Part shown: positions 1 through 64,000 of the stretch, piece after piece
How positions within the stretch are numbered: position 1 is the stretch's first letter
Layout: every line of letters starts with the position of its first letter
NCBI RefSeq assembly: GCF_022012335.1
Contig: NZ_JAKLTO010000007.1
Span: forward strand, 62,001 to 126,000
DNA: 64,000 bases
Direction of reading: 5' to 3'
Source: Flavobacterium sp. SM15
GTDB lineage: Bacteria; Bacteroidota; Bacteroidia; Flavobacteriales; Flavobacteriaceae
The notes under the pieces: generated by a model
The model's input: the letters and a program-made list of their open reading frames with translations, nothing else
Database searches by the model: none
What the model was told of the DNA's origin: nothing
Position numbers and translations under genes: made by a program

Positions 1-623
1 GCGGACTGAATTACGGTTGGCGCTGTTATGAAGGCAACACCGTTTATAATAATACGGGCTGTCCTGTGCAAAATACTTTGAAGTTTCCGCTACTGATAAC
101 CAACCATGCCGACGGGTTCTGCTCCATTACAGGCGGTTATGTTTATCGAGGCACACAATTCCCAAATTTTCAGGGCAAGTATTTTTTTTCCGATTATTGC
201 AAAGCGCAAATTGGAATGAGCGATGCTTCAGGAAATGCAACATTTTCCCCTACTTTTTCCGGCAATAATTTTGTGAGTTTTGGAGAAGACAGTAGCGGAG
301 AATTATATGTAGTTTCCATCAGCAATGGAACGATTTATAAGATTCTGGACAGCTCATTGGGTACCGTTGAAACTAACAAAACAGCGTTCAATCTTTATCC
401 GAATCCTGCAAAATCGGAAGTTTTTATACAGAATTTAGATGCTTCAACCTATGTAAGTTCCGTAGAAATTTTCGATACCAACGGAAAGAAACTATTCGCT
501 AAAAAAACAGAAAACCAACCGATAACTTCTGTAAATACAGAACCACTACCTGCTGGTTTTTATCTTTTAAAGCTCACCGACAATCTGGGATTGACCGTTG
601 CTCATAAATTGCTCAAAAATTAA
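1..623 (+). CDS. PQQ-dependent sugar dehydrogenase-like protein, C-terminal part, T9SS-sorted (5' truncated)
   Basis: The reading frame is open from base 3 and the gene starts before the window. About 206 residues remain. The first residues read GLNYGWRCYEGN, a typical stretch of the soluble glucose/sorbosone dehydrogenase (YliI-like) beta-propeller family, which oxidises sugars with PQQ. The last ~75 residues form a type A T9SS sorting domain (FNLYPNPAKSEVFIQNL, then PAGFYLLKL near the end), so the protein should be exported and processed by the type IX system. Its stop overlaps the stop of the convergent aldo/keto reductase gene by 4 bases. The substrate cannot be told from this fragment. 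Confidence 0.8.
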   Translation, partial: GLNYGWRCYEGNTVYNNTGCPVQNTLKFPLLITNHADGFCSITGGYVYRGTQFPNFQGKYFFSDYCKAQIGMSDASGNATFSPTFSGNNFVSFGEDSSGELYVVSISNGTIYKILDSSLGTVETNKTAFNLYPNPAKSEVFIQNLDASTYVSSVEIFDTNGKKLFAKKTENQPITSVNTEPLPAGFYLLKLTDNLGLTVAHKLLKN

Positions 624-1657
624 GGTGCCGGATTCGGTATCTTTTCTTGTATTTTATTGATTTCGGCAATAACCGCATCCGTCAAACGCACCTCAAACGC
701 ATTGATATTTTCCTCCAACTGATCCAACGAAGTTGCCCCGATGATGGTCGAAGTCACAAACTGTTGGTGGTGTACAAAAGCGAGAGCCAATTCCGTCAGT
801 GTCAATCCTAAACTGTGTGCTAACTCCTGATACAGCTTGGTTACTTTGAAACAGTTCTCGTTGGTGTATCTTGTAAAATGCGGAAACAAGCCCAAGCGGG
901 ATTCCGGCAAAATTCCGTTTAAGTGTTTTCCGGTCAAAAACCCAAAACCAAGGGGTGAATAAGCCAATAAACCAACGTTTTCACGCATACAAATTTCCGA
1001 CAAACCTACCTCAAACAAACGATTCAATAACGAAAATGGGTTTTGAATGGTCGCGATTCGGGGTAAATTATGCTTTTCCGCTTCGTTTAAAAATTTCATC
1101 ACTCCCCAAGGATTTTCGTTGGAAACCCCAATATGTTTGATTTTACCTTCTTTAATCAAACCATCAAACGTTGTTAAAACATCTAAAATATTATCCTGCC
1201 ATATATTGTCAAGTTCCGATACCCCACGTTTGCCAAACATGTTCATCACACGCTCCGGCCAATGCATCTGGTATAAATCGATGTAATCCGTTTGTAGGTT
1301 TTTCAAGCTCAATTCCACTGCTTGATGAATGCTTTGCTTGGAAAAATCCAACGGCTGACGAATATAACCCATTCCACGGTTAGGCCCGGCTATTTTTGTA
1401 GCTACAACCAAATCCTGACGTTTGTGCTTGTTTTTAGCCAGCCAACTTCCGATAAAACGCTCTGTGCTTCCGAAAATATGCTCGTTACCTCCGATGGGAT
1501 ACATCTCGGCAGTATCGATAAAATTAATTCCTCTTTCGATGGCATAATCCAGTTGGTTGTGCGCTTCGGCTTCGGTGTTTTGGTTGCCAAAAGTCATGGT
1601 GCCTAAGCAAATTTCACTGATTTTTAAATCGGTATGGGGTAATGTGGTGTATTTCAT
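620..1657 (-). CDS. aldo/keto reductase, Tas-like
   Basis: NAD(P)H-dependent oxidoreductase with a TIM-barrel fold, 345 residues. The catalytic tetrad is visible: D48 and Y53 in DTAEMYP, K88 in VVATKIAGP and H132 in YQMHWPER. The long form and the segment IKEGKIKHIGVSNENPWGV match the Tas subgroup. I chose the ATG at 1657 because the family begins MKYTTLPHTDLKISEICLG; the 18 codons upstream look like untranslated leader and contain a -7 promoter box (CAAAGATA, 1679-1686 on the plus strand). The physiological substrate is unknown. It appears to be a single-gene unit. Confidence 0.88.
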   Translation of the reverse strand: MKYTTLPHTDLKISEICLGTMTFGNQNTEAEAHNQLDYAIERGINFIDTAEMYPIGGNEHIFGSTERFIGSWLAKNKHKRQDLVVATKIAGPNRGMGYIRQPLDFSKQSIHQAVELSLKNLQTDYIDLYQMHWPERVMNMFGKRGVSELDNIWQDNILDVLTTFDGLIKEGKIKHIGVSNENPWGVMKFLNEAEKHNLPRIATIQNPFSLLNRLFEVGLSEICMRENVGLLAYSPLGFGFLTGKHLNGILPESRLGLFPHFTRYTNENCFKVTKLYQELAHSLGLTLTELALAFVHHQQFVTSTIIGATSLDQLEENINAFEVRLTDAVIAEINKIQEKIPNPAP

Positions 1658-1678
1658 TGTACTAGTCTTACAAAGCGG

Positions 1679-1686
1679 CAAAGATA
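1679..1686 (-). promoter_or_regulatory. -7 promoter box of the aldo/keto reductase gene
   Basis: On the minus strand this reads TATCTTTG, an exact match to the Bacteroidota -7 consensus TAnnTTTG, 21 bases upstream of the chosen ATG. Confidence 0.6.
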
Positions 1687-1711
1687 CAAAGTTGCTAAGT
1701 TTGAAAAACAA

Positions 1712-1741
1712 AAAAGCTCAGAGTTTTAATTCTGAGCTTTT
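1712..1741 (-). terminator. intrinsic terminator of the OmpA-like gene
   Basis: Perfect 11-bp stem AAAAGCTCAGA / TCTGAGCTTTT with an 8-base loop, just past the stop of the OmpA-like lipoprotein gene on the minus strand. Confidence 0.75.
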
Positions 1742-1763
1742 CCTATGTATGTTTGAAAATCGA

Positions 1764-2729
1764 TTAGATTTCGTTTAACATTTTGGTGATTTCATCCAAT
1801 TTTGGAGTCAGGATGATTTCAATACGACGGTTTTTCGCTTTACCTTCTGCAGTTTCATTAGACACCAAAGGAGAGTATTCTCCACGACCTGCAGCAGTTA
1901 AATTTTCCTTTCTCACCATTGCATTGGAAGTAAGTAGATTTACGATTGCCGTAGCACGTTTAGTAGACAAATCCCAGTTGCTTTCTACTCCACCACCAAT
2001 AGCTCCGGTGATTTTGTCGTTGTCGGTGTGCCCTTCAATTAACACCGAAATGTCAGGGTTGTCGCCCAATACTTTTCCAACTAAATCCACTGCTTTCTTT
2101 CCTTCCGGGTTCACTACCCAGCTTCCGGATTGGAACAGTAATTTGTTTTCCATGGAAACGTATACTTTTCCGTCTTTTTGCTGTACAGTAAGTCCTTTTC
2201 CTTCAAACGCTTTTAACGATTTTGACAAAGTTTCTTTCAGCTTGTTCATGGCAGCTTCTTTAGCAGCTATCATGCTTTCCAATTCGTTTACACGATCCGA
2301 ACGGTCTTTCAAATCTCTATTCAACTTGTCCAGACGGGCTCTTTCCGCAGCCAATGCTTTTTCTTTAGCTTCCAACTGCGCCAACAATTCACGGTTTTTG
2401 TTCATGTTCGACTGTAACGCCTCATCACTGTTTTTCTCTAGCGCGTTGTAAGACGACTGCAACGTTTTTAAATTGTTGCTTGCCGCCGCATAATCAGAGG
2501 CCAGTTTGTCTCTTTCCGCTTTTAATTTATCTAACTCCGCCTGTAACGTAGTTTTATCTAACTCTAGTTGGTTTTTACCGGTCTTCAAAGCTTCGTTTTC
2601 ATCAGCTAAGGAGCGGTTTTCCTTTTTTAAATCGGCAAATTTGGTTTCTAAATCGGTGTACATCTTTTTCGATACACACGAAGTGGTTAAGGCCAAAGCC
2701 AAAATTCCTGCAGATACTTGTTTTATCAT
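1764..2729 (-). CDS. OmpA-family lipoprotein with coiled coil
   Basis: 321 residues. The signal peptide ends in a lipobox (ALTTSC, Cys18), so the protein is lipid-anchored. Residues ~25-185 are a long heptad-rich coiled coil (Glu/Lys/Leu/Ala). Residues ~200-315 are an OmpA C-terminal peptidoglycan-binding domain, with EGHTDN, NWDLSTKRA and KNRRIEI motifs. The likely role is to tether the outer membrane to the cell wall. Such coiled-coil plus OmpA proteins are widespread in Flavobacteriia. It is followed by its own terminator and stands as a single gene. Confidence 0.88.
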   Translation of the reverse strand: MIKQVSAGILALALTTSCVSKKMYTDLETKFADLKKENRSLADENEALKTGKNQLELDKTTLQAELDKLKAERDKLASDYAAASNNLKTLQSSYNALEKNSDEALQSNMNKNRELLAQLEAKEKALAAERARLDKLNRDLKDRSDRVNELESMIAAKEAAMNKLKETLSKSLKAFEGKGLTVQQKDGKVYVSMENKLLFQSGSWVVNPEGKKAVDLVGKVLGDNPDISVLIEGHTDNDKITGAIGGGVESNWDLSTKRATAIVNLLTSNAMVRKENLTAAGRGEYSPLVSNETAEGKAKNRRIEIILTPKLDEITKMLNEI

Positions 2730-2787
2730 TTTTTGTGGTATTTAGCGTTACTCAATTATTCTCAATGTTTATGTTCTTTTCTTTTCA

Positions 2788-3549
2788 CTATTCCATTTCC
2801 ACCAACACCGGACAATGGTCGGAATGTTTGGCTTCTGGCAAAATCACGGCGCGTTTCATCTTATCTTTCAAAGGTTCACTCACCAGATTGTAATCGATCC
2901 TCCATCCTTTGTTGTTGCCTCGTGCTCCCGCCCTGTAGCTCCACCAACTGTAATTATGCGGCTCTTTATTGAAATGACGGAAACTGTCTATAAACCCGCT
3001 TTTCATAAAAGCATCCAACCACGCACGTTCTTCCGGCAGAAATCCAGAAACTTTGGCGTTGCGAATCGGATCGTGAATATCAATGGCCTGATGGCAAATA
3101 TTATAATCCCCACCTATAATCAGGTTCGGGATTTCTTTTTTCAGGTTGTCAATATAGATCTGAAAATCGTCCATGTATTGAAACTTGTGATCCAAACGGT
3201 CAATGTTCGTTCCCGATGGCAGGTAGAGACTCATCACGGAAAAATTTTCAAAATCGGCGCGTAAATTTCGCCCTTCTTTATCCATATAATCGATTCCGGT
3301 TCCGTAAACCACATTTTTGGGTTCCGTCTTCGATAAAATTGCCACTCCGCTGTAACCTTTCTTTTCGGCGGGAAAATAATACTGAAACGGATAGCCCGCC
3401 AGCTCGATTTCCATGACCGGAATTTGGTCCTGTGTTGCTTTAATTTCCTGAAGGCAAATCACATCCGGATTCGCACTTTGGAGCCATTCTAAAAATCCTT
3501 TGGTAATTGCGGCACGAATACCGTTTACGTTATAGGAGATAATCTTCAT
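2788..3549 (-). CDS. xth: exodeoxyribonuclease III (AP endonuclease)
   Basis: 253 residues from the ATG at 3549, giving the classic start MKIISYNVNGIRAA; ten extra codons upstream are unlikely to be translated. The enzyme acts in base-excision repair, cutting abasic sites and degrading 3' ends. Endonuclease/exonuclease/phosphatase motifs are present: the Mg2+-ligand Glu in VICLQEIKA, the GDYN motif, and the catalytic C-terminal SDH (KHSDHCPV). Length and motifs are normal for the ExoIII family. Confidence 0.93.
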   Translation of the reverse strand: MKIISYNVNGIRAAITKGFLEWLQSANPDVICLQEIKATQDQIPVMEIELAGYPFQYYFPAEKKGYSGVAILSKTEPKNVVYGTGIDYMDKEGRNLRADFENFSVMSLYLPSGTNIDRLDHKFQYMDDFQIYIDNLKKEIPNLIIGGDYNICHQAIDIHDPIRNAKVSGFLPEERAWLDAFMKSGFIDSFRHFNKEPHNYSWWSYRAGARGNNKGWRIDYNLVSEPLKDKMKRAVILPEAKHSDHCPVLVEME

Positions 3550-3708
3550 TCGTTGTTTAATTTCTTCAAAAGTAGCCAAAAAACATTCACATTTATAACA
3601 CCCAACGCAAATAGTTATAAACGATTCATTGTCAATTACCTGCGAAATTATTTGGTCCGAAAAACCATAATAATCTCTAAAATCGTTTCCCGCTTTCAGC
3701 AGAATTGC

Positions 3709-3716
3709 TATCTTTG
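3709..3716 (+). promoter_or_regulatory. -7 promoter box of olsF
   Basis: TATCTTTG, an exact TAnnTTTG match, 26 bases upstream of the olsF start codon. Confidence 0.6.
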
Positions 3717-3742
3717 TTTTTATCGCTTAAACCGGAGAATAC

Positions 3743-5545
3743 ATGGGGTTAGTTACCGCTAAAGAAGTTGCAAAAGCCATTAAAACTGACAAATACGGAG
3801 TCCTAGGCACTTTCTCAGGCTGGTTACTGATGAAAGTCTTGCGAATATCCACACTCAATAAAATTTACAACAGGAACAAACATCTTACCGATTTAGAGTT
3901 CCTCAATGCCATATTGGATGAATTTCACATTAAGTTTGAAATTCCTGAAGAAGACTTAAAACGCCTTCCCAAAGAAGGGCCATACATTACCATTTCGAAC
4001 CATCCGCTGGGAGGAATTGACGGAATTTTACTTTTAAAACTGATGTTGGAAAAAGAGCCAAATTTCAAGATCATCGCCAATTTCTTGTTGCACCGCATCG
4101 AGCCGATGAAGCCGTACATTATGCCGGTGAATCCGTTTGAAACTCATAAAGACGCCAAGTCGAGCGTGATCGGACTCAAAGAAACGTTTCGTCATTTGAG
4201 CGACGGAAAACCGTTGGGAATGTTCCCGGCAGGAGAAGTATCCACCTATCAAGACGGAAAACTCGTGGTGGACCGTCCTTGGGAAGAAGGTGCCATCAAA
4301 GTAATCCGCAAGGCTCAGGTTCCGGTAATTCCGATTTATTTCCACGCGCAGAACAGCAAGTTGTTTTATTTCCTTTCGAAGATGAACGACACGCTGCGTA
4401 CCGCGAAATTGCCTTCGGAATTATTAACCCAGAAAGACCGCGTGATCAAAGTACGTATCGGAAAACCAATTTCGGTGGCCGAACAGAACGAACACACAAC
4501 CATTGAAGAGTATTCGGATTTTTTACGCCGAAAAACCTATATGTTGTCCAACGTGTTTGAGGCCGACAACAACAAGCTGTTACAGGCTCCGAGTTTAAAA
4601 CCGGCCAAAAGCCCGAAACAGATTGCCAAACCGGCCAACCACGAACAGATTTTACAGGAAATTGCCGAACTGCGCAAAGGCAACGAACGTATGCTGCAAA
4701 GTAAAAACTATGAAGTTTTCTTTGTAAAGGCCAATAAAATCCCGAATATCCTACACGAGATTGGGCGTTTGCGTGAAATCACTTTCAGAGAAGTAGGTGA
4801 AGGCACCAACGAATCACTGGATCTGGACAAGTTCGACAATTACTACTATCATATGTTCCTTTGGGACGAAGACGCACAACTTATTGCCGGAGCGTACCGT
4901 ATGGGATTAGGAACTGAAATTTTTGCCGACCACGGTATCGATGGCTTTTACCTTCAAGAATTATTCCGATTCGAACCGGAATTGTACGATATGATGAGTA
5001 AATCCATTGAAATGGGACGCGCGTTCATTACCAAGGAATACCAGCAAAAACCAATGCCGTTGTTTCTTTTATGGAAGGGAATTGTACACACAACCTTACG
5101 TTACCCGGAACACAAGTATTTGATTGGCGGAGTAAGCATCAGTAACCAGTTTTCGGATTTCTCCAAATCACTGATGATTGAGTTCATGAAGTCGCACTAT
5201 TACGACCCGTATGTGGCGCAATACGTGCATCCTAAATTGGAATACAAAGTAAAACTTAAAGATGCCGATAAAGATTTCGTGTTTAACGAAGCCGAAGCCG
5301 ATTTGAACAAGTTCGACAAAATTATCGACGAGATCGAACCTTCAAGCTTACGCTTACCGGTCTTGATTAAAAAATACATCAAGCAAAATGCTAAAGTGGT
5401 TGCTTTCAACGTAGATCCTTTGTTTAACAATGCTGTGGACGGATTGATGTACATCCGCATTGCCGATTTACCGGAAAGCACCGTGCGCCCAGTTATTGAA
5501 GAACTTCAGGCCGAACTGGAACGAAAAGAAAAAAGAATGTCTTAA
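3743..5545 (+). CDS. olsF: bifunctional ornithine/glycine lipid acyltransferase (OlsF-type fusion)
   Basis: 600 residues in two parts. Residues ~1-280 are a PlsC-like O-acyltransferase with SNHPLGGIDG (H87, D93) and FPAGE (161-165). Residues ~315-590 are an OlsB/GlsB-like N-acyltransferase of the GNAT/hemolysin type (EIGRLREITFREVGEG and LFRFEPELYDMMSKS). Fusions of this kind, named OlsF, make ornithine lipids in Serratia and Flavobacterium: the C-terminal part acylates the amino group and the N-terminal part adds the second chain. In Bacteroides the separate GlsB and GlsA make glycine lipids, so the amino-acid head group is not certain. The His-Asp spacing is H(X)5D rather than the usual H(X)4D. 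A minus-strand gene follows across a shared terminator. Confidence 0.82.
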   Translation: MGLVTAKEVAKAIKTDKYGVLGTFSGWLLMKVLRISTLNKIYNRNKHLTDLEFLNAILDEFHIKFEIPEEDLKRLPKEGPYITISNHPLGGIDGILLLKLMLEKEPNFKIIANFLLHRIEPMKPYIMPVNPFETHKDAKSSVIGLKETFRHLSDGKPLGMFPAGEVSTYQDGKLVVDRPWEEGAIKVIRKAQVPVIPIYFHAQNSKLFYFLSKMNDTLRTAKLPSELLTQKDRVIKVRIGKPISVAEQNEHTTIEEYSDFLRRKTYMLSNVFEADNNKLLQAPSLKPAKSPKQIAKPANHEQILQEIAELRKGNERMLQSKNYEVFFVKANKIPNILHEIGRLREITFREVGEGTNESLDLDKFDNYYYHMFLWDEDAQLIAGAYRMGLGTEIFADHGIDGFYLQELFRFEPELYDMMSKSIEMGRAFITKEYQQKPMPLFLLWKGIVHTTLRYPEHKYLIGGVSISNQFSDFSKSLMIEFMKSHYYDPYVAQYVHPKLEYKVKLKDADKDFVFNEAEADLNKFDKIIDEIEPSSLRLPVLIKKYIKQNAKVVAFNVDPLFNNAVDGLMYIRIADLPESTVRPVIEELQAELERKEKRMS

Positions 5546-5560
5546 AAAAAACGAATAAAA

Positions 5561-5590
5561 AAATCCCGAAGCAGAACTTCGGGATTTTTG
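5561..5590. terminator. bidirectional terminator between olsF and the TM2 gene
   Basis: 11-bp perfect stem AAATCCCGAAG / CTTCGGGATTT with loop CAGAA, flanked by A-tracts and T-tracts on both sides, between convergent genes. Confidence 0.85.
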
Positions 5591-5595
5591 TTTTT

Positions 5596-5880
5596 TTAAA
5601 ACCAACCGCGTTTTCCCACTTGGTAGGTTTGATAGAAGTCGTTATCCGACATACAAAGGTAGATTACACCTTCAATAATCCCTATCAATGAGGTTACGAT
5701 TCCGCAGGTAACCAAACTTAATACTAAAGTTATGATCCCTTCGGTCTGATAGCCTAAAAGAAATTTATGAATCCCAAAAGGCCCTAATAATATTGCTAAT
5801 ATACCACAGGAAACTTTCTTGTTATCTTGAGGTGGCTCCGGCGGGCGGTTCCAGTCTTCTCTCGGTCGTGTTACTTCCAC
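5596..5880 (-). CDS. TM2 domain-containing small membrane protein
   Basis: 94 residues. After a charged, Pro-rich N-terminus (to ~25) come two hydrophobic helices joined by a short turn with the TM2 signature GPFGIHKFLLG. TM2 proteins are small inner-membrane proteins of unclear function. It lies 18 bases after the VOC gene on the same strand and is probably the last gene of that operon. Confidence 0.75.
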   Translation of the reverse strand: MEVTRPREDWNRPPEPPQDNKKVSCGILAILLGPFGIHKFLLGYQTEGIITLVLSLVTCGIVTSLIGIIEGVIYLCMSDNDFYQTYQVGKRGWF

Positions 5881-5898
5881 TGTTAGTTTGTTTAATAG

Positions 5899-6297
5899 TT
5901 ATAGTATCGATTCGTCTTTAGGTTCCCAAAGTTCAATTTTATTTCCTTCCGGATCCAAGATCCAGCCAAAATTCCCATAATCATAGGATTCCATTTCCCC
6001 GACAACGGTTACCCCTTCTTCCTTTAAAACTTCCAAAAGAACTGCAAGGTTTTCCACCCTAAAATTCATCATGAATTGTTTTTGACTTGGCTCAAAATAC
6101 TTGGTATTGGCATCAAAAGGTGACCATTGGGTTAAACAATCATTCCCTTGCTGATCTTTCCATTTAAAAGACCATCCGTATTGATCTACAGGGATTCCTA
6201 AATGATTTTTATACCACTCTTTGGTGGCACTTGGATCGTCACACTTGAAGAAAAATCCTCCGATTCCAGTGACGCGTTTCATGTCATTCTTACTCAT
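5899..6297 (-). CDS. VOC (glyoxalase/bleomycin-resistance fold) family protein
   Basis: 132 residues, one vicinal-oxygen-chelate module pair: an N-terminal half from GIGGFFFKCDDPSATKEWY and a C-terminal half ending WILDPEGNKIELWEP, the usual final strand with its metal-binding Glu. The reaction is not predictable. Its ATG overlaps the stop of the upstream membrane-protein gene (ATGA), so translation is probably coupled. Confidence 0.8.
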   Translation of the reverse strand: MSKNDMKRVTGIGGFFFKCDDPSATKEWYKNHLGIPVDQYGWSFKWKDQQGNDCLTQWSPFDANTKYFEPSQKQFMMNFRVENLAVLLEVLKEEGVTVVGEMESYDYGNFGWILDPEGNKIELWEPKDESIL

Positions 6298-6692
6298 TTC
6301 TTATTTGTATTAAAAAAAACTGTGGTTGCTAAAAGCAATAAAATCCCTTCTATGGTGAAAAAAAACAGGTGATTGAACACTTCCTGCGCGATGTATCCAC
6401 ATAAAGTTCCGAAGATAATAAGGCCAACTGCCAACAGAACGCCCTGCAGTCTTGCAGAATAATTCCCGTTTTTAATCGGTTTGGCCAAAAACAACATCCA
6501 GATTCCCGAGAGCAGCATCATGGTGGAAGAATAAATCCAGATCATCTGCATACCTTGGGCGGCGGGTTCTTGAATTTCTCCTTTGTCAATATGCTCCAAT
6601 ACGGCAGGATACCCTAAAAACGCATGGGGAATAAACTGCAAACAGGTAAGCACTCCCACAAAAACAGTTAAATAATAGGCAACCTTATTCAT
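6294..6692 (-). CDS. four-helix membrane protein of unknown function
   Basis: 132 residues from the ATG at 6692, chosen because it precedes a clean hydrophobic helix (MNKVAYYLTVFVGVLTCL); the 24 codons upstream are polar and AT-rich. Four hydrophobic segments at about 5-25, 50-70, 80-100 and 108-126 suggest a small integral membrane protein. I do not recognise the family. Start-stop overlap with the VOC gene and proximity of the TM2 gene suggest a three-gene operon. Confidence 0.6.
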   Translation of the reverse strand: MNKVAYYLTVFVGVLTCLQFIPHAFLGYPAVLEHIDKGEIQEPAAQGMQMIWIYSSTMMLLSGIWMLFLAKPIKNGNYSARLQGVLLAVGLIIFGTLCGYIAQEVFNHLFFFTIEGILLLLATTVFFNTNKK

Positions 6693-6812
6693 ATTTTTGA
6701 TTTTTGGTTTTTTAAATATAGTAAAATATCGGATGAATTTACAAGGAGTATTAGTACAAAACACAATTTATTTATCTTCGCAATACAACTTTCACAAACT
6801 CATAAAATAAAC

Positions 6813-7304
6813 TTGATACGACCAACCCCAAAAATCGTTCAGCTTACCCAAAAGAAACTCGTTGGCAAACGACTCTTCATGTCCTTTGCCAACAACAAAA
6901 CAGCTGAACTTTGGAGAAGTTTTATGCCAGAACGAAAGCAAATTTTGAATACCCTTACAAACCAGTTGTATTCGTTACAAGACTATCCCTTTAATTTTTT
7001 TAGCGAATTTTCACCTGAAACTGTTTTTGAAAAATGGGCCGCCATAGAAGTTACGGACTTTGAAAATTTGCCTCAAGACATGGAGTCTTTACTTCTTCCC
7101 GCTGGGTTGTATGCGGTTTTTCAGTACAAAGGAAAGCCGGAGGAAGCGACCGATTTTTTTAATTATATTTTTCAAGAATGGCTTCCCGCTTCTGAATATT
7201 TGCTGGATGAGCGACCCCATTTTGAAGTATTGGGAGAAAAGTACCGCAACGACAGTCCGGATTCGGAAGAGGAGGTTTGGATTCCGGTTAGGAATAAGGG
7301 TTAA
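6813..7304 (+). CDS. GyrI-like / AraC effector-binding domain protein
   Basis: 163 residues. The order KKLVGKRLFMSF..NKTAELWRSFMPERK, then YAVFQYKG and a C-terminal FEVLGEKY..EEVWIPV, is that of stand-alone GyrI-like small-molecule-binding domains, which bind hydrophobic cations or drugs and appear as effector domains of AraC/MerR regulators. The start codon is TTG at 6813; the family conservation begins only a few residues later, so an ATG at 6879 would cut into the domain. Its end overlaps the end of the convergent SpaB_C-type gene by 4 bases. Confidence 0.72.
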   Translation: MIRPTPKIVQLTQKKLVGKRLFMSFANNKTAELWRSFMPERKQILNTLTNQLYSLQDYPFNFFSEFSPETVFEKWAAIEVTDFENLPQDMESLLLPAGLYAVFQYKGKPEEATDFFNYIFQEWLPASEYLLDERPHFEVLGEKYRNDSPDSEEEVWIPVRNKG

Positions 7305-8203
7305 GCTCTACTTACTTCCAAAGACGGTTCAATCTCAAGAGATAATTCTGAATCGACCTTGGAATGATAACACCTTGTCTTGTAGAAACGGAACAGGTGA
7401 TCGTACACTATCAGTTCGTAATAGCGCTGTCGGGAAGTAAATTGACGGTTAAGCATCATGTGAATATGACTTGAAAGAAAATCGTTTAGCGGAATTTCCA
7501 ACGAATTCAAAACAGAATCGGCCAAGCATTTAACCTTAATATTGCGCTGCACAATAGGACCGTTAAGTTCCTGAAAACCGATTAATTTCTTATTGTAAAG
7601 ACATTCTTCCGCCTTAACTTTAATGCTGCGGTAATTTTGATCCAGTTCTTTTTTTAAGGTTTTATCCGCCTGAAATTCTGTTTTGAAAGCCTCTTGTAAT
7701 TTTTCAAGTAACGATAATTTTTGTGTATCACAAAGCAAAAAAGCATCTAAAAAACCATCAATAGCCACAAAACTGAACAACAACTGCTCCTGGTCTCTGG
7801 AAAAAGAAGGCTTAACCATTAAATAATTCATGAACAAATCACTGTCGTAAGAAAAAATCGACTCCGAAGCTTCCATAGTGGCAATTCCATAACGTTCCAG
7901 TTCCCTTTGGTAGGTATCAATTTGTACTTTCCAAATTACATCTTCTGACAACAATGCATCAAAAATCAAATGTAACCGCTCAACAACCTGAAAAATACCT
8001 GAAGGACTCGCACAATGAAACCGGAGCCGCAAATGTTCATGCGGGTCGCGATAACGGATAAAAAACCATTTATCAATTAACGTCTCCTCTTTAAAGGCAT
8101 GAATATAGGGTGTTAAATCTTTTAGCAGAGCATCCGCACTTTTTACTCCAAGATAAACCTTAAAATACAGCCATTCGCTTCCAACGCAAAAACTCCGTTT
8201 CAT
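7301..8203 (-). CDS. lantibiotic dehydratase elimination domain protein (SpaB_C / thiopeptide-type biosynthesis)
   Basis: 300 residues. The N-terminal WLYFKVYLG and the block WFFIRYRDPHEHLRLRF (46-62) are the hallmark of the SpaB C-terminal domain. In LanB dehydratases this domain removes glutamate from glutamylated Ser/Thr to leave dehydroalanine or dehydrobutyrine. Here it is a separate protein, as in split systems such as thiopeptide TbtB/TbtC. It starts 6 bases after the stop of the glutamylation protein and is the last gene of the operon. No cyclase gene follows. Confidence 0.85.
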   Translation of the reverse strand: MKRSFCVGSEWLYFKVYLGVKSADALLKDLTPYIHAFKEETLIDKWFFIRYRDPHEHLRLRFHCASPSGIFQVVERLHLIFDALLSEDVIWKVQIDTYQRELERYGIATMEASESIFSYDSDLFMNYLMVKPSFSRDQEQLLFSFVAIDGFLDAFLLCDTQKLSLLEKLQEAFKTEFQADKTLKKELDQNYRSIKVKAEECLYNKKLIGFQELNGPIVQRNIKVKCLADSVLNSLEIPLNDFLSSHIHMMLNRQFTSRQRYYELIVYDHLFRFYKTRCYHSKVDSELSLEIEPSLEVSRA

Positions 8204-8209
8204 CTCTCC

Positions 8210-10420
8210 TTATGCGGTTTGCTTATAATAGGAAAACACGAATTGATTGGTAAACCCTTGACCCTGAGAATTTTTCACAACAGCATCATCTGAAAACAAA
8301 AACTCCTCCAATACAATTTTAGAATACTTTCCTACAGATTTAAGAAGCAGTTCTACAGAGATCAACTGCTCCAAATCCAATAAAAGTGTATTGTCAGAAG
8401 GCACCCAATTTACATACCTTGAAACTTGTCTTTCTCGCCTCCAGTTCGAAAAATGCTCTAACAGCGCAACGCCATTCAACATATAAAAGTGCTGTAATTC
8501 TTCTTTATCAATTATCCATCTGGCTTTGGCCAAGACCACCTCTTTGTAAACCACTCTTGGAAAAAAACGATGATGGTGTTCCAAAACTCCCCAACTGAAA
8601 TTATAAATAGGTTTACTGTACTGGAACTGTAAATCGCATAAAAAATGATAGACCGGCAAAACTGTACCGGAGTAGTTGTGTGCCGTAGACAAGCAAGGGT
8701 GTACTTCTTTATTGTGCTTTTTAGAGCGTAAGACCACAACATCGTTCCTAACACTTACCATCAAATCGTCTAAGCCAATTACACGATCGGATGTCACACC
8801 CGGGTTGCAGAGGTACGGAATTTCAAAAGTTCTTAAAACCGGTCTACGCAAAACATTACAGGTTCGGGCTTCGGGGATATGAACGATTTCCGCAAAAATT
8901 ACATCGTTTTTATGCGTTTCTTCTGCCACAACAATTGACTGAGTCAGATCATGAATCGCCTTGTTTCCACTACAAAACCTCCCTAAAAGTTTAGCCGCAC
9001 TCGTGTTTCCGGATGACTCAAGCACAACCGTTTCAACACCCTTATTTTTCACGAGTTCAACCATAACCGAAAAGCTAGCGGGAGTTGCCTCCCAGTCAGA
9101 ATTAAAGTCTGGAAAATCTTTCTCCGAAAGGTACAGGATTGCTTGGTTTTTATTTTGACACCCTTTTAGCTTTTCTTCCAAGAGATAATCATAAGAAGAC
9201 CATGCTTGTAAAACCTTTGGTCCACTTTTTTCCTTAAAAGAAAAACGATCCAAAAGCGGATGCGCATCGTTAATTTTAGCCTGCTGCAGGTAGCCTATCC
9301 CTGTTTCATTGTCCAATACGATTGCCAATGGCATTTCTCTGGTTTCATAACGCTCCTGAAAAGCTATAACAAAATCCCTCAGGCTTGTTGGGCTGTTTTG
9401 GGGACGAATTCCATTTAAAAAACGAAGGGCTTCCAAAGTTTTAACAGAAAAAGAAGCATCGAGTTTATTTTCACGAGTTGAAAGACTTAAATCCGTCTGA
9501 AGCAAGTATTTTCGATCAACTGCTACTTCAATTTTTTCAATCAAAGCATCTAATTCTCGATAATTATCAGACGCAGGAATTATATTGTGATCCAGCAGTT
9601 CAAGCCTTAATTTCAGTTCATAAAAAACCTGAAGCTCCTCCTTAGGCAGATCTGTTCGGTTAAGAATTGCAAAGAAAGCATCCCACACCTCATTGCCTGT
9701 CACCCGAGGATCCAACTCGCTAATTAACAACTGAGTTTCAATTAAATGATTAACATACGCTCTAGCTTCGTTTATTTCCGACTCATTTTCAACAAGATGT
9801 TCAATTAACTCATCAATCGTTGCACCATTTTGGGCTTTGTCTAAAAGCTTTTCCAAGGTTGGACTTTTTCTCAGTGCCGAAATTTTATGCTCCCGTTTCA
9901 ATTTCAAAGAAGTAAATTCAACGTACCTGTAAAAATCGCCTAAAACATAAAGAGAAGTGTTTGGAAAATAGCGTAAACCAGATCTAACCAATTGATTATT
10001 GGTCAATTTTTCCAGTAAAAGCATCCAAAAGCACATGTCAAATTGGGAAAACCTAATATACTGGTCCTTTGTTGTTAGCTCAACAGAATTTGTAGTCCCG
10101 AAGTTTCCGACAGCGCAGCCAGCAAACAATCCAAAAGGGGTGCATCGGGAAGAACTACGAGCCAAATACTTTAAAAACGTGAGCTCAAGGCTCTTTTGCT
10201 TTCCTTTGGTTAAAGCCTTCGGGTTTTCAATGTATTTTTTTAAAAAATGGACTAAATCGGGAGAAGCAATATGGATCGCTTCTTCAAAATAAGGATCCTG
10301 AATAATTTCTCGCAATCGCATTTCAGAATAATCCTCTAACAATTCCAAATAAACTGATAACGGGAAGGCGGGCGTTCGTAAAACGTAATTTGAAAACGAT
10401 TTAATTTGATAACGAGGCAT
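8210..10420 (-). CDS. lantibiotic dehydratase, glutamylation part (LanB N-terminal type)
   Basis: 736 residues. The motif ARSSSRCTPFGLFAG (87-101) is the signature of LanB N-terminal domains, which use glutamyl-tRNA to glutamylate Ser and Thr of a precursor peptide. A full-length NisB-like protein is ~1000 residues; this one ends where the elimination domain would begin, and that domain is encoded by the next gene. Its ATG lies inside the end of the peptidase gene (20-base overlap). The substrate is presumably the Thr-rich peptide encoded at 12077-12280. Confidence 0.88.
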   Translation of the reverse strand: MPRYQIKSFSNYVLRTPAFPLSVYLELLEDYSEMRLREIIQDPYFEEAIHIASPDLVHFLKKYIENPKALTKGKQKSLELTFLKYLARSSSRCTPFGLFAGCAVGNFGTTNSVELTTKDQYIRFSQFDMCFWMLLLEKLTNNQLVRSGLRYFPNTSLYVLGDFYRYVEFTSLKLKREHKISALRKSPTLEKLLDKAQNGATIDELIEHLVENESEINEARAYVNHLIETQLLISELDPRVTGNEVWDAFFAILNRTDLPKEELQVFYELKLRLELLDHNIIPASDNYRELDALIEKIEVAVDRKYLLQTDLSLSTRENKLDASFSVKTLEALRFLNGIRPQNSPTSLRDFVIAFQERYETREMPLAIVLDNETGIGYLQQAKINDAHPLLDRFSFKEKSGPKVLQAWSSYDYLLEEKLKGCQNKNQAILYLSEKDFPDFNSDWEATPASFSVMVELVKNKGVETVVLESSGNTSAAKLLGRFCSGNKAIHDLTQSIVVAEETHKNDVIFAEIVHIPEARTCNVLRRPVLRTFEIPYLCNPGVTSDRVIGLDDLMVSVRNDVVVLRSKKHNKEVHPCLSTAHNYSGTVLPVYHFLCDLQFQYSKPIYNFSWGVLEHHHRFFPRVVYKEVVLAKARWIIDKEELQHFYMLNGVALLEHFSNWRRERQVSRYVNWVPSDNTLLLDLEQLISVELLLKSVGKYSKIVLEEFLFSDDAVVKNSQGQGFTNQFVFSYYKQTA

Positions 10421-12080
10421 TCTTTTTTCGTTTACTTATTTTTTTAGCAAGCTTCATCGCATTATATACATTCAAAACCTTACCTGATTTAGACAGTTCT
10501 GAAAAATGGGCTTTAACTCCTTTTTTTCCCGGTACTAAAACTTCCAAATCATAAGCAGTTCCGGAGTTCATGATAATTTGTTTGACTTCTTTAGCAGATA
10601 AATTAGGATAGTACAACCAGATTAAAGCTGCTGTTCCTGAAACCATAGGTGCGGCAAGAGATGTTCCTGAATCGAAAACGTATTTATTACCGGGTGCAGT
10701 GGTATAAATTTCTTCTCCGGGAGCAAATAGGTCTACGTTTTGCTTGCCGTAGTTGGAGAAACCGGAAACAAACGTACTATCTAATCTACGAGATGTAGAG
10801 CCTACGTTGATGAAGTTTGTACTAATTTCAACACTTTCTCCATCATATCCAATATCATTAGGAAAAAAAGGATTAAAATCAATATTGTAGCTATTATTTC
10901 CTGCCGAATGAACAATTAAAACCTCATGCTTTTCTGCGTATTTAATAGCATCCAAAACCAATTCTTTTTCAGCTGAAAAGCCTTTACCAAACGACATATT
11001 TATCACTTTTGCACCATTATCAACAGCATAACAAATTGCTTTGGCAATATCTTTATCATGCTCGTCACCTATAGGAGAAATATTTAATGGCATAATTTTT
11101 ATTTTGACTGAAAAACCTATCGCGCCAATTTTATTAAATCTATTCGAAGAGATAACACCTGCAACTTTAGTACTATGATGTTGTAACTTTATAAAATCAT
11201 TCACTTTATTATTTCAATAATTAATACTATTTTTTAAATCAAAATTCATGATATCTACCCTTTCATTGTAATCAAAATCTAAACACTTTTTCAAGATAAA
11301 ATTTTGTTGATCAGCTTTATCAATCAAATAGTCAATTGAATTAATATTCAATTCTTTATTTACCATCATTGAATGAATTAAAGCTGCAAAATCTTTATCA
11401 CCTGCATCTCTCTTTTCCCAAAAACTTTTTCCATTTCCATAAATTTTATACAAGCTATCTAATTTACTATAAGTGTAATCTTCTTTTGGAAAATAATGTT
11501 TAAGAGTATCTTTTGCCAATGGAAAAAGAACAATTCCATACTCTAATGACTTCAAATAATTTTGATAATAGTTTTTCTCTTTTTTAAAAAATGCAATTGC
11601 TCTTTTGTATTCTTTAAAATCTTTTGGGCTGTTTAGAGTATCCAATTCAAACTTTTCTTTTGATTTACGAATCAATCTTATATAATCAAAATTACTCCAT
11701 ATTAGATTTTGTCCGTTTTTTCCACCTAAAAAACTCCATCCATTTACATCATCCACATAGCCATTTTGATCATCATCTATCCCGTTGTCCGGAATTTCAC
11801 CTTTATTTATCCATATTTGACTTTTAAGATCTTCATGATTAATATCTAGCTGACTATCTAATATTGCGACTGTGATATTTTGCTGCGTATTGTTTTTCCC
11901 AACATTTTTATCACACCATTTATCCAAAGATATCCCAGGAATCTCATTGTTGTGAATATCTTTATGAAACCATCCGTAGAGATTATCTTTAGGATTTGAT
12001 GCCGTTATATTATTACTAACTTTACTATTAGCACATTTTACTAAAAAAAGACAAAGAGCAATCCTGAAAAAAAGTTTCAT
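10401..12080 (-). pseudogene. S8 subtilisin-like peptidase (LanP-like) interrupted by one in-frame TGA
   Basis: Two open stretches, 12080-11214 and 11213-10401, lie in the same frame and are separated only by TGA at 11216-11214. Together they encode a complete S8 peptidase of 559 codons: hydrophobic N-terminus with a possible lipid-anchor Cys16 (LFLVKC, but Lys at -1 is unusual), catalytic Asp75 in AILDSQLD, His302 in HHSTKVAG, oxyanion Asn in HSAGNNS, and Ser474 in GTSLAAP. Each half alone lacks part of the triad. The stop sits at codon 289 in the context NY*NNKV; flavobacterial S8 relatives usually have Gly here (YGNN), so GGA to TGA is the likely change. The downstream half has no good start (GTG at 11204). 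A sequencing error is possible. Its ATG overlaps the precursor stop, so its role was probably leader removal. Confidence 0.8.
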
Positions 12081-12280
12081 TGAAGAGTTTTATTTGTCTT
12101 ATCTGTTGTTGTCTTACTTGTAGTATCCTGACCTCCACAATAATTTGTTGATTGATTTACTGTCACTGTTACTGTATCTTGATCACCAGTTCCATCTCCT
12201 GCTTTTATTGATTTCAAATTTTTCAACCTTACTACTTCAAATTTTTCTAATTCGAATTTTCGATTTTTACTCTTTTCCAT
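12077..12280 (-). CDS. candidate RiPP (class I lanthipeptide-type) precursor peptide
   Basis: 67 residues from the ATG at 12280 (a TTG two codons upstream is less likely). The first ~28 residues are charged and look like a leader (RKFELEKFEVVRLKNLKSIK) ending in an AGDG segment where GG-type leaders are cut in Bacteroidota natural-product precursors. The rest, about 37 residues, has 12 Thr, 2 Ser and a single Cys, including TVTVTV, NQSTNYCGG and SKTTTDKTNKTLQ. Such a core suits a LanB-type dehydratase. The stop overlaps the peptidase ATG (ATGA). At most one thioether could form from its own Cys. The family match is by eye only. Confidence 0.72.
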   Translation of the reverse strand: MEKSKNRKFELEKFEVVRLKNLKSIKAGDGTGDQDTVTVTVNQSTNYCGGQDTTSKTTTDKTNKTLQ

Positions 12281-12309
12281 AAACAATTAATTGTGATTTT
12301 TTAACGTGG

Positions 12310-12317
12310 CAAATATA
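12310..12317 (-). promoter_or_regulatory. -7 promoter box of the precursor operon
   Basis: Reads TATATTTG on the minus strand, an exact TAnnTTTG match, 29 bases upstream of the precursor ATG. The palindrome at 12364-12377 is centred about 55-65 bases upstream of the expected start of transcription. Confidence 0.6.
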
Positions 12318-12363
12318 TTTTCGTTTTGAAATTTATATCCATAAAAAATATTTGTAATTATTA

Positions 12364-12377
12364 AAATTCATGAATTT
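12364..12377. promoter_or_regulatory. palindromic operator candidate in front of the precursor operon
   Basis: AAATTCATGAATTT is a perfect 14-base palindrome containing ATTCATGAAT. The same 10-base core occurs twice upstream of the neighbouring AraC-type regulator. Its place just upstream of the -7 box suits an activator site. Confidence 0.5.
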
Positions 12378-12423
12378 CGTGTTTTTAACACTACTATTCC
12401 ACTATAAATCAAATAAATAAAAA

Positions 12424-14130
12424 TTAAAAACTATTTTTCTTAATCAATTCTTTAATAAAATAACTTGGCTTAATTCCTGTTTTCTTATTAAAAGCATTAG
12501 AAAAAGACTCTGCATTATTAAATCCAAACTCTAGAGCTAGGGCAGAAATCGTATACTTAGTTAACTTATTATCCTGTTGAAGCAACCTAATTGCATTATC
12601 AACTCTTAAATCATTAATATATTGGCTAAAAGAAACGCCTTTATGAGTATTAACAATTTTAGAAACATATTTGCTGTTAGTTTCAAATTCTTGAGAAAGC
12701 AATTGAATTGTAATATTGGAATTTAAATACCCTTTATCTTTCTCGAATTGGTTGAGTTTCTTTAATATTTGACCTATTATTTCATCTGAAATTCCAATTT
12801 CTTCAGTTTTATCTCTAATTACAGATTCAACATTTTTCCCCTCGTTTAAAACTCCAATAAGTTCAATTTCATTTTTATTAATAATTTTTTCAAATCTATT
12901 TCTAAAGATTCTTTTTTGATTTTCTTGATAAATGCCGAAACAACTTAAACCAATGGTGAGAAAGATAAGACCTCCAATATAATAAGTCGAAGCTTGCTTG
13001 TCTTTTCTTAAATTATCAATAAGATTTTCTTTGTTCTCCACCAAATGTGGGATGTCGTATTCTTTATTAAGAAGCTTATAAAAATGCTTATAATTTCTTT
13101 GTAAAACACTGTCAATGCCCATAAGTCTTTGTAGATAATTCAACTGATTTTTACTATCTCCATTCTCTTTATAATAATTGATTAGAAAATTATATCCCCC
13201 TAAGAATTCAGGTGTTATATTATTGGTAACTTTATACATTGAGTCAACTTTAATATAATTCTTTAAAGCCATTTTTTTTTGATTCATACCTTCATACGCT
13301 TTTCCTAAGTAATAATAGGAGGCCAATGTATTCATCTTATCATCATACTCTTTCATTTTTGGCAAGGCTTTATTTATACTGTCAAGAGCAACCGTAAAAT
13401 TTTTTCTTAAAACCTGATTGGCTCCTTCATTTAAAACAAACAAATACTTATTCCTTTCGATATCCGTCGCAATTGCTTCCCTATGTCCCCATTCATTATA
13501 ATAGGTCGCTGAATCTGTTTGTTTAAGTGCTTTGTGCGCATCGGCAATAGCAAATAAAATAGTTTGAAAAAGATTTGAAAACTGATAACCTCTGATATCC
13601 TTTTTTATATAAAAAGACAAACATTCACGATACATTATCAATGCTTCTTTTACCTCTCCTAAATCTTCGGACTTTAACACCCCAATAAAAAACTTAACTT
13701 TGTGATAATCCTCTTTCTTATTTTTTAAAGCATATTTTTCAGCAATTAAATAATTATTCATTGCTTCTCTAAATTTAAATTGTTTCTTAAGGATGTAAGC
13801 CTTTTCACAATATGCAGATATAGGAAAGAAATCATCATTGGTATTGATTGAGTATTTAACTACACTGTCTAAATATTTTATAGCAGTATCTTCTTTATTC
13901 ATTAAAGAAAACAAATAATAAGCTCTAGCCTTAAAAATCGGATCTGTATCGCTCTTTGCTTTTTTCAAATACATACTCGCATAATACTCTTTTTTTGAAA
14001 CATTTTTAACGTTATCAAAATAGGCACTCCACAAATCTTGATAGGAATAATTCTTTTTAGGACTTTGCCCTGATAAAAACAAAGGGAAAAGCATTATGTA
14101 GAATAATTTTACATATACAAATCGGTTCAT
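12424..14130 (-). CDS. membrane-anchored TPR / AraC-type transcriptional regulator
   Basis: 568 residues. An N-terminal hydrophobic signal (YIMLFPLFLSGQS), then TPR-like helical repeats to ~370, one transmembrane helix (YIGGLIFLTIGLSCFGIYQ, ~380-400), a linker, and a C-terminal AraC double helix-turn-helix (~465-560) with ISALALEFGFNNAESFSNAF and KKTGIKPSYF. The sensor part would lie outside the cytoplasmic membrane and the DNA-binding part inside. Such one-component regulators are common in Bacteroidota. It is encoded just upstream of the RiPP operon on the same strand, 143 bases from the precursor start, and is its likely regulator. The ligand is unknown. Confidence 0.8.
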   Translation of the reverse strand: MNRFVYVKLFYIMLFPLFLSGQSPKKNYSYQDLWSAYFDNVKNVSKKEYYASMYLKKAKSDTDPIFKARAYYLFSLMNKEDTAIKYLDSVVKYSINTNDDFFPISAYCEKAYILKKQFKFREAMNNYLIAEKYALKNKKEDYHKVKFFIGVLKSEDLGEVKEALIMYRECLSFYIKKDIRGYQFSNLFQTILFAIADAHKALKQTDSATYYNEWGHREAIATDIERNKYLFVLNEGANQVLRKNFTVALDSINKALPKMKEYDDKMNTLASYYYLGKAYEGMNQKKMALKNYIKVDSMYKVTNNITPEFLGGYNFLINYYKENGDSKNQLNYLQRLMGIDSVLQRNYKHFYKLLNKEYDIPHLVENKENLIDNLRKDKQASTYYIGGLIFLTIGLSCFGIYQENQKRIFRNRFEKIINKNEIELIGVLNEGKNVESVIRDKTEEIGISDEIIGQILKKLNQFEKDKGYLNSNITIQLLSQEFETNSKYVSKIVNTHKGVSFSQYINDLRVDNAIRLLQQDNKLTKYTISALALEFGFNNAESFSNAFNKKTGIKPSYFIKELIKKNSF

Positions 14131-14144
14131 TGTTTAATTTTTCA

Positions 14145-14152
14145 CAAAAATA
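14145..14152 (-). promoter_or_regulatory. -7 promoter box of the AraC-type regulator gene
   Basis: TATTTTTG on the minus strand, an exact TAnnTTTG match 14 bases before the ATG; implies a very short leader. Confidence 0.5.
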
Positions 14153-14246
14153 ACACATATACAATTTATTTTAACATAAAAAATAAAACTTATCTTACTT
14201 TTTTATTGTTTTGGAAATCAACGATATAGATAAAACCTCCCACTCA

Positions 14247-14277
14247 ATTCATGAATATAATGCCGAAATTCATGAAT
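14247..14277. promoter_or_regulatory. two palindromic operator candidates, 21 bases apart
   Basis: ATTCATGAAT occurs at 14247-14256 and again at 14268-14277. The 21-base repeat distance is two helical turns, so two protein dimers would bind the same face. The same site stands in front of the precursor gene. Autoregulation by the AraC-type protein is a plausible role. Confidence 0.5.
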
Positions 14278-14380
14278 CTAGACTTAACTAATTTGCCTAC
14301 CCTAATTCTTGTCTCTAGTTTTGTCTCAGAAATCAAAAACAAATTTTCTTTTTGGGTTTCAAAAAAATTGATCAATTATC

Positions 14381-14456
14381 AGGGATTGCTTCAGCTGTAG
14401 TGTAACCCTGAAAAAAAAACAGAGCAAGAAGGGATTGATGAGCTAGTGGTAACCCT
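14381..14456. repeat. two imperfect repeats, each able to form a hairpin
   Basis: 14381-14409 and 14430-14456 share AGGGATTG...AGCT...AGTG..TAACCCT and are each followed by an A-rich run. The outer AGGG and CCCT can pair. No coding frame and no known element recognised. Confidence 0.45.
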
Positions 14457-14562
14457 AAAAAAACCAAGCAGAAAAACAAATCAACCGTTTTTCAAAAGAA
14501 CTCTACGGATGCTTTTCTAATTTTTAGAGTTTTGGAATATGTTTTTAGTAGTAATTTAGAAA

Positions 14563-14607
14563 GGTACTGTTTGTCTGTGGATTCCTCGAACAGTATCAAA
14601 ATCCACA
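14563..14607. repeat. two interlocking inverted repeats
   Basis: GGTACTGTT (14563-14571) can pair with AACAGTATC (14589-14597, one G-T), and TGTGGATT (14576-14583) with AATCCACA (14600-14607). The arms alternate A-B-A'-B', so the two hairpins exclude each other. They end directly before the terminator hairpin. Confidence 0.45.
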
Positions 14608-14638
14608 AAAGCAGCCTTACCACAACTAAGGCTGCTTT
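14608..14638. terminator. terminator hairpin
   Basis: Stem AAAGCAGCCTTA / TAAGGCTGCTTT, 12 bp, loop of 7 bases, with A/T runs on both sides. It can end transcripts of the dehydrogenase gene reading leftward. Confidence 0.6.
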
Positions 14639-14803
14639 AAAATTAATTTATTGAGTTAGTTATAAAGAAAACGATAATGGGGGCTCTTAAGAAGGCCAAA
14701 ATTCATTTTTGAAACTTAAATGCAGTTATTTTTTATAAAAGCCAGACAGAACAATTATTTACAACACTGGTCGCACTTAAAGTTCCCGATTTATCGTTTA
14801 AAC

Positions 14804-15754
14804 TTAACTATACAGTTTAATAATCTTATCCACAATAACCTGAGCCAATCCAACCTTACTCTCTATGGTCCAGCCGGCAATATGTGGTGTAAGCAATACA
14901 TTTTTTGCATTTAAAAGGTATTCGAAAGCATCCGGCTTCTCCCCTTCAAACAAATGTTCAAAGGATAGTTTTTCATATTCTAAAACATCTAGTCCAGCAC
15001 CTAAAATCTGTTTTGAATTAAGAGCTGTAACCAAATCAGCCGTAACCACACTGTTGCCTCTCGCGGTATTAATAAACCAGAACGGTTTTGCAAATCCTGA
15101 AATAAAATCAGCATTGATCATTTTATCGGTTTGTGGCGTCCATGGAGTGTGAAGGCTTACCACATCCGCTTTTTGCTGAAATTCTAAAAGCGAAACCTGT
15201 CTTGCATCATCATTGCCAACCCCATCTAAAATATCGTAACACAAAACCTCAACATCGAAACCACGCAGCTTTTTAGCAAATGATTTCCCCATATTTCCGT
15301 AACCGATAATCCCAACGGTTTTGCCGTCCAGTTCGTGGCCGCGGTTGCTTTCCCTGTTCCAATGCCCGGCGCGTACCTCATCGTCGGCTTTGTTTAAGTT
15401 GTTCATTAAGGTGAGTAGCATTCCCAAAGTGTGCTCTCCAACGGCATTACGGTTTCCTTCCGGCGCTGCAATAAGCTCAATGCCTTTACTTTGAGCATGT
15501 TCACAATCGATGCTCTCCAAACCGGCACCTACACGCGCGATAAACTGTAAATTGGTAGCTTTATCCAAGAAATCCCTATCGATTTTAAAACGACTTCGAA
15601 TTACAATCCCGTGATACTCCTGAATTTTATCCTCAACCGCATCTTTAGAGGAAGAAAAATCTTCAAAATTCTGAAAACCAGCCCCTTGCAATTGATCCCA
15701 TAACAGCGGATGGTTGCTGTCCAGATGCAGTATTTTTACGTCTTGTTTTGTCAT
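14804..15754 (-). CDS. D-isomer-specific 2-hydroxyacid dehydrogenase (SerA-like)
   Basis: 316 residues. The NAD-binding Rossmann motif is GIIGYGNMG; the catalytic Arg lies in INTARGNSV, the Glu in GLDVLEYEK and the His in LTPHIAGWT, the R-E-H triad of this family. The length fits the short form without an ACT regulatory domain. The substrate (3-phosphoglycerate, glyoxylate or another 2-oxo acid) cannot be told. It has a TAACTTTG promoter box close upstream and stands alone. Confidence 0.87.
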   Translation of the reverse strand: MTKQDVKILHLDSNHPLLWDQLQGAGFQNFEDFSSSKDAVEDKIQEYHGIVIRSRFKIDRDFLDKATNLQFIARVGAGLESIDCEHAQSKGIELIAAPEGNRNAVGEHTLGMLLTLMNNLNKADDEVRAGHWNRESNRGHELDGKTVGIIGYGNMGKSFAKKLRGFDVEVLCYDILDGVGNDDARQVSLLEFQQKADVVSLHTPWTPQTDKMINADFISGFAKPFWFINTARGNSVVTADLVTALNSKQILGAGLDVLEYEKLSFEHLFEGEKPDAFEYLLNAKNVLLTPHIAGWTIESKVGLAQVIVDKIIKLYS

Positions 15755-15773
15755 ATTTTAATGGAAAGTGCTT

Positions 15774-15781
15774 CAAAGTTA
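15774..15781 (-). promoter_or_regulatory. -7 promoter box of the 2-hydroxyacid dehydrogenase gene
   Basis: TAACTTTG on the minus strand, exact TAnnTTTG match 19 bases before the ATG. The same block, TAACTTTG, recurs before uvrC, the gene at 49284-49781 and the DUF3108 gene. Confidence 0.55.
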
Positions 15782-15848
15782 CCTAATTCAGACAAAAAAT
15801 AAGTTTCAAATTAAGGTATTTTTAAGACAAGCGTATATATGAATGATT

Positions 15849-15856
15849 TACTTTTG
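15849..15856 (+). promoter_or_regulatory. -7 promoter box of corA
   Basis: TACTTTTG, exact TAnnTTTG match. It implies a leader of about 105 bases before the corA ATG. Confidence 0.55.
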
Positions 15857-15916
15857 TCGAAAATTTATACAAATCACCAAAAATGGAAGGTTCCCATAGG
15901 AAATACATTTAAACCT

Positions 15917-15966
15917 GAATAAAGACATTCTTTGCTCTTTATTCCATTAATTACGAAAGAGTAAAG
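15917..15966 (+). promoter_or_regulatory. mutually exclusive hairpins in the corA leader
   Basis: Hairpin 1: GAATAAAGA (15917-15925) with TCTTTATTC (15936-15944), 9 bp. Hairpin 2: CTTTGCTCTTT (15930-15940) with AAAGAGTAAAG (15956-15966), 11 bp including one G-U. They share bases 15936-15940, so only one can form. Hairpin 2 ends one base before the corA ATG and would hide the start region. Candidate translational switch; no known riboswitch class recognised. Confidence 0.4.
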
Positions 15967-15967
15967 C

Positions 15968-16897
15968 ATGAAAAACTTTTACAAAAATGGTCTTTCAGGG
16001 CTAGTGCCTGCTGAAAACCAAAAGGACACTCTCTGGATCGCGGTTGAAAACCCAACTTTAGAAGACCGCAATTTTCTCCTTAACGAATTACAGATTCCCG
16101 AATCTTTTTACAACGATATTGAAGACATCGATGAGCGTCCGCGTATTGAAGAAGAAAACGGCTGGAACCTGATCATCATGAGAATCCCTTTCAAAAACAA
16201 CGATTCCAAGCTACCGTTTACTACCGTTCCGTTGGGAATTGTCTTTAACAAAGATTATTTTGTTTCGCTGTGTTTCCACAAAACGGAACTGCTGGAAGAT
16301 TTTGTTGCCTACACCCAACGCAAAAGCATCGGTATTAAAAACCAGTACGATTTGGTGCTGAAATTACTTTTATCTTCCAGCATTTGGTACCTGAAATACC
16401 TTAAACAGATCAATCAGCGTATCAAACTAGCCGAAGACAACTTGGAAAAATCCATCAAAAATGAAGAGTTACAAGCGCTTTTAGAACTGGAAAAATGTTT
16501 GGTGTTCTTCATTACTTCCATTAAAGGGAACGATATTTTATTCCATCGCCTGAAAAACAATAAGACCGAGCGCGAACATTTTGATCCGGATTTGTTAGAA
16601 GATGTAGATATCGAACTTAAACAGGCACAGGAAATGTCAAACATTTACAGCAACATCCTCTCCGGGATGATGGACGCGTATGCTTCTGTGATTTCCAACA
16701 ATTTGAATGTAATTATGAAACGATTAACTTCGATTTCCATTATACTGATGATCCCAACTTTAATTGCAAGTTTGTACGGGATGAATGTTCCCAATGCGCT
16801 GGAAAACAATCCGAACGGACTGGCAATCATTATTTTGGTGTCCGGAGTATTGGCTATAATTGGCGCGTTGTTATTTAAAAAGAAGAATCTTTTTTAA
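15968..16897 (+). CDS. corA: CorA family Mg2+ (divalent cation) transporter
   Basis: 309 residues. The N-terminal ~230 residues form the cytoplasmic funnel; two C-terminal transmembrane helices follow, the first ending in the selectivity motif YGMN (in LYGMNVPNALENNPNG). The C-terminus is basic (KKKNLF). This is the normal CorA layout for a pentameric channel. Its stop overlaps the stop of the convergent mgtE gene by 4 bases. The leader carries a possible RNA switch. Confidence 0.9.
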   Translation: MKNFYKNGLSGLVPAENQKDTLWIAVENPTLEDRNFLLNELQIPESFYNDIEDIDERPRIEEENGWNLIIMRIPFKNNDSKLPFTTVPLGIVFNKDYFVSLCFHKTELLEDFVAYTQRKSIGIKNQYDLVLKLLLSSSIWYLKYLKQINQRIKLAEDNLEKSIKNEELQALLELEKCLVFFITSIKGNDILFHRLKNNKTEREHFDPDLLEDVDIELKQAQEMSNIYSNILSGMMDAYASVISNNLNVIMKRLTSISIILMIPTLIASLYGMNVPNALENNPNGLAIIILVSGVLAIIGALLFKKKNLF

Positions 16898-18246
16898 AAC
16901 CCTAAAATCAAACGGGCAATAGTAAAATAGATAAGAATCCCGCAAATATCATTGCTGGTAGTGATAAACGGCCCGGTAGCCAATGCCGGGTCAATGCCGA
17001 AGCGGTTAAGCAACAACGGAATAGAAGTCCCAATTAATGAAGCGATGATGATTACGGAAATAAGGGCAGTGGTGACCACAATTCCGATGATAAATTCTAC
17101 GCCCAGCAGGAAATGACTTCCAACAAACAAGATACTGGCCAGGATAACGCCATTTAACAAACTCAGCGATACTTCTTTCATCAATCGATTAATCAATGAA
17201 CCGCTTAACGTGTTGTTGGCCAAACCCTGCACAATAATAGCAGAAGATTGCACCCCCACATTCCCTGCCATCGCAGCAATAAGCGGAGTAAAGAAAAATA
17301 AATTCCCGTGCTGCAGCATCGCGCCTTCAAAAAGCCCTAATACCCGAACACTGATAAATCCTCCTAAAAGCGCTAAAACCAGCCAAGGCAGACGCGCCCG
17401 GGTCAGTTCTAAAATACTGTCGTCCGCCTCAACGTCTTGGGAGATACCGGCCGCTAACTGGTAATCTTTGTCGGCTTCGTCCTTAATTACGTCGATGATG
17501 TCGTCGATGGTAATACGCCCTACCAAACGTCCCATTTCATCTACTACCGGAATGGCTTCCAAGTCGTATTTTTGCATGATACGGGCCACCTCAACGTCTT
17601 TGGTATCTACTTTTACGAAATCCACTTTTTTGATGTACACCTCGCTAATCGGGGTTTTGGTGGAAGTGGTCAATAAATCTTTTAACGACAAACGTCCTTT
17701 TAGACGGTCTTCGTCGTCCACTACGTAAATGGAATGCACACGGGTTACGTGTTCGGCCTGCTGACGCATTTCTTTCACGCAGGTAAGCACGTTCCAGTTT
17801 TCGTTTACTTTTACAAGCTCTTTCCCCATCAAACCTCCGGCAGTATCTTCGTCGTAGCGCAACAAATCCACAATGTCTTTGGCGTGCTCCACGTCTTCTA
17901 ATTCGGAAATTACCTCTTCTTTTTTGGATTGTGGTAATTCGTTGATGATGTCGGCCGCGTCGTCGGTATCCAATTCGTCCAACTCTTCCGCAATTTCTTT
18001 AGCAGAAAGGCCACGAAGGATGTTCTCACGGGCTTCTTCATCCAATTCCAGAAGGATTTCAGCCGTCTTTTCGGAGTCAAGGGAGTTAAAAATATAGCGT
18101 GCCTGAGCATCATCGAGTTGCTCCATGATCTCGGCAATATCAGCAAAGTGAATGTCCTGCAAAAGCGTTTCCAGCTCCTGCTCTCGGTTTTCACGAATAA
18201 GTTGCTCTATCTGAGCAATAAAGTCTTTGCTGATTTTAAACTCCAT
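16894..18246 (-). CDS. mgtE: Mg2+ transporter MgtE
   Basis: 450 residues: an N-terminal MgtE superhelical domain (~1-130) with repeated acidic [15 protein letters not shown] motifs, two CBS domains (~135-260, including [20 protein letters not shown]), and a C-terminal membrane domain of five helices with the Mg2+-pore segment GNVGVQSS. In the known family the CBS domains sense cytoplasmic Mg2+ and close the channel. Its start overlaps rsmA by 11 bases; it is the last gene of a TPR-DUF4286-rsmA-mgtE run. Confidence 0.93.
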
Positions 18247-19015
18247 CGGCAGCTATTTTTTGGGTAAGGGTAATGAATTCTTCTACCGAAAGTTGTTCCG
18301 GACGCAGGCCAAAGATACTATCTTCTCGTAAATTATCCGACAAATTAAGGGATTTTAGACTATTACGAAGTGTTTTTCTACGCTGATTAAACGCCGTTTT
18401 TACCACATTGAAAAACAACTTCTCATCGCAAGGCAACTTGTAATTCTCTTTTCGGCGCATGCGCATAACCCCCGATTTCACTTTGGGTGGCGGAGTAAAA
18501 ACGTGTTCCGAAACGGTAAAAAGATATTCGGTATCGTAAAATGCCTGAGTCAAAACCGACAGAATTCCATAGGTTTTGCTTCCTTTTTTCTCGCAAATAC
18601 GCTCGGCTACTTCTTTTTGGAACATCCCTGAAAACTCCGGAATCTGATCGCGCAATTCCAAAGTTTTAAACACGATTTGCGAAGAAATATTATACGGAAA
18701 ATTTCCGATGATCGCGTAAGGTTCTTCCCCAAAAACTTCCTTAAGGTTGTATTTCAAGAAGTCTTTAGAGATGATTTTTTCGTGCAGTTTCGAGTAATGT
18801 GCGTTAAGGTACTCTACCGACTCCGTATCGATTTCAATCACATAGGTTTCGATGGGCTTCTCCAACAAATATTTGGTTAAAACACCCATACCGGGACCAA
18901 TTTCCAAAACGCGCTTATAACCTTCTAAGGTTAAGGAATCGGCAATTTTTTGCGCAATGTTCTCATCGTTCAGAAAATGCTGTCCGAGGTGCTTTTTTGC
19001 TTTTACTTTATCCAT
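18236..19015 (-). CDS. rsmA: 16S rRNA dimethyladenosine transferase
   Basis: 259 residues from the ATG at 19015 (the frame also has a TTG two codons earlier). RsmA/KsgA dimethylates two adjacent adenines near the 3' end of 16S rRNA. Motifs: KKHLGQHFL at the start, SAM-binding [12 protein letters not shown], and the catalytic NFPYNISS. Normal length. It overlaps mgtE and follows the DUF4286 gene by 12 bases. Confidence 0.95.
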
Positions 19016-19027
19016 TATCAAAAGGAA

Positions 19028-19339
19028 TTAATGCTCGGAAATCAATTCAAGTTCCGTTCTGAATGCCAACATTTTGTCGCCAAACAAACGGTGTCCTTCC
19101 TCGCGCAGTCTTGGCGCGTCTTCATCGTAATAACGCTGTAGGGTTTCTTTACAATCGGTAGTATATTGTACCGAATACGTAACGCCACCCATTTCCTCTT
19201 CCACCAAAACCCTTACCATGCGTGCCGAAGTGAATTTTCCGGTCGCCAAAACATCGGCTATGTGTTTGTTCTGCATCCAATCCATCCACTGATCGTGAAC
19301 GCTTTCGTGTATATTGATCGTAACGTTGTAAATAATCAT
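19028..19339 (-). CDS. DUF4286 family protein
   Basis: 103 residues, no signal or membrane segment. The start MIIYNVTINIHESVHDQWMDWM and the middle SVQYTTDCKETLQRY are typical of DUF4286, a small ferredoxin-like-fold cytoplasmic family almost confined to Bacteroidota. Function unknown. It lies just upstream of rsmA, so co-expression is likely. Confidence 0.8.
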   Translation of the reverse strand: MIIYNVTINIHESVHDQWMDWMQNKHIADVLATGKFTSARMVRVLVEEEMGGVTYSVQYTTDCKETLQRYYDEDAPRLREEGHRLFGDKMLAFRTELELISEH

Positions 19340-19395
19340 AATTGTAATTCTTTATTAAATGTTTATTGAAAACTGTGACCGCGATTTATTCCTTT

Positions 19396-21174
19396 TTAAA
19401 GATTCGTATCGCCCCGAAGTTTTCTGAAATTCAGTCGGGCCTCCACAAAATAAATGCTGTCCTGATGGTTGAAAATCACTTTCTCATAAAGCGCTTTGGC
19501 TTTTTCATTGTCCTGAAGCTGCTTTCTGTAAATTTCCGCAGAAAAGAATAAAGCCTCATCGGTATAAATGCTTTCTTTGTGTTTGTCGAGTATTTGCTGG
19601 TAATAATTTATGGCCTGCTGATAATCGTTTTGTTTCTCGTAAAGCTTCCCGATTTTTAGCAGCGTTTCATCTTCAATGGATTGACCTTTGTGTTGTTCTA
19701 AAATTGTTTTGAACTGACTCAATGCCTCGCTGGTTTTATTCTGAAACATCAAAAAATCAGCTCTGGAGAATTTTTTCAAAGCGACTTGCGTGCTGTCTTC
19801 CACCGTATTGTCGCTAATCAGTAGAAAAAGTTCCAGCGCATCGTTGGCAATTAATTGAGACGAAGACGATTTCAATACTTTGAACTGCTTTTGCGCCCAA
19901 TCAAAATCGCCTTTAAAATAGCTCGCTTTGGCCATTTTTAAACTTGCCTGATGCCCGATTTCGTCGTTCTTTAAATCTTCCTCAATCTGACCGTAATAAA
20001 TAATGGCCTGATTGAATTTTTCGTTCAGCAGTAAAATATCGGCCAATTCGTCTTTTACTTCCGCTTTTTGGTAATTGTTTAAAGGAAGTTCGAGTGCTTT
20101 GTCCAAAATTGCTTTGGCTGGGTCAAACTGTTTCAGATTGAACGCGTAAAAATGCGCCGACAAGGTTTGTAAATGCAAGGAATAAGGCGATATTCCGTAT
20201 TTTTTAAGCAACAAATCCAAACGCTCTTTAATAGCCGGATTTTCTTTTGCGGTTGCCTTTCCGATTTCCATCGACAACAACTGATAATGCGCTTCCATCT
20301 GTAATTCCAGATCTTGAGTATTTTCCAGAATGAAGTTCAGGATTTCGGTTGCAGTTGTAGTTTCGTCTTCATCTACCGCCAATTTCGCCAAATTGATAAT
20401 AGTAAAAAAATTATCCGGACTGCGTTTAAAAATAGCCTTCTCTTGTATAAAGGCCTTGCCGTATTCTTTTTGCTGCACGTAAAACCAACTTAAAAACTGG
20501 TTCCAGAAAATATCCTGCGTTTTTTGAGTGCGCGAAAGCAAGGCTTTTTTCAGGTAATTATTGAAGTTCTCCTGCGTATCTTCGGTCATGAAACGGGTCA
20601 GCTGGTTTTGTACCAGCGGCAAATTCATCTGATTGGAAAAGGCAAAATCCAGTAGCTTGTCGGTCATCAGTTCCATATTTCCTAACTGTCCCTGCAACAA
20701 AGCGAGTTGATAGTCAAAATTGAAGTTTGGATTACCTGCTTTCCCCAATTCATAAGCCTGAATCGCTTTTTCCACTAACACTTTCTGTTCAAAAGCCACA
20801 GCAATTCCGTAAACATTATTTGGGTTTTCCTTAATCTTATCAAGCGCGATTTGGTAGTTCTTATCGGCCTTGGTTTGATTTTTTTGCAGTTGATAATTAT
20901 AACCGAGTTCTACGTAGAGGTTGTCTTGTTTGTACTTGTCGATGCGCGACTGGATCAGTGTTTCGGCTTTTTCGTATTGCTTTAACTGCTGATAACAGGC
21001 AACGGCTTTTTGAAATGCCTGATAATTATGAGGTTGTGCTTTAAGTACATCTTCATAAACCACGATGGCTTTGTCGAATTCACCTCGGTCAAAATAATTC
21101 TGCGCCAACTGTTCGTTCTGGGAAAAAACGGTTAGGGATAACAGAAAAGTTATGTAGGTGAAGAGGTTTTTCAT
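19396..21174 (-). CDS. exported tetratricopeptide-repeat protein
   Basis: 592 residues. A signal peptide (LFTYITFLLSLTVFSQ) is followed by TPR-type helical repeats over the whole length; clear units include LAQNYFDRGEFDKAIVVYED near residue 23 and TLLKIGKLYEKQNDYQQAI near 520. It probably acts in the periplasm or at the outer membrane as a scaffold for an envelope process. It has no enzyme domain. It is the first gene of the run that continues with DUF4286, rsmA and mgtE. Confidence 0.8.
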   Translation of the reverse strand: MKNLFTYITFLLSLTVFSQNEQLAQNYFDRGEFDKAIVVYEDVLKAQPHNYQAFQKAVACYQQLKQYEKAETLIQSRIDKYKQDNLYVELGYNYQLQKNQTKADKNYQIALDKIKENPNNVYGIAVAFEQKVLVEKAIQAYELGKAGNPNFNFDYQLALLQGQLGNMELMTDKLLDFAFSNQMNLPLVQNQLTRFMTEDTQENFNNYLKKALLSRTQKTQDIFWNQFLSWFYVQQKEYGKAFIQEKAIFKRSPDNFFTIINLAKLAVDEDETTTATEILNFILENTQDLELQMEAHYQLLSMEIGKATAKENPAIKERLDLLLKKYGISPYSLHLQTLSAHFYAFNLKQFDPAKAILDKALELPLNNYQKAEVKDELADILLLNEKFNQAIIYYGQIEEDLKNDEIGHQASLKMAKASYFKGDFDWAQKQFKVLKSSSSQLIANDALELFLLISDNTVEDSTQVALKKFSRADFLMFQNKTSEALSQFKTILEQHKGQSIEDETLLKIGKLYEKQNDYQQAINYYQQILDKHKESIYTDEALFFSAEIYRKQLQDNEKAKALYEKVIFNHQDSIYFVEARLNFRKLRGDTNL

Positions 21175-21263
21175 CGATTTTAAAACAAGTTACAAAATAA
21201 CGATTATTTTACCATATTGCCCTCAATTTTAAGAGTTATATAAGCTTTTTTAAACGACTTGGG

Positions 21264-21749
21264 CTAATCTTTATAAACCACAGGACTGCACTGGGCAAAA
21301 TTTTCCTGAGCCGTAACCCCAAACTTATAGTCACGGATAAATGAATTCAAAAGGCGTTTGAAATTTCTCATTTGTTCTGAAGTGAGATTTTTTTCAGGTT
21401 CGTGTTCATTAACGTTAAAATGATAAAGAAAGTAGTCAATCTTACCCTCTTTACTAATGTAAATCCTGTTAAAACAACGGTGTGGTTTTTCCCAGACAAA
21501 ATCGTTTTTCTTTAAGAAAACTCCAAAATCCTGAAGCAATTTGGTATAGGCAGCTATTAACTGCTCCTGATCTTTTTCTGTTTTAAAAACTGCAAGCTGC
21601 TCATCGCTGTGTAAAGCGCTCTTATATTTTTTATCTAAAACATCAGCGGAAAACAAAGTTTTTTTTGCTTCATCAAAAGACATTGCCTTTGGTTGAGCGT
21701 AGCAAAAAAAAGAAAAAAGCAATACCAGAAAAACGTAAAATCTTTTCAT
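21264..21749 (-). CDS. secreted hypothetical protein
   Basis: 161 residues with a clear signal peptide (FYVFLVLLFSFFCYAQ, cut after ~residue 18). The mature part is mixed helix/strand with two Cys (in PHRCFNRI and FAQCSPVV) that could form a disulfide. I do not recognise the family; the shape suggests a small periplasmic protein. It lies between serS and the TPR gene on the same strand. Confidence 0.6.
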   Translation of the reverse strand: MKRFYVFLVLLFSFFCYAQPKAMSFDEAKKTLFSADVLDKKYKSALHSDEQLAVFKTEKDQEQLIAAYTKLLQDFGVFLKKNDFVWEKPHRCFNRIYISKEGKIDYFLYHFNVNEHEPEKNLTSEQMRNFKRLLNSFIRDYKFGVTAQENFAQCSPVVYKD

Positions 21750-21767
21750 ATCGGTTTATTGTAAAAA

Positions 21768-21797
21768 AAACACCAATCTACTACGTAAATTGGTGTC
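21768..21797 (-). terminator. terminator of serS
   Basis: Stem ACACCAAT / ATTGGTGT; on the minus strand it is followed by eight T residues. Confidence 0.8.
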
Positions 21798-21817
21798 TTA
21801 AAAGTAGGCTATTTTTT

Positions 21818-23089
21818 TTAATTGATAATATCGAATCCGGTGTATTTTCTTAGCACTTCCGGTATTACGATTCCCTCCGGCGTTTGGTAGTTCTCTAAAA
21901 TTCCGGCTAATACACGTGGTAAAGCTAAAGAACTTCCGTTTAAGGTGTGCGCTAATTGAGTTTTTCCGTCTTTTCCTTTGAAACGCAATTTCAAACGGTT
22001 CGCCTGGAAGGTTTCAAAATTTGATACGGAAGAAATCTCCAACCAACGATCCTGCGCCGTTGAAAACACTTCAAAATCATAGGTTAAGGCCGAAGCAAAA
22101 CCCATATCGCCACCACACAAACGTAAAATTCTAAACGGTAAGCCTAATTCACGCATGATGCCCTTAACGTGTTCTACCATACCGTCCAAAGCTTCGTGGG
22201 ATTTCTCCGGATGCTCGATGCGTACAATTTCCACTTTGTCAAATTGGTGTAAACGGTTTAATCCACGAACATGCGCTCCCCAAGAACCTGCTTCACGACG
22301 GAAACAAGGGGTATATCCTGTAGCCAACACCGGCAATTCGCTTTCCTGAAGAATTACATCTCTGTAAATGTTCGTTACCGGAACTTCCGCCGTTGGGATT
22401 AGGTACAAATCGTCTTTAGCGTCATGGTACATTTGACCGTCTTTGTCTGGTAATTGTCCGGTTCCGTATGCTGAAGCTTCGTTTACAAGGTGTGGCACCT
22501 GAACCTCTTGATAACCGGCATCGGTATTTTTATCCAAGAAATAAGAAATTAATGCACGTTGCAATTTTGCTCCTTTTCCTTTGTATACCGGAAATCCTGG
22601 CGCTGTGATTTTAGTTCCTAATTCAAAATCGATGATGTCGTATTTTTTGATCAGTTCCCAATGTGGCAAAGCGCCTTCATGCAAAACAGGAATGGCTCCT
22701 TCTTCAAAAATATTCACATTGTCGTCGGCCGTTTTTCCTTGCGGAACAATCTCTGCCGGAGTATTAGGCAATTTATACAGTTCCTGAGTTAAGGTTTCAG
22801 TCACTTCGTTTAAAACCTCATTAAGCTCTTTTCCTTTTTCGCGGAACTGCGTTGATTTTTCTTTTAAAATTTCGGCTTTGGCTTTCTCGCCACTTTTCAT
22901 CAGTTCGCCAATATCTTTGGACAGCTTGTTGGATTCGGCTAAAATGTTGTCCAATTCCACTTGCGTTGCACGACGTTTTTCGTCTAATGCCACCACGGTC
23001 GCAACCAATTCTTTGACGTCCAAATTTCGTTTGGCCAAAGCTTGGATCACCTTTTCCTGGTTCTCTCTGATATAAGCTATCTGTAACAT
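21818..23089 (-). CDS. serS: seryl-tRNA synthetase
   Basis: 423 residues. Charges tRNA-Ser with serine. The N-terminal ~110 residues are the antiparallel coiled-coil arm that holds the long variable arm of tRNA-Ser. The class II catalytic core follows, with the seryl-specific TAEVPVTN, motif 2 TPCFRREAGSWG and motif 3 (GSSLALPRVLAGILENYQ). Length is normal. A -7 promoter box lies 22 bases upstream. Confidence 0.97.
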   Translation of the reverse strand: MLQIAYIRENQEKVIQALAKRNLDVKELVATVVALDEKRRATQVELDNILAESNKLSKDIGELMKSGEKAKAEILKEKSTQFREKGKELNEVLNEVTETLTQELYKLPNTPAEIVPQGKTADDNVNIFEEGAIPVLHEGALPHWELIKKYDIIDFELGTKITAPGFPVYKGKGAKLQRALISYFLDKNTDAGYQEVQVPHLVNEASAYGTGQLPDKDGQMYHDAKDDLYLIPTAEVPVTNIYRDVILQESELPVLATGYTPCFRREAGSWGAHVRGLNRLHQFDKVEIVRIEHPEKSHEALDGMVEHVKGIMRELGLPFRILRLCGGDMGFASALTYDFEVFSTAQDRWLEISSVSNFETFQANRLKLRFKGKDGKTQLAHTLNGSSLALPRVLAGILENYQTPEGIVIPEVLRKYTGFDIIN

Positions 23090-23111
23090 AGTTAAATGAT
23101 TTAAAAGTGAG

Positions 23112-23119
23112 CAAATTTA
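23112..23119 (-). promoter_or_regulatory. -7 promoter box of serS
   Basis: TAAATTTG on the minus strand, exact TAnnTTTG match, 22 bases before the ATG. Confidence 0.5.
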
Positions 23120-23248
23120 AGGATTTGTTTGATACAATTTCCCCCAATTAAAGAAACTTAAAGTCTTTTGAAACAATTGGTTCTTTTTCCAATTCTTAAA
23201 ACTTGCTAAAATTCAACGAATAACAAACTTTTTGTTAGATATTTTTCT

Positions 23249-23256
23249 ACATTTGA
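23249..23256 (+). promoter_or_regulatory. -7 promoter box of the M1 peptidase gene
   Basis: TACATTTG, exact TAnnTTTG match, 17 bases before the chosen ATG at 23274; this supports that start over an ATG-less upstream extension. Confidence 0.55.
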
Positions 23257-23273
23257 TAAATTTTTTAAAAACT

Positions 23274-25217
23274 ATGAAAAAGTTAGCCCTACTTTTTGCA
23301 TTATCGTTAAGCATTTCTTGTTTTTCTCAAGATCATGAAGACGAACATCATAAAATGGTAGAAGCCGAAATGAAATCTGCCTCTTCCTTAATGAATTTCA
23401 AGGTTAATGCCAACACCCAGAATTACGACATCAAATACCATAAGCTTGAATTTACGGTAAACCCGTCCTCAACAAATATTTCAGGAAAAGTAACCACTAC
23501 GTTTACTGCATTAAGCAACATGTCTACGGTCACTTTCGATTTATACAAAAGAAGCACCAGTCCTTTTACTATTACTTCTGTAAAAAAAGACGGAGTAAAC
23601 TTAACGTTTTCACACAACAGCACTCACGAACTGGCAATTACGCTTCCTTCGGTACTTGCAACCGGAAATTCCGCTACCGTTGAAATCACTTACAACGGAG
23701 GCGTTTATTCGCCAGATCAGGCTTTTGTAGTAGCCAGCCACAACGGAACACCAATATTATGGACGTTATCTGAGCCCTTTGGAGCCAGAGATTGGTGGCC
23801 ATGCAAACAGGATTTGAACGACAAAGTTGATAACGGTTTTGATATTTACATCACAGCACCTTCTCAGTATACCAGTGTTTCCAACGGTATCGAACCGGAA
23901 GCTCCTGTTGTTGTAGGCGCAAACAAAACCACGCATTTCAGACACAGTTACCCAATTGCTGCTTATTTAATTGCTATGGCAGTAACCAACTATCAAACTT
24001 ATAATCAACAAGCAGGTTTAGGCACCCCGGAAAGTCCATTTTTCCCAATTATCAATTATTTGTATCCTGAAAGTAATACAGCCAGTACTCAAGCAGCACT
24101 AGATGTAACACCAGACATCATTAATTTATATGAATCCATTTATGGTAAGTATGCCTTCCGGAATGAAAAATACGGTCATGCCCAGTTTGGATGGGGAGGC
24201 GGAATGGAACACACTACCGTTTCTTTTATGGTAGGCTGGTCCAGAAGTTTAATAGCCCACGAACTAGGACACCACTGGTTTGGCGATAACGTGACTTGTG
24301 GTTCTTGGAAAGACATTTGGCTCAACGAAGGCTTAACCGAATACATGGCCGGGGTAGTGGTAGAAAATTTTGACGGTAACGACAGTTTTACCATATGGAA
24401 AGACAGTAAAATCAACAGCATTACTTCACAACCGGGCGGTAATTTATACCTAACAGATACTCAAGCCACTAATATAAACACCATTTTTAGCTCCCGAATA
24501 ACGTACAACAAAGGATCAATGGTAGCCCACATGCTTCGTTTTAAATTAGGAGACGAGTATTTTTTTCAAGGCCTTAATAATTACCTGAACGATCCTGCTT
24601 TACGTTACGGTTACGCTGTTACGCCACAATTACAGAACCACTTAGAGAATGCTTCGGGCATGGATTTGGATGAATTTTTCAATGATTGGGTATACATGCA
24701 GGGTTATCCTTCCTACAGCATCACGGCGGCGAATTTCGGCGCGGGGCAGGCAAAAATTACGATAAACCAAACTACCTCTCATTCCTCAGTGCCTTTCTTT
24801 GAAATGCCGTTACCCATCCGATTGTTGGGAGCCGGAGGACAAACCCACGATGTAGTGGTAAACAATACGGTGAATGGTGAAGAATTTGTAGTATCAGTTC
24901 CTTTTACGGTTACCGGTGTACAATTCGATCCAAACAAAGACATTGTATCCAATTCCAACACAGCCACTTTAGGAAGTTCAGAATTCGATTTAGACCAAAA
25001 CGTGGTACTTTATCCAAATCCTTCCAAAGACCGTTTAAATATTCAATTACCGAGCAACATTCAATTCGAAAAGGCTGAGATTTACAATCCGTTAGGACAG
25101 TTAGTAGCCACAAAAACAATAAATAATTTTCAAATCAGCGAGCTTGCCAGCGGAACCCACATAATAAAAATCACCACTTCGGAAGGAGTAATTCATAAAA
25201 ATTTTATAAAAAAATAA
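23274..25217 (+). CDS. M1 family metallopeptidase with T9SS sorting domain
   Basis: 647 residues from the ATG at 23274, where a signal peptide begins (LALLFALSLSISCFSQ). The zinc aminopeptidase core shows the exopeptidase motif GGGMEHTTVSFM and HELGHHWFG plus the downstream Glu in WLNEGLTEY (HExxH-x18-E). The last ~80 residues are a T9SS type A sorting domain (VVLYPNPSKDRLNIQLP ... GTHIIKI). It is thus predicted to be secreted or attached to the cell surface, trimming peptides for nutrition. It ends in a hairpin terminator that also overlaps the promoter of rseP. Confidence 0.92.
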   Translation: MKKLALLFALSLSISCFSQDHEDEHHKMVEAEMKSASSLMNFKVNANTQNYDIKYHKLEFTVNPSSTNISGKVTTTFTALSNMSTVTFDLYKRSTSPFTITSVKKDGVNLTFSHNSTHELAITLPSVLATGNSATVEITYNGGVYSPDQAFVVASHNGTPILWTLSEPFGARDWWPCKQDLNDKVDNGFDIYITAPSQYTSVSNGIEPEAPVVVGANKTTHFRHSYPIAAYLIAMAVTNYQTYNQQAGLGTPESPFFPIINYLYPESNTASTQAALDVTPDIINLYESIYGKYAFRNEKYGHAQFGWGGGMEHTTVSFMVGWSRSLIAHELGHHWFGDNVTCGSWKDIWLNEGLTEYMAGVVVENFDGNDSFTIWKDSKINSITSQPGGNLYLTDTQATNINTIFSSRITYNKGSMVAHMLRFKLGDEYFFQGLNNYLNDPALRYGYAVTPQLQNHLENASGMDLDEFFNDWVYMQGYPSYSITAANFGAGQAKITINQTTSHSSVPFFEMPLPIRLLGAGGQTHDVVVNNTVNGEEFVVSVPFTVTGVQFDPNKDIVSNSNTATLGSSEFDLDQNVVLYPNPSKDRLNIQLPSNIQFEKAEIYNPLGQLVATKTINNFQISELASGTHIIKITTSEGVIHKNFIKK

Positions 25218-25238
25218 GCAAACCCAAAGAACATGATA

Positions 25239-25265
25239 AAAAGTAAGGCGAAAACCTTACTTTTG
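25239..25265 (+). terminator. terminator of the M1 gene overlapping the rseP promoter
   Basis: 10-bp stem AAAAGTAAGG / CCTTACTTTT with loop CGAAAA. The 3' arm contains TACTTTTG (25258-25265), an exact -7 box that lies 28 bases before the rseP ATG. Confidence 0.65.
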
Positions 25266-25293
25266 TCGTTTATTATAAAACCGTTACACAAAA

Positions 25294-26619
25294 ATGATTC
25301 AGTTTGGTCAAATCCTTTTCATACTATCAGTACTAGTTATTCTTCACGAATTCGGTCACTATATTGCCGCCAAAATCTTCAAAGTTAGGGTAGAGAAATT
25401 TTACCTTTTCATGGATGCCGGCTTTTCGCTTTTAAAGAAAAAAATCGGGGAAACGGAATGGGGAATCGGCTGGTTACCAATCGGTGGATACGTAAAACTT
25501 TCCGGAATGATCGATGAGAGCATGGACACCGAACAAATGAAAGGTGAACCCCAACCTTGGGAATTCCGTTCCAAACCGGCTTGGCAACGTTTGATTATCA
25601 TGCTAGGTGGTATCATCGTTAATATTCTTTTGGCTTGGTTTATCTACACCATGGTATATTCTACTTACGGTCAGAAGTACATTTCCATGGAGAAATTTCA
25701 GGAAAATGGTTTGGCCTTTGGAGAAATCGGACAAAAAGTTGGGTTTCGCAACGGGGATAAAATTATTTCGGTTGATGGAATTTCCCAACCACGCTACAAC
25801 CGTACCGTTCTCAATGCTCTTTTAGGCGATAAAATCGAGATTGACCGTAACGGAGAAAAGAAAATCCTAGTACTTTCTGATGCCGATAAAGCCGAAATTT
25901 TAGGCACTGAAGGGAAAGATTTCATCAACCCACGTATTAAAACGGTTATTGTGGATTCTGTAGCTCCAAATTCTACAGCAGCAAAGGCGGGTCTAACAAA
26001 AGGAGATCATCTGCTGGCTTTAAACGGAAAACGTTTCGACTTTTTTGACCAGTTAAAAGAGGAGCTTAAACTAAACAAAAACAAAAACGTTGCCCTTACC
26101 GTAGACCGAAATGGTCAAGAGACAACCCTTACCACTCAAGTAGACAAAGACGGTAAAATTGGCTTTTTCCCAACTACCAAAGACAAAATGGATTACGAAA
26201 TTGTAAACAAACTAAGCATCGGACAAGCCTTACCTGAAGCAGTAAAAGAATCATGGCAGCTTTTAGTTTACAATGTGAAGCAATTCAAATTGATTTTGCG
26301 TCCAGCAACAGAAGCCTACAAACACGTTAAGAGCCCGGTTGGAATTGCACGCATCTTACCGGATACTTGGAACTGGGAATTCATCTGGAATTTTACAGCC
26401 TTATTTTCCATTGGATTGGCTTTTATGAACCTTTTACCGATTCCAGGATTAGACGGTGGACATGCACTTTTCACCATTGTAGAGATGATTACCGGAAAAA
26501 CTTTAAGCGAAAAAGCGATGGGTTATGTTCAGACCGGCGGGATGATTATCTTGCTGAGCTTAATGGCCTTAACCTTCGGAAAAGACATTTACCAGCTCAT
26601 CGCCGATAAACTTTTATAA
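25294..26619 (+). CDS. rseP: site-2 membrane protease RseP (M50)
   Basis: 441 residues. Intramembrane zinc protease that cuts anti-sigma factors and leftover signal peptides. The zinc motif HEFGH (18-22) lies in the first helix and the second motif NLLPIPGLDGG near residue 385 in a C-terminal helix. Two PDZ-like regions (~130-200 and ~220-290) sit between them. Normal length. The start ATG follows its own promoter box. Confidence 0.93.
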   Translation: MIQFGQILFILSVLVILHEFGHYIAAKIFKVRVEKFYLFMDAGFSLLKKKIGETEWGIGWLPIGGYVKLSGMIDESMDTEQMKGEPQPWEFRSKPAWQRLIIMLGGIIVNILLAWFIYTMVYSTYGQKYISMEKFQENGLAFGEIGQKVGFRNGDKIISVDGISQPRYNRTVLNALLGDKIEIDRNGEKKILVLSDADKAEILGTEGKDFINPRIKTVIVDSVAPNSTAAKAGLTKGDHLLALNGKRFDFFDQLKEELKLNKNKNVALTVDRNGQETTLTTQVDKDGKIGFFPTTKDKMDYEIVNKLSIGQALPEAVKESWQLLVYNVKQFKLILRPATEAYKHVKSPVGIARILPDTWNWEFIWNFTALFSIGLAFMNLLPIPGLDGGHALFTIVEMITGKTLSEKAMGYVQTGGMIILLSLMALTFGKDIYQLIADKLL

Positions 26620-26637
26620 ATTTTTTTGAATTTTTTA

Positions 26638-26667
26638 TTTGCGAATATAAAATTTCAGCTATATTTG
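26638..26667 (+). promoter_or_regulatory. promoter of the tRNA-Asn pair
   Basis: TTTG at 26638-26641 and TATATTTG at 26660-26667, 18 bases apart, matching the Bacteroidota -33/-7 pattern 24 bases before the first tRNA. Confidence 0.65.
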
Positions 26668-26691
26668 CACTCGCTAAAAAGATATTAATCT

Positions 26692-26765
26692 TCCTCCTTA
26701 GCTCAGTTGGTTAGAGCATCTGACTGTTAATCAGAGGGTCCTTGGTTCGAGCCCAAGAGGGGGAG
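26692..26765 (+). tRNA. tRNA-Asn (anticodon GTT), copy 1
   Basis: 74-base cloverleaf: acceptor TCCTCCT / AGGGGGA, anticodon stem TCTGA / TCAGA around loop CTGTTAA, T-arm CTTGG-TTCGAGC-CCAAG. CCA is not encoded. Identical to copy 2. Confidence 0.97.
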
Positions 26766-26802
26766 CAACTTTTTAGCAAACATATTTACCTTTTTAGGTG
26801 AT

Positions 26803-26876
26803 TCCTCCTTAGCTCAGTTGGTTAGAGCATCTGACTGTTAATCAGAGGGTCCTTGGTTCGAGCCCAAGAGGGGGAG
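26803..26876 (+). tRNA. tRNA-Asn (anticodon GTT), copy 2
   Basis: Base-for-base identical to copy 1, 37 bases downstream, and probably on the same transcript, which ends at the hairpin at 26886-26914. Confidence 0.97.
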
Positions 26877-26885
26877 CAAAACTGG

Positions 26886-26914
26886 AAAAGCCATTCTTCG
26901 GAGTGGCTTTTTTA
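26886..26914 (+). terminator. terminator of the tRNA-Asn pair
   Basis: Stem AAAAGCCATTC / GAGTGGCTTTT (one G-T pair) closed by an extra-stable C(TTCG)G tetraloop and followed by a T-run. Confidence 0.85.
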
Positions 26915-26993
26915 TTTTCCCTTGTTTCCATGACAACAAAAGTTACAAAGCGCTCCCTTATATTTTGTAATTTTACCTCAATAAAAAACCATT

Positions 26994-27191
26994 ATGAATT
27001 CATTTAAGGCTAATTGGCATTTTATGCGCATTTTCAGGCTGGCTTTAGCCTTGTTTTCCATTTGGCAGGCTCTTGACACCGACCGATGGTTCTTTTGGCT
27101 TTTTGCGGCATTCTTTTTAATTCAGGCAGTGTTTAATTTAGGTTGTACGCCCAACGGCTGTAATCTTCCCAATCAAAAAAGGCAATCATGA
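26994..27191 (+). CDS. small two-helix membrane protein with a Cys pair, coupled to thioredoxin
   Basis: 65 residues. Two hydrophobic helices (IFRLALALFSIWQAL and WFFWLFAAFFLIQAVFNLG) are followed by GCTPNGCN, a CX4C pair, and a short basic tail. It resembles small DUF2892/YgaP-type membrane proteins, but this is not firm. The stop overlaps the thioredoxin ATG (ATGA), so the two are made together and may share a redox or sulfur-transfer job. Confidence 0.7.
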   Translation: MNSFKANWHFMRIFRLALALFSIWQALDTDRWFFWLFAAFFLIQAVFNLGCTPNGCNLPNQKRQS

Positions 27192-27484
27192 GTACATTTT
27201 CCGAAATCGTAAACAAAGAACTTCCGGTACTGGTAGATTTTTCCGCCGCTTGGTGTGGCCCCTGCCAAACTCTAGCTCCAATTTTAAAACAGGTAAAAGA
27301 CGAATTGGGCGCTACCGTTTCCATCATCAAAATCGATATTGATAAAAACCAAGCACTCGCAGCTCAATTTCACGTGCGTAGTGTTCCCACCATGCTGCTT
27401 TTCAAAAACGGGCAACAGGTGTGGCGCCAGTCCGGCCTGCTTTCCAAAAACGATCTTGTGTCGGTAATCAAAAAGCACAGCTAG
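27188..27484 (+). CDS. thioredoxin
   Basis: 98 residues with active site WCGPC (22-26), the cis-proline loop VRSVPTMLLF and the usual end GLLSKNDL. It lacks a signal peptide, so it is cytoplasmic. It is a few residues shorter at the N-terminus than E. coli TrxA. Translation is coupled to the small membrane protein upstream. Confidence 0.93.
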   Translation: MSTFSEIVNKELPVLVDFSAAWCGPCQTLAPILKQVKDELGATVSIIKIDIDKNQALAAQFHVRSVPTMLLFKNGQQVWRQSGLLSKNDLVSVIKKHS

Positions 27485-27669
27485 AAAAAACAATTCTTTT
27501 TTCATTTTTGAGCAACCGCATACTTATCCCTATTAAAGCCACGCCAAAGTCATGGTTAGGTCACACATAAGCCGTAGATGACCCGAACAAAACTCACTAA
27601 TTAAACAAAGAAAACCCGAAGCATTTCTCACACAAATCCCGTAACTTTACTTTTCCTATTGTTACGTTT

Positions 27670-28956
27670 ATGCAAACTAAATTAAATACCGCAGAGGAAG
27701 CCTTCAACTACTGGAAGACCACTCCGCTAACAAAGCGAATCCAATTTGTACTGGAACTTAAAAAACTGCTCCAGCTGCACCGTCAAGACTGTGCGGAACG
27801 CATCACCAAAGAAATGGGCAAACCCATCACACAATCTTTAGCCGAAGTTGACAAATGCGCTTGGCTTTGCGACTATTATGCTGAAAATGCCTCAACATAT
27901 TTAGAACCAAAGAAAAGTTCAACAGAAACCTACCAAAGTCTTGTAATCTACGAACCCCTAGGAACCATCTTAGGAGTAATGCCCTGGAATTTTCCCTATT
28001 GGCAGGTATTCCGCTTTGCTATACCTACGATTCTTGCCGGAAATACCGTGGTGGTAAAACATGCCAGTAACGTACCGCAATCGGCCGAAAGCATCGAAGC
28101 TTTGTTTTTGGAAAGCGGTTTCCCAATCGGAGTATACCAAAACCTGCATCTTTCCAGTGATAAAGTAGCCGAGGTCATTGCGCATCCCCAAATCAAAGCC
28201 ATTTCCCTTACCGGAAGCGAGAAAGCAGGAATTTCAGTAGCTACTGAAGCAGGAAAACATCTAAAAAAGTTGGTCTTGGAATTGGGAGGAAGCAACGCCT
28301 TCATTGTCTGCAAAGATGCCGATTTAGACAAAGCCGTAGCCATAGCCGTAAACGCACGTATGCAAAACGCTGGGCAAAGTTGCATCGCTGCTAAACGATT
28401 TTTAATTCAAAGTTCGATTTTCGATGTTTTTGTTAAAAAATACAAAGAAACCATCAGCAAGCTGGTTTGTGGTGATCCTATGCTGGAAGAAACTCAAGTA
28501 GGTCCTTTGGCCCGGGTAGATTTAGCCGAAGAACTGGAAAAACAAATTCAAAAATCTGTAAGCATGGGAGCGAAAATCATTCTCGGAGGCAACCGAAACC
28601 AAGCTTTTTTTGAACCTACCCTCCTAATTAAAGTCACTCCCGAAATGCCGGTCTTCAAAGAAGAAACTTTTGGACCTGTAGCAGCTTTACTGTCTTTTGA
28701 AACTTTAGAAGAAGCTGTTGAGCTTAGCAACCAATCCGAGTTTGGGTTAGGAGTTTCAGTATTCACACAAGATATTGAAACCATTAAAAAATACATCCCA
28801 AATTTCAACGAAGGCGCCGTTTTCATCAACGAAATGGTCAAATCCGATCCGCGTTTACCGTTTGGAGGCATCAAAAGATCAGGTTACGGAAGGGAATTAG
28901 CCGAAGAAGGCATCAAAGAGTTCGTCAACATTAAAACTATAGTCATCAACAAATAA
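27670..28956 (+). CDS. NAD(P)-dependent aldehyde dehydrogenase (succinate-semialdehyde type)
   Basis: 428 residues. ALDH superfamily: catalytic Glu in LELGGSNAF, catalytic Cys in NAGQSCIAAKRF, nucleotide-binding GSEKAG, and the end motif PFGGIKRSGYGRE. Within the superfamily it looks most like succinate-semialdehyde dehydrogenase (GabD/Sad). It is about 25 residues shorter at the N-terminus than usual; the strand before AFNYWK is missing, and no upstream in-frame start was obvious. The exact substrate is uncertain. A small NTF2-like gene follows 9 bases later. Confidence 0.87.
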   Translation: MQTKLNTAEEAFNYWKTTPLTKRIQFVLELKKLLQLHRQDCAERITKEMGKPITQSLAEVDKCAWLCDYYAENASTYLEPKKSSTETYQSLVIYEPLGTILGVMPWNFPYWQVFRFAIPTILAGNTVVVKHASNVPQSAESIEALFLESGFPIGVYQNLHLSSDKVAEVIAHPQIKAISLTGSEKAGISVATEAGKHLKKLVLELGGSNAFIVCKDADLDKAVAIAVNARMQNAGQSCIAAKRFLIQSSIFDVFVKKYKETISKLVCGDPMLEETQVGPLARVDLAEELEKQIQKSVSMGAKIILGGNRNQAFFEPTLLIKVTPEMPVFKEETFGPVAALLSFETLEEAVELSNQSEFGLGVSVFTQDIETIKKYIPNFNEGAVFINEMVKSDPRLPFGGIKRSGYGRELAEEGIKEFVNIKTIVINK

Positions 28957-28965
28957 ACCAGCATT

Positions 28966-29469
28966 ATGAAAGAACTGTTTTTATTACTCATAACCCTATC
29001 GCAAATCTCATTGACGAGTTTGACACAAAAACAAACTTCAGAAAAACAAGCAGTTGCAACTATTTTAGACAATTGGCACAAAGCAGCTTCCGAAGCCAAT
29101 TTCGAGAAGTACTTCGGCTATTTATCCGACGAATCCATTTTTATCGGTACCGATGCCACGGAAAACTGGGACAAAAAAGCCTTTCAGAAATTTGCCAAAC
29201 CGTATTTTGACCGAGGACGCGCCTGGAATTTCAAAGCTTTAGAGCGCAATATTTATTTCAGCAAAGACGGAAAAACCGCTTGGTTCGACGAATTGCTCGA
29301 CACCCAAATGAAAATTTGTCGCGGTTCCGGTGTTTTAGTAAAGGAAAACAAGGTTTGGAAAATCAAACATTATGTACTTTCGATGACCGTTCCGAATGAT
29401 AATGTTGACGATGTGGTTAAGATCAAAACCCCTATTGAAGATACCTTGATTCAAAAATTAAAAAAATAA
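28966..29469 (+). CDS. secreted NTF2-like (SnoaL/DUF4440-type) protein
   Basis: 167 residues with a signal-like N-terminus (ELFLLLITLSQISLTSL). The pattern AVATILDNWHKAASEANFEKY, then FIGTDATENW, GKTAWFDELLD and KVWKIKHYVLS is that of NTF2-like domains of the SnoaL/DUF4440 kind, a cone-shaped pocket with binding or occasional enzyme roles. It lies 9 bases after the aldehyde dehydrogenase gene, so it is probably co-transcribed. A strong terminator follows. Confidence 0.75.
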   Translation: MKELFLLLITLSQISLTSLTQKQTSEKQAVATILDNWHKAASEANFEKYFGYLSDESIFIGTDATENWDKKAFQKFAKPYFDRGRAWNFKALERNIYFSKDGKTAWFDELLDTQMKICRGSGVLVKENKVWKIKHYVLSMTVPNDNVDDVVKIKTPIEDTLIQKLKK

Positions 29470-29479
29470 GCCTTTATAA

Positions 29480-29509
29480 AAACCTGTTCGAGTGGAACAG
29501 GTTTTTTTT
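29480..29509 (+). terminator. terminator after the NTF2-like gene
   Basis: Stem AACCTGTTC / GAACAGGTT with a 5-base loop and a run of T residues. Confidence 0.88.
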
Positions 29510-29583
29510 ATTCCTTTCGATTTTAAAAAACCAACCTTTCCTTTTTCTCGTAAGTATCCTTACAAACACAAAATTGAAAGGTT

Positions 29584-30021
29584 ATGAAAGTCAGCAAAAC
29601 CCTAAAATGGATCCTCGGCAGTATCCTCGGAACCTTTATCCTACTTTTCATTATTTTGATAGTGCATATCGCCACAGCAAAACCGATTGCTTACGACAAC
29701 GCTACGTTACAAATCAGCCGAATTGACTTTAAAGAGACTATCGACTCGGTTAAAGCCAAAGAAATTCACCGCAACTTAAAAGCCATTCCTGGCGTAAAAA
29801 ACGACCGCTTAAACATCAAAACAGGCGTATTGGTCTATTTTCACGACAACCGCATTGTTGATTCCAAAACTGTTTACGAACAACTAATAGTCAAAGGACC
29901 TTACAAAGCCGAACGTTATGTGATTTCTGAAGAACTCGCAACAAAAAAAGTATGCCCGATAATGAACACTAATAGCTTCAGTTATAAATTTTCAAGGGGC
30001 ATCCAACGCATCTTTAATTAA
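29584..30021 (+). CDS. membrane-anchored hypothetical protein
   Basis: 145 residues. One N-terminal transmembrane helix (~8-32, ILGSILGTFILLFIILIVHIA) followed by a soluble domain. Residues ~45-110 (ISRIDFKETIDSVKAKEI ... GVLVYFHD) have the strand-helix spacing of an HMA-like ferredoxin fold but lack CxxC. I do not recognise the family. The next gene starts 18 bases later, so they may form one operon. Confidence 0.6.
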   Translation: MKVSKTLKWILGSILGTFILLFIILIVHIATAKPIAYDNATLQISRIDFKETIDSVKAKEIHRNLKAIPGVKNDRLNIKTGVLVYFHDNRIVDSKTVYEQLIVKGPYKAERYVISEELATKKVCPIMNTNSFSYKFSRGIQRIFN

Positions 30022-30039
30022 CCAATAAATTCAAATAGT

Positions 30040-30624
30040 ATGAAAACATTTCCAAAAATTGTTCTAGGAGTATTTCTCTTTGCAGCGGTACTTTTTATTT
30101 CTTGTAATGATAACGACGATATGGCACCCACACCGGCTCAGATGTCACTTTATGAAAAATTAGGCGGAACTGCTAAAGTAGCAGATCCCAACAACCCGGG
30201 CACCATGATCGAAAAAGGACGATTGGCTTACCGCTCGGTGGTTGACAGTACTATCACCCTGATCGTCGCAGATATCGTCGCAGGCAGCAGCGGAAATTTC
30301 GGAGCCCATTTTGCCCCATTAGTGGCAGAAGTTTCTGCAGGAAACACCACCAATGTTGCTGTGTTAAGTAAAAATCTAACGGATTTCTTCTCGGCCAACA
30401 CCGGAGGAGGAGCCACCAATACGTATTCGGGGTTAAGCATGACCGCCGCACACAATCCAGCAACTAATCCAAGGATGGGTGTAAAAGCGACCAATGCAAA
30501 TTATGACAAATTCATAGGTTATGTAGGAACCGCTGCCGGATTGAACGGAGTAACCGATCCGGTAATAATTAACGAAGTGGTGGCTGTTTTGGAGTCTTTG
30601 AGAACTCAAGTAGTACAGCCTTAA
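30040..30624 (+). CDS. lipoprotein resembling group 1 truncated haemoglobin
   Basis: 194 residues. Lipobox LFISC (Cys22). Residues 36-47 read SLYEKLGGTAKV, the classic start of group 1 truncated haemoglobins. Further matches are VVDSTITLIVADI, then DFFSANTGGGATNTYSGLSM, and His138 in TAAHNP at the proximal haem-ligand position. An insert (NPNNPGTMIEKG-like, ~49-60) replaces the usual short B-helix start. If haem is bound, it would be at the membrane surface on the periplasmic side, not in the cytoplasm. The gene upstream is close enough for co-transcription. Confidence 0.72.
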   Translation: MKTFPKIVLGVFLFAAVLFISCNDNDDMAPTPAQMSLYEKLGGTAKVADPNNPGTMIEKGRLAYRSVVDSTITLIVADIVAGSSGNFGAHFAPLVAEVSAGNTTNVAVLSKNLTDFFSANTGGGATNTYSGLSMTAAHNPATNPRMGVKATNANYDKFIGYVGTAAGLNGVTDPVIINEVVAVLESLRTQVVQP

Positions 30625-30645
30625 TTTGTGTTTGCTTTAAAAAAG

Positions 30646-30676
30646 AAACGCTACCCTTATTGAGTAGCGTTTTTTA
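30646..30676. terminator. bidirectional terminator between the haemoglobin-like and tdh genes
   Basis: Stem AAACGCTAC / GTAGCGTTT, loop of 9 bases, A-rich before and T-rich after, between convergent genes. Confidence 0.8.
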
Positions 30677-31621
30677 TTATTTTTTGGATAAATTTTCAAG
30701 CATTACCGAAGTCATGCGTTCCATATCAAAATCGTGCTGCCAGCCCCAATCCTTACGTGCTACCGAGTCATCAATGCTCGCTGGCCATGAATCGGCAATG
30801 GCCTGACGAAAATCCGGTGCGTAGTCGATAGTAAACTCAGGGATGTGCTTTTTGATCGAATCCGCAATTTCTTTCGGAGTAAAACTGATGGCCGATAAAT
30901 TGTACGAAGAACGCACTTTAATGCTTTCTGCCGGAGCCTGCATGATGCTGATGGTTGCTTTGATGGCATCGTCCATATACATCATCGGAAGCCCGGTATT
31001 TTCAGAAAGAAAACAAGTATATTTTTTATCGGATAAAGCTTTATAATAAATGTCTACTGCATAATCTGTAGTTCCGCCTCCCGGTGGTGTTGTCCAGGAA
31101 ATAAGTCCCGGATAACGGATGCTTCGCACATCTACCCCATACTGTTTGTTGTAGTATTCGCACCAACGCTCTCCCGATTGTTTGGAAATCCCATAAACGG
31201 TAGATGGTTCCATAACCGTGTACTGCGGGGTGTTGTCTCTTGGTGTAGTTGGCCCGAAAACCGCAATACTCGAAGGCCAAAAGATTTTTTTGATTTTTCC
31301 GGCTTTGGCCAGATTTAGCACGTGAAACAAAGAATTCATGTTCAAATCCCAGGCAAAGGCAGGGTTTTTTTCCGCGGTAGCCGAAAGCAAGGCAGCCATA
31401 AGATACACATCGGTAATATTGTATTTTTCGATTAAATTTTCAATCTGATTGTAATCAAGGGCATTCACCACTTCAAAAATTCCGTTTTGAACCACCTCGT
31501 TCTCCAGTTTCCGAATATCGGAAGCGATTACATTCTCTACTCCGTAAGTGGCTCTTAGTTTTGCCGTAAGTTCGGTACCAATCTGACCGCAGGCGCCAAT
31601 GATTAAGATTTTCGTACTCAT
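30677..31621 (-). CDS. L-threonine 3-dehydrogenase, SDR type
   Basis: 314 residues. Extended short-chain dehydrogenase with NAD-binding GACGQIG near the N-terminus and catalytic Tyr/Lys in STVYGISKQSGE. The whole sequence, with RSIRYPGLISWTTPPGGGT and the end PASIDDSVARKDWGW, matches the GalE-like threonine dehydrogenases known from Flavobacterium frigidimaris, which turn threonine into 2-amino-3-oxobutyrate. It has its own promoter box and terminator. Confidence 0.87.
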   Translation of the reverse strand: MSTKILIIGACGQIGTELTAKLRATYGVENVIASDIRKLENEVVQNGIFEVVNALDYNQIENLIEKYNITDVYLMAALLSATAEKNPAFAWDLNMNSLFHVLNLAKAGKIKKIFWPSSIAVFGPTTPRDNTPQYTVMEPSTVYGISKQSGERWCEYYNKQYGVDVRSIRYPGLISWTTPPGGGTTDYAVDIYYKALSDKKYTCFLSENTGLPMMYMDDAIKATISIMQAPAESIKVRSSYNLSAISFTPKEIADSIKKHIPEFTIDYAPDFRQAIADSWPASIDDSVARKDWGWQHDFDMERMTSVMLENLSKK

Positions 31622-31641
31622 CTGTGTTAGTTTGTTGCTTA

Positions 31642-31649
31642 CAAAGATA
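31642..31649 (-). promoter_or_regulatory. -7 promoter box of the threonine dehydrogenase gene
   Basis: TATCTTTG on the minus strand, exact TAnnTTTG match, 20 bases before the ATG. Confidence 0.55.
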
Positions 31650-31761
31650 CTGTTTTGCCAAAATTTAAAATCCGATTTTAAACCGAAAATTCAGAATTCA
31701 CAAAAAACGTAATTTTAGTTAACATATTCCTATGAAAAAAAACAGATTCACAGAACATTTG

Positions 31762-31769
31762 TACATTTG
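31762..31769 (+). promoter_or_regulatory. -7 promoter box before the coiled-coil lipoprotein and mfd
   Basis: TACATTTG, exact TAnnTTTG match, 18 bases before the ATG at 31788. Confidence 0.55.
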
Positions 31770-31787
31770 CTTTCATAAATTCATACT

Positions 31788-32387
31788 ATGAAAAACATCT
31801 TTTCATTTTTACTGTTCGCTGCACTGGTTTTGATCTCCTGCAACAACAAGGAAGAACGTTTGGCCGACAGTGCAAAAGCAGCCGAATACAATGATTCCGT
31901 TTTTGCCATCATCAACCAAAACTGGAACTTTAATATTGCTCAGATTAATCCCAAAGTAGAAGGTCGTATTCAGCGTTGGAACCAATGGCGTGCTTTTAAT
32001 AAAGAGCTGAAGGAAAAGCCTAAAAGCACTCTGAACGCCTTCAAGATCAAAGCAAAAAACCTGGTTACCAAATCGGATTCCCTGACCAATCAGATTCCCT
32101 ATATTTTTGATAAACCTGCGGTAAAAAGCCGTATTTCCACTTTAAACACCAAATTAAAATCACTGGAAACCTACATCATGTTGGATTATATCCCGACCCA
32201 AAAAGTAATCGGAATCATCCAGGATGTGGCCACAGAGGTGAATGCCATTCAGAACCAGATGAATGAAATCATTGTAAAGAGTGAAATCCCTAAAGAAGAA
32301 GGCGAACTCATTATGCTGCAGGCCTTAGACACAGCCCGACATGCCCGTCGTGAAATTCAAGAAGCCAAATCGGAAGAAAAAAAATAA
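31788..32387 (+). CDS. helical lipoprotein of unknown function
   Basis: 199 residues. Signal peptide with lipobox VLISC (Cys19), then an almost wholly helical, charged chain (repeated Lys/Asp/Glu, little Gly or Pro), possibly coiled coil. No enzyme motif. Six bases separate it from mfd, so they are probably one transcript, though a shared function is not evident. Confidence 0.68.
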   Translation: MKNIFSFLLFAALVLISCNNKEERLADSAKAAEYNDSVFAIINQNWNFNIAQINPKVEGRIQRWNQWRAFNKELKEKPKSTLNAFKIKAKNLVTKSDSLTNQIPYIFDKPAVKSRISTLNTKLKSLETYIMLDYIPTQKVIGIIQDVATEVNAIQNQMNEIIVKSEIPKEEGELIMLQALDTARHARREIQEAKSEEKK

Positions 32388-32393
32388 CCTGCT

Positions 32394-35300
32394 TTGAAAC
32401 TCGATATTCAAAATATTTATCATCAATCGGCTAAAATCAGTCAGATTGCCCAGCAACTGCAAAAGCGCGAATCAAAAACCCAACTTAAAGGACTAATTGG
32501 TTCCTCATTGTCTTTTGTGCTGGAAGCCCTTTTCAGCAAAACCGACTTGCCGTATTTGCTGATTTTTCAAGATAAGGAAGAAGCGGCCTACTATTTAAAC
32601 GATTTGGAAAACCTGATTAACGATCAGGACGTGTTATTTTATCCGGGTTCTTACCGTCGTCCGTACCAGATTGAAGAAACCGATAACGCCAATGTGTTGT
32701 TGCGTGCCGAAGTACTGAACCGCATCAATTCGCGTAAAAAACCGGCCATCATTGTGACCTATCCCGATGCCCTTTTTGAAAAAGTGGTTACCCGAAAAGA
32801 GCTTGACAAAAACACTTTAAAAGTAGCCGTCGGCGATTCCATTTCTATTGATTTCATCAACGAAGTTTTGTTTGAATACAACTTCAAACGCGTGGATTTT
32901 GTGTCCGAACCGGGAGAATTTTCTGTGCGCGGTGGAATCATCGACGTGTTTTCGTTTTCCAATGACAATCCTTACCGTATCGAGTTTTTCGGAAATGAAG
33001 TGGATTCCATACGAACCTTCGACGTAGAAACCCAGCTATCGGTAGAAAAACAGAAAAAAATTACCATCATTCCCAATGTGGAAAACAAATTTCTGAAAGA
33101 AAACCGCGAAAGCTTTTTAGAATACATCAGCCCGCAAACCGTTTTGTTTGTCCAGAACACCGATTTACTGCTGAGCCAGTTAGACAAATTGTTCGGTAAA
33201 GCAACGGAAGCTTTTGAAAAACTATCGAAAGATATTCAACACGCTTCACCACAGGCCATGTTTGTAAACCAGCAAACTTTTGTTAAAAAAGCACTGGATT
33301 TTACTTTGGTGGAATTAGCTTCCAAACCGATTTTCCGTACTGAAAAAACCTTTGAGTTTCATACACAGCCACAACCTTCGTTCAATAAACAATTCGATTT
33401 ACTGCTCAACAACCTGAACGACAATCATTTTAACGGCTTCAAAAATTATTTATTTTGTTCTAATGATGGGCAAGCTAAACGTTTTCACGATATTTTCGAA
33501 AGTTTGGACGAGGCAAACCACGAAAACCTTCGCAAACAATACAATACGGTGGTGTTTCCGCTCTTTCAGGGTTTCATCGACGAAGAACTGCAAATTGCCT
33601 GTTATACCGACCATCAGATTTTTGAGCGTTATCATAAATTCAACCTGAAAAACGGCTATTCCAAGAAACAGACCATTACACTGAAGGAACTCAACACACT
33701 TTCCGTAGGCGATTACGTAACGCACATCGATCACGGAATCGGAAAATTTGGCGGTTTACAGAAAATTCAGGTGGAGGGTAAAACTCAGGAAGCCATCAAA
33801 TTAGTGTATGCAGATAACGATATAGTCTATGTAAGCATCCATTCATTACACAAAATCTCAAAATACAATGGAAAAGACGGGGCTCCGCCAAAAATATACA
33901 AACTGGGTTCGAGCGCTTGGAAAACCTTAAAGCAAAAAACCAAAGCGCGCGTTAAACACATTGCCTTCAACCTGATTCAATTGTACGCTAAACGTCGTTT
34001 GGACAAAGGGTATGCTTTTGCTCCCGACAGTTATTTACAAGCGGAACTGGAATCGTCTTTTATTTATGAAGATACTCCGGATCAGTTAAAAGCGACCCAA
34101 GAAGTCAAAGCCGATATGGAAAACGACCGCCCAATGGATCGTTTGGTATGTGGTGACGTAGGTTTCGGAAAAACGGAAGTAGCCATTCGCGCCGCGTTTA
34201 AAGCGGTAGACAATGGCAAACAGGTTGCCGTTTTGGTGCCAACCACGATTTTGGCCTTCCAACATTATAAAACCTTCCGTGAGCGTTTGAAAGACATGCC
34301 GGTTTCTGTGGGTTATGTAAACCGTTTCCGTTCTGCTAAACAAAAATCGGAAACCCTGAAGCAACTGGAAGAAGGTAAACTCGACATCTTAATCGGCACC
34401 CATCAATTGGTGAATAAAAATGTGGTTTTTAAAGATTTAGGGCTGCTAATTGTAGACGAAGAGCAAAAATTCGGCGTAAACGTAAAAGACAAACTGAAAA
34501 CCATCGCGCATAACGTCGATACCTTAACCTTAACCGCCACCCCGATTCCGAGAACGTTACAGTTTTCATTAATGGCGGCTCGTGATTTATCGGTAATTAC
34601 TACGCCACCACCCAATCGTTATCCCATCGAAACCCAAGTGGTCGGCTTTAATGAAGAAGTCATTCGCGATGCCATTTCGTATGAGATTGAACGCGGCGGA
34701 CAGGTGTATTTCATCAACAACCGCATTGAAAACATCAAAGAGATTGCGGGAATGATCCAGCGCTTGGTTCCCGGAACCAAAGTGGGCGTTGGTCACGGAC
34801 AGATGGACGGCAAAAAACTGGAAGAGCTGATGCTGGCCTTCATGGATGGGGAATTCGACGTTTTGGTAGCCACTACAATCATCGAAAGTGGTTTGGATGT
34901 ACCGAATGCCAACACGATTTTCATCAACAATGCCAACAATTTCGGATTGTCGGATCTGCACCAGATGCGTGGGCGTGTAGGACGAAGCAATAAAAAGGCG
35001 TTCTGTTATTTTATCTGTCCTCCGTATTCGGTCATGACCGAAGAAGCCCGAAAACGTATTCAGGCCTTGGAACAGTTCAGTGAATTGGGCAGCGGGTTTA
35101 ACATCGCCATGAAAGATCTGGAAATTCGTGGTGCCGGAGATTTATTGGGCGGAGAACAAAGTGGTTTTATCAATGATATCGGCTTTGATACCTATCAGAA
35201 AATCATGAACGAAGCCATTGAGGAACTGAAAGAAAACGAGTTTAAAGAATTATATCCCGAAGAAAACGACATTGAAACCAAAGAATACGTCAAAGACATA

Positions 35301-35747
35301 CAGATCGATACGGATTTCGAGCTTTTGTTTCCCGACGAATACATCAACAATATTTCAGAACGTTTGAATTTATACAACGAACTGAGTCTGATTAAAACCG
35401 AAGAAGCGCTACAACAATACGAACAAAAACTCATTGACCGATTTGGTGCCCTACCCAAACAGGCTGTTGCCTTACTGAACAGCATTCGCATCAAGTGGAA
35501 AGCCACCCACATCGGAATTGAGAAACTGGTTCTGAAGCAAGGAAAAATGGTTGGTTATTTTGTCTCGGATCAACAATCCGATTACTACCAATCGGGCAAA
35601 TTCATGAAAGTGCTCCAATTCGTCCAAAAAAACGGAAATCTTTGCAAAATGAAGGAGAAAGAAACCAAAAACGGTTTGCGTTTACTGCTTACTTTTGAAA
35701 ACGTAAAATCTGTGAAACGTGCGCTGGAACTCATCGAAATGATTTAA
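32394..35747 (+). CDS. mfd: transcription-repair coupling factor
   Basis: 1117 residues, starting at TTG (MKLDIQNIYHQSAK). Mfd removes stalled RNA polymerase and recruits UvrA. It has the UvrB-like N-terminal modules (~1-340), the RNA-polymerase-interacting domain (~430-520, VGDYVTHIDHGIG), the RecG-like translocase with Walker A GDVGFGKTEVAI and DEEQ, and the C-terminal TRCF domain (~950-1090). Length is normal. The gene ends at a strong terminator. UvrC is encoded in the same window at 47365-49170. Confidence 0.96.
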   Translation: MKLDIQNIYHQSAKISQIAQQLQKRESKTQLKGLIGSSLSFVLEALFSKTDLPYLLIFQDKEEAAYYLNDLENLINDQDVLFYPGSYRRPYQIEETDNANVLLRAEVLNRINSRKKPAIIVTYPDALFEKVVTRKELDKNTLKVAVGDSISIDFINEVLFEYNFKRVDFVSEPGEFSVRGGIIDVFSFSNDNPYRIEFFGNEVDSIRTFDVETQLSVEKQKKITIIPNVENKFLKENRESFLEYISPQTVLFVQNTDLLLSQLDKLFGKATEAFEKLSKDIQHASPQAMFVNQQTFVKKALDFTLVELASKPIFRTEKTFEFHTQPQPSFNKQFDLLLNNLNDNHFNGFKNYLFCSNDGQAKRFHDIFESLDEANHENLRKQYNTVVFPLFQGFIDEELQIACYTDHQIFERYHKFNLKNGYSKKQTITLKELNTLSVGDYVTHIDHGIGKFGGLQKIQVEGKTQEAIKLVYADNDIVYVSIHSLHKISKYNGKDGAPPKIYKLGSSAWKTLKQKTKARVKHIAFNLIQLYAKRRLDKGYAFAPDSYLQAELESSFIYEDTPDQLKATQEVKADMENDRPMDRLVCGDVGFGKTEVAIRAAFKAVDNGKQVAVLVPTTILAFQHYKTFRERLKDMPVSVGYVNRFRSAKQKSETLKQLEEGKLDILIGTHQLVNKNVVFKDLGLLIVDEEQKFGVNVKDKLKTIAHNVDTLTLTATPIPRTLQFSLMAARDLSVITTPPPNRYPIETQVVGFNEEVIRDAISYEIERGGQVYFINNRIENIKEIAGMIQRLVPGTKVGVGHGQMDGKKLEELMLAFMDGEFDVLVATTIIESGLDVPNANTIFINNANNFGLSDLHQMRGRVGRSNKKAFCYFICPPYSVMTEEARKRIQALEQFSELGSGFNIAMKDLEIRGAGDLLGGEQSGFINDIGFDTYQKIMNEAIEELKENEFKELYPEENDIETKEYVKDIQIDTDFELLFPDEYINNISERLNLYNELSLIKTEEALQQYEQKLIDRFGALPKQAVALLNSIRIKWKATHIGIEKLVLKQGKMVGYFVSDQQSDYYQSGKFMKVLQFVQKNGNLCKMKEKETKNGLRLLLTFENVKSVKRALELIEMI

Positions 35748-35752
35748 AAAAT

Positions 35753-35785
35753 AAAGCCTCCCTTTCTTGCGACAGGGAGGCTTTT
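35753..35785 (+). terminator. terminator of mfd
   Basis: Perfect 11-bp stem AAAGCCTCCCT / AGGGAGGCTTT with T-run. Confidence 0.9.
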
Positions 35786-35907
35786 GAATTAACACACTAC
35801 TTAATTTCTTAAGTTTCTAAGGGCAAAATTGCGTTTTTTAAGCGCCACTCATGTTACTAAAGCTTTATGAATTTGTTAAGCAGATTAAGCCAATGTTATA
35901 TTAAAGA

Positions 35908-35931
35908 AAAAGCCTCCATAAAGAGGCTTTT
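35908..35931 (-). terminator. terminator of pgi
   Basis: Stem AAAAGCCTC / GAGGCTTTT just past the pgi stop; on the minus strand followed by TTTTTCTTT-like bases. Confidence 0.82.
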
Positions 35932-35932
35932 C

Positions 35933-37546
35933 TTATTTAAGAAAGTGTTTTAAAAGAAAAGTTGTCGAACTGTCGTGCGGTTTCATTTGCCCGGTGTTCA
36001 TCTCCTCCAAAATTGAATTGGCAAGCTGTTTACCGTATTCCACCCCAAACTGATCGTAACTAAAGATGTTCCAAACCACCCCTTGCACAAAAATTTTGTG
36101 CTCGTACATGGCAATAAGCGAACCAAGCGATTTAGGCGTTAGTTTTTCAATCAGCAAGGTATTTGTAGGCTTATTTCCAGAAAAGACTTTAAACGACGTT
36201 AAAAAATCATTATCACCGCTTTCTGCAATTACTTTCGCTTGATTTTTCCCTAAAAGGAGCGCTTCGGTTTGCGCAAAGAAATTGGACATTAATTTGTCAT
36301 GGTGTTCTTTGTTTTGGTGAAGTGATTCTTTAAAACCAATAAAATCACAAGGAATAAGTTTGGTTCCCTGATGAATTAACTGAAAAAATGCATGTTGTGA
36401 ATTACTTCCCGGTTCGCCCCAAACCACATTCCCGGTTTGATAGTTAACCGGTTTCCCTTCACGATCGGTACTTTTTCCATTGCTTTCCATGATGGCCTGT
36501 TGCAAATAAGGCGCCAGTTTTTTTAGATACTGCGAATATGGAATGACTGCTTCGGTCTCAGCTTCAAAAAAGTTATTGTACCAGATGCTCAGCATTGCTA
36601 AAACCACAGGAATATTTTTATCGAAAGCTTCCGTTTGAAAATGCTGGTCCATTTCATGAGCACCTTGCAGTAATTCTTCGAAAGCATCAAAACCGACCGC
36701 TAAAGCAATAGAAAGACCAACCGCACTCCACAACGAAAAACGTCCGCCTACCCAATCCCACATCGGGAAAATGTTTTCAGCACTGATTCCAAATTCGGTT
36801 ACTTTTTCACTGTTGGTAGAAACCGCCGCAAAATGTTTGGCGATGTTTTCTTCCGAAGTATGTTGTAAGAACCACTTTTTAATCGTGGTCGCGTTAGTAA
36901 TGGTTTCCTGAGTAGTAAAGGTTTTGGATACCACCACAAAAAGCGTGGTTTCCGGATTGAGTTTTTTGAGTACCTCGTTTACGTGATCGCCGTCGATATT
37001 GGAAACGAAATGCACGTTAAGATGATTTTTATAGAACTGCAGTGCTTCCACGACCATATCGGGGCCTAAATCGGAACCGCCGATCCCAATATTGACTACA
37101 TCAGTAAACGCTTTTCCGGTATATCCTCTTGACGACCCTGAGATAATTGCCTCTGAGAAAAGACGTACTTTTTGTTTTACCGCATTGATTTGAGGAACCA
37201 CATTATTTCCATCCACCAAAATGTTGGTTTCAGAAGAACGTAAAGCGGTGTGAAGCACAGCTCTGTTTTCCGTTACGTTAAGGATGTCTCCTGAAAAATA
37301 TTTTGAAATGGCTTCTTTCAAATCTAGCGCTTGAGCCAATTCCATAAGAAGGCTAACCGTTTGATCGGTAATGCGGTTCTTGGAGAAATCCAAAAGAAAA
37401 GTGTTCCAGCTGATGTGCATTTTTTCAGTTCGCGACGGGTCTTGTGCGAAGAGCTCCTGCATGGAAACTTCTTTTAGTTTGGTAAAATGTTTTTCTAACT
37501 TCTGCCAAGCAACCGTAGTGGTCGGACTTGTATTGTTTAACGCCAT
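35933..37546 (-). CDS. pgi: glucose-6-phosphate isomerase
   Basis: 537 residues. Interconverts glucose-6-phosphate and fructose-6-phosphate. Two SIS domains; PGI signatures include [14 protein letters not shown] and [18 protein letters not shown]. The catalytic Glu lies in the segment with [15 protein letters not shown]. Normal length for the ~540-residue type. It directly follows the M23 gene with no gap, so they are co-transcribed. Confidence 0.96.
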
Positions 37547-38782
37547 CTATTCTTCAAATTTAACCGATGAAACCTTGTCTAATTCTTGTTTTAACGGAGC
37601 GATATAAGCCAGATATTTTGACTTGTACTTCGCCTCCAACGGTTCGGAGTTTGGAAGTTTCTGTCTTAAAGGATCCACTTGGATTCCATTTTTCCAAAAA
37701 CGATAACAAACGTGTGGTCCGGTAGCTAAACCTGTACTTCCCACCTTCCCGATGACCTGCCCCTGCTGCACGTGCTGACCGCGGCGCACCAGGATTTTGG
37801 ACATGTGAAGATACTGTGTTGTGTATGTAGAATTGTGTCGCACTTTAACAAAATTACCGTTACCTCCCGTATAACCGGTTTGCTCTACGGTTCCGGAAGC
37901 GGTAGTCATAATTGGGGTTCCGGTCGGTGCGGCATAATCGGTACCGTTGTGGGCTTTCCAGATCTTTTGCACCGGATGGAAACGGCTTCGGGTATAACGC
38001 GAGGTGATGTTCACGAATTTTAAAGGGGCTTTGAGGAACATGTTTTTCAACACTTTTCCTTCTTCGTCGTAATAATCAGTTTTTTTGGAATTTTCCTCTC
38101 GTTTAAAAGGAAAGGCATAAATCTTCTTGCCTTTGTATTCAAAATAAGACGCTTCAATGCTTTCCACACCAAGGTACTCCCCGTTTTCAAGGTATTTTTC
38201 ATTGATGATCATAGCAAACTTATCGCCTTTTTTAATCTTGAAGAAGTCTATGGACCAGGCGTAGATTTTAGACAATTCGGGTGCTAAAGCAGTTGAAACG
38301 CCTTCACGGCTTAACGTACTGGATACCGAACCGTCGATTTCCGCAGCAATAGCCCTGCGTTTAACCACTACCGGACGCTCTTTTTTATAAGCTACCGGAA
38401 TCGAATCACGTAAATCCACAACGTAGTAGCTCATTTTATCGGGCTGATAAATGAACGCCTGTAAGCTATTTGGGGCTTTTTTATCCTGAAGTAAGGTAAA
38501 GGCTTTTCCTATGCGGATATCGCGAACATCGAAAGAATCTTTTACCGTTTCATTGATCTGATGCACTTTTGCCGCATCGAAACCTTGTTCAGATAAAATT
38601 TTACCAAAACTGTCGCCCGATTGGATGGTATCGTGAATTACCTTGAAATCGTTTAGTTTGAAACCGAATTCGACCACGATTTTTTCCTTCGGAGCTGCAT
38701 TTTTTTTGGCGTTTTCTTTCTCTTCTTTAGTGTTACAAGCAAATAGTATTAAGGATAATAATATGATTGCGGTGTATCTCAA
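37547..38782 (-). CDS. M23-family peptidoglycan hydrolase-like lipoprotein
   Basis: 411 residues from a TTG at 38782, chosen because a lipoprotein signal starts there (RYTAIILLSLILFAC); the frame extends further upstream but would run into kynA. After an OapA/LysM-like linker region (~45-250) comes an M23 domain (~265-380) with zinc ligands in HNGTDYAAP. The second motif reads GPHVCYRFW, with Cys in place of the second His of HxH. The domain normally cuts peptide cross-links in the cell wall. It lies in a DUF3108-kynA-M23-pgi run. Confidence 0.8.
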   Translation of the reverse strand: MRYTAIILLSLILFACNTKEEKENAKKNAAPKEKIVVEFGFKLNDFKVIHDTIQSGDSFGKILSEQGFDAAKVHQINETVKDSFDVRDIRIGKAFTLLQDKKAPNSLQAFIYQPDKMSYYVVDLRDSIPVAYKKERPVVVKRRAIAAEIDGSVSSTLSREGVSTALAPELSKIYAWSIDFFKIKKGDKFAMIINEKYLENGEYLGVESIEASYFEYKGKKIYAFPFKREENSKKTDYYDEEGKVLKNMFLKAPLKFVNITSRYTRSRFHPVQKIWKAHNGTDYAAPTGTPIMTTASGTVEQTGYTGGNGNFVKVRHNSTYTTQYLHMSKILVRRGQHVQQGQVIGKVGSTGLATGPHVCYRFWKNGIQVDPLRQKLPNSEPLEAKYKSKYLAYIAPLKQELDKVSSVKFEE

Positions 38783-38810
38783 TGTAACTGCTTTAGTTTG
38801 GTTAATTAGT

Positions 38811-39737
38811 TTATTCTCCCCATCGCTCCAATTCCTCTGCAGTCCAAAGTTCGGGAAAAAATATTCTTCTTTGGTATTTTGGCAGCATGTATTTTTTCCA
38901 ATCACTGCCTCCGGTAGCTTCGTGGTTGCCCGGAACGCTTTCGATGTACTTCACCGCAGCGTTGTAATGTCCCATAACCCAAGTAATGTTTACCGTCTTA
39001 TCATAATGACGCATCGCAGCAATTAATTCCTTGTTTTGTTGATCCTGCTCAGGGAGTTGCTTGAATTTTTGCCAAAGATTAGTGGTATTGTACTCCTCCA
39101 TCAAGCAAAGGAATTCTTTTTTATATTTTCTTTCGAACTCTTTTAACAAGTATGATTTTTCACCGGTAGTATAATCTTTTCCAGCCGCTTGCCAATACAA
39201 ATGCTCGAAAGCATTTTCAAAAGATGAATTTCGGTCAATAGTAGCACGGAAACGTCTATCGATAAGATTAATCAAATCTGTGGAAGCAAATTCAATCAAA
39301 CGGTATTGCGCGCTTTGAAAACCACTTGCCGGCGTTAAGGTATTGCGGAATTTCAGGTACTGTTCCACTTCCATCCCATCGCCCATAATATCAAACGAAG
39401 TAGTCAGCATATCAAAGTATCGGCTGATGCGCATTAAACGTTCCGTAAAAAACGCCGTAGAAGGCTTTTCGGTTTGAGCCACCTGATTAATTTCCCACAA
39501 AATCATTTTAAACAGCAACTCATTGACCTGATGGTACATGATAAAAACCATTTCATCGGGCAAAGTCGTGCGCTGAATTTGAAGATTCAAAAGCGCATCG
39601 GTTTGGATATAATCCCAATAGGTAATTGGTTTGGACCACAAAAGGCCTTCTAAATGAGTTTCTGTTTTTTGATTGATCGCCTTATACTTGTCTTCAATCT
39701 GTTTGATTTTATCTTTTACTTCTGCGGTAATTTCCAT
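38811..39737 (-). CDS. kynA: tryptophan 2,3-dioxygenase
   Basis: 308 residues. Haem enzyme opening the indole ring of tryptophan to N-formylkynurenine. Family segments: ITYWDYIQTDALLNLQ near residue 36, MYHQVNELLFKMILWEI, and the proximal haem His in WVMGHYNAAVKYI. Its ATG overlaps the stop of the DUF3108 gene by one base. No other kynurenine-pathway gene is in the window. Confidence 0.92.
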   Translation of the reverse strand: MEITAEVKDKIKQIEDKYKAINQKTETHLEGLLWSKPITYWDYIQTDALLNLQIQRTTLPDEMVFIMYHQVNELLFKMILWEINQVAQTEKPSTAFFTERLMRISRYFDMLTTSFDIMGDGMEVEQYLKFRNTLTPASGFQSAQYRLIEFASTDLINLIDRRFRATIDRNSSFENAFEHLYWQAAGKDYTTGEKSYLLKEFERKYKKEFLCLMEEYNTTNLWQKFKQLPEQDQQNKELIAAMRHYDKTVNITWVMGHYNAAVKYIESVPGNHEATGGSDWKKYMLPKYQRRIFFPELWTAEELERWGE

Positions 39738-40513
39738 TATTTTTTTACTTTAACTTTAAAAGAATTTTGCAATCCTTTAAAACCTTCCAAATCGGCCTTG
39801 AGTGATCCTACGGCCAAGCTGGCTTTAATTCGTACGGGCACTTTGTTGTCGTCGTCGGAAATCCAGACCGTTAAACTTTCCTGCTCCTTGAACACTCTTC
39901 CGGACTGCACGTAAGGCCTGAAAATCAAGGTTGGAACGGTTCCGAATTTTGTACTGATGTCTTCGCGCCCTAAAAATTTCAGCTTGAACTTGTAGACTTC
40001 ATCATCGAAAAACATATCGATGACAATGGCCTCACCCACGCTCATTTTGTTAATTTTCGGATGATTTCTCAAATAATAAAACGAAGATACAATATCCTGA
40101 ACATTTTCGGTAACAGAAAGTGTTTTTTCGGTTTTATTTTTATAGTCTTTAACAAGAACCGTGTTTTTTGTTTGATTAAAAAAGCCTTCCTGGTTTTTGG
40201 TATAACCCCCTTCGTCAATTTTACGCAAAAACTGATACGGTTTACCGGTTTCTTTATCGAACATACTTTGGTAATCGTCTTCCACTTTAAAGAAAAGTTT
40301 GGCCATACCTACTGTATAACCGTGACCCACCACATGATGCACTTTTTTGTTGTTGCGAACCGCTTCTTTCACTTCTAAAGTAGCATAGCCGGCATTAACC
40401 AAACCATAATGAATACGAAATTTGAAAAACTCCCCAGTAGTAAAGGCAGAATCTTGTTGAGCAAATAAAAATAAGGTAACGAAGAAAAATAATATCGTGA
40501 ATGTTTTTTTCAT
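39737..40513 (-). CDS. DUF3108 domain exported protein
   Basis: 258 residues with a signal peptide (FTILFFFVTLFLFAQ). The start EFFKFRIHYGLVNAGYATLEV and VWISDDDNKVPVRIKASLAVGS are typical of DUF3108, a beta-rich periplasmic family with no fixed role. First gene of the DUF3108-kynA-M23-pgi run, with its own TAACTTTG box 41 bases upstream. Confidence 0.82.
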   Translation of the reverse strand: MKKTFTILFFFVTLFLFAQQDSAFTTGEFFKFRIHYGLVNAGYATLEVKEAVRNNKKVHHVVGHGYTVGMAKLFFKVEDDYQSMFDKETGKPYQFLRKIDEGGYTKNQEGFFNQTKNTVLVKDYKNKTEKTLSVTENVQDIVSSFYYLRNHPKINKMSVGEAIVIDMFFDDEVYKFKLKFLGREDISTKFGTVPTLIFRPYVQSGRVFKEQESLTVWISDDDNKVPVRIKASLAVGSLKADLEGFKGLQNSFKVKVKK

Positions 40514-40553
40514 CTTTTATTGTTTTTTTCAACAAGAAATACAATTTTCATTC

Positions 40554-40561
40554 CAAAGTTA
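40554..40561 (-). promoter_or_regulatory. -7 promoter box of the DUF3108 gene
   Basis: TAACTTTG on the minus strand, exact TAnnTTTG match. It sits just after the terminator at 40568-40600, so the DUF3108 gene need not depend on upstream transcription. Confidence 0.55.
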
Positions 40562-40567
40562 TAAAAA

Positions 40568-40600
40568 CAAAAAAACCCAGTCAAAAGAATGACTGAGTTT
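40568..40600 (-). terminator. terminator of the candidate small RNA
   Basis: On the minus strand the stem AAACTCAGTC / GACTGGGTTT is complete with one G-U pair and is followed by seven T residues. On the plus strand the same position is a C-A mismatch, so it was built for the minus strand. Confidence 0.75.
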
Positions 40601-40682
40601 TTATGCTATTAACCAACCAAAAAACTATAAATTATGAAAAATTTACTTGCTCAATGAGGCGTTATGAGTACCTCATTTTTGC
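40568..40682 (-). ncRNA. candidate small RNA, about 115 nt
   Basis: It has a promoter (40688-40719) and a terminator (40568-40600) on the minus strand with no credible gene between. The 5' part folds as a hairpin (arms 40671-40677 and 40653-40659, AATGAGG / CCTCATT). The middle, about 40605-40650, is unpaired by eye. Its complement reads like a flavobacterial translation start (AACCAACC ... AAATTATGAAAAA). It could regulate mRNAs by pairing, or be an attenuated leader. No known RNA family recognised. Confidence 0.45.
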
Positions 40683-40687
40683 GAGTG

Positions 40688-40719
40688 CAAATGTACGTTG
40701 TTTTTTTATCGATTTCCAA
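40688..40719 (-). promoter_or_regulatory. promoter of the candidate small RNA
   Basis: -7 box TACATTTG (40688-40695) and a TTG -33 element (40717-40719) 21 bases upstream. The bases after the box, CACTCGC, are the same as in the tRNA-Asn promoter. Confidence 0.6.
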
Positions 40720-40806
40720 TCAAAAATTCAACTTTAACACATTTTTAGCAAATTTTGTGTTTTTTGAAACTTGGTTTTTACATTATTCTCAATAAAAACA
40801 GGTTTT

Positions 40807-41970
40807 TTACAAAGTTCCTCGCAATTGTTGCTCTCTTTCTATAGACTCAAAAAGCGCTTTAAAGTTCCCTGCACCGAAGCCGCGGGCACCCATTCGCTGA
40901 ATAATCTCAAAGAAAAGCGTCGGACGGTCTTCCACCGGCTTGGTGAAAATCTGTAACAAATACCCTTCTTCATCGGCATCAATCATGATACCCAACTTCT
41001 GCAATTCGTTGATGTCTTCTTTAAATTTAGACATATGATCTTTCAAACGCTCCGGAATAGCATCATAATAAGCTTGCGGCGGTGTGCTTAAAAATTCCAC
41101 TCCGCGTGAACGCATATCGGCAACGGTTTTGATAATATCATCTGTGGCTACTGCAATATGCTGAACTCCTTCATCTTCATAGAAATCCAAATACTCTTCA
41201 ATCTGCGAACGTTTTTTACCGTTTGCCGGCTCATTGATCGGGAATTTGATACGTCCGTTTCCGTTGGACATAACTTTAGACATCAATGCGGAATACTCCG
41301 TAGTAATCTGTTTATCATCAAAAGAAAGGAAATTCACAAATCCCATCACGTCTTCAAACCATTTTACCGCTTCATTCATTCGGTTCCATCCCGTATTTCC
41401 AACCATATGGTCGATGTATTTTAACCCAACTGGCTCTGGATTGTAATCCGATTTCCACTCACTGTATCCCGGTAAAAAGATTCCGTTGTAATTTTTACGC
41501 TCTACAAAAATAAAAACTGTTTCTCCGTAGGCACCATAGATACCCGCACGCACTACTTCACCGTTCTCATCTTTTTCAACTACTGGTTCAAAATAAGGTT
41601 TTGCTCCTCTTTTTGTAGTTTCTTCAAAAGCAGAACGCGCATCTTCTACCCAAAGTGCAATAACTTTAACACCGTCTCCGTGTTTTTTTACGTGTTCCCC
41701 GATTGGCGAACTACTATTTAAAGCAGTTGTTAAAACTAAACGAATTTTATCTTGCTTTAATACATAAGAGGCTCTGTCTTTTACACCGGTTTCCAAACCT
41801 GCATACGCTAACGACTGAAAACCAAATGCTGTTTTGTAAAAATGAGCGGCTTGCTTGGCATTACCCACGTAAAACTCTACATAATCGGTTCCTAATAACG
41901 GAAGGAAGTCCTGAGCTCCTTCAAAAATTTTTTCTAATCCGTATTCTACTGATTTTATTTCTTGTGACAT
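40807..41970 (-). CDS. hpd: 4-hydroxyphenylpyruvate dioxygenase
   Basis: 387 residues from the ATG at 41970 (MSQEIKSVEYG); eight upstream codons are not needed. Fe(II) enzyme that turns 4-hydroxyphenylpyruvate into homogentisate in tyrosine breakdown. Two VOC-type halves; iron ligands His in KYIDHMVGN and GVQHIAVATD and Glu in FFEIIQRMGARGFGAGN. It follows hmgA by about 55 bases on the same strand, and hmgA uses its product. Confidence 0.95.
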   Translation of the reverse strand: MSQEIKSVEYGLEKIFEGAQDFLPLLGTDYVEFYVGNAKQAAHFYKTAFGFQSLAYAGLETGVKDRASYVLKQDKIRLVLTTALNSSSPIGEHVKKHGDGVKVIALWVEDARSAFEETTKRGAKPYFEPVVEKDENGEVVRAGIYGAYGETVFIFVERKNYNGIFLPGYSEWKSDYNPEPVGLKYIDHMVGNTGWNRMNEAVKWFEDVMGFVNFLSFDDKQITTEYSALMSKVMSNGNGRIKFPINEPANGKKRSQIEEYLDFYEDEGVQHIAVATDDIIKTVADMRSRGVEFLSTPPQAYYDAIPERLKDHMSKFKEDINELQKLGIMIDADEEGYLLQIFTKPVEDRPTLFFEIIQRMGARGFGAGNFKALFESIEREQQLRGTL

Positions 41971-42024
41971 GATATTCAATATTTTATACGACAAATCTAT
42001 TGCCTAAAGTTGTGTTTAATTAAT

Positions 42025-43182
42025 TTAATCTAACCAGGATTGGTAATACTGCTCATCGGCAATTTTCATCGCTTCCTCGGTAACCATTAAAGGCTTGAAG
42101 GTATCCACCATTACGGCTAACTCCTGCGTATCTACTTTACCGATACTTCTTTCGGTAGCTCCCGGGTGCGGTCCGTGCGGAATTCCTGCTGGGTGCAAGG
42201 AAATATGCCCCGCTTCGATATCGTTACGGCTCATGAAATCCCCATCCACATAATACAACACTTCATCACTGTCGATGTTACTGTGATTATAAGGTGCAGG
42301 AATCGACTCCGGATGGTAATCGTACAAACGCGGCACAAACGAACATACCACAAACGCATCGGTTTCGAAAGTTTGGTGTACGGGAGGCGGTTGGTGGATT
42401 CTACCGGTAATCGGCTCAAAATCATGGATTGACAAGGCATATGGATAGTTAAAACCATCATAACCAACCACATCAAACGGATGGGTAGCATAAACCATCT
42501 CAAAAATTTCGTCTTTCTTTTTTACTTTGATGACAAAATCCCCTTTTTCGTTATAAGTTTCCAATTCCTGAGGCTGACGGATGTCGCGCTCGCAAAACGG
42601 AGAATGTTCTAACAATTGTCCGAACCAGTTTCTATAACGTTTCGGGGTATAAATCGGACGACGGGATTCTACAATAAACAAACGATTATCATCGGTATCG
42701 AAATCGATTTTATAGATCATTCCTCGCGGAACAATTAAGTAATCCCCGTATTTGAAATCCAGATTCCCTAACATGGTGCGCAATTTTCCGGTTCCTCTGT
42801 GGATGAAAATCATTTCGTCTGCATCGGTATTTTTATAGAAATAATCGCGGGTGGATTCTTTTGGAGCAGCCAAAATAATGGTACAATCGCTGTTGGTTAA
42901 AACGGCTTTTCTGCTTTCTAGGTAGTCGTTTTCCGGTGTTACCTGAAATCCGCGCAGACGGTAGGATTGAATATTATTTGCTTTGGCAATTTTTGGCGCA
43001 ACACTGTATTGTTTACGAATTTCCTTTACCTGAGTAGGTCGGTGTTCGTGGTACATATTGGTGGACATTCCGTCAAAACCAATGGTTCCGAACAACTGCT
43101 CGTAATACAAACCTCCATTTTCCTTACGGAACTGAATGTGTCTTTTATGAGGGATTTTCCCTAATTTATGATAAAATGGCAT
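42025..43182 (-). CDS. hmgA: homogentisate 1,2-dioxygenase
   Basis: 385 residues. Opens the homogentisate ring to maleylacetoacetate. Cupin-like fold with the iron-site segment near SLHPAGIPHGPHPG and the N-terminal FRKENGGLYYEQLFGTIGF. Slightly short compared with the ~430-residue human enzyme but normal for Bacteroidota. It is the first gene of an hmgA-hpd pair. The later enzymes, the isomerase and fumarylacetoacetase, are not in this window. Confidence 0.92.
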   Translation of the reverse strand: MPFYHKLGKIPHKRHIQFRKENGGLYYEQLFGTIGFDGMSTNMYHEHRPTQVKEIRKQYSVAPKIAKANNIQSYRLRGFQVTPENDYLESRKAVLTNSDCTIILAAPKESTRDYFYKNTDADEMIFIHRGTGKLRTMLGNLDFKYGDYLIVPRGMIYKIDFDTDDNRLFIVESRRPIYTPKRYRNWFGQLLEHSPFCERDIRQPQELETYNEKGDFVIKVKKKDEIFEMVYATHPFDVVGYDGFNYPYALSIHDFEPITGRIHQPPPVHQTFETDAFVVCSFVPRLYDYHPESIPAPYNHSNIDSDEVLYYVDGDFMSRNDIEAGHISLHPAGIPHGPHPGATERSIGKVDTQELAVMVDTFKPLMVTEEAMKIADEQYYQSWLD

Positions 43183-43357
43183 TTTTTATTTGTTTAATGT
43201 TTAACGTTCGTTTATAAAAACTCGCTCATACCAAATAAAAACAGCTCATTCAGGATTTCTCTTGATGAGGAATTTTAAATGTGCCAATAAACCGGTCCAA
43301 TGTTTATTCATAACACTACAAATATCGGAAATTTTCTTGGAAAAAAAGATAAAATAA

Positions 43358-43390
43358 AAAATCCCAAAAAAACTGTTTTTTTGGGATTTT
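43358..43390 (-). terminator. terminator of the amino-acid permease gene
   Basis: Perfect 15-bp stem AAAATCCCAAAAAAA / TTTTTTTGGGATTTT with loop CTG. Confidence 0.85.
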
Positions 43391-43408
43391 GTGATATATA
43401 GAAAAATT

Positions 43409-45046
43409 TTATTTCGCTCTTCTGAAACTGATAAAATAAATGATTGCATGAACAGCAGAAAACAACAATGAGAAATAGTACAAGAATTTATCATCTATTG
43501 TCGGGTCGGAATGATGCACGATCGCTACAGCAATTAACGCCACAACCATTCCAAGTCCTGAGAGTGCAACAACTCTGTAGCTACTCTTGTCAAAACCGTC
43601 TTTGTTTAAGATACTGTTTTTCATTCCGTAGAAAATATACAGGTCAAACCCTATCATCATCCAAACGATCAAACGGATCCAAGTATCCAGCGGTAAGAAT
43701 ACCATCATAAACAAACAAACCAAAATACCCAACACCGGAACCACAGGAACTAAAGGTGTTCTGAAAGCTCTTGGCGCCTCAGGCATTTTCTTACGCATTA
43801 CCAAAACGCCCAAGCATACTAAAATAAACGCGAACAACGTTCCGATACTTGTCATTTCACCAACTACTCTTGCAGGAACAAACGCCGCGAACAAACTTAC
43901 GATCATCATAAACAATAAGTTGTTTTTTGCAGGTGTTCTGAATTTAGGGTGTACTTCCGAGAAAACTTTCGGCATTAACCCGTCTTTACTCATCGAGAAA
44001 AACACACGGCTTTGTCCCATTAACATTACTAAAATAACCGAAGCATATCCTGCCAAAATAGCCAAAATAATAGCCTTGTTCAACCAAGGATAAGCCGGAG
44101 TGATCATTCCAGCTGCATTTACCGTTCCCATATTATCAATGGCAATGGCTACCGGAGCGATTCCGTCTGCACCGGCAAAAGCGGTATAATTCACAACACC
44201 GGTCATAACGTGAGCAAACAATATATACAAAAGCGTACAGATTCCTAAAGACAAAAGGATTCCGATTGGCATGTCTCTTTTTGGATTTTTAGCCTCTTGC
44301 GCAGCTGTTGAAACCGCGTCAAAACCAATATAAGCAAAGAAAACAATAGCGGCAGCACGAATAATTCCGCTGAAGCCAAACTCCCCGAAAGTACCAGTAT
44401 TTGCAGGAATGTATGGTGTATAATTTTCAGGACGGATGTATTGCCATCCCAGAGCAATGAATACTAATACAACTGTTACTTTCAGCAAAACGATAATTCC
44501 GTTTACGAAAGCCGATTCTTTAGTCCCGCGAATCAATATTAAGGACATGATCATTACAATGAATACTGCCGGCACATTTATAATCCCTCCTTCAAAAGGG
44601 GAAAGCATATAAGCATCGTCTATATGGATACCGTAGCCACTGAGGAACTTTCCGAGATACCTGGACCAACTAATCGATACGGTCGCCGCTCCTACTGCAT
44701 ATTCTAAAACCAAATCCCAACCGATAATCCAAGCCACGAATTCTCCCATAGTAGCAAAAGAATACGTATAGGCGCTTCCGGCTACAGGAATCATGGAGGA
44801 AAATTCCGCATAACATAACCCTGCAAACACACAGCCGATTGCTGCTACTATAAATGAAATTGTTATGGCTGGTCCTGCATTAGTTGCTGCCGCCATTCCG
44901 GTAATGGAAAACAATCCTGCACCAATGATAGCACCAACACCTAAAGCGGTTAAGCCAGATGCGGTTAATGTTTTCTTTAATCCTTTTTCAGACTCTGAAG
45001 CTTCTTCAAGCAACAAATTCAGAGGTTTTCTTTTCCAAATAGACAT
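43409..45046 (-). CDS. APC-family amino-acid permease
   Basis: 545 residues, about 12-14 hydrophobic helices. The first helix has GVGAIIGAGLFSITG, the substrate-binding turn of APC transporters, and FFAYIGFDAVSTAAQEAKNP is the conserved helix-6 segment. It looks like the cationic amino-acid transporter group (YfnA/CAT type). The cargo is not certain; a basic or aromatic amino acid is possible given the nearby tyrosine-breakdown genes. Own promoter (CAAAAATA, 45071-45078) and terminator. Confidence 0.9.
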   Translation of the reverse strand: MSIWKRKPLNLLLEEASESEKGLKKTLTASGLTALGVGAIIGAGLFSITGMAAATNAGPAITISFIVAAIGCVFAGLCYAEFSSMIPVAGSAYTYSFATMGEFVAWIIGWDLVLEYAVGAATVSISWSRYLGKFLSGYGIHIDDAYMLSPFEGGIINVPAVFIVMIMSLILIRGTKESAFVNGIIVLLKVTVVLVFIALGWQYIRPENYTPYIPANTGTFGEFGFSGIIRAAAIVFFAYIGFDAVSTAAQEAKNPKRDMPIGILLSLGICTLLYILFAHVMTGVVNYTAFAGADGIAPVAIAIDNMGTVNAAGMITPAYPWLNKAIILAILAGYASVILVMLMGQSRVFFSMSKDGLMPKVFSEVHPKFRTPAKNNLLFMMIVSLFAAFVPARVVGEMTSIGTLFAFILVCLGVLVMRKKMPEAPRAFRTPLVPVVPVLGILVCLFMMVFLPLDTWIRLIVWMMIGFDLYIFYGMKNSILNKDGFDKSSYRVVALSGLGMVVALIAVAIVHHSDPTIDDKFLYYFSLLFSAVHAIIYFISFRRAK

Positions 45047-45070
45047 ATATATAGTTTTGGTATTTTAGCC

Positions 45071-45078
45071 CAAAAATA
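45071..45078 (-). promoter_or_regulatory. -7 promoter box of the amino-acid permease gene
   Basis: TATTTTTG on the minus strand, exact TAnnTTTG match, 24 bases before the ATG. Confidence 0.5.
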
Positions 45079-45152
45079 GACTTTTTTAAAAACATTCGCA
45101 TAAAAAAAGAAAAAATTAAAAAGAAATCAAAAAAAACAGGCGAATTCTAAGA

Positions 45153-47363
45153 CTAAAACACAAAGCCAACACTAAACCAAGTGTGGTGGTCATGGGTTTC
45201 CGGTGACCAACTGTGTTTGATTTCGATAGGACCTATAAAAGTTTCCAATCCGTAGCCAAAAGCATAGCCGGAATATTTCGGTCTTGAAATCCAGGCGTCG
45301 CTTTCAAAAATATTGTTGCCGATATTAGAAAAATTTGCCGCAAAATTAAAGTGGTTCTTTTTGTAAAATTCGTAATCAATACCCGCTTCCCCCTTCACAT
45401 AACTGTCTCCGGAAATACTCAGGAAATCATAGCCGTAAAAGTGACGGAAATTATTAATCATGGTGTAACCGTAGCCTCCCAGCACAAAATCATGAAAAGG
45501 GATGGTGCGCTCTCCAAGGGCAAAACCACCTTCCGATTGAAGCTTGATCGTAATTTTTTTAAAGAAGGTTTGTACTAACTGCATGTTGGCTTTTGCAATT
45601 GAAAACGGTTCAAAAGTATGGGTATAATCCGATGAATACATAAACGATTTAAAATCCCCCACAAACTGAAACCCCTTTTTTGGGAAGTAATTTTTGTCCA
45701 ACGAATCAAATTTCACATACCCATAAGGCGCAAAATAAGAACTGTTTTCTAGTGTCGGTGTGGTGTTTTCTAAAGTAGCCGATTGAATTTTCAGGTGCTT
45801 GTACTCCAATCCGCCGCCGATTAAAAACCGTTGAATAAAAACCGTCTGGGCATAAATCTGATTGGTAAAATCGGAATAATTAATGTTGATGGAATTCACA
45901 TCAAGTGAACTCAGGGCGCTTCCATTACTGAAATCGGTAAGAATGTTTTTATCGAATTGATTGAATCGGGAATTGAAACCAAAACTCCAATAAAAACCGT
46001 TGTCCAAATAATAATTTAAATTAAAGCGCGTATTATCCCCCAGAATTAAATCAAGGGAAGCCACATCGTTTTTAAAAAGTAATTTTTTTTGGGTTAGGTT
46101 GACCAAAACCGCACTCTTGTAAAGACCGTCGTAATGCAGTCCGAAGCGAAGGTATCGGTTTACGGGATTTTCTTTCAGATCCAACACTAAGCGGTCTCCA
46201 TCGCCTTTATCTTCTTTTTCAAACCAATAGGAAATCGCACTGAAATTTTGAGTAGAGTTCAAATTGCTGATTCCCTGATTCAATTTCTCATAGGTGATTT
46301 TTTTTCCGCTTCGAAAACGAAGTTTTCCCAAAATATACGGTCGGGTAAAGCTTTGCAGCGGATTAATTTTTACTTCCGAAATTTTTAGGGTATCGGTTAA
46401 CTGATTGTTCTTTTTTATCGAAATCGTATCGTGAAAACCTCCCAGTTTTACCAGTTTTTCATAAACCGTAAAGGCTGCCTCCTCGCCTTTTTTAATAATC
46501 TCATGCCCCAGGTCAAAAGAAATAACCGAATAACCTTTAATGTCCGGCTTAATATAAATGTCGGTCAGTTTGCGCTTGGCTTCCATTTTTTCGATCATAC
46601 TGAAATTGGTAATCTGAACCAAAACCCCCGAAGCTCCTCCAATGGTTTCCCGGTCTTTCAATCCGTCCTGAACATCTACCCCGATAACAATGTCGGCCCC
46701 CATTTTTCGCACTTCTTCCACAGGATAGTTATTGGTTACTCCACCGTCTATGAGCAGTTTTCCATCAATTTCAATCGGGGTATACAAAGAGGGAAAAGCA
46801 CCGCTGGCCAAAATTGCTTTAGGTAAAACCCCTTCCCGTAACACCATTTCCTGACCCGTTTCGATATCAGTGGCAATACAGACAAAAGGAATCGGCAGTT
46901 TGCTGAAATCCCGGGTATAACGCACATGGCTGGTCAACCTGCTGAGTAAATTATAATTGTAAAGTCCTTTGGAAAGTGCGGTAGGCACCCCAACTTTATA
47001 ATTTTTGAAAGGAAGGGTTACAGCGTACACCTCGTCGTTGCGTTTCTCGAAGAAATTTTTAGACGAGCGCGGAATGTAGTCCTGCAAAAGCGCATCAGAA
47101 TCTACCACTTTAAAAATCGAATCCAGTTGTCGCGCATTGTAACCCGAAGCATACAACCCGCCTACAATGGCCCCCATACTGGTCCCTCCGATATAATCCA
47201 CTTTAATCCCTGCTTCTTCAAGCACTTTCAAAACGCCAATATGCGCTAATCCTTTCGCACCACCACCACTTAAAACCACACCAATTTTGGGTTTCTTTTG
47301 ATCTTGGGCAAAGACAGAAAAAACTAGGCTAAAGAGTAAAATCAGCGGGAGAAGTTTCTTCAT
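45153..47363 (-). CDS. patatin-like phospholipase fused to an Omp85-type barrel (type Vd-like)
   Basis: 736 residues from the ATG at 47363, where a signal peptide begins (LLPLILLFSLVFSVFAQ). Residues ~30-300 are a patatin domain: oxyanion GGGAKGLAHIG, nucleophile GTSMG and the catalytic Asp in IDGG. Residues ~335-400 are a single POTRA module, and the rest is a beta-barrel of the bacterial surface antigen type. This is the layout of PlpD-like type Vd autotransporters, which place a phospholipase outside. It begins one base after the uvrC stop. Confidence 0.87.
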   Translation of the reverse strand: MKKLLPLILLFSLVFSVFAQDQKKPKIGVVLSGGGAKGLAHIGVLKVLEEAGIKVDYIGGTSMGAIVGGLYASGYNARQLDSIFKVVDSDALLQDYIPRSSKNFFEKRNDEVYAVTLPFKNYKVGVPTALSKGLYNYNLLSRLTSHVRYTRDFSKLPIPFVCIATDIETGQEMVLREGVLPKAILASGAFPSLYTPIEIDGKLLIDGGVTNNYPVEEVRKMGADIVIGVDVQDGLKDRETIGGASGVLVQITNFSMIEKMEAKRKLTDIYIKPDIKGYSVISFDLGHEIIKKGEEAAFTVYEKLVKLGGFHDTISIKKNNQLTDTLKISEVKINPLQSFTRPYILGKLRFRSGKKITYEKLNQGISNLNSTQNFSAISYWFEKEDKGDGDRLVLDLKENPVNRYLRFGLHYDGLYKSAVLVNLTQKKLLFKNDVASLDLILGDNTRFNLNYYLDNGFYWSFGFNSRFNQFDKNILTDFSNGSALSSLDVNSININYSDFTNQIYAQTVFIQRFLIGGGLEYKHLKIQSATLENTTPTLENSSYFAPYGYVKFDSLDKNYFPKKGFQFVGDFKSFMYSSDYTHTFEPFSIAKANMQLVQTFFKKITIKLQSEGGFALGERTIPFHDFVLGGYGYTMINNFRHFYGYDFLSISGDSYVKGEAGIDYEFYKKNHFNFAANFSNIGNNIFESDAWISRPKYSGYAFGYGLETFIGPIEIKHSWSPETHDHHTWFSVGFVF

Positions 47364-47364
47364 G

Positions 47365-49170
47365 TTATTGTTCGGGATTGGATTTCTTGTAAAATTCGAC
47401 AATTTTTTTGGCTTTTGAAAGCCCAACGACGTCAGAAATTTCTTTTTCGGTCGCATTTGATAATCTTTTTACAGATTTGAACTGTTTTATTAACGCAATC
47501 ATGGTTTTTTCACCAATTCCGGGAATGGTTTCCATCGAAGTTTGAATCGCCGCCTTGCTGCGTTTGTCGCGGTGAAACGTAATTCCGAAACGGTGCGCTT
47601 CGTTGCGCAAATGCTGAATGGTTTTCAGGGTTTCCGATTTCTTGTCCAGATAAAGCGGCACCGAATCTCCCGGATAATAAATTTCTTCCAGACGTTTGGC
47701 AATCCCGATGATGGCAATTTTTCCGCGCAAGCCCAAATCTTCCAGACTTTTCAACGCTGAGGACAACTGCCCTTTTCCACCGTCAATGATGATCAGCTGC
47801 GGCAACGGTTCGTTTTCCTCCAGCAAACGCTTGTAACGCCTATAAACAACTTCTTCCATAGAGGCAAAATCGTTCGGGCCTTCCACGGTTTTGATGTTGA
47901 AATGACGGTAATCTTTCTTGCTCGGTTTGCCGTCCTTAAACACTACACAGGCCGCAACCGGATTGGCTCCCTGAATATTAGAATTATCAAAACATTCAAT
48001 GTGACGCGGTTCCACCGACAAGCGCAAATCCTTCTGCATCTGCGCCATAATACGGTTAGTATGCCGGTCCGGATCGACGATTTTGATTTGTTTGAGTTGA
48101 TCCAAGCGGTAGTATTTTGCATTGCGCTCGGACAAATCAAGAATTTGCTTTTTATCACCCAGTTTAGGGACAGTCACTTTTATTTTATCGCCGAAATCAA
48201 GTTCGAACGGCAGGATGATTTCTTTGGACAGCAGATGAAAACGCTCACGGAGTTCCACAACAGCCAATTCTAAAAGTTCTTCGTTGGTTTCTTCGAGTTT
48301 CTTTTTGAGTTCCATGGTATGAGAACGCACAATCGCGCCGTGGGAAATCTGAAGGAAATTCACATACGCCATGCTTTCATCGGACACAATGGAAAACACA
48401 TCGATATTGGAAATCTTCGGGTTCAAAATGGTCGATTTCGCCTGATAATTTTCCAGCACTTCGATCTTTTCCTTGATTTTTTGGGCTTCTTCGAACTTCA
48501 TGTCCAGCGCCAAATCGGTCATGTGTTTTTTGAAGTCTTTCAAACTCTCTTTAAAATTCCCTTTTAAGATTTCGCGGATAGCCTGCACCTGTTTCTCATA
48601 ATTAGTAATGCTTTCCAAACCTTCGCACGGCCCTTTACAGTTCCCGATGTGGTACTCCAAACAGACTTTGAACTTCCCGCTGTCAATGTTCGCCTTGCTC
48701 AAATCATAGTTGCAGGTGCGCAGCGGATACAATTCTTTAATTAAATCCAAAATCGTATGCACGGTCTTAAAACTGGTGTACGGGCCAAAGTATTCCGAGC
48801 CGTCTTTAATCATTTTCCGGGTGGAAAAAATTCTGGGGAACCGCTCGTTTTTGATGCAGATCCACGGATAGGTCTTATCATCACGGAGCAACACATTATA
48901 GCGCGGCTGAAGCGTTTTGATCAGGTTGTTTTCCAGCAGCAGCGCATCGGTTTCCGTAGGTACAACGATGTGCTTAATGGCTACAATCTTCTTAACCAGC
49001 ACATTGGTTTTGGCGTTGTCGTGCACTTTATTGAAGTAGGACGAAACGCGTTTTTTTAAATTCTTGGCTTTCCCCACATAAAGGATCTTGCCGTCTTTAT
49101 CGTAATACTGATAGACGCCGGGACTGTCCGGTAAGGTTTGAATTTGGAGTTCTAAAGCGGAGAGCGACAT
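47365..49170 (-). CDS. uvrC: excinuclease ABC subunit C
   Basis: 601 residues. Makes both incisions in nucleotide-excision repair. N-terminal GIY-YIG nuclease (SPGVYQYYDKDGKILYVGKA), UVR motif (~205-240), UvrC RNase H-like domain with CFDNSNIQGANPVA and DGGKGQ, and C-terminal helix-hairpin-helix (IPGIGEKTMIALI). Normal length. It has a TAACTTTG promoter box. Confidence 0.96.
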   Translation of the reverse strand: MSLSALELQIQTLPDSPGVYQYYDKDGKILYVGKAKNLKKRVSSYFNKVHDNAKTNVLVKKIVAIKHIVVPTETDALLLENNLIKTLQPRYNVLLRDDKTYPWICIKNERFPRIFSTRKMIKDGSEYFGPYTSFKTVHTILDLIKELYPLRTCNYDLSKANIDSGKFKVCLEYHIGNCKGPCEGLESITNYEKQVQAIREILKGNFKESLKDFKKHMTDLALDMKFEEAQKIKEKIEVLENYQAKSTILNPKISNIDVFSIVSDESMAYVNFLQISHGAIVRSHTMELKKKLEETNEELLELAVVELRERFHLLSKEIILPFELDFGDKIKVTVPKLGDKKQILDLSERNAKYYRLDQLKQIKIVDPDRHTNRIMAQMQKDLRLSVEPRHIECFDNSNIQGANPVAACVVFKDGKPSKKDYRHFNIKTVEGPNDFASMEEVVYRRYKRLLEENEPLPQLIIIDGGKGQLSSALKSLEDLGLRGKIAIIGIAKRLEEIYYPGDSVPLYLDKKSETLKTIQHLRNEAHRFGITFHRDKRSKAAIQTSMETIPGIGEKTMIALIKQFKSVKRLSNATEKEISDVVGLSKAKKIVEFYKKSNPEQ

Positions 49171-49196
49171 TTTGAGGATTTGTTCTTAGCTAGTTT

Positions 49197-49204
49197 CAAA
49201 GTTA
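49197..49204 (-). promoter_or_regulatory. -7 promoter box of uvrC
   Basis: TAACTTTG on the minus strand, exact TAnnTTTG match, 26 bases before the ATG. Confidence 0.55.
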
Positions 49205-49283
49205 CGAATTAGTTCCACTAAAAACAGTTCGATTCAAAATTTATAACGCATCACTCCTAATGGACAATTATGGCTTGTCTCCG

Positions 49284-49781
49284 TCATTCTTTCATTAAGT
49301 TCCAGGTGTAATCAAAAAGTTTCAAAAAATTTTCCAGTTCAGGAAGCCTTTCGTTTTCATCGGCCAAATTAGTTCCAATATTTACAGTATAGGCTCCATC
49401 CCCAAAACTCAGAGAATACGATATCCCATCGGCTATATTGAAATCGTAATTGATTTTATCAATATCAATTTTTTTAATCATCCTCACAATTGTATCGAAC
49501 TGTTCAGTGTTCATTTCATCACCTATGGTTAAGGAATTTGCCCTATTCATATCATCGGTAGTGTAAATTTTCTTTACATAACATCCCTTTTTGCTGTCCC
49601 GAAAAAAGGACAACCCAATAAGTTTCTTTTCAACTTTACTGCGGTACAAATGAGGCGCGCTTCTGTGGAGCGTAATCGACACAACCTTTATTTCTTTGTC
49701 AAGCTTGTACGTGTTCACCTCTTGTGCCAAAGAAGTTAAAAAACAAAAGCTAAAAGCAAGCAATAGAAAGAGTTGTTTCAT
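49284..49781 (-). CDS. secreted hypothetical protein
   Basis: 165 residues, signal peptide LLLAFSFCFLTSLAQ cut near residue 19. The mature part alternates short strands and two helices, with one Cys (KKGCYVKK). No known motif; it could be a small periplasmic binding protein. Single gene with its own promoter box at 49861-49868. Function unknown. Confidence 0.6.
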   Translation of the reverse strand: MKQLFLLLAFSFCFLTSLAQEVNTYKLDKEIKVVSITLHRSAPHLYRSKVEKKLIGLSFFRDSKKGCYVKKIYTTDDMNRANSLTIGDEMNTEQFDTIVRMIKKIDIDKINYDFNIADGISYSLSFGDGAYTVNIGTNLADENERLPELENFLKLFDYTWNLMKE

Positions 49782-50131
49782 TTAGTATTCTTTTTGGAAG
49801 TTCGGCTATTTTGGCCATGTAACGACACGTGCTTTTAGATGTACCAAGGCAGCCCTGTTCCAAAGTTACAAATTAATTGCTACTTCGCCACGGTTGCTTC
49901 AATAATCAGTTCAATTGAAAAACAAACTATAAACATTGCAACTTTCAATCAAAAAATACAGTTGTTTTCTTAATTTTTACAGTTCTTCTTTCAATAGATT
50001 ACAATACATATTCAATTTTTATACTAAGTTGTTCTATACATTGACAAATGCTATTGATTTTTTCAGTTATTAAATCAATTTTATAAGAATTTATTTATAT
50101 AATTGTACATAAATTCATAAAAAATACTTCT
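49782..50131. other. 350-base gene-free stretch
   Basis: No reading frame worth calling. It contains the minus-strand -7 box TAACTTTG (49861-49868) for the secreted protein gene. The rest is AT-rich with scattered short palindromes; I see no repeat or RNA structure that stands out. Confidence 0.5.
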
Positions 50132-50608
50132 ATGCCCATCGACAATTTAGGAAAAAGCCATTTTACGCCTGCCGAAATCACTACCCTTACCCAAAACCTG
50201 CAACAGATTCGAGCTATTCTCAGCCGAATGAGCGTTAATCTTACCCCTGCGGAACGCCGTCAATACGCCAAAGTAGGTGAACAGAACAAGCTTTTGGTGA
50301 ATAAGGTGCGCGACTACCATCAAAGCCAACCCCAATTACAATCCCCTGAAATTGACTGGAACGAATTTGAAAAAGACTATGCGGACCGAACCGTCACTGG
50401 CGCACTTCTTTCCCAAGTACGAGAGTTGGAACGCGAGCTACTGAGCATTAAAATACTCCGTGATTTCGACAACTACACCGATGCCCTGCGCGATTACAAA
50501 TACGCAAAATACAAAAACAGTTTTGCCAATCAAATTGGTTATGCCGCTAAAATTGAAAGCCTGAAAGTATTCTTCCCAAAAACAGGAAAGACCAAGAAGA
50601 AAAAATGA
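50132..50608 (+). CDS. hypothetical helical protein
   Basis: 158 residues, no signal peptide or membrane helix. Mostly charged helices with a likely coiled coil near 75-115 and a very basic end (KTGKTKKKK), which suggests binding to nucleic acid or another acidic partner. Family not recognised. The next gene starts 66 bases downstream on the same strand, so an operon is possible but not clear. Confidence 0.6.
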   Translation: MPIDNLGKSHFTPAEITTLTQNLQQIRAILSRMSVNLTPAERRQYAKVGEQNKLLVNKVRDYHQSQPQLQSPEIDWNEFEKDYADRTVTGALLSQVRELERELLSIKILRDFDNYTDALRDYKYAKYKNSFANQIGYAAKIESLKVFFPKTGKTKKKK

Positions 50609-50674
50609 TCCCTATAACTCATAATTCATAACTTATAATTTATAATTATTACTATTTTAGCGTTTTAACCCGCT

Positions 50675-51649
50675 ATGAACTACCGCAATAACATCCTGAA
50701 AATCCTAAAAGAAGAAATCCTGCCAGGAGAAAGCAAAACCATCAACATGGAAATTGCCAAACTTCACACGATGACCAAACTGAAAATCCCCATCATCGTG
50801 GAGCGTTCCAAGCTTCCGGGACCGACCGTATTGTTATCGGCAGGACTGCACGGCGACGAAATCAACGGGATTGAAATTGTCCGTCAGCTCATTGTGAAAA
50901 AAATCAACAAACCCAAAACGGGAACGATCATTTGCATTCCGATCATCAATGTATTCGGTTTTGTGAACCAAACCCGCGAATTTCCAGACGGTCGCGACCT
51001 GAACCGCGTATTCCCGGGAAGTAAAAACGGTTCGTTGGCCAGTCGTTTTGCCTATTATCTTTTAAAAGAAGTGATCCCGTTTGTGGATTATGCCATTGAT
51101 TTTCATGCCGGTGGTGCGGCACGGTTTAATGCGGCTCAAATTCGAATCGCGCCCAACAATGCGGAACTTAGGGACTTGGCAGAAATTTTCAATGCGCCCT
51201 TTACGTTGTATTCCAACAACATTACCGGCTCCTTCCGAAATTCCTGCGATAAATTAGGAGTGAAAATGCTCTTGTTTGAAGGCGGAAAATCCATCGACAT
51301 CAACGAAGACATTACCCAACAGGGCATTGAAGGTGCCAAACGGGTTTTGGAACACCTGAACATGCTCAACCACCGTAAAAAAGCAACACCCGCCGAAAAC
51401 AACAGCATCTATATTGAAAAATCAAGTTGGATTCGCGCACGCTATTCCGGAATGTTCCACGGGTACACCCAAATTGGGAGTTATGTTGAAAAAGGACAAC
51501 TTTTGGCCACCATTTCTGACCCGTACGGAAAAGTGGAACACAAAATGAAAGCGCCGAACAAAGGGTACATCATCAACGTAAACGAAGCGCCGATTGTGTA
51601 TCAAGGTGATGCGATTTATCATATTTCTACCGAACTGGAACAAACCTAA
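50675..51649 (+). CDS. succinylglutamate desuccinylase/aspartoacylase family zinc hydrolase
   Basis: 324 residues. Zinc carboxypeptidase-like fold: HxxE ligands in SAGLHGDEINGIE, FPDGRDLNRVFPG, the third ligand in AIDFHAGG, and a catalytic Glu in LLFEGGKS. A C-terminal ~80-residue barrel follows (GYIINVNEAPIVYQGDAIYHI). Family members remove acyl groups from N-acyl amino acids or peptides; the actual substrate is unknown. Confidence 0.83.
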   Translation: MNYRNNILKILKEEILPGESKTINMEIAKLHTMTKLKIPIIVERSKLPGPTVLLSAGLHGDEINGIEIVRQLIVKKINKPKTGTIICIPIINVFGFVNQTREFPDGRDLNRVFPGSKNGSLASRFAYYLLKEVIPFVDYAIDFHAGGAARFNAAQIRIAPNNAELRDLAEIFNAPFTLYSNNITGSFRNSCDKLGVKMLLFEGGKSIDINEDITQQGIEGAKRVLEHLNMLNHRKKATPAENNSIYIEKSSWIRARYSGMFHGYTQIGSYVEKGQLLATISDPYGKVEHKMKAPNKGYIINVNEAPIVYQGDAIYHISTELEQT

Positions 51650-51705
51650 CAATTATCATATTTTATTGTTAGAGAAGCCCTTAGTTTTGATTAAAATTCA
51701 AGACT

Positions 51706-52968
51706 ATGATTTTGTGGAAAAAACTATCGCAACAGGAACGTCAGGCGCGAATTGAACGGGCCTTGCAGGAAAACGTAAATTTTGCACACGACGCCTCCTT
51801 GGGCTATCCGGCTTCCAAACTGGACAGCAAAGTGTTCAACAGCGACATGCCTTTTTTGAAGGATGCGCCAACCCTGCAAACTTATGTGGCCAACCCGAAC
51901 CATATCGGCTGTCATACCTTTGGCACTTCTGAAAAAGCCTTCAGCGGAACGCAGGAAATGGAACGTGAAGTCTTGAAAGTGCTGGCGGAAGATATTTTTA
52001 AAGCCCAGCCCCATTCCTACGACGGTTATATTGCACCCGGCGGTACCGAGGCCAACCTTCAGGCCATTTGGATGTACCGCAATTTCTTTATGAATTATTG
52101 CGAGGCCTTGCCGGAGGAAATTGCAATTCTGGCCTCTGAAGACACACACTATTCCATCCCAAAAGCTTCCAATTTACTGATGATCGAACGCTATGCGGTT
52201 CCCGTAGATTTTGAAACCCGAAAGCTGGATAAAATCGCTTTGGACAAGATTGTTTTGGCTGCAAAACATAAAGGCAAAAAATACTTCATCGTGATTGCCA
52301 ATATGGGCACTACCATGTTTGGCGCCATTGATGAGCCTAATGACTATTGTGAACTCTTGGAGCGTCATAATTTATTATACAAACTACATATTGATGCGGC
52401 GTATGGTGGGTTTGTGTATCCGTTCAGCAATTCAGAAAGCACCATCAACTTTGAAAACCCTAAAATCAGTTCGATAACCATTGATGCGCACAAAATGCTT
52501 CAGGCACCTTACGGAACCGGAGTTTTTCTATGCCGAAAAGGATTAATTGAAAATGTACTTACCCAAGAAGCCGAATACGTCGAAGGCATGGATTTGACCT
52601 TATGTGGAAGTCGAAGCGGAGCCAATGCCATCGCGGTTTGGATGATCCTTTTTACCTACGGGCCGTTTGGCTGGTGCGAAAAAATCCGGGTGTTGCAGAT
52701 GCGCACCGATTGGCTTTGCAATCAATTGGATGTTTTGCAAGTGAAGTACTTCCGTGATCCGTTTATGAATATCGTGACGGTGCAATCGGAATACATTACA
52801 GCGGAACTGGAAGAAAAATACGATTTGGTGCCGCAAAAGCACGGAGAAGGCAACAAATGGTATAAAATTGTGATTATGGATCATGTGGAAGTCGATCATT
52901 TGAGTACTTTTATAACCGATTTGAAACGCACCATCCATGTTAAAGAAAGAACTCCGCTTAAAGTATAA
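51706..52968 (+). CDS. PLP-dependent decarboxylase (group II type)
   Basis: 420 residues, fold type I. The PLP lysine lies in TIDAHKMLQAPYG, the PLP-phosphate region in GGTEANLQA, and the Asp contacting the ring in LHIDAAYGG. Closest in style to glutamate/aspartate/tyrosine decarboxylases, but shorter (420 instead of ~480 residues). The substrate is not known. Its end overlaps the start of the next gene by 32 bases. Confidence 0.8.
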   Translation: MILWKKLSQQERQARIERALQENVNFAHDASLGYPASKLDSKVFNSDMPFLKDAPTLQTYVANPNHIGCHTFGTSEKAFSGTQEMEREVLKVLAEDIFKAQPHSYDGYIAPGGTEANLQAIWMYRNFFMNYCEALPEEIAILASEDTHYSIPKASNLLMIERYAVPVDFETRKLDKIALDKIVLAAKHKGKKYFIVIANMGTTMFGAIDEPNDYCELLERHNLLYKLHIDAAYGGFVYPFSNSESTINFENPKISSITIDAHKMLQAPYGTGVFLCRKGLIENVLTQEAEYVEGMDLTLCGSRSGANAIAVWMILFTYGPFGWCEKIRVLQMRTDWLCNQLDVLQVKYFRDPFMNIVTVQSEYITAELEEKYDLVPQKHGEGNKWYKIVIMDHVEVDHLSTFITDLKRTIHVKERTPLKV

Positions 52969-53506
52969 AAACGAGCGTAAAAAACTCACTTTTGATGAAA
53001 TTCAATTGATGAGTCTCGAAATTGCCAATCACAGCTTAAGTCTTCCGGTTTGGGACAAAACCTATTTTCATTTGTTTCTGCCCATTGAAGCACAGAACGA
53101 AATCAACACGGAATACCTGTTACAGATTTTATCCGGACGCGATAAGGAAATTGTCGTTTCAAAAGCCGATTTCGAAAGCCGAAAAATGACGCATTTCCTC
53201 TTAACGGACAACACCAAAATTAAAAACAACGAATACGGGATTCCGGAACCGGTAGACGGACTTGAAGTTCCTTCCTCCAAAATTGATGTAGTATTTGTTC
53301 CTTTACTGGCTTACGATAAAACCGGACATCGCGTGGGCTATGGCAAAGGTTTTTACGATACTTTCTTAGCGGAATGCAAACCCGAAGTAATCAAGATTGG
53401 TCTTTCCTATTTTGATCCGGAAGACACTATTTCAGACAGTAACGAAAACGACATCCGATTGAATTATTGCATAACCCCCGAAGGAATTTTTGAATTTAAA
53501 CTTTAA
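52937..53506 (+). CDS. 5-formyltetrahydrofolate cyclo-ligase
   Basis: 189 residues. ATP-dependent enzyme that returns 5-formyl-THF to the folate pool as 5,10-methenyl-THF. Signature KTGHRVGYGKGFYDTFL near residue 128 and the basic N-terminus (LKKELRLKYKNERKKL) are typical. Overlap with the decarboxylase gene suggests translational coupling. Confidence 0.92.
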   Translation: MLKKELRLKYKNERKKLTFDEIQLMSLEIANHSLSLPVWDKTYFHLFLPIEAQNEINTEYLLQILSGRDKEIVVSKADFESRKMTHFLLTDNTKIKNNEYGIPEPVDGLEVPSSKIDVVFVPLLAYDKTGHRVGYGKGFYDTFLAECKPEVIKIGLSYFDPEDTISDSNENDIRLNYCITPEGIFEFKL

Positions 53507-53540
53507 AAGTTATATTAGCAAAACCAAAAACCTTAACCTT

Positions 53541-53723
53541 ATGAGAAATCTGTTTGGAATTGCTTTATTCGCTTTATTTACGGCATCGCTAACTGCCTGC
53601 AGTGTTCGTGTAAATGCTCCCAGAAGAACGGCTGTAAAAGCCAAACCGCTTCCTCCGGGACAAGCCAAAAAAATTACCGGCGAGAAAAGTGCCCGACGCC
53701 ACGCTCCGGGACACAACAAATAA
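53541..53723 (+). CDS. small basic lipoprotein
   Basis: 60 residues from the ATG at 53541. Signal with lipobox LTAC (Cys19), then a Pro/Lys/Arg-rich tail with PPGQAKKITGEKSARRH and the end APGHNK. This PPGQAKK-HAPGHN type is common in Bacteroidota and has no assigned job; its charge suggests contact with lipopolysaccharide or cell wall. The gene is close behind the cyclo-ligase gene. Confidence 0.72.
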   Translation: MRNLFGIALFALFTASLTACSVRVNAPRRTAVKAKPLPPGQAKKITGEKSARRHAPGHNK

Positions 53724-53750
53724 AAAAGACCTCTAAATAGAGGTCTTTTT
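53724..53750. terminator. bidirectional terminator between the lipoprotein gene and lspA
   Basis: Stem AAAGACCTCT / AGAGGTCTTT with loop AAAT, A-run on one side and T-run on the other, between convergent genes. Confidence 0.88.
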
Positions 53751-53777
53751 TTATTTTATTATATCTGATGATTGAAC

Positions 53778-54371
53778 TTATTTCCCAAAAGCTCGTTTAT
53801 TGAATACAATCAAGATCCCTACACCGGTAGAAATCGCCACGTCGGCTATGTTAAAAATCGCGTTGAAGAACGTGAAATGCTTTCCACCCCAAATCGGTAG
53901 CCATGACGGTAAGTTGCCTTCCCAAATAGGAAAATAGAACATATCGACCACTTTACCGTGAAACCAGTGACCATAAGGTTCGTTGCTGAACAAGGTTGCA
54001 ACCTGACCGTAACTATCATTAAAGATTCTTCCGTAAAAAACCGAGTCCAGAATATTTCCAACGGCACCGGCTAAAATCAAAGCCACGGCAACAATTAAAA
54101 AATTAGACGATTGCTTTTTTACGGCATCCCACAACCAATACGCGATTCCGCCCACGGCCACTATTCTGAAGCTGGTCAATAACAATTTTCCAAAAGCCCC
54201 CGGAATTTCAGCACCCCAAGCCATCCCGGAATTTTCAATAAAATGAATACGAAACCAGTCGAACACGAACACTTCTTCATCGAGTTCAAAATTGGTTTTG
54301 ATGTATATTTTGGAAATCTGGTCGATAACCAAAATCAGAATGACCAGTAAATAGGCTTTCTTTAACGACAT
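53778..54371 (-). CDS. lspA: lipoprotein signal peptidase (signal peptidase II)
   Basis: 197 residues, four membrane helices. Cuts signal peptides of lipoproteins ahead of the lipid-modified Cys. The two catalytic Asp are in GNILDSVFYG and FNIADVAIS. Many lipoproteins in this window are its likely substrates. It follows dksA-like and ileS genes on the same strand, a common gene order in Bacteroidota. Confidence 0.95.
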   Translation of the reverse strand: MSLKKAYLLVILILVIDQISKIYIKTNFELDEEVFVFDWFRIHFIENSGMAWGAEIPGAFGKLLLTSFRIVAVGGIAYWLWDAVKKQSSNFLIVAVALILAGAVGNILDSVFYGRIFNDSYGQVATLFSNEPYGHWFHGKVVDMFYFPIWEGNLPSWLPIWGGKHFTFFNAIFNIADVAISTGVGILIVFNKRAFGK

Positions 54372-54410
54372 TTCTTCTAATTTGGAAACAAAAGTAAACT
54401 ATTTATGTAA

Positions 54411-54438
54411 AATAAAAAACGCCCCTAACGGAGCGTTT
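54411..54438 (-). terminator. terminator after the DksA-like gene
   Basis: On the minus strand the stem AAACGCTCC / GGGGCGTTT is complete with one G-U pair and is followed by a T-run. On the plus strand it has a mismatch. It lies between the dksA-like gene and lspA. Confidence 0.65.
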
Positions 54439-54456
54439 AGTAAAATTTTGAAAAGA

Positions 54457-54837
54457 TTAACGTTGCAGGTTCTTGGCTTCAATGCTCATGGTTGCATGAG
54501 GAACCAGTTTCAATCTCTCTTTATTGATTAACTTTCCGGTTACTTTACAGATTCCGTAAGTCTTATTCTCAATTCGGATTAACGCATTTTTTAAATCACG
54601 GATGAATTTTTCCTGACGAATGGCAAGCTGCGAATTGGCTTCTTTTGACATTGTTTCGCTTCCTTCTTCAAAAGCTTTGAACGTTGGTGAGGTATCATCA
54701 GTTCCGTTGTTCAAGTCGTTTAGGTAAGCGCTTTTTATCAAGTCCAAATCATTTTTGGCTTTTTCCAGTTTCTTCTGAATCAATTCTTTGAATTCCGCTA
54801 AATCCGCGTCGGAATATCTTATTTGTTCATCTACCAT
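54457..54837 (-). CDS. TraR/DksA-family protein with degenerate zinc finger
   Basis: 126 residues. Helical hairpin (~10-85) followed by a short C-terminal module (YGICKVTGKLINKERL, then LVPHATMSIEAKN). This is the flavobacterial TraR/DksA type. Only one Cys remains of the four that hold zinc in DksA. DksA works in the secondary channel of RNA polymerase with ppGpp; whether this one does is not shown. It sits between ileS and lspA. Confidence 0.8.
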   Translation of the reverse strand: MVDEQIRYSDADLAEFKELIQKKLEKAKNDLDLIKSAYLNDLNNGTDDTSPTFKAFEEGSETMSKEANSQLAIRQEKFIRDLKNALIRIENKTYGICKVTGKLINKERLKLVPHATMSIEAKNLQR

Positions 54838-54897
54838 AATTTCATCTGTTTTTGGTTAATTACTCATTAATTTGTCAGATGTAACCTTTCGGTTTCC

Positions 54898-57800
54898 TTA
54901 CTTTGAAATTAATATTCTTGTTTTTAGGTCGTCAAATTCAATTTCCGTACCATTTTCGATACGTTCGGTGAAAACAAGTTCTTCGGTTAAGGTTTCCGAT
55001 TTAATGTATGCTTCGTTATCGTTTACGGCTTCCTGAATGATACCGTCTCTTTGCATAGTCACTTTAATCTTGTCCGTTACTTCAAAACCTGAATCTTTGC
55101 GGATATTCTGAATTCGGTTGACCAATTCGCGGGCGATACCTTCTTTGCGTAAAGCATCGTTTATCGTGATATCTAAGGCCACTGTTATCCCTCCGGAATT
55201 TGCTACCAACCACCCTTCAATATCCTGTGAAGAAATCTCTACATCTTCAGTGGTTAAAGTAACACTATTTCCTGAAATAACAATACTTATTTCGCCTTCT
55301 CGTTCTAATTTAGTTATCTGTTCCTGTCCGAAGTTCTGTATCTCTTTGGAAATCAAGCCCATGTCTTTACCAAAGCGGGGTCCTAAAGTTTTAAAATTCG
55401 GTTTGATTTGTTTTACCAACACTCCAGACGCATCGTCCAACAACTCTACTTCTTTCACATTTACCTCTGCTTTGATAAGGTCGGAAACAGCTTCGATTTC
55501 AGCACGTTGCACCTGATCAAGTACCGGAATCATTACCTTTTGCAGGGGTTGACGCACTTTGATCATCTCCTTTTTACGAAGGGACAACACCAATGAAGAA
55601 ACCGTCTGGGCTTTCAACATTTTGCTTTCCAGGGATTTATCAACAAAATTGTCAACAAATTTCGGGAATTGCGCCAAGTGGATACTTTCGAAACTTTCCT
55701 TATTTGTCGCGGCATTCAGGTCTTTATACAGGCGTTCCATAAAGAACGGAGCAATCGGTGCCGATAACTTGGCTACGGTTTCCAGACAGGTATACAACGT
55801 CTGATAGGCCGCAATCTTGTCGGTTCCGTAGTCGCCTTTCCAGAATCTTCTGCGGCACAAACGCACATACCAGTTGCTCAAATTCTCCTGAACAAAATCA
55901 GAAATCGCTCTTGCGGCTTTGGTTGGTTCGTAATCTTCATACGCTTCATCCACCAACTTAATCAGTGTGTGCAACTCGGATAAAATCCAGCGGTCAATTT
56001 CCGGTCGTTCGTTAAGCGGAACTTCTGCTTCACTGTAAGTAAACCCGTCAATGTTAGCATATAACGCAAAGAACGAATAGGTATTATATAAAGTACCGAA
56101 GAATTTACGGCGTACTTCCGCCACTCCTTCGATGTCAAATTTCAAGTTATCCCATGGATTGGCATTGGCAATCATGTACCAACGGGTTGCGTCCGGCCCG
56201 TATTCCTTCAAAGTTTCAAACGGGTCTACAGCGTTCCCAAGACGTTTGGACATTTTTTGTCCGTTTTTATCCAGCACTAAACCGTTAGACACTACGTTTT
56301 TATATGCTACCTGATCAAAAACCAAGGTTCCGATAGCGTGCAACGTATAAAACCATCCGCGTGTTTGATCGACACCTTCCGCAATAAAATCAGCAGGGAA
56401 TGATCTTTTCTCATCGATTAACTCTTTATTCTCGAACGGATAATGCCATTGTGCATACGGCATCGCTCCAGAGTCGAACCAAACGTCGATCAAATCCGTT
56501 TCGCGTCTCATCGGTTTTCCTGTAGGCGACACTAAAACGATGGCATCTACTACATTTTTATGCAAATCCACCAAATCGTAATTGGCCTCGTCCATGTTTC
56601 CGATCACAAATCCTTTGAATGGATTTTCGGTCATGAATCCTGCCGCGATCGCTTTTTCGATTTCATTGCACAATTCTTCCACCGAACCAATACAAACGGT
56701 TTCCGTTCCTTCATCGGTTCTCCATAACGGCAAAGGAATTCCCCAGTATCGTGAACGGGACAAGTTCCAGTCGTTGGCGTTTTTCAACCAGTTCCCGAAA
56801 CGACCCTCTCCGGTTGCTTTCGGCTTCCAGTTGATGGTTTCGTTCAAATCGAACATACGGTCTTTTACTTCTGTAATCCTGATGAACCAAGAATCTAACG
56901 GATAGTACAAAATCGGTTTGTCCGTTCTCCAACAATGCGGATAACTGTGCACATATTTCTCAACCTTAAAGGCTTTATTTTCTTCTTTTAAACGAATCGC
57001 GATTTCCACATCAACCGATTTCTCAGGTGCTTCGCCTTCGTTGTAGTATTCATTTTTCACATATTTACCACCCATTTCGCCCATCTGAGACACAAAACGC
57101 CCTTGCAGATCCACCAGTGGTACAGGGTTTCCGTTTTCGTCCAACACTAACATTGGTGGCACTTCCGGAGTAGCTTCTTTGGCCACTTTCGCATCATCGG
57201 CACCAAATGTAGGCGCGGTGTGTACGATCCCGGTTCCGTCTTCCGTAGTCACGAAATCTCCCGAAATCACTCGGAACGCGTTTTCAGGGTTTTGATACGG
57301 TAAGGCATAAGGCAACAACTGTTCGTATTGAATTCCAACTAAGTCTTCTCCCTTACATTCAGCTAAAATTTCGAAAGGGATTTTTTTATCACCTTCTTTA
57401 AAATTCTCAAAATCGGAAGCCTCACTGGTCTCGAAATAATTCTTAGACAATTGTTTTCCAACCAAATTCTTTGCTAAAATGATGTTGATTGGCTGAAAAG
57501 TATACTGATTGAAGGTTTTTACTAAAACATATTCGATTTTAGGACCAACCGTCAAGGCGGTATTACTAGGCAAAGTCCAAGGGGTTGTCGTCCAGGCTAA
57601 GAAATGAATTTCATCGAGTTCCAGCGCTTCAAACTTGTATTGTTTTAAATTGTTGGTGGTGATGTACTCATAAAACTTAGCAAAGGTCAGTTTTCTTTGG
57701 TTATCTAAAACCTTAAACTGTGCTACAATCGTTGTATCGGTCACATCGCGGTACGAACCCGGCTGGTTTACTTCGTGCGAAGACAATCCGGTTCCTGCTT

Positions 57801-58356
57801 TAGGCGAATATGGCTGAATGGTATAGCCTTTGTACAACAAATCTTTGTTGTAAATCTGTTTCAAGAGCCACCAAACCGACTCCATGTATTTGGATTTGTA
57901 GGTGATGTACGGATCTTGCATATCTACCCAGTAGCCCATTTTTTCGGTCAGGTCGTTCCATACGTCGGTATAACGCATAACCGTTTTTTTACACGCTTCG
58001 TTGTATTCGGTCACGGAGATAGTTTTACCGATATCTTCTTTGGTAATGCCCAATTCTTTTTCGGTTCCTAATTCCACCGGTAATCCGTGGGTATCCCAAC
58101 CTGCTTTACGCTTAACCTGAAATCCTTTTTGGGTTTTATAACGACAAAAAATATCTTTAATCGCACGGGCCATCACGTGGTGAATCCCCGGTAAGCCGTT
58201 TGCTGAAGGCGGACCTTCAAAAAACACATACGGGGCGGCTCCTTCACGAGAAGTTACACTTTGCTCAAAGATGTTTTGCTTTTTCCAGAAATCAAGCACT
58301 TCAGAAGCCACGGTTGGCAAATCAAGTCCTTTGTATTCAGTGAATTTTGTGCTCAT
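54898..58356 (-). CDS. ileS: isoleucyl-tRNA synthetase
   Basis: 1152 residues from the ATG at 58356 (MSTKFTEYKGL); the frame reaches seven codons further. Class I synthetase with the HIGH-region variant PPSANGLPGIHH, editing (CP1) domain, KMSKR in NGQKMSKRLGN, and a C-terminal anticodon-binding domain. The length and variant put it in the eukaryote-like long type (IleS2), usual for Bacteroidota. It is followed by dksA-like and lspA. Confidence 0.96.
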   Translation of the reverse strand: MSTKFTEYKGLDLPTVASEVLDFWKKQNIFEQSVTSREGAAPYVFFEGPPSANGLPGIHHVMARAIKDIFCRYKTQKGFQVKRKAGWDTHGLPVELGTEKELGITKEDIGKTISVTEYNEACKKTVMRYTDVWNDLTEKMGYWVDMQDPYITYKSKYMESVWWLLKQIYNKDLLYKGYTIQPYSPKAGTGLSSHEVNQPGSYRDVTDTTIVAQFKVLDNQRKLTFAKFYEYITTNNLKQYKFEALELDEIHFLAWTTTPWTLPSNTALTVGPKIEYVLVKTFNQYTFQPINIILAKNLVGKQLSKNYFETSEASDFENFKEGDKKIPFEILAECKGEDLVGIQYEQLLPYALPYQNPENAFRVISGDFVTTEDGTGIVHTAPTFGADDAKVAKEATPEVPPMLVLDENGNPVPLVDLQGRFVSQMGEMGGKYVKNEYYNEGEAPEKSVDVEIAIRLKEENKAFKVEKYVHSYPHCWRTDKPILYYPLDSWFIRITEVKDRMFDLNETINWKPKATGEGRFGNWLKNANDWNLSRSRYWGIPLPLWRTDEGTETVCIGSVEELCNEIEKAIAAGFMTENPFKGFVIGNMDEANYDLVDLHKNVVDAIVLVSPTGKPMRRETDLIDVWFDSGAMPYAQWHYPFENKELIDEKRSFPADFIAEGVDQTRGWFYTLHAIGTLVFDQVAYKNVVSNGLVLDKNGQKMSKRLGNAVDPFETLKEYGPDATRWYMIANANPWDNLKFDIEGVAEVRRKFFGTLYNTYSFFALYANIDGFTYSEAEVPLNERPEIDRWILSELHTLIKLVDEAYEDYEPTKAARAISDFVQENLSNWYVRLCRRRFWKGDYGTDKIAAYQTLYTCLETVAKLSAPIAPFFMERLYKDLNAATNKESFESIHLAQFPKFVDNFVDKSLESKMLKAQTVSSLVLSLRKKEMIKVRQPLQKVMIPVLDQVQRAEIEAVSDLIKAEVNVKEVELLDDASGVLVKQIKPNFKTLGPRFGKDMGLISKEIQNFGQEQITKLEREGEISIVISGNSVTLTTEDVEISSQDIEGWLVANSGGITVALDITINDALRKEGIARELVNRIQNIRKDSGFEVTDKIKVTMQRDGIIQEAVNDNEAYIKSETLTEELVFTERIENGTEIEFDDLKTRILISK

Positions 58357-58571
58357 TTTGTCGTTTTCTAAAATCAATGCGCGAAAGTACTAAATTTTGA
58401 CTAATTCTACGTTAATACTAACATAAATTGCGCGGCTGGTTCAAGATCTATTCTACTAGTAAACAAACAGTTTGAATCAACAAGGAACAGCCCTTTCAAA
58501 AACAGGTATTTTTACGCGCAGCGGTTTTGTATCGGATTAGCACCTTTGGGCTAAATTCTAAAACCGACAAC

Positions 58572-60020
58572 ATGAACAATTTTACCTCTGTGAACCCCAA
58601 GCGTTTCATCTACGGCTGCTTGGCACTGATTCTACTTTCTTCCTGTAAAAAAGAAGTTGAAAAAGAAGAAAACAAAAAAGAAACCGCCGCCTACAACAAA
58701 AGTGAAGGCAATAGCTGCGAGGCTTCGTGGTTTCCGCATTCACAAACTCCGGCACCTGAAGAAGGGGAAGGAAGCCCGTTTGACACCACCTCCACCACCA
58801 ATGAAATTTTCCATCAGTGGTCGTGGCAGAAATTTCTATGGCTGACTAAACCAGAAGCTAATCAAAAACCTTTATTTCTCAATAAATTGACACAAGTTTC
58901 CGATGCCTTACTACCTGTTACACCACAACCAGGCGCCTCAATTGTTCTTGCCGATACCGAACAGGCCGGATCAAACGGTGTTTTAAAAGCAAATCCGATT
59001 TACGGCGGAACCAACCAGATTGCCAAAGATTTCACGGTGTATTACTCCATACACGCTAATGAGATCATGATAAAAGCTGCCAAAACTTACAAAGACAGCA
59101 TCAACAGTGGAAAACTGAGTCCTAACAACTTAAAAACATTCCCTGTCGGCTCCTTGGAACTAAAAGTTTCTTGGGTGGATGCTAATACCATTAGAGCCGA
59201 TAAACAAAAGAATTTCTATATCACGGATGCTGCTGTAAGTGTTGACGGAAAATCGTTCCAGAAAAAGAAAATGGCTTTATTAGGGATGCACGTTGTAGGG
59301 GTAGTAATCAACCATCCGGAATTTATCTGGGCTACGTTCCAACATAACGATTTGGCTCCTGTATACGATTGGAAAACCAACCAAGCCTCATCAACAGAGG
59401 ATAAACTTTTATACAGCAAAGGCACCACAACAGGACTTGACGGCATTACCTGGGTAAAAAACTCAGGGCCGAAACAACCATTAAAAGCTTATGATTTATT
59501 TCAGTTCGGAGTTCCGAAAACCTCTGGTGACCAATACATGAAAACCTGCCAGATGGAACCCGAAAACTTCGACAACATAAAAACCATCAATGAATGTGTG
59601 GCGGGTAAATTGGACGATGTTTGGAATAACTATTTTTACAACGGCTCTATTTGGATCAATACCGACGGGATGAACCCGCAACAACAAGCGAAAACCATTG
59701 TTAATTTAGGTTTCAATATCGGAAATGCCACTCCGGGATCTAGCGCTCGCGGTTCGTTAAACAATGCCAACATCACCATGGAAACGTACACCCAAACTTT
59801 TGAGAAAAACATTTCAGACATCAATGCTTCGAATTTGGCCAACTGTTTTTCGTGTCATAACGCTGTGAGTTTTGCTTCAGGTAGTCCTAAATCTCCACTT
59901 TACATCAGCCATGTTTTTGATGCCTATCTGTTAAACAGTCAGGGTAAAACAAGAGTGGAAATCAACAACTTGAAAGACAAACAACACTTAATGCGTTTTA
60001 TAACCAAAACCTTAAAATAA
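58572..60020 (+). CDS. lipoprotein with a C-terminal cytochrome-c haem motif
   Basis: 482 residues from the ATG at 58572, chosen because a signal peptide with lipobox LLSSC follows (Cys25). Near the C-terminus NLANCFSCHNAVSF carries a single CXXCH, so one c-type haem is expected. The large middle part (IFHQWSWQKFLWLTKPEA, VINHPEFIWATFQHND) is conserved-looking but I cannot assign it. Facing the periplasm, it may take part in electron transfer. It stands alone between ileS and recO. Confidence 0.72.
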   Translation: MNNFTSVNPKRFIYGCLALILLSSCKKEVEKEENKKETAAYNKSEGNSCEASWFPHSQTPAPEEGEGSPFDTTSTTNEIFHQWSWQKFLWLTKPEANQKPLFLNKLTQVSDALLPVTPQPGASIVLADTEQAGSNGVLKANPIYGGTNQIAKDFTVYYSIHANEIMIKAAKTYKDSINSGKLSPNNLKTFPVGSLELKVSWVDANTIRADKQKNFYITDAAVSVDGKSFQKKKMALLGMHVVGVVINHPEFIWATFQHNDLAPVYDWKTNQASSTEDKLLYSKGTTTGLDGITWVKNSGPKQPLKAYDLFQFGVPKTSGDQYMKTCQMEPENFDNIKTINECVAGKLDDVWNNYFYNGSIWINTDGMNPQQQAKTIVNLGFNIGNATPGSSARGSLNNANITMETYTQTFEKNISDINASNLANCFSCHNAVSFASGSPKSPLYISHVFDAYLLNSQGKTRVEINNLKDKQHLMRFITKTLK

Positions 60021-60044
60021 TCAAGAGGGAAATTTATAAATTAG

Positions 60045-60076
60045 GCGTCATGTTACCCACATGGCGCTTATTTTAT
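60045..60076 (+). terminator. terminator of the cytochrome-like lipoprotein gene
   Basis: Stem GCGTCATGT / ACATGGCGC (one G-T pair), loop TACCC, then TTATTTTA. Confidence 0.65.
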
Positions 60077-60088
60077 CAAAGGTATCAC

Positions 60089-60802
60089 TTACGAAAATAC
60101 TTCTTTTAGCACTTCCAAAGATTTCGGTTTTTTAAATCCGTCCAGATGAATCGAGTAATAATTCAGGAGGATTTTTAAAAGAATTTGACGCTCGGTTCCA
60201 GCAAAAATTTTCAGCTGGGAATCAAACCGTAACCCAATGAGTTTTTTAAACAACAACGATTCGTGTTCCGAAAGACAACTCAGCGCCTGAAATTGGGAAA
60301 AAACACCTTCATTGAGTTCAAAAAAAGGCAAATCAATTTCGGTTGTATCAGGGTAAAACCCCAAAAACTTAGTAATTTCAAGCAATAAAATCAGGTGAAA
60401 ATTCGAGATTTCCTCATGAGTATCCAACCAAATCAAAGCGGTTTCCAGAAAAGTAAACAACTCCAGATTTTTTTCTTCTTCCCGAATACTGTGGTGCAAA
60501 ATCTCCGATAAAAAAATAACAATGGTACTCTTTACCACATCAACATTAATAGAGTGATAAGGTGTTGAGAGCCGAACCTCTTTAAAATGTTCCAGTGTGC
60601 CTTTATTTTTGTGATTGGCTTCCACCTCCAAAAGAGAAAGCGGCTGAAAATAAGCAATTTTCTGATTCGATTTCTTGGCCGAGAAAGCGCTGGGCACAAA
60701 ATACGATTTCAAACCATCCGATTCGGTGAAGCATTTCACAATCAGTGATTTTTCCTGGTATTTTAAGGCACTTAAAACAATTGCTTTGGTTTTGATCAGC
60801 AT
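60089..60802 (-). CDS. recO: DNA repair protein RecO
   Basis: 237 residues from the ATG at 60802, the normal family start (MLIKTKAIVLSALKYQEKS); the longer frame lies inside porZ. RecO, with RecR, loads RecA onto single-stranded DNA in the RecFOR path. N-terminal OB-fold (~1-80), then a helical domain. The Cys4 zinc motif of some RecO proteins is absent. The ATG overlaps the last base of the porZ stop. Confidence 0.9.
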   Translation of the reverse strand: MLIKTKAIVLSALKYQEKSLIVKCFTESDGLKSYFVPSAFSAKKSNQKIAYFQPLSLLEVEANHKNKGTLEHFKEVRLSTPYHSINVDVVKSTIVIFLSEILHHSIREEEKNLELFTFLETALIWLDTHEEISNFHLILLLEITKFLGFYPDTTEIDLPFFELNEGVFSQFQALSCLSEHESLLFKKLIGLRFDSQLKIFAGTERQILLKILLNYYSIHLDGFKKPKSLEVLKEVFS

Positions 60803-63096
60803 CAGCGGATAATCATCACTTTGGTTACTTTGGTCTCTGTCCCATCTTCCCCTGCAATTAAAACCATGTATACTCCAGAAGCCACACGGTGTTTCCCAAA
60901 AGCTGTGGTATCCCATTCGATGGTTCCGCCTTTGGAGGTAGTTTCATGAACCAAATTTCCTTCAATGTCGGTAATTTTAACATTCGCATTATCGATCAAT
61001 CCACTGATTTTAACCGTTCCGACATAACCCGGACGCACCGGATTGGGGTATGCATAAACGTTGCTCAAGTCTTCGGCTCCTTTGGTGGAAATTCCCATAA
61101 AAGACACCAGTCCTTTGTCGGTAGCAAAAAAAACTTCTCCGGTAACTCCATCAATTTCAATGTCGTTTATATTATTACTTGGCAGCGGTGAATTTTCTTT
61201 AGTGAAGTGATAAATCGTTTCCTGACCGTTGGGCGAAACCAAGAAAACCCCTCCGTCTGCAATGGACAGCCATTTTCGGTTGGCTCCATCTACAGCGATG
61301 TCCATGATGCTCTGTTGGAAAAATAATTCTTGCGCCAATCCGTCTTCCATAATGATGATCGAATTGGTTTTAAGGGTTTCATCGGTAAGGAATTTATCTA
61401 CACTGGTTAAAATTCGTAAGCCGGAAGCCGTTCCGATCCAGAGTTGGTTTTTAGTGTCTATCGCAAGGCTTCGAATATCTTTTTCGGGCAAATTCCCCTC
61501 TTCCCCATATTTGATCAAGTTGAATTTATTGTTGAATTTTTCATTAAATCCAATCACCCCACTTCTAAAAGACGGAATCCATTTGGTACCGTTTTTGTCA
61601 ATGACCGTAATGGCATAATTATCAATCTGCGGACTTGGTGTTATACCTTCTAACGAATAGGACTGCCATTGTCCGTCGGCTCTGAAAACTTTGATAGCCT
61701 TTTTTACCAGACTATTGGTCATCCAGAGATTGCCTTCCTTATCAAAAGCCGGGCCGTTCACCCGTATTGAAACATAATTTGGATTGGGATCGTCCACTCG
61801 TTCTAACCCATTAGGCCCTGTATTCAAGTTATTGTAAAGCGATATGTTTTGATTGTCAATTTTCAACAAACCGGAATGAAAAGAACTCACAAAAACCTGT
61901 TTATCGTTTCGAGGATTCGGAACTATCGTGGTTAAGGATTTTGCCTGGAGTAAATTCTCATAAGGAAGCAGCGTCCATCCGGAATCTTGAGCATATTTAC
62001 TGATCGGAAACTCGCCAAGAAACGGATTATAAGGGTTGTACTCATCTGAATAGCTTCCGTAATCAGCCCAAAGAAAATTGGAGGTTTTTTTAATTCTGAA
62101 GATGTTATTCATATAAGGACCATTGGGAGTATTGTCTTCAAAAACCGAAACATTACCCGTAGTGGTTGAATAGAGCCCTTTGTCTTTGGTTCCTATAAAA
62201 ATTTCATCGCTAATAATCGTGGCACTGGTGAAAGTGGAAGCCACTCCCGGAATCTGCGTAATATGCTGCTGTTGAACAAGCTGAGCATTAAACGTATACA
62301 CATGGTTTGGCGAAGTAAAGACTAATTTGTCCCCCGCAACCCTAAAATCCTCAACTGCCTGACTTACCGTAGAAAATTGCGCAAAGTTGGTTCCTGTCCA
62401 GCGGTACAAGTTAAGATTCGTGTTAGAGGCAACCAATTGATTTCCAATGGTAGCGATCCCATTCCAATTCCCTGAATCAAAAACCTGCCATTGGGCATAG
62501 CTTACCAAATTCGGATTGGAAAGTGCTCCTTTGCGAATGCCATTATATCGGGTAACGGCATACAACTCATCATTATAAACCGTTGTTTGAAAAACCTGAA
62601 CATATTCTCCTGAAGGTCCAATTATGTAAGTGTCCCCAAATTGCAGGGTTGCCAAATCAAAAATACAAATTCCAAAATCACAGGAAAGATACGCCTTACC
62701 ATTGTACTCGTATATATGATTGATTTTTTTAATATTTGGCGGAATAGACGGTTTGTTTACAATATCCAACACATTCAACACCGATTTGTCGGCTTCATTG
62801 ACCACCAAAAGCAACCCGTTTTGATTTCCGATTAGTAATTTTCCAGTAGAATTACTTTTATAAATACAAGTAATAACATCCGCTTTCAGACCATCAATCG
62901 AATTGATTGTTTTTATCTCATTAGTCGTACTGTTTTTGGAAAACACCGCATTTTCAGCTCCCGCATAAACTGTTGTTGGCGAATCGGACACATCGTTAAT
63001 GTTTGTGTACGAAAAATAACCTTTCCACAACTGATTTTGTTGTGAAAAACCAATCAAGGTTATAAAAAACAGGGTGCAAAAAAATACTTTTTTCAT
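60802..63096 (-). CDS. porZ: PorZ-like T9SS component
   Basis: 764 residues. Signal peptide (VFFCTLFFITLIGFSQ), then two seven-bladed beta-propeller domains with two-component-regulator-type repeats (for example NLWMTNS, KWIPSFRSGVIGFN, QLWIGTASGLRIL), and a C-terminal T9SS-type sorting domain (VYAYPNPVRPGYVGTVKI). Size and layout match PorZ of Porphyromonas (776 residues), which takes part in the attachment complex and in delivery of anionic lipopolysaccharide to PorU. Other propeller proteins look similar, so the name is probable, not certain. It shares a transcript with recO. Confidence 0.78.
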   Translation of the reverse strand: MKKVFFCTLFFITLIGFSQQNQLWKGYFSYTNINDVSDSPTTVYAGAENAVFSKNSTTNEIKTINSIDGLKADVITCIYKSNSTGKLLIGNQNGLLLVVNEADKSVLNVLDIVNKPSIPPNIKKINHIYEYNGKAYLSCDFGICIFDLATLQFGDTYIIGPSGEYVQVFQTTVYNDELYAVTRYNGIRKGALSNPNLVSYAQWQVFDSGNWNGIATIGNQLVASNTNLNLYRWTGTNFAQFSTVSQAVEDFRVAGDKLVFTSPNHVYTFNAQLVQQQHITQIPGVASTFTSATIISDEIFIGTKDKGLYSTTTGNVSVFEDNTPNGPYMNNIFRIKKTSNFLWADYGSYSDEYNPYNPFLGEFPISKYAQDSGWTLLPYENLLQAKSLTTIVPNPRNDKQVFVSSFHSGLLKIDNQNISLYNNLNTGPNGLERVDDPNPNYVSIRVNGPAFDKEGNLWMTNSLVKKAIKVFRADGQWQSYSLEGITPSPQIDNYAITVIDKNGTKWIPSFRSGVIGFNEKFNNKFNLIKYGEEGNLPEKDIRSLAIDTKNQLWIGTASGLRILTSVDKFLTDETLKTNSIIIMEDGLAQELFFQQSIMDIAVDGANRKWLSIADGGVFLVSPNGQETIYHFTKENSPLPSNNINDIEIDGVTGEVFFATDKGLVSFMGISTKGAEDLSNVYAYPNPVRPGYVGTVKISGLIDNANVKITDIEGNLVHETTSKGGTIEWDTTAFGKHRVASGVYMVLIAGEDGTETKVTKVMIIR

Positions 63097-63115
63097 TTAC
63101 TTAACAGATAGTCTA

Positions 63116-63123
63116 CAAATATA
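63116..63123 (-). promoter_or_regulatory. -7 promoter box of porZ
   Basis: TATATTTG on the minus strand, exact TAnnTTTG match, 19 bases before the ATG. Confidence 0.6.
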
Positions 63124-63256
63124 AGCAAAACCGTGAAATACCAATTTTATTGTGATTACACACTGCTTTTTAAAATTAATTGTTCAATCTATTAACAAAA
63201 TAATTTGAAATTAAAATCAAATTTTTCTTTTTTTTTTCAAAGTAAGTTTGTTTTTA

Positions 63257-63264
63257 TATATTTG
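63257..63264 (+). promoter_or_regulatory. -7 promoter box of the barrel protein gene
   Basis: TATATTTG, exact TAnnTTTG match, 28 bases before the ATG at 63293. Confidence 0.6.
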
Positions 63265-63292
63265 TCCGGTAATGACCTAAAAACATTAAAAA

Positions 63293-64000
63293 ATGCCCAG
63301 AAAAATTTTATTCTTCCTGCTAGTTGTTTTTGGAAGCAGCTTTGCTACTAGAGCTCAGTTCGGTTTTTCCCATGAAATTGGAGTTATTGCCGGTCCGGTA
63401 GCGTTCATGTCGGATTATGGTGAGCGATTTGACTTAAAAACAAACTCAGGAAATACAGGGTATGGAATAGGGCTAATTCACTACCTGAATTTCTCATACA
63501 GAGCCGAGTGTAACTGTTATACTCCGGAAACCTATTTCAACGATCACTTTAAATTAAGATCTGAACTTTCTTATAACAAAACTCAGCTTCAGCATTTTGG
63601 AGAGTGGGTTGACAAAAAAAGTAACTCAACTTTTACACAGCAATTAAAAGCGATGCGAGGCAGCACGGCTGTAACCAACATCGGTATGCAGTTAGAGTAC
63701 TTCCCGTTAAGTATTCGTGACTTCACGGCTACAAACGGAGCTTTTGGTCCTTTTATAAGTTTGGGAGCACAGTATTCTTATTTCAGTCCTGAAGCATGGT
63801 CTACAAGAGGGCGTATAGATCAGCCAGGGGTTTTACCAACTAAATACATCGGAGCAACTTCCAACGACGACGGAAGCACATGGTCTGTAGTAGGAAGTGT
63901 TGGAACCCGTTATAAATTAACCGAACTTTCCGACTTAATGGTTGATTTACGTTGGCAGTACTATTTTTCCAACTGGGTTGACGGTTTAAATCCGGATGAA
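63293..64000 (+). CDS. outer-membrane beta-barrel protein, THC0290_0291-like (3' truncated)
   Basis: 236 residues are inside the window and the gene runs on past the end. Signal peptide KILFFLLVVFGSSFATRAQ. The mature part starts with GFSHEIGVIAGPVAFMSDYGERF and continues with alternating strands ending in aromatic residues (for example FGPFISLGAQYSYF and LMVDLRWQYYFSNW), as in beta-barrels. The start resembles the flavobacterial THC0290_0291 family. Function unknown; a link to the type IX system is possible from its neighbour but not shown. Confidence 0.7.
   Translation, partial: MPRKILFFLLVVFGSSFATRAQFGFSHEIGVIAGPVAFMSDYGERFDLKTNSGNTGYGIGLIHYLNFSYRAECNCYTPETYFNDHFKLRSELSYNKTQLQHFGEWVDKKSNSTFTQQLKAMRGSTAVTNIGMQLEYFPLSIRDFTATNGAFGPFISLGAQYSYFSPEAWSTRGRIDQPGVLPTKYIGATSNDDGSTWSVVGSVGTRYKLTELSDLMVDLRWQYYFSNWVDGLNPDE

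Follow-up and report, generated by a model that had tools for sequence, protein, structure and literature searches.

What could a class I LanB dehydratase make from a small precursor peptide when no LanC cyclase is encoded beside it? This question is raised by a gene cassette in the window, i.e., the whole stretch of 64,000 nucleotides analyzed from Flavobacterium sp. SM15. The cassette includes the following features.

12424..14130, minus strand: regulator of 568 aa with an N-terminal signal-like segment (by eye), TPR repeats and a C-terminal AraC-type HTH (HTH_18).
12077..12280, minus strand: putative precursor peptide gene, 67 aa, with the leader at about 12191-12280 and the core at about 12080-12190.
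12137..12151, minus strand: S-T-N-Y-C, the conserved family motif (S/T)(S/T)xxC around the sole Cys.
11214..12080, minus strand: N-terminal part of an S8 peptidase with a lipoprotein-type signal (by eye) and the catalytic Asp, cut off by an in-frame TGA (11214-11216).
10401..11213, minus strand: C-terminal part of the S8 peptidase in the same frame, with the catalytic His, oxyanion Asn and catalytic Ser.
8210..10420, minus strand: LanB N-terminal protein (glutamylation), PF04738, 736 aa, E 2e-132.
7301..8203, minus strand: LanB C-terminal protein (glutamate elimination), PF14028, 300 aa, E 2.1e-62.

The first-pass annotation of this DNA had described a 67-residue ORF with an AGDG junction and a Thr-rich core, which it took for the precursor of a LanB system. 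Recounting agreed with this description: the minus-strand ORF 12280..12077 starts with ATG and encodes 67 aa, and by hand count the 37 residues past AGDG contain 12 Thr, 2 Ser and 1 Cys. The proposed precursor role was borne out by a search with a precursor HMM (E<0.01), which identified a family member at 38/39 cassette loci and none at the remaining locus, L061. A lack of similar leaders next to other LanB genes would have refuted the first-pass annotation, and this search went in its favor. Because this leader recurs beside LanB at 38/39 cassette loci, the ORF is confirmed as a real gene beyond chance. Between the window and 16 relatives, the leader codons differed at positions 1, 2 and 3 with frequencies of 0.28, 0.29 and 0.55, respectively (336 codon comparisons), i.e., position 3 differed at roughly double the rate of the other two. 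Judging from this codon pattern, the leader is conserved as a protein and its frame is under protein selection. The window leader, F-E-L-E-K-x5-L (FxLxKx5L), fits LxLxKx5L with F in the first place. In the relevant part of a lanthipeptide survey, LxLxKx5L, often with a GG ending, is the leader motif of the class I LanAs of Bacteroidetes (PMC7268733). With such a leader and a core containing Ser/Thr and Cys, the window peptide has the features of a candidate class I precursor. The curated models of NCBIfam and Pfam gave no usable family and were set aside: the window peptide had no match in either up to E 1, and NF038153 was weakly matched by 2/17 relatives, with a best E of 0.0017.

Comparison of the loci revealed a conserved Flavobacterium cassette in the order of TPR-AraC regulator, precursor, peptidase, LanB glutamylation protein (LanB-N) and LanB elimination protein (LanB-C). 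The regulator lies upstream of the precursor and the S8 peptidase, LanB-N and LanB-C lie downstream, on the same strand. Once six duplicates had been removed, the comparison included 39 loci, the window among them, in 38 genomes, with L070 and L073 on one contig. LanB-N and the regulator (whole or part) were found at 39/39 loci, LanB-C at 38/39 (the contig of L081 ends first) and S8 peptidase genes at 35/39. The Flavobacterium records came from the best 80 of 519 relatives in a LanB alignment search, so that the 33 Flavobacterium loci represent the nearest relatives and not all. In 11 of 100 other Flavobacterium genomes sampled, LanB homologues with identities of 45-52% (cut-off 45%) were found with the same cassette. 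When 397 genomes of the taxonomic family were searched with a single sequence, one weak relative was identified besides the window, and a scan of genome contigs with the window LanB alone identified none. An alignment search of the 397 family genomes (E<=0.01) matched 27, including that of the window, in 22/237 genera; most of these matches are candidates for the cassette. The window genome (2.99 Mb, 46 contigs, rated 100% complete) contains one LanB. Only three short matches came from a search of plasmid DNA, two of them annotated as S8 peptidase.

Neighboring genes were surveyed as ORFs of >=70 codons within ~6.5-8 kb on each side, where the contig reached. Besides precursors, the commonest further neighbors were HlyD-like genes at 7 loci and C39 transporter genes at 6/39. 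Since no neighbor beyond the cassette occurred at more than seven loci, the cassette has no conserved hidden cyclase gene as a neighbor. No exporter gene was found inside the cassette, and the two C39 transporters of the window genome are on other contigs. No immunity gene was recognized among the conserved neighbors of the cassette either. At L038, L058, L063, L070 and L083, cassette genes for the regulator, LanB-N or LanB-C are split, which suggests repeated decay of the cassette. L039:1778-11174 contains a single whole LanB pair and one S8 peptidase alongside two regulators, three precursor ORFs and the remnant of a LanB-N; it is a partly decayed tandem of the cassette.

Both PF04738 and PF14028 scored above their cut-offs in the window LanB pair. 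NisB residues Y80, R83, R87, T89 and W616 correspond to Y85, R88, R92, T94 and W635 of the window LanB-N, and NisB R784, R786, E823, R826 and H961 correspond to R59, R61, E101, R104 and H248 of LanB-C, as counted by hand on printed alignments. All ten residues were invariant in 12 homologues. NisB E823 is presumably an important residue for dehydration. According to the mutant descriptions excerpted from PMC4341554 and PMC4979651, Y80F and H961A abolished dehydration by NisB, mutants of R83, R87, T89 and W616 dehydrated less and R784A slightly less, while R786A, R826A and H961A stalled at glutamylation. The LanB-C model (pLDDT 83.5) matched MadB, MibB and NisB first (E 1e-12 to 8e-9), and [4+2] cyclases ranked below these LanB dehydratases (E 1e-6 and weaker). 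The pair is thus predicted to be a class I LanB with both glutamylation and elimination parts.

The presence of the elimination part bears on whether the LanB pair might instead add amino acids to a scaffold peptide, PEARL-like, without dehydration. We take small LanBs without an elimination domain to be of the PEARL type. Such small LanBs are described in a section of PMC4979651, and transfer of amino acids to a scaffold peptide is the PEARL activity described in part of PMC11962472. A peptidase is linked to the cassette and many relatives have a similar C-terminal stretch, SSxxC, both of which would suit a scaffold peptide, but here the elimination domain is present, with its elimination residues, in the adjacent LanB-C, the model of which is nearest to LanB dehydratases. 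PEARL-like addition was rejected as very improbable. Goadsporin and thiopeptides offer another comparison, because they also involve a split LanB and no LanC. Goadsporin has two dehydroalanines, as stated in the literature excerpts consulted, and in both goadsporin and thiopeptides dehydro residues are made without LanC, as proposed for this cassette. The window genome, however, had 0 PF02624 (YcaO) matches, so azoles would not be expected, unlike in goadsporin and thiopeptides, and a thiopeptide reading was rejected on this ground. Different from thiopeptides, moreover, the LanB-C model appears nearer to eliminases than to [4+2] cyclases.

The first-pass annotation was right about the Thr-rich core, which proved peculiar to the window member: with 12 Thr, compared with 0-7 in the other 41, no other core among the 42 distinct precursor ORFs is as rich in Thr. 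The number of Cys per core in these 42 ORFs was one in 29, two or three in 4 and none in 9. Ser/Thr was found at position -3 of 33/38 Cys, at -4 of 31/38 and at -5 of 0/38. In 10,000 shuffles of the cores, Ser/Thr at -3 had a mean of 6.1 and a maximum of 14, a test that overstates significance and gives no clean probability because the sequences are related. Ser/Thr was missing from -3 for the Cys of L073, the second Cys of L047 and the three Cys of L089. This spacing would suit a thioether ring of 4 residues, (S/T)xxC, and its strictness suggests that most members are meant to carry a ring and that purely linear products are not the rule. Five of the nine Cys-less ORFs (L038, one of L039, L058, L060 and L081) have a full leader after ATG. 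The others are doubtful: the second L039 ORF is truncated, and those of L059, L063 and L067 have no ATG before the leader. L038 and L058 have a split regulator gene, and the cleanest Cys-less case is L060 (F. hiemivividum), with an open cassette and no LanC found in the genome.

Candidates identified with a general leader pattern, which misses precursors without GG/AG (L040, L063) and may admit unrelated ORFs, had a mean of 3.8 Cys at LanC loci (48 candidates at 20/28 loci) and 1.1 at loci of this cassette (37 at 32/39). With the same pattern, the mean was 1.6 at other loci without LanC (38 candidates at 21/30 loci). Two cassette-locus candidates identified by this pattern contained 4 Cys. At L037 the leader anchor was placed too early, so that leader was counted as core; its Cys counts were unaffected.

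None of the 39 loci contained LanC inside the cassette, and the window genome had 0 PF05147 (LanC) matches. The window cassette thus lacks the cyclase of class I lanthipeptides. LanC was found somewhere in 14/38 cassette genomes and not found in 24/38: it was present in 11/32 as well as in G437, G481 and G484, and absent from 21/32 as well as from G452, G410 and the window genome. Completeness was not given for these 32 cassette genomes, some of which are MAGs, and therefore some of the LanC absences may be gaps. LanC was lacking in 7/12 cassette genomes rated >=99% complete. At L043, a LanC at the end of the fetched stretch adjoins a neighboring LanB cluster, outside the cassette. In a LanB tree of 94 rows, built with a quick method and rooted at the midpoint, the window fell in a 38-row clade (SH-aLRT 100), all members of which were without LanC within 6 kb. 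This label is imperfect, as it was also carried by L105, L107 and L119 of the 26-row LanC clade; L107 has a LanC piece further off than 6 kb. L070 (split LanB), L111 and L122 (short contigs) and six duplicate loci were dropped from the tree.

These LanC counts also bear on whether the product could be an ordinary one-ring class I lanthipeptide whose ring is closed by an enzyme acting in trans, either an unlinked LanC or an unrecognized cyclase. The (S/T)xxC spacing around most Cys and the 14 cassette genomes with LanC elsewhere would both be expected of such a product, as would the report, in part of a review, that lanthionine rings form spontaneously above pH 7.5 with the wrong stereochemistry (PMC7296275). 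Against this, no PF05147 match was found in the majority of the cassette genomes, including that of the window, Cys-less members exist, and no additional gene is shared by most loci within ~6.5 kb. We consider cyclization in trans unlikely. From the same report, closure without LanC would be possible, although unusual for a natural product.

Similar to the precursor, the peptidase gene was compared across the loci. A working peptidase coupled to the precursor is not supported in the window: an in-frame TGA at 11214-11216, which the first-pass annotation had not noted, interrupts the gene at a Gly invariant in 42 other aligned S8 copies. Of the six S8 hits in the window genome, only that of the cassette has an internal stop. 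Recoding of this UGA was considered, but a single stop is no evidence for recoding. Elsewhere the gene is well kept: in the alignment, from which a 40-aa fragment of L079 was dropped, the window peptidase departed at two of the 88 columns invariant in 42 copies, namely the stop and one more, and intact copies left out in turn departed at up to 7. As the peptidase is otherwise uneroded, any loss would be recent; the interruption is either recent or an error. The ATGA in which the precursor stop overlaps the start of the peptidase gene had been taken to tie the two genes together. The overlap is present but untypical. With peptidase starts chosen by a signal-peptide rule, the gap measured in 35 pairs ran from -8 to 231 nt, with overlap in only the window and L063, and we rejected it as evidence of coupling. 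What most loci share is thus a neighboring peptidase gene and not an overlap with it. At L047:5756-7918, an S9 prolyl oligopeptidase with a signal-like N-terminus fills the slot between precursor and LanB. At L078, L080 and L082 no S8 gene was seen and the slot has little room, and L063 and L086 each have three tandem S8 peptidase genes per cassette.

The window cassette could also be decaying, with a dead peptidase and with a Thr-rich core that reflects relaxed selection and not a designed product. That the core is long as well as exceptionally Thr-rich, and that broken cassette genes recur in relatives, would agree with decay; the other four window genes, however, are open at full length, the precursor keeps its leader and the S-T-x-x-C motif, and, the stop aside, several intact peptidases match or exceed the single departure of the window copy from the invariant columns. 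Decay of the window cassette is therefore improbable in our estimate.

The best reading, with a probability of roughly 60%, is that the cassette encodes a LanC-independent class I dehydratase pathway with the precursor as its substrate. The split LanB would bind the FxLxKx5L leader, glutamylate core Ser/Thr from glutamyl-tRNA and eliminate glutamate to yield Dha/Dhb. Without LanC, at most one small thioether would form, between the single Cys and a Ser/Thr three (or four) residues before it, and its closure could be spontaneous or brought about by the dehydratase complex or an unlinked protein. The earlier suggestion of one ring at most, with the other dehydrated residues left open, would thus fit the single Cys, its Ser/Thr-x-x-Cys context and the lack of LanC. 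Cys-less members would stay linear dehydro-peptides. After export, the lipoprotein-type subtilase, or at L047 the S9 peptidase, would remove the leader, and the TPR-AraC regulator would control the cassette. Because the window subtilase gene is interrupted, this last step is probably impaired in the window or carried out by another S8 paralogue.

The cassette best fits a variant on known class I chemistry, apparently sharing several features of class I lanthipeptides and lacking LanC. As LanC is missing and the other features are present, we call the predicted product LanB-dependent and withhold the name lanthipeptide pending its observation; members without Cys would not be lanthipeptides at all. 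Similar to Bacteroidetes class I lanthipeptides such as pinensins, as described in part of PMC7268733, the cassette has a split LanB, the LxLxKx5L leader and cores with Ser/Thr and Cys. Different from these split LanB and LanC systems, however, it has no LanC, often none genome-wide, its cores mostly contain one Cys or none, and at most loci a peptidase gene lies between precursor and LanB. Some cyanotin cores also lack Cys and cannot give lanthipeptides (PMC7268733, in the excerpt concerned), as in the Cys-less cassette members. Cyanotins are LanM substrates, whereas the cassette uses class I LanB and no cyclase. Leader peptidases of the NisP type are S8 subtilases within the cluster that carry an export signal. 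The S8 peptidase of the cassette is alike in both respects but differs in being of lipoprotein type, in its up to three tandem copies, in its replacement by S9 at L047, in its absence from three loci and in its interruption in the window.

We further suggest, tentatively and with considerable doubt, that a whole class I dehydratase lineage does without cyclases, the dehydratase alone defining the chemistry. Its products would be short, electrophilic dehydro-peptides with at most one small ring that closes by itself, and they may be signals and not bacteriocins. In this reading, the peptidase would act at the surface and the TPR regulator would be a membrane sensor. The signaling idea stems from the constant presence of the regulator and the lack of a recognized immunity gene among the conserved neighbors. 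The lanthipeptide survey of PMC7268733, in its methods as excerpted, was seeded on LanC (PF05147), and such clusters could therefore be found only where LanC lies within seven genes; a LanC-less dehydratase family could go unseen in LanC-seeded surveys. The open-licence PMC literature, as far as its excerpts extend, yielded no description of LanC-less LanB clusters or of this Flavobacterium family. The cassette may be among the 29 Flavobacterium-specific RiPP gene-cluster families mentioned in part of PMC10734526. It also provides a natural test of whether LanB alone makes a defined product, and of whether a ring at the conserved (S/T)xxC can close in the absence of LanC and, if so, with what stereochemistry. 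Finally, split-LanB loci with similar leaders and no LanC nearby were also observed in Chryseobacterium (L108, L123, L134-L136), Tenacibaculum (L120, L130) and other family members (L090, L034); their cores were mostly Cys-poor or Cys-less and their gene orders differed.
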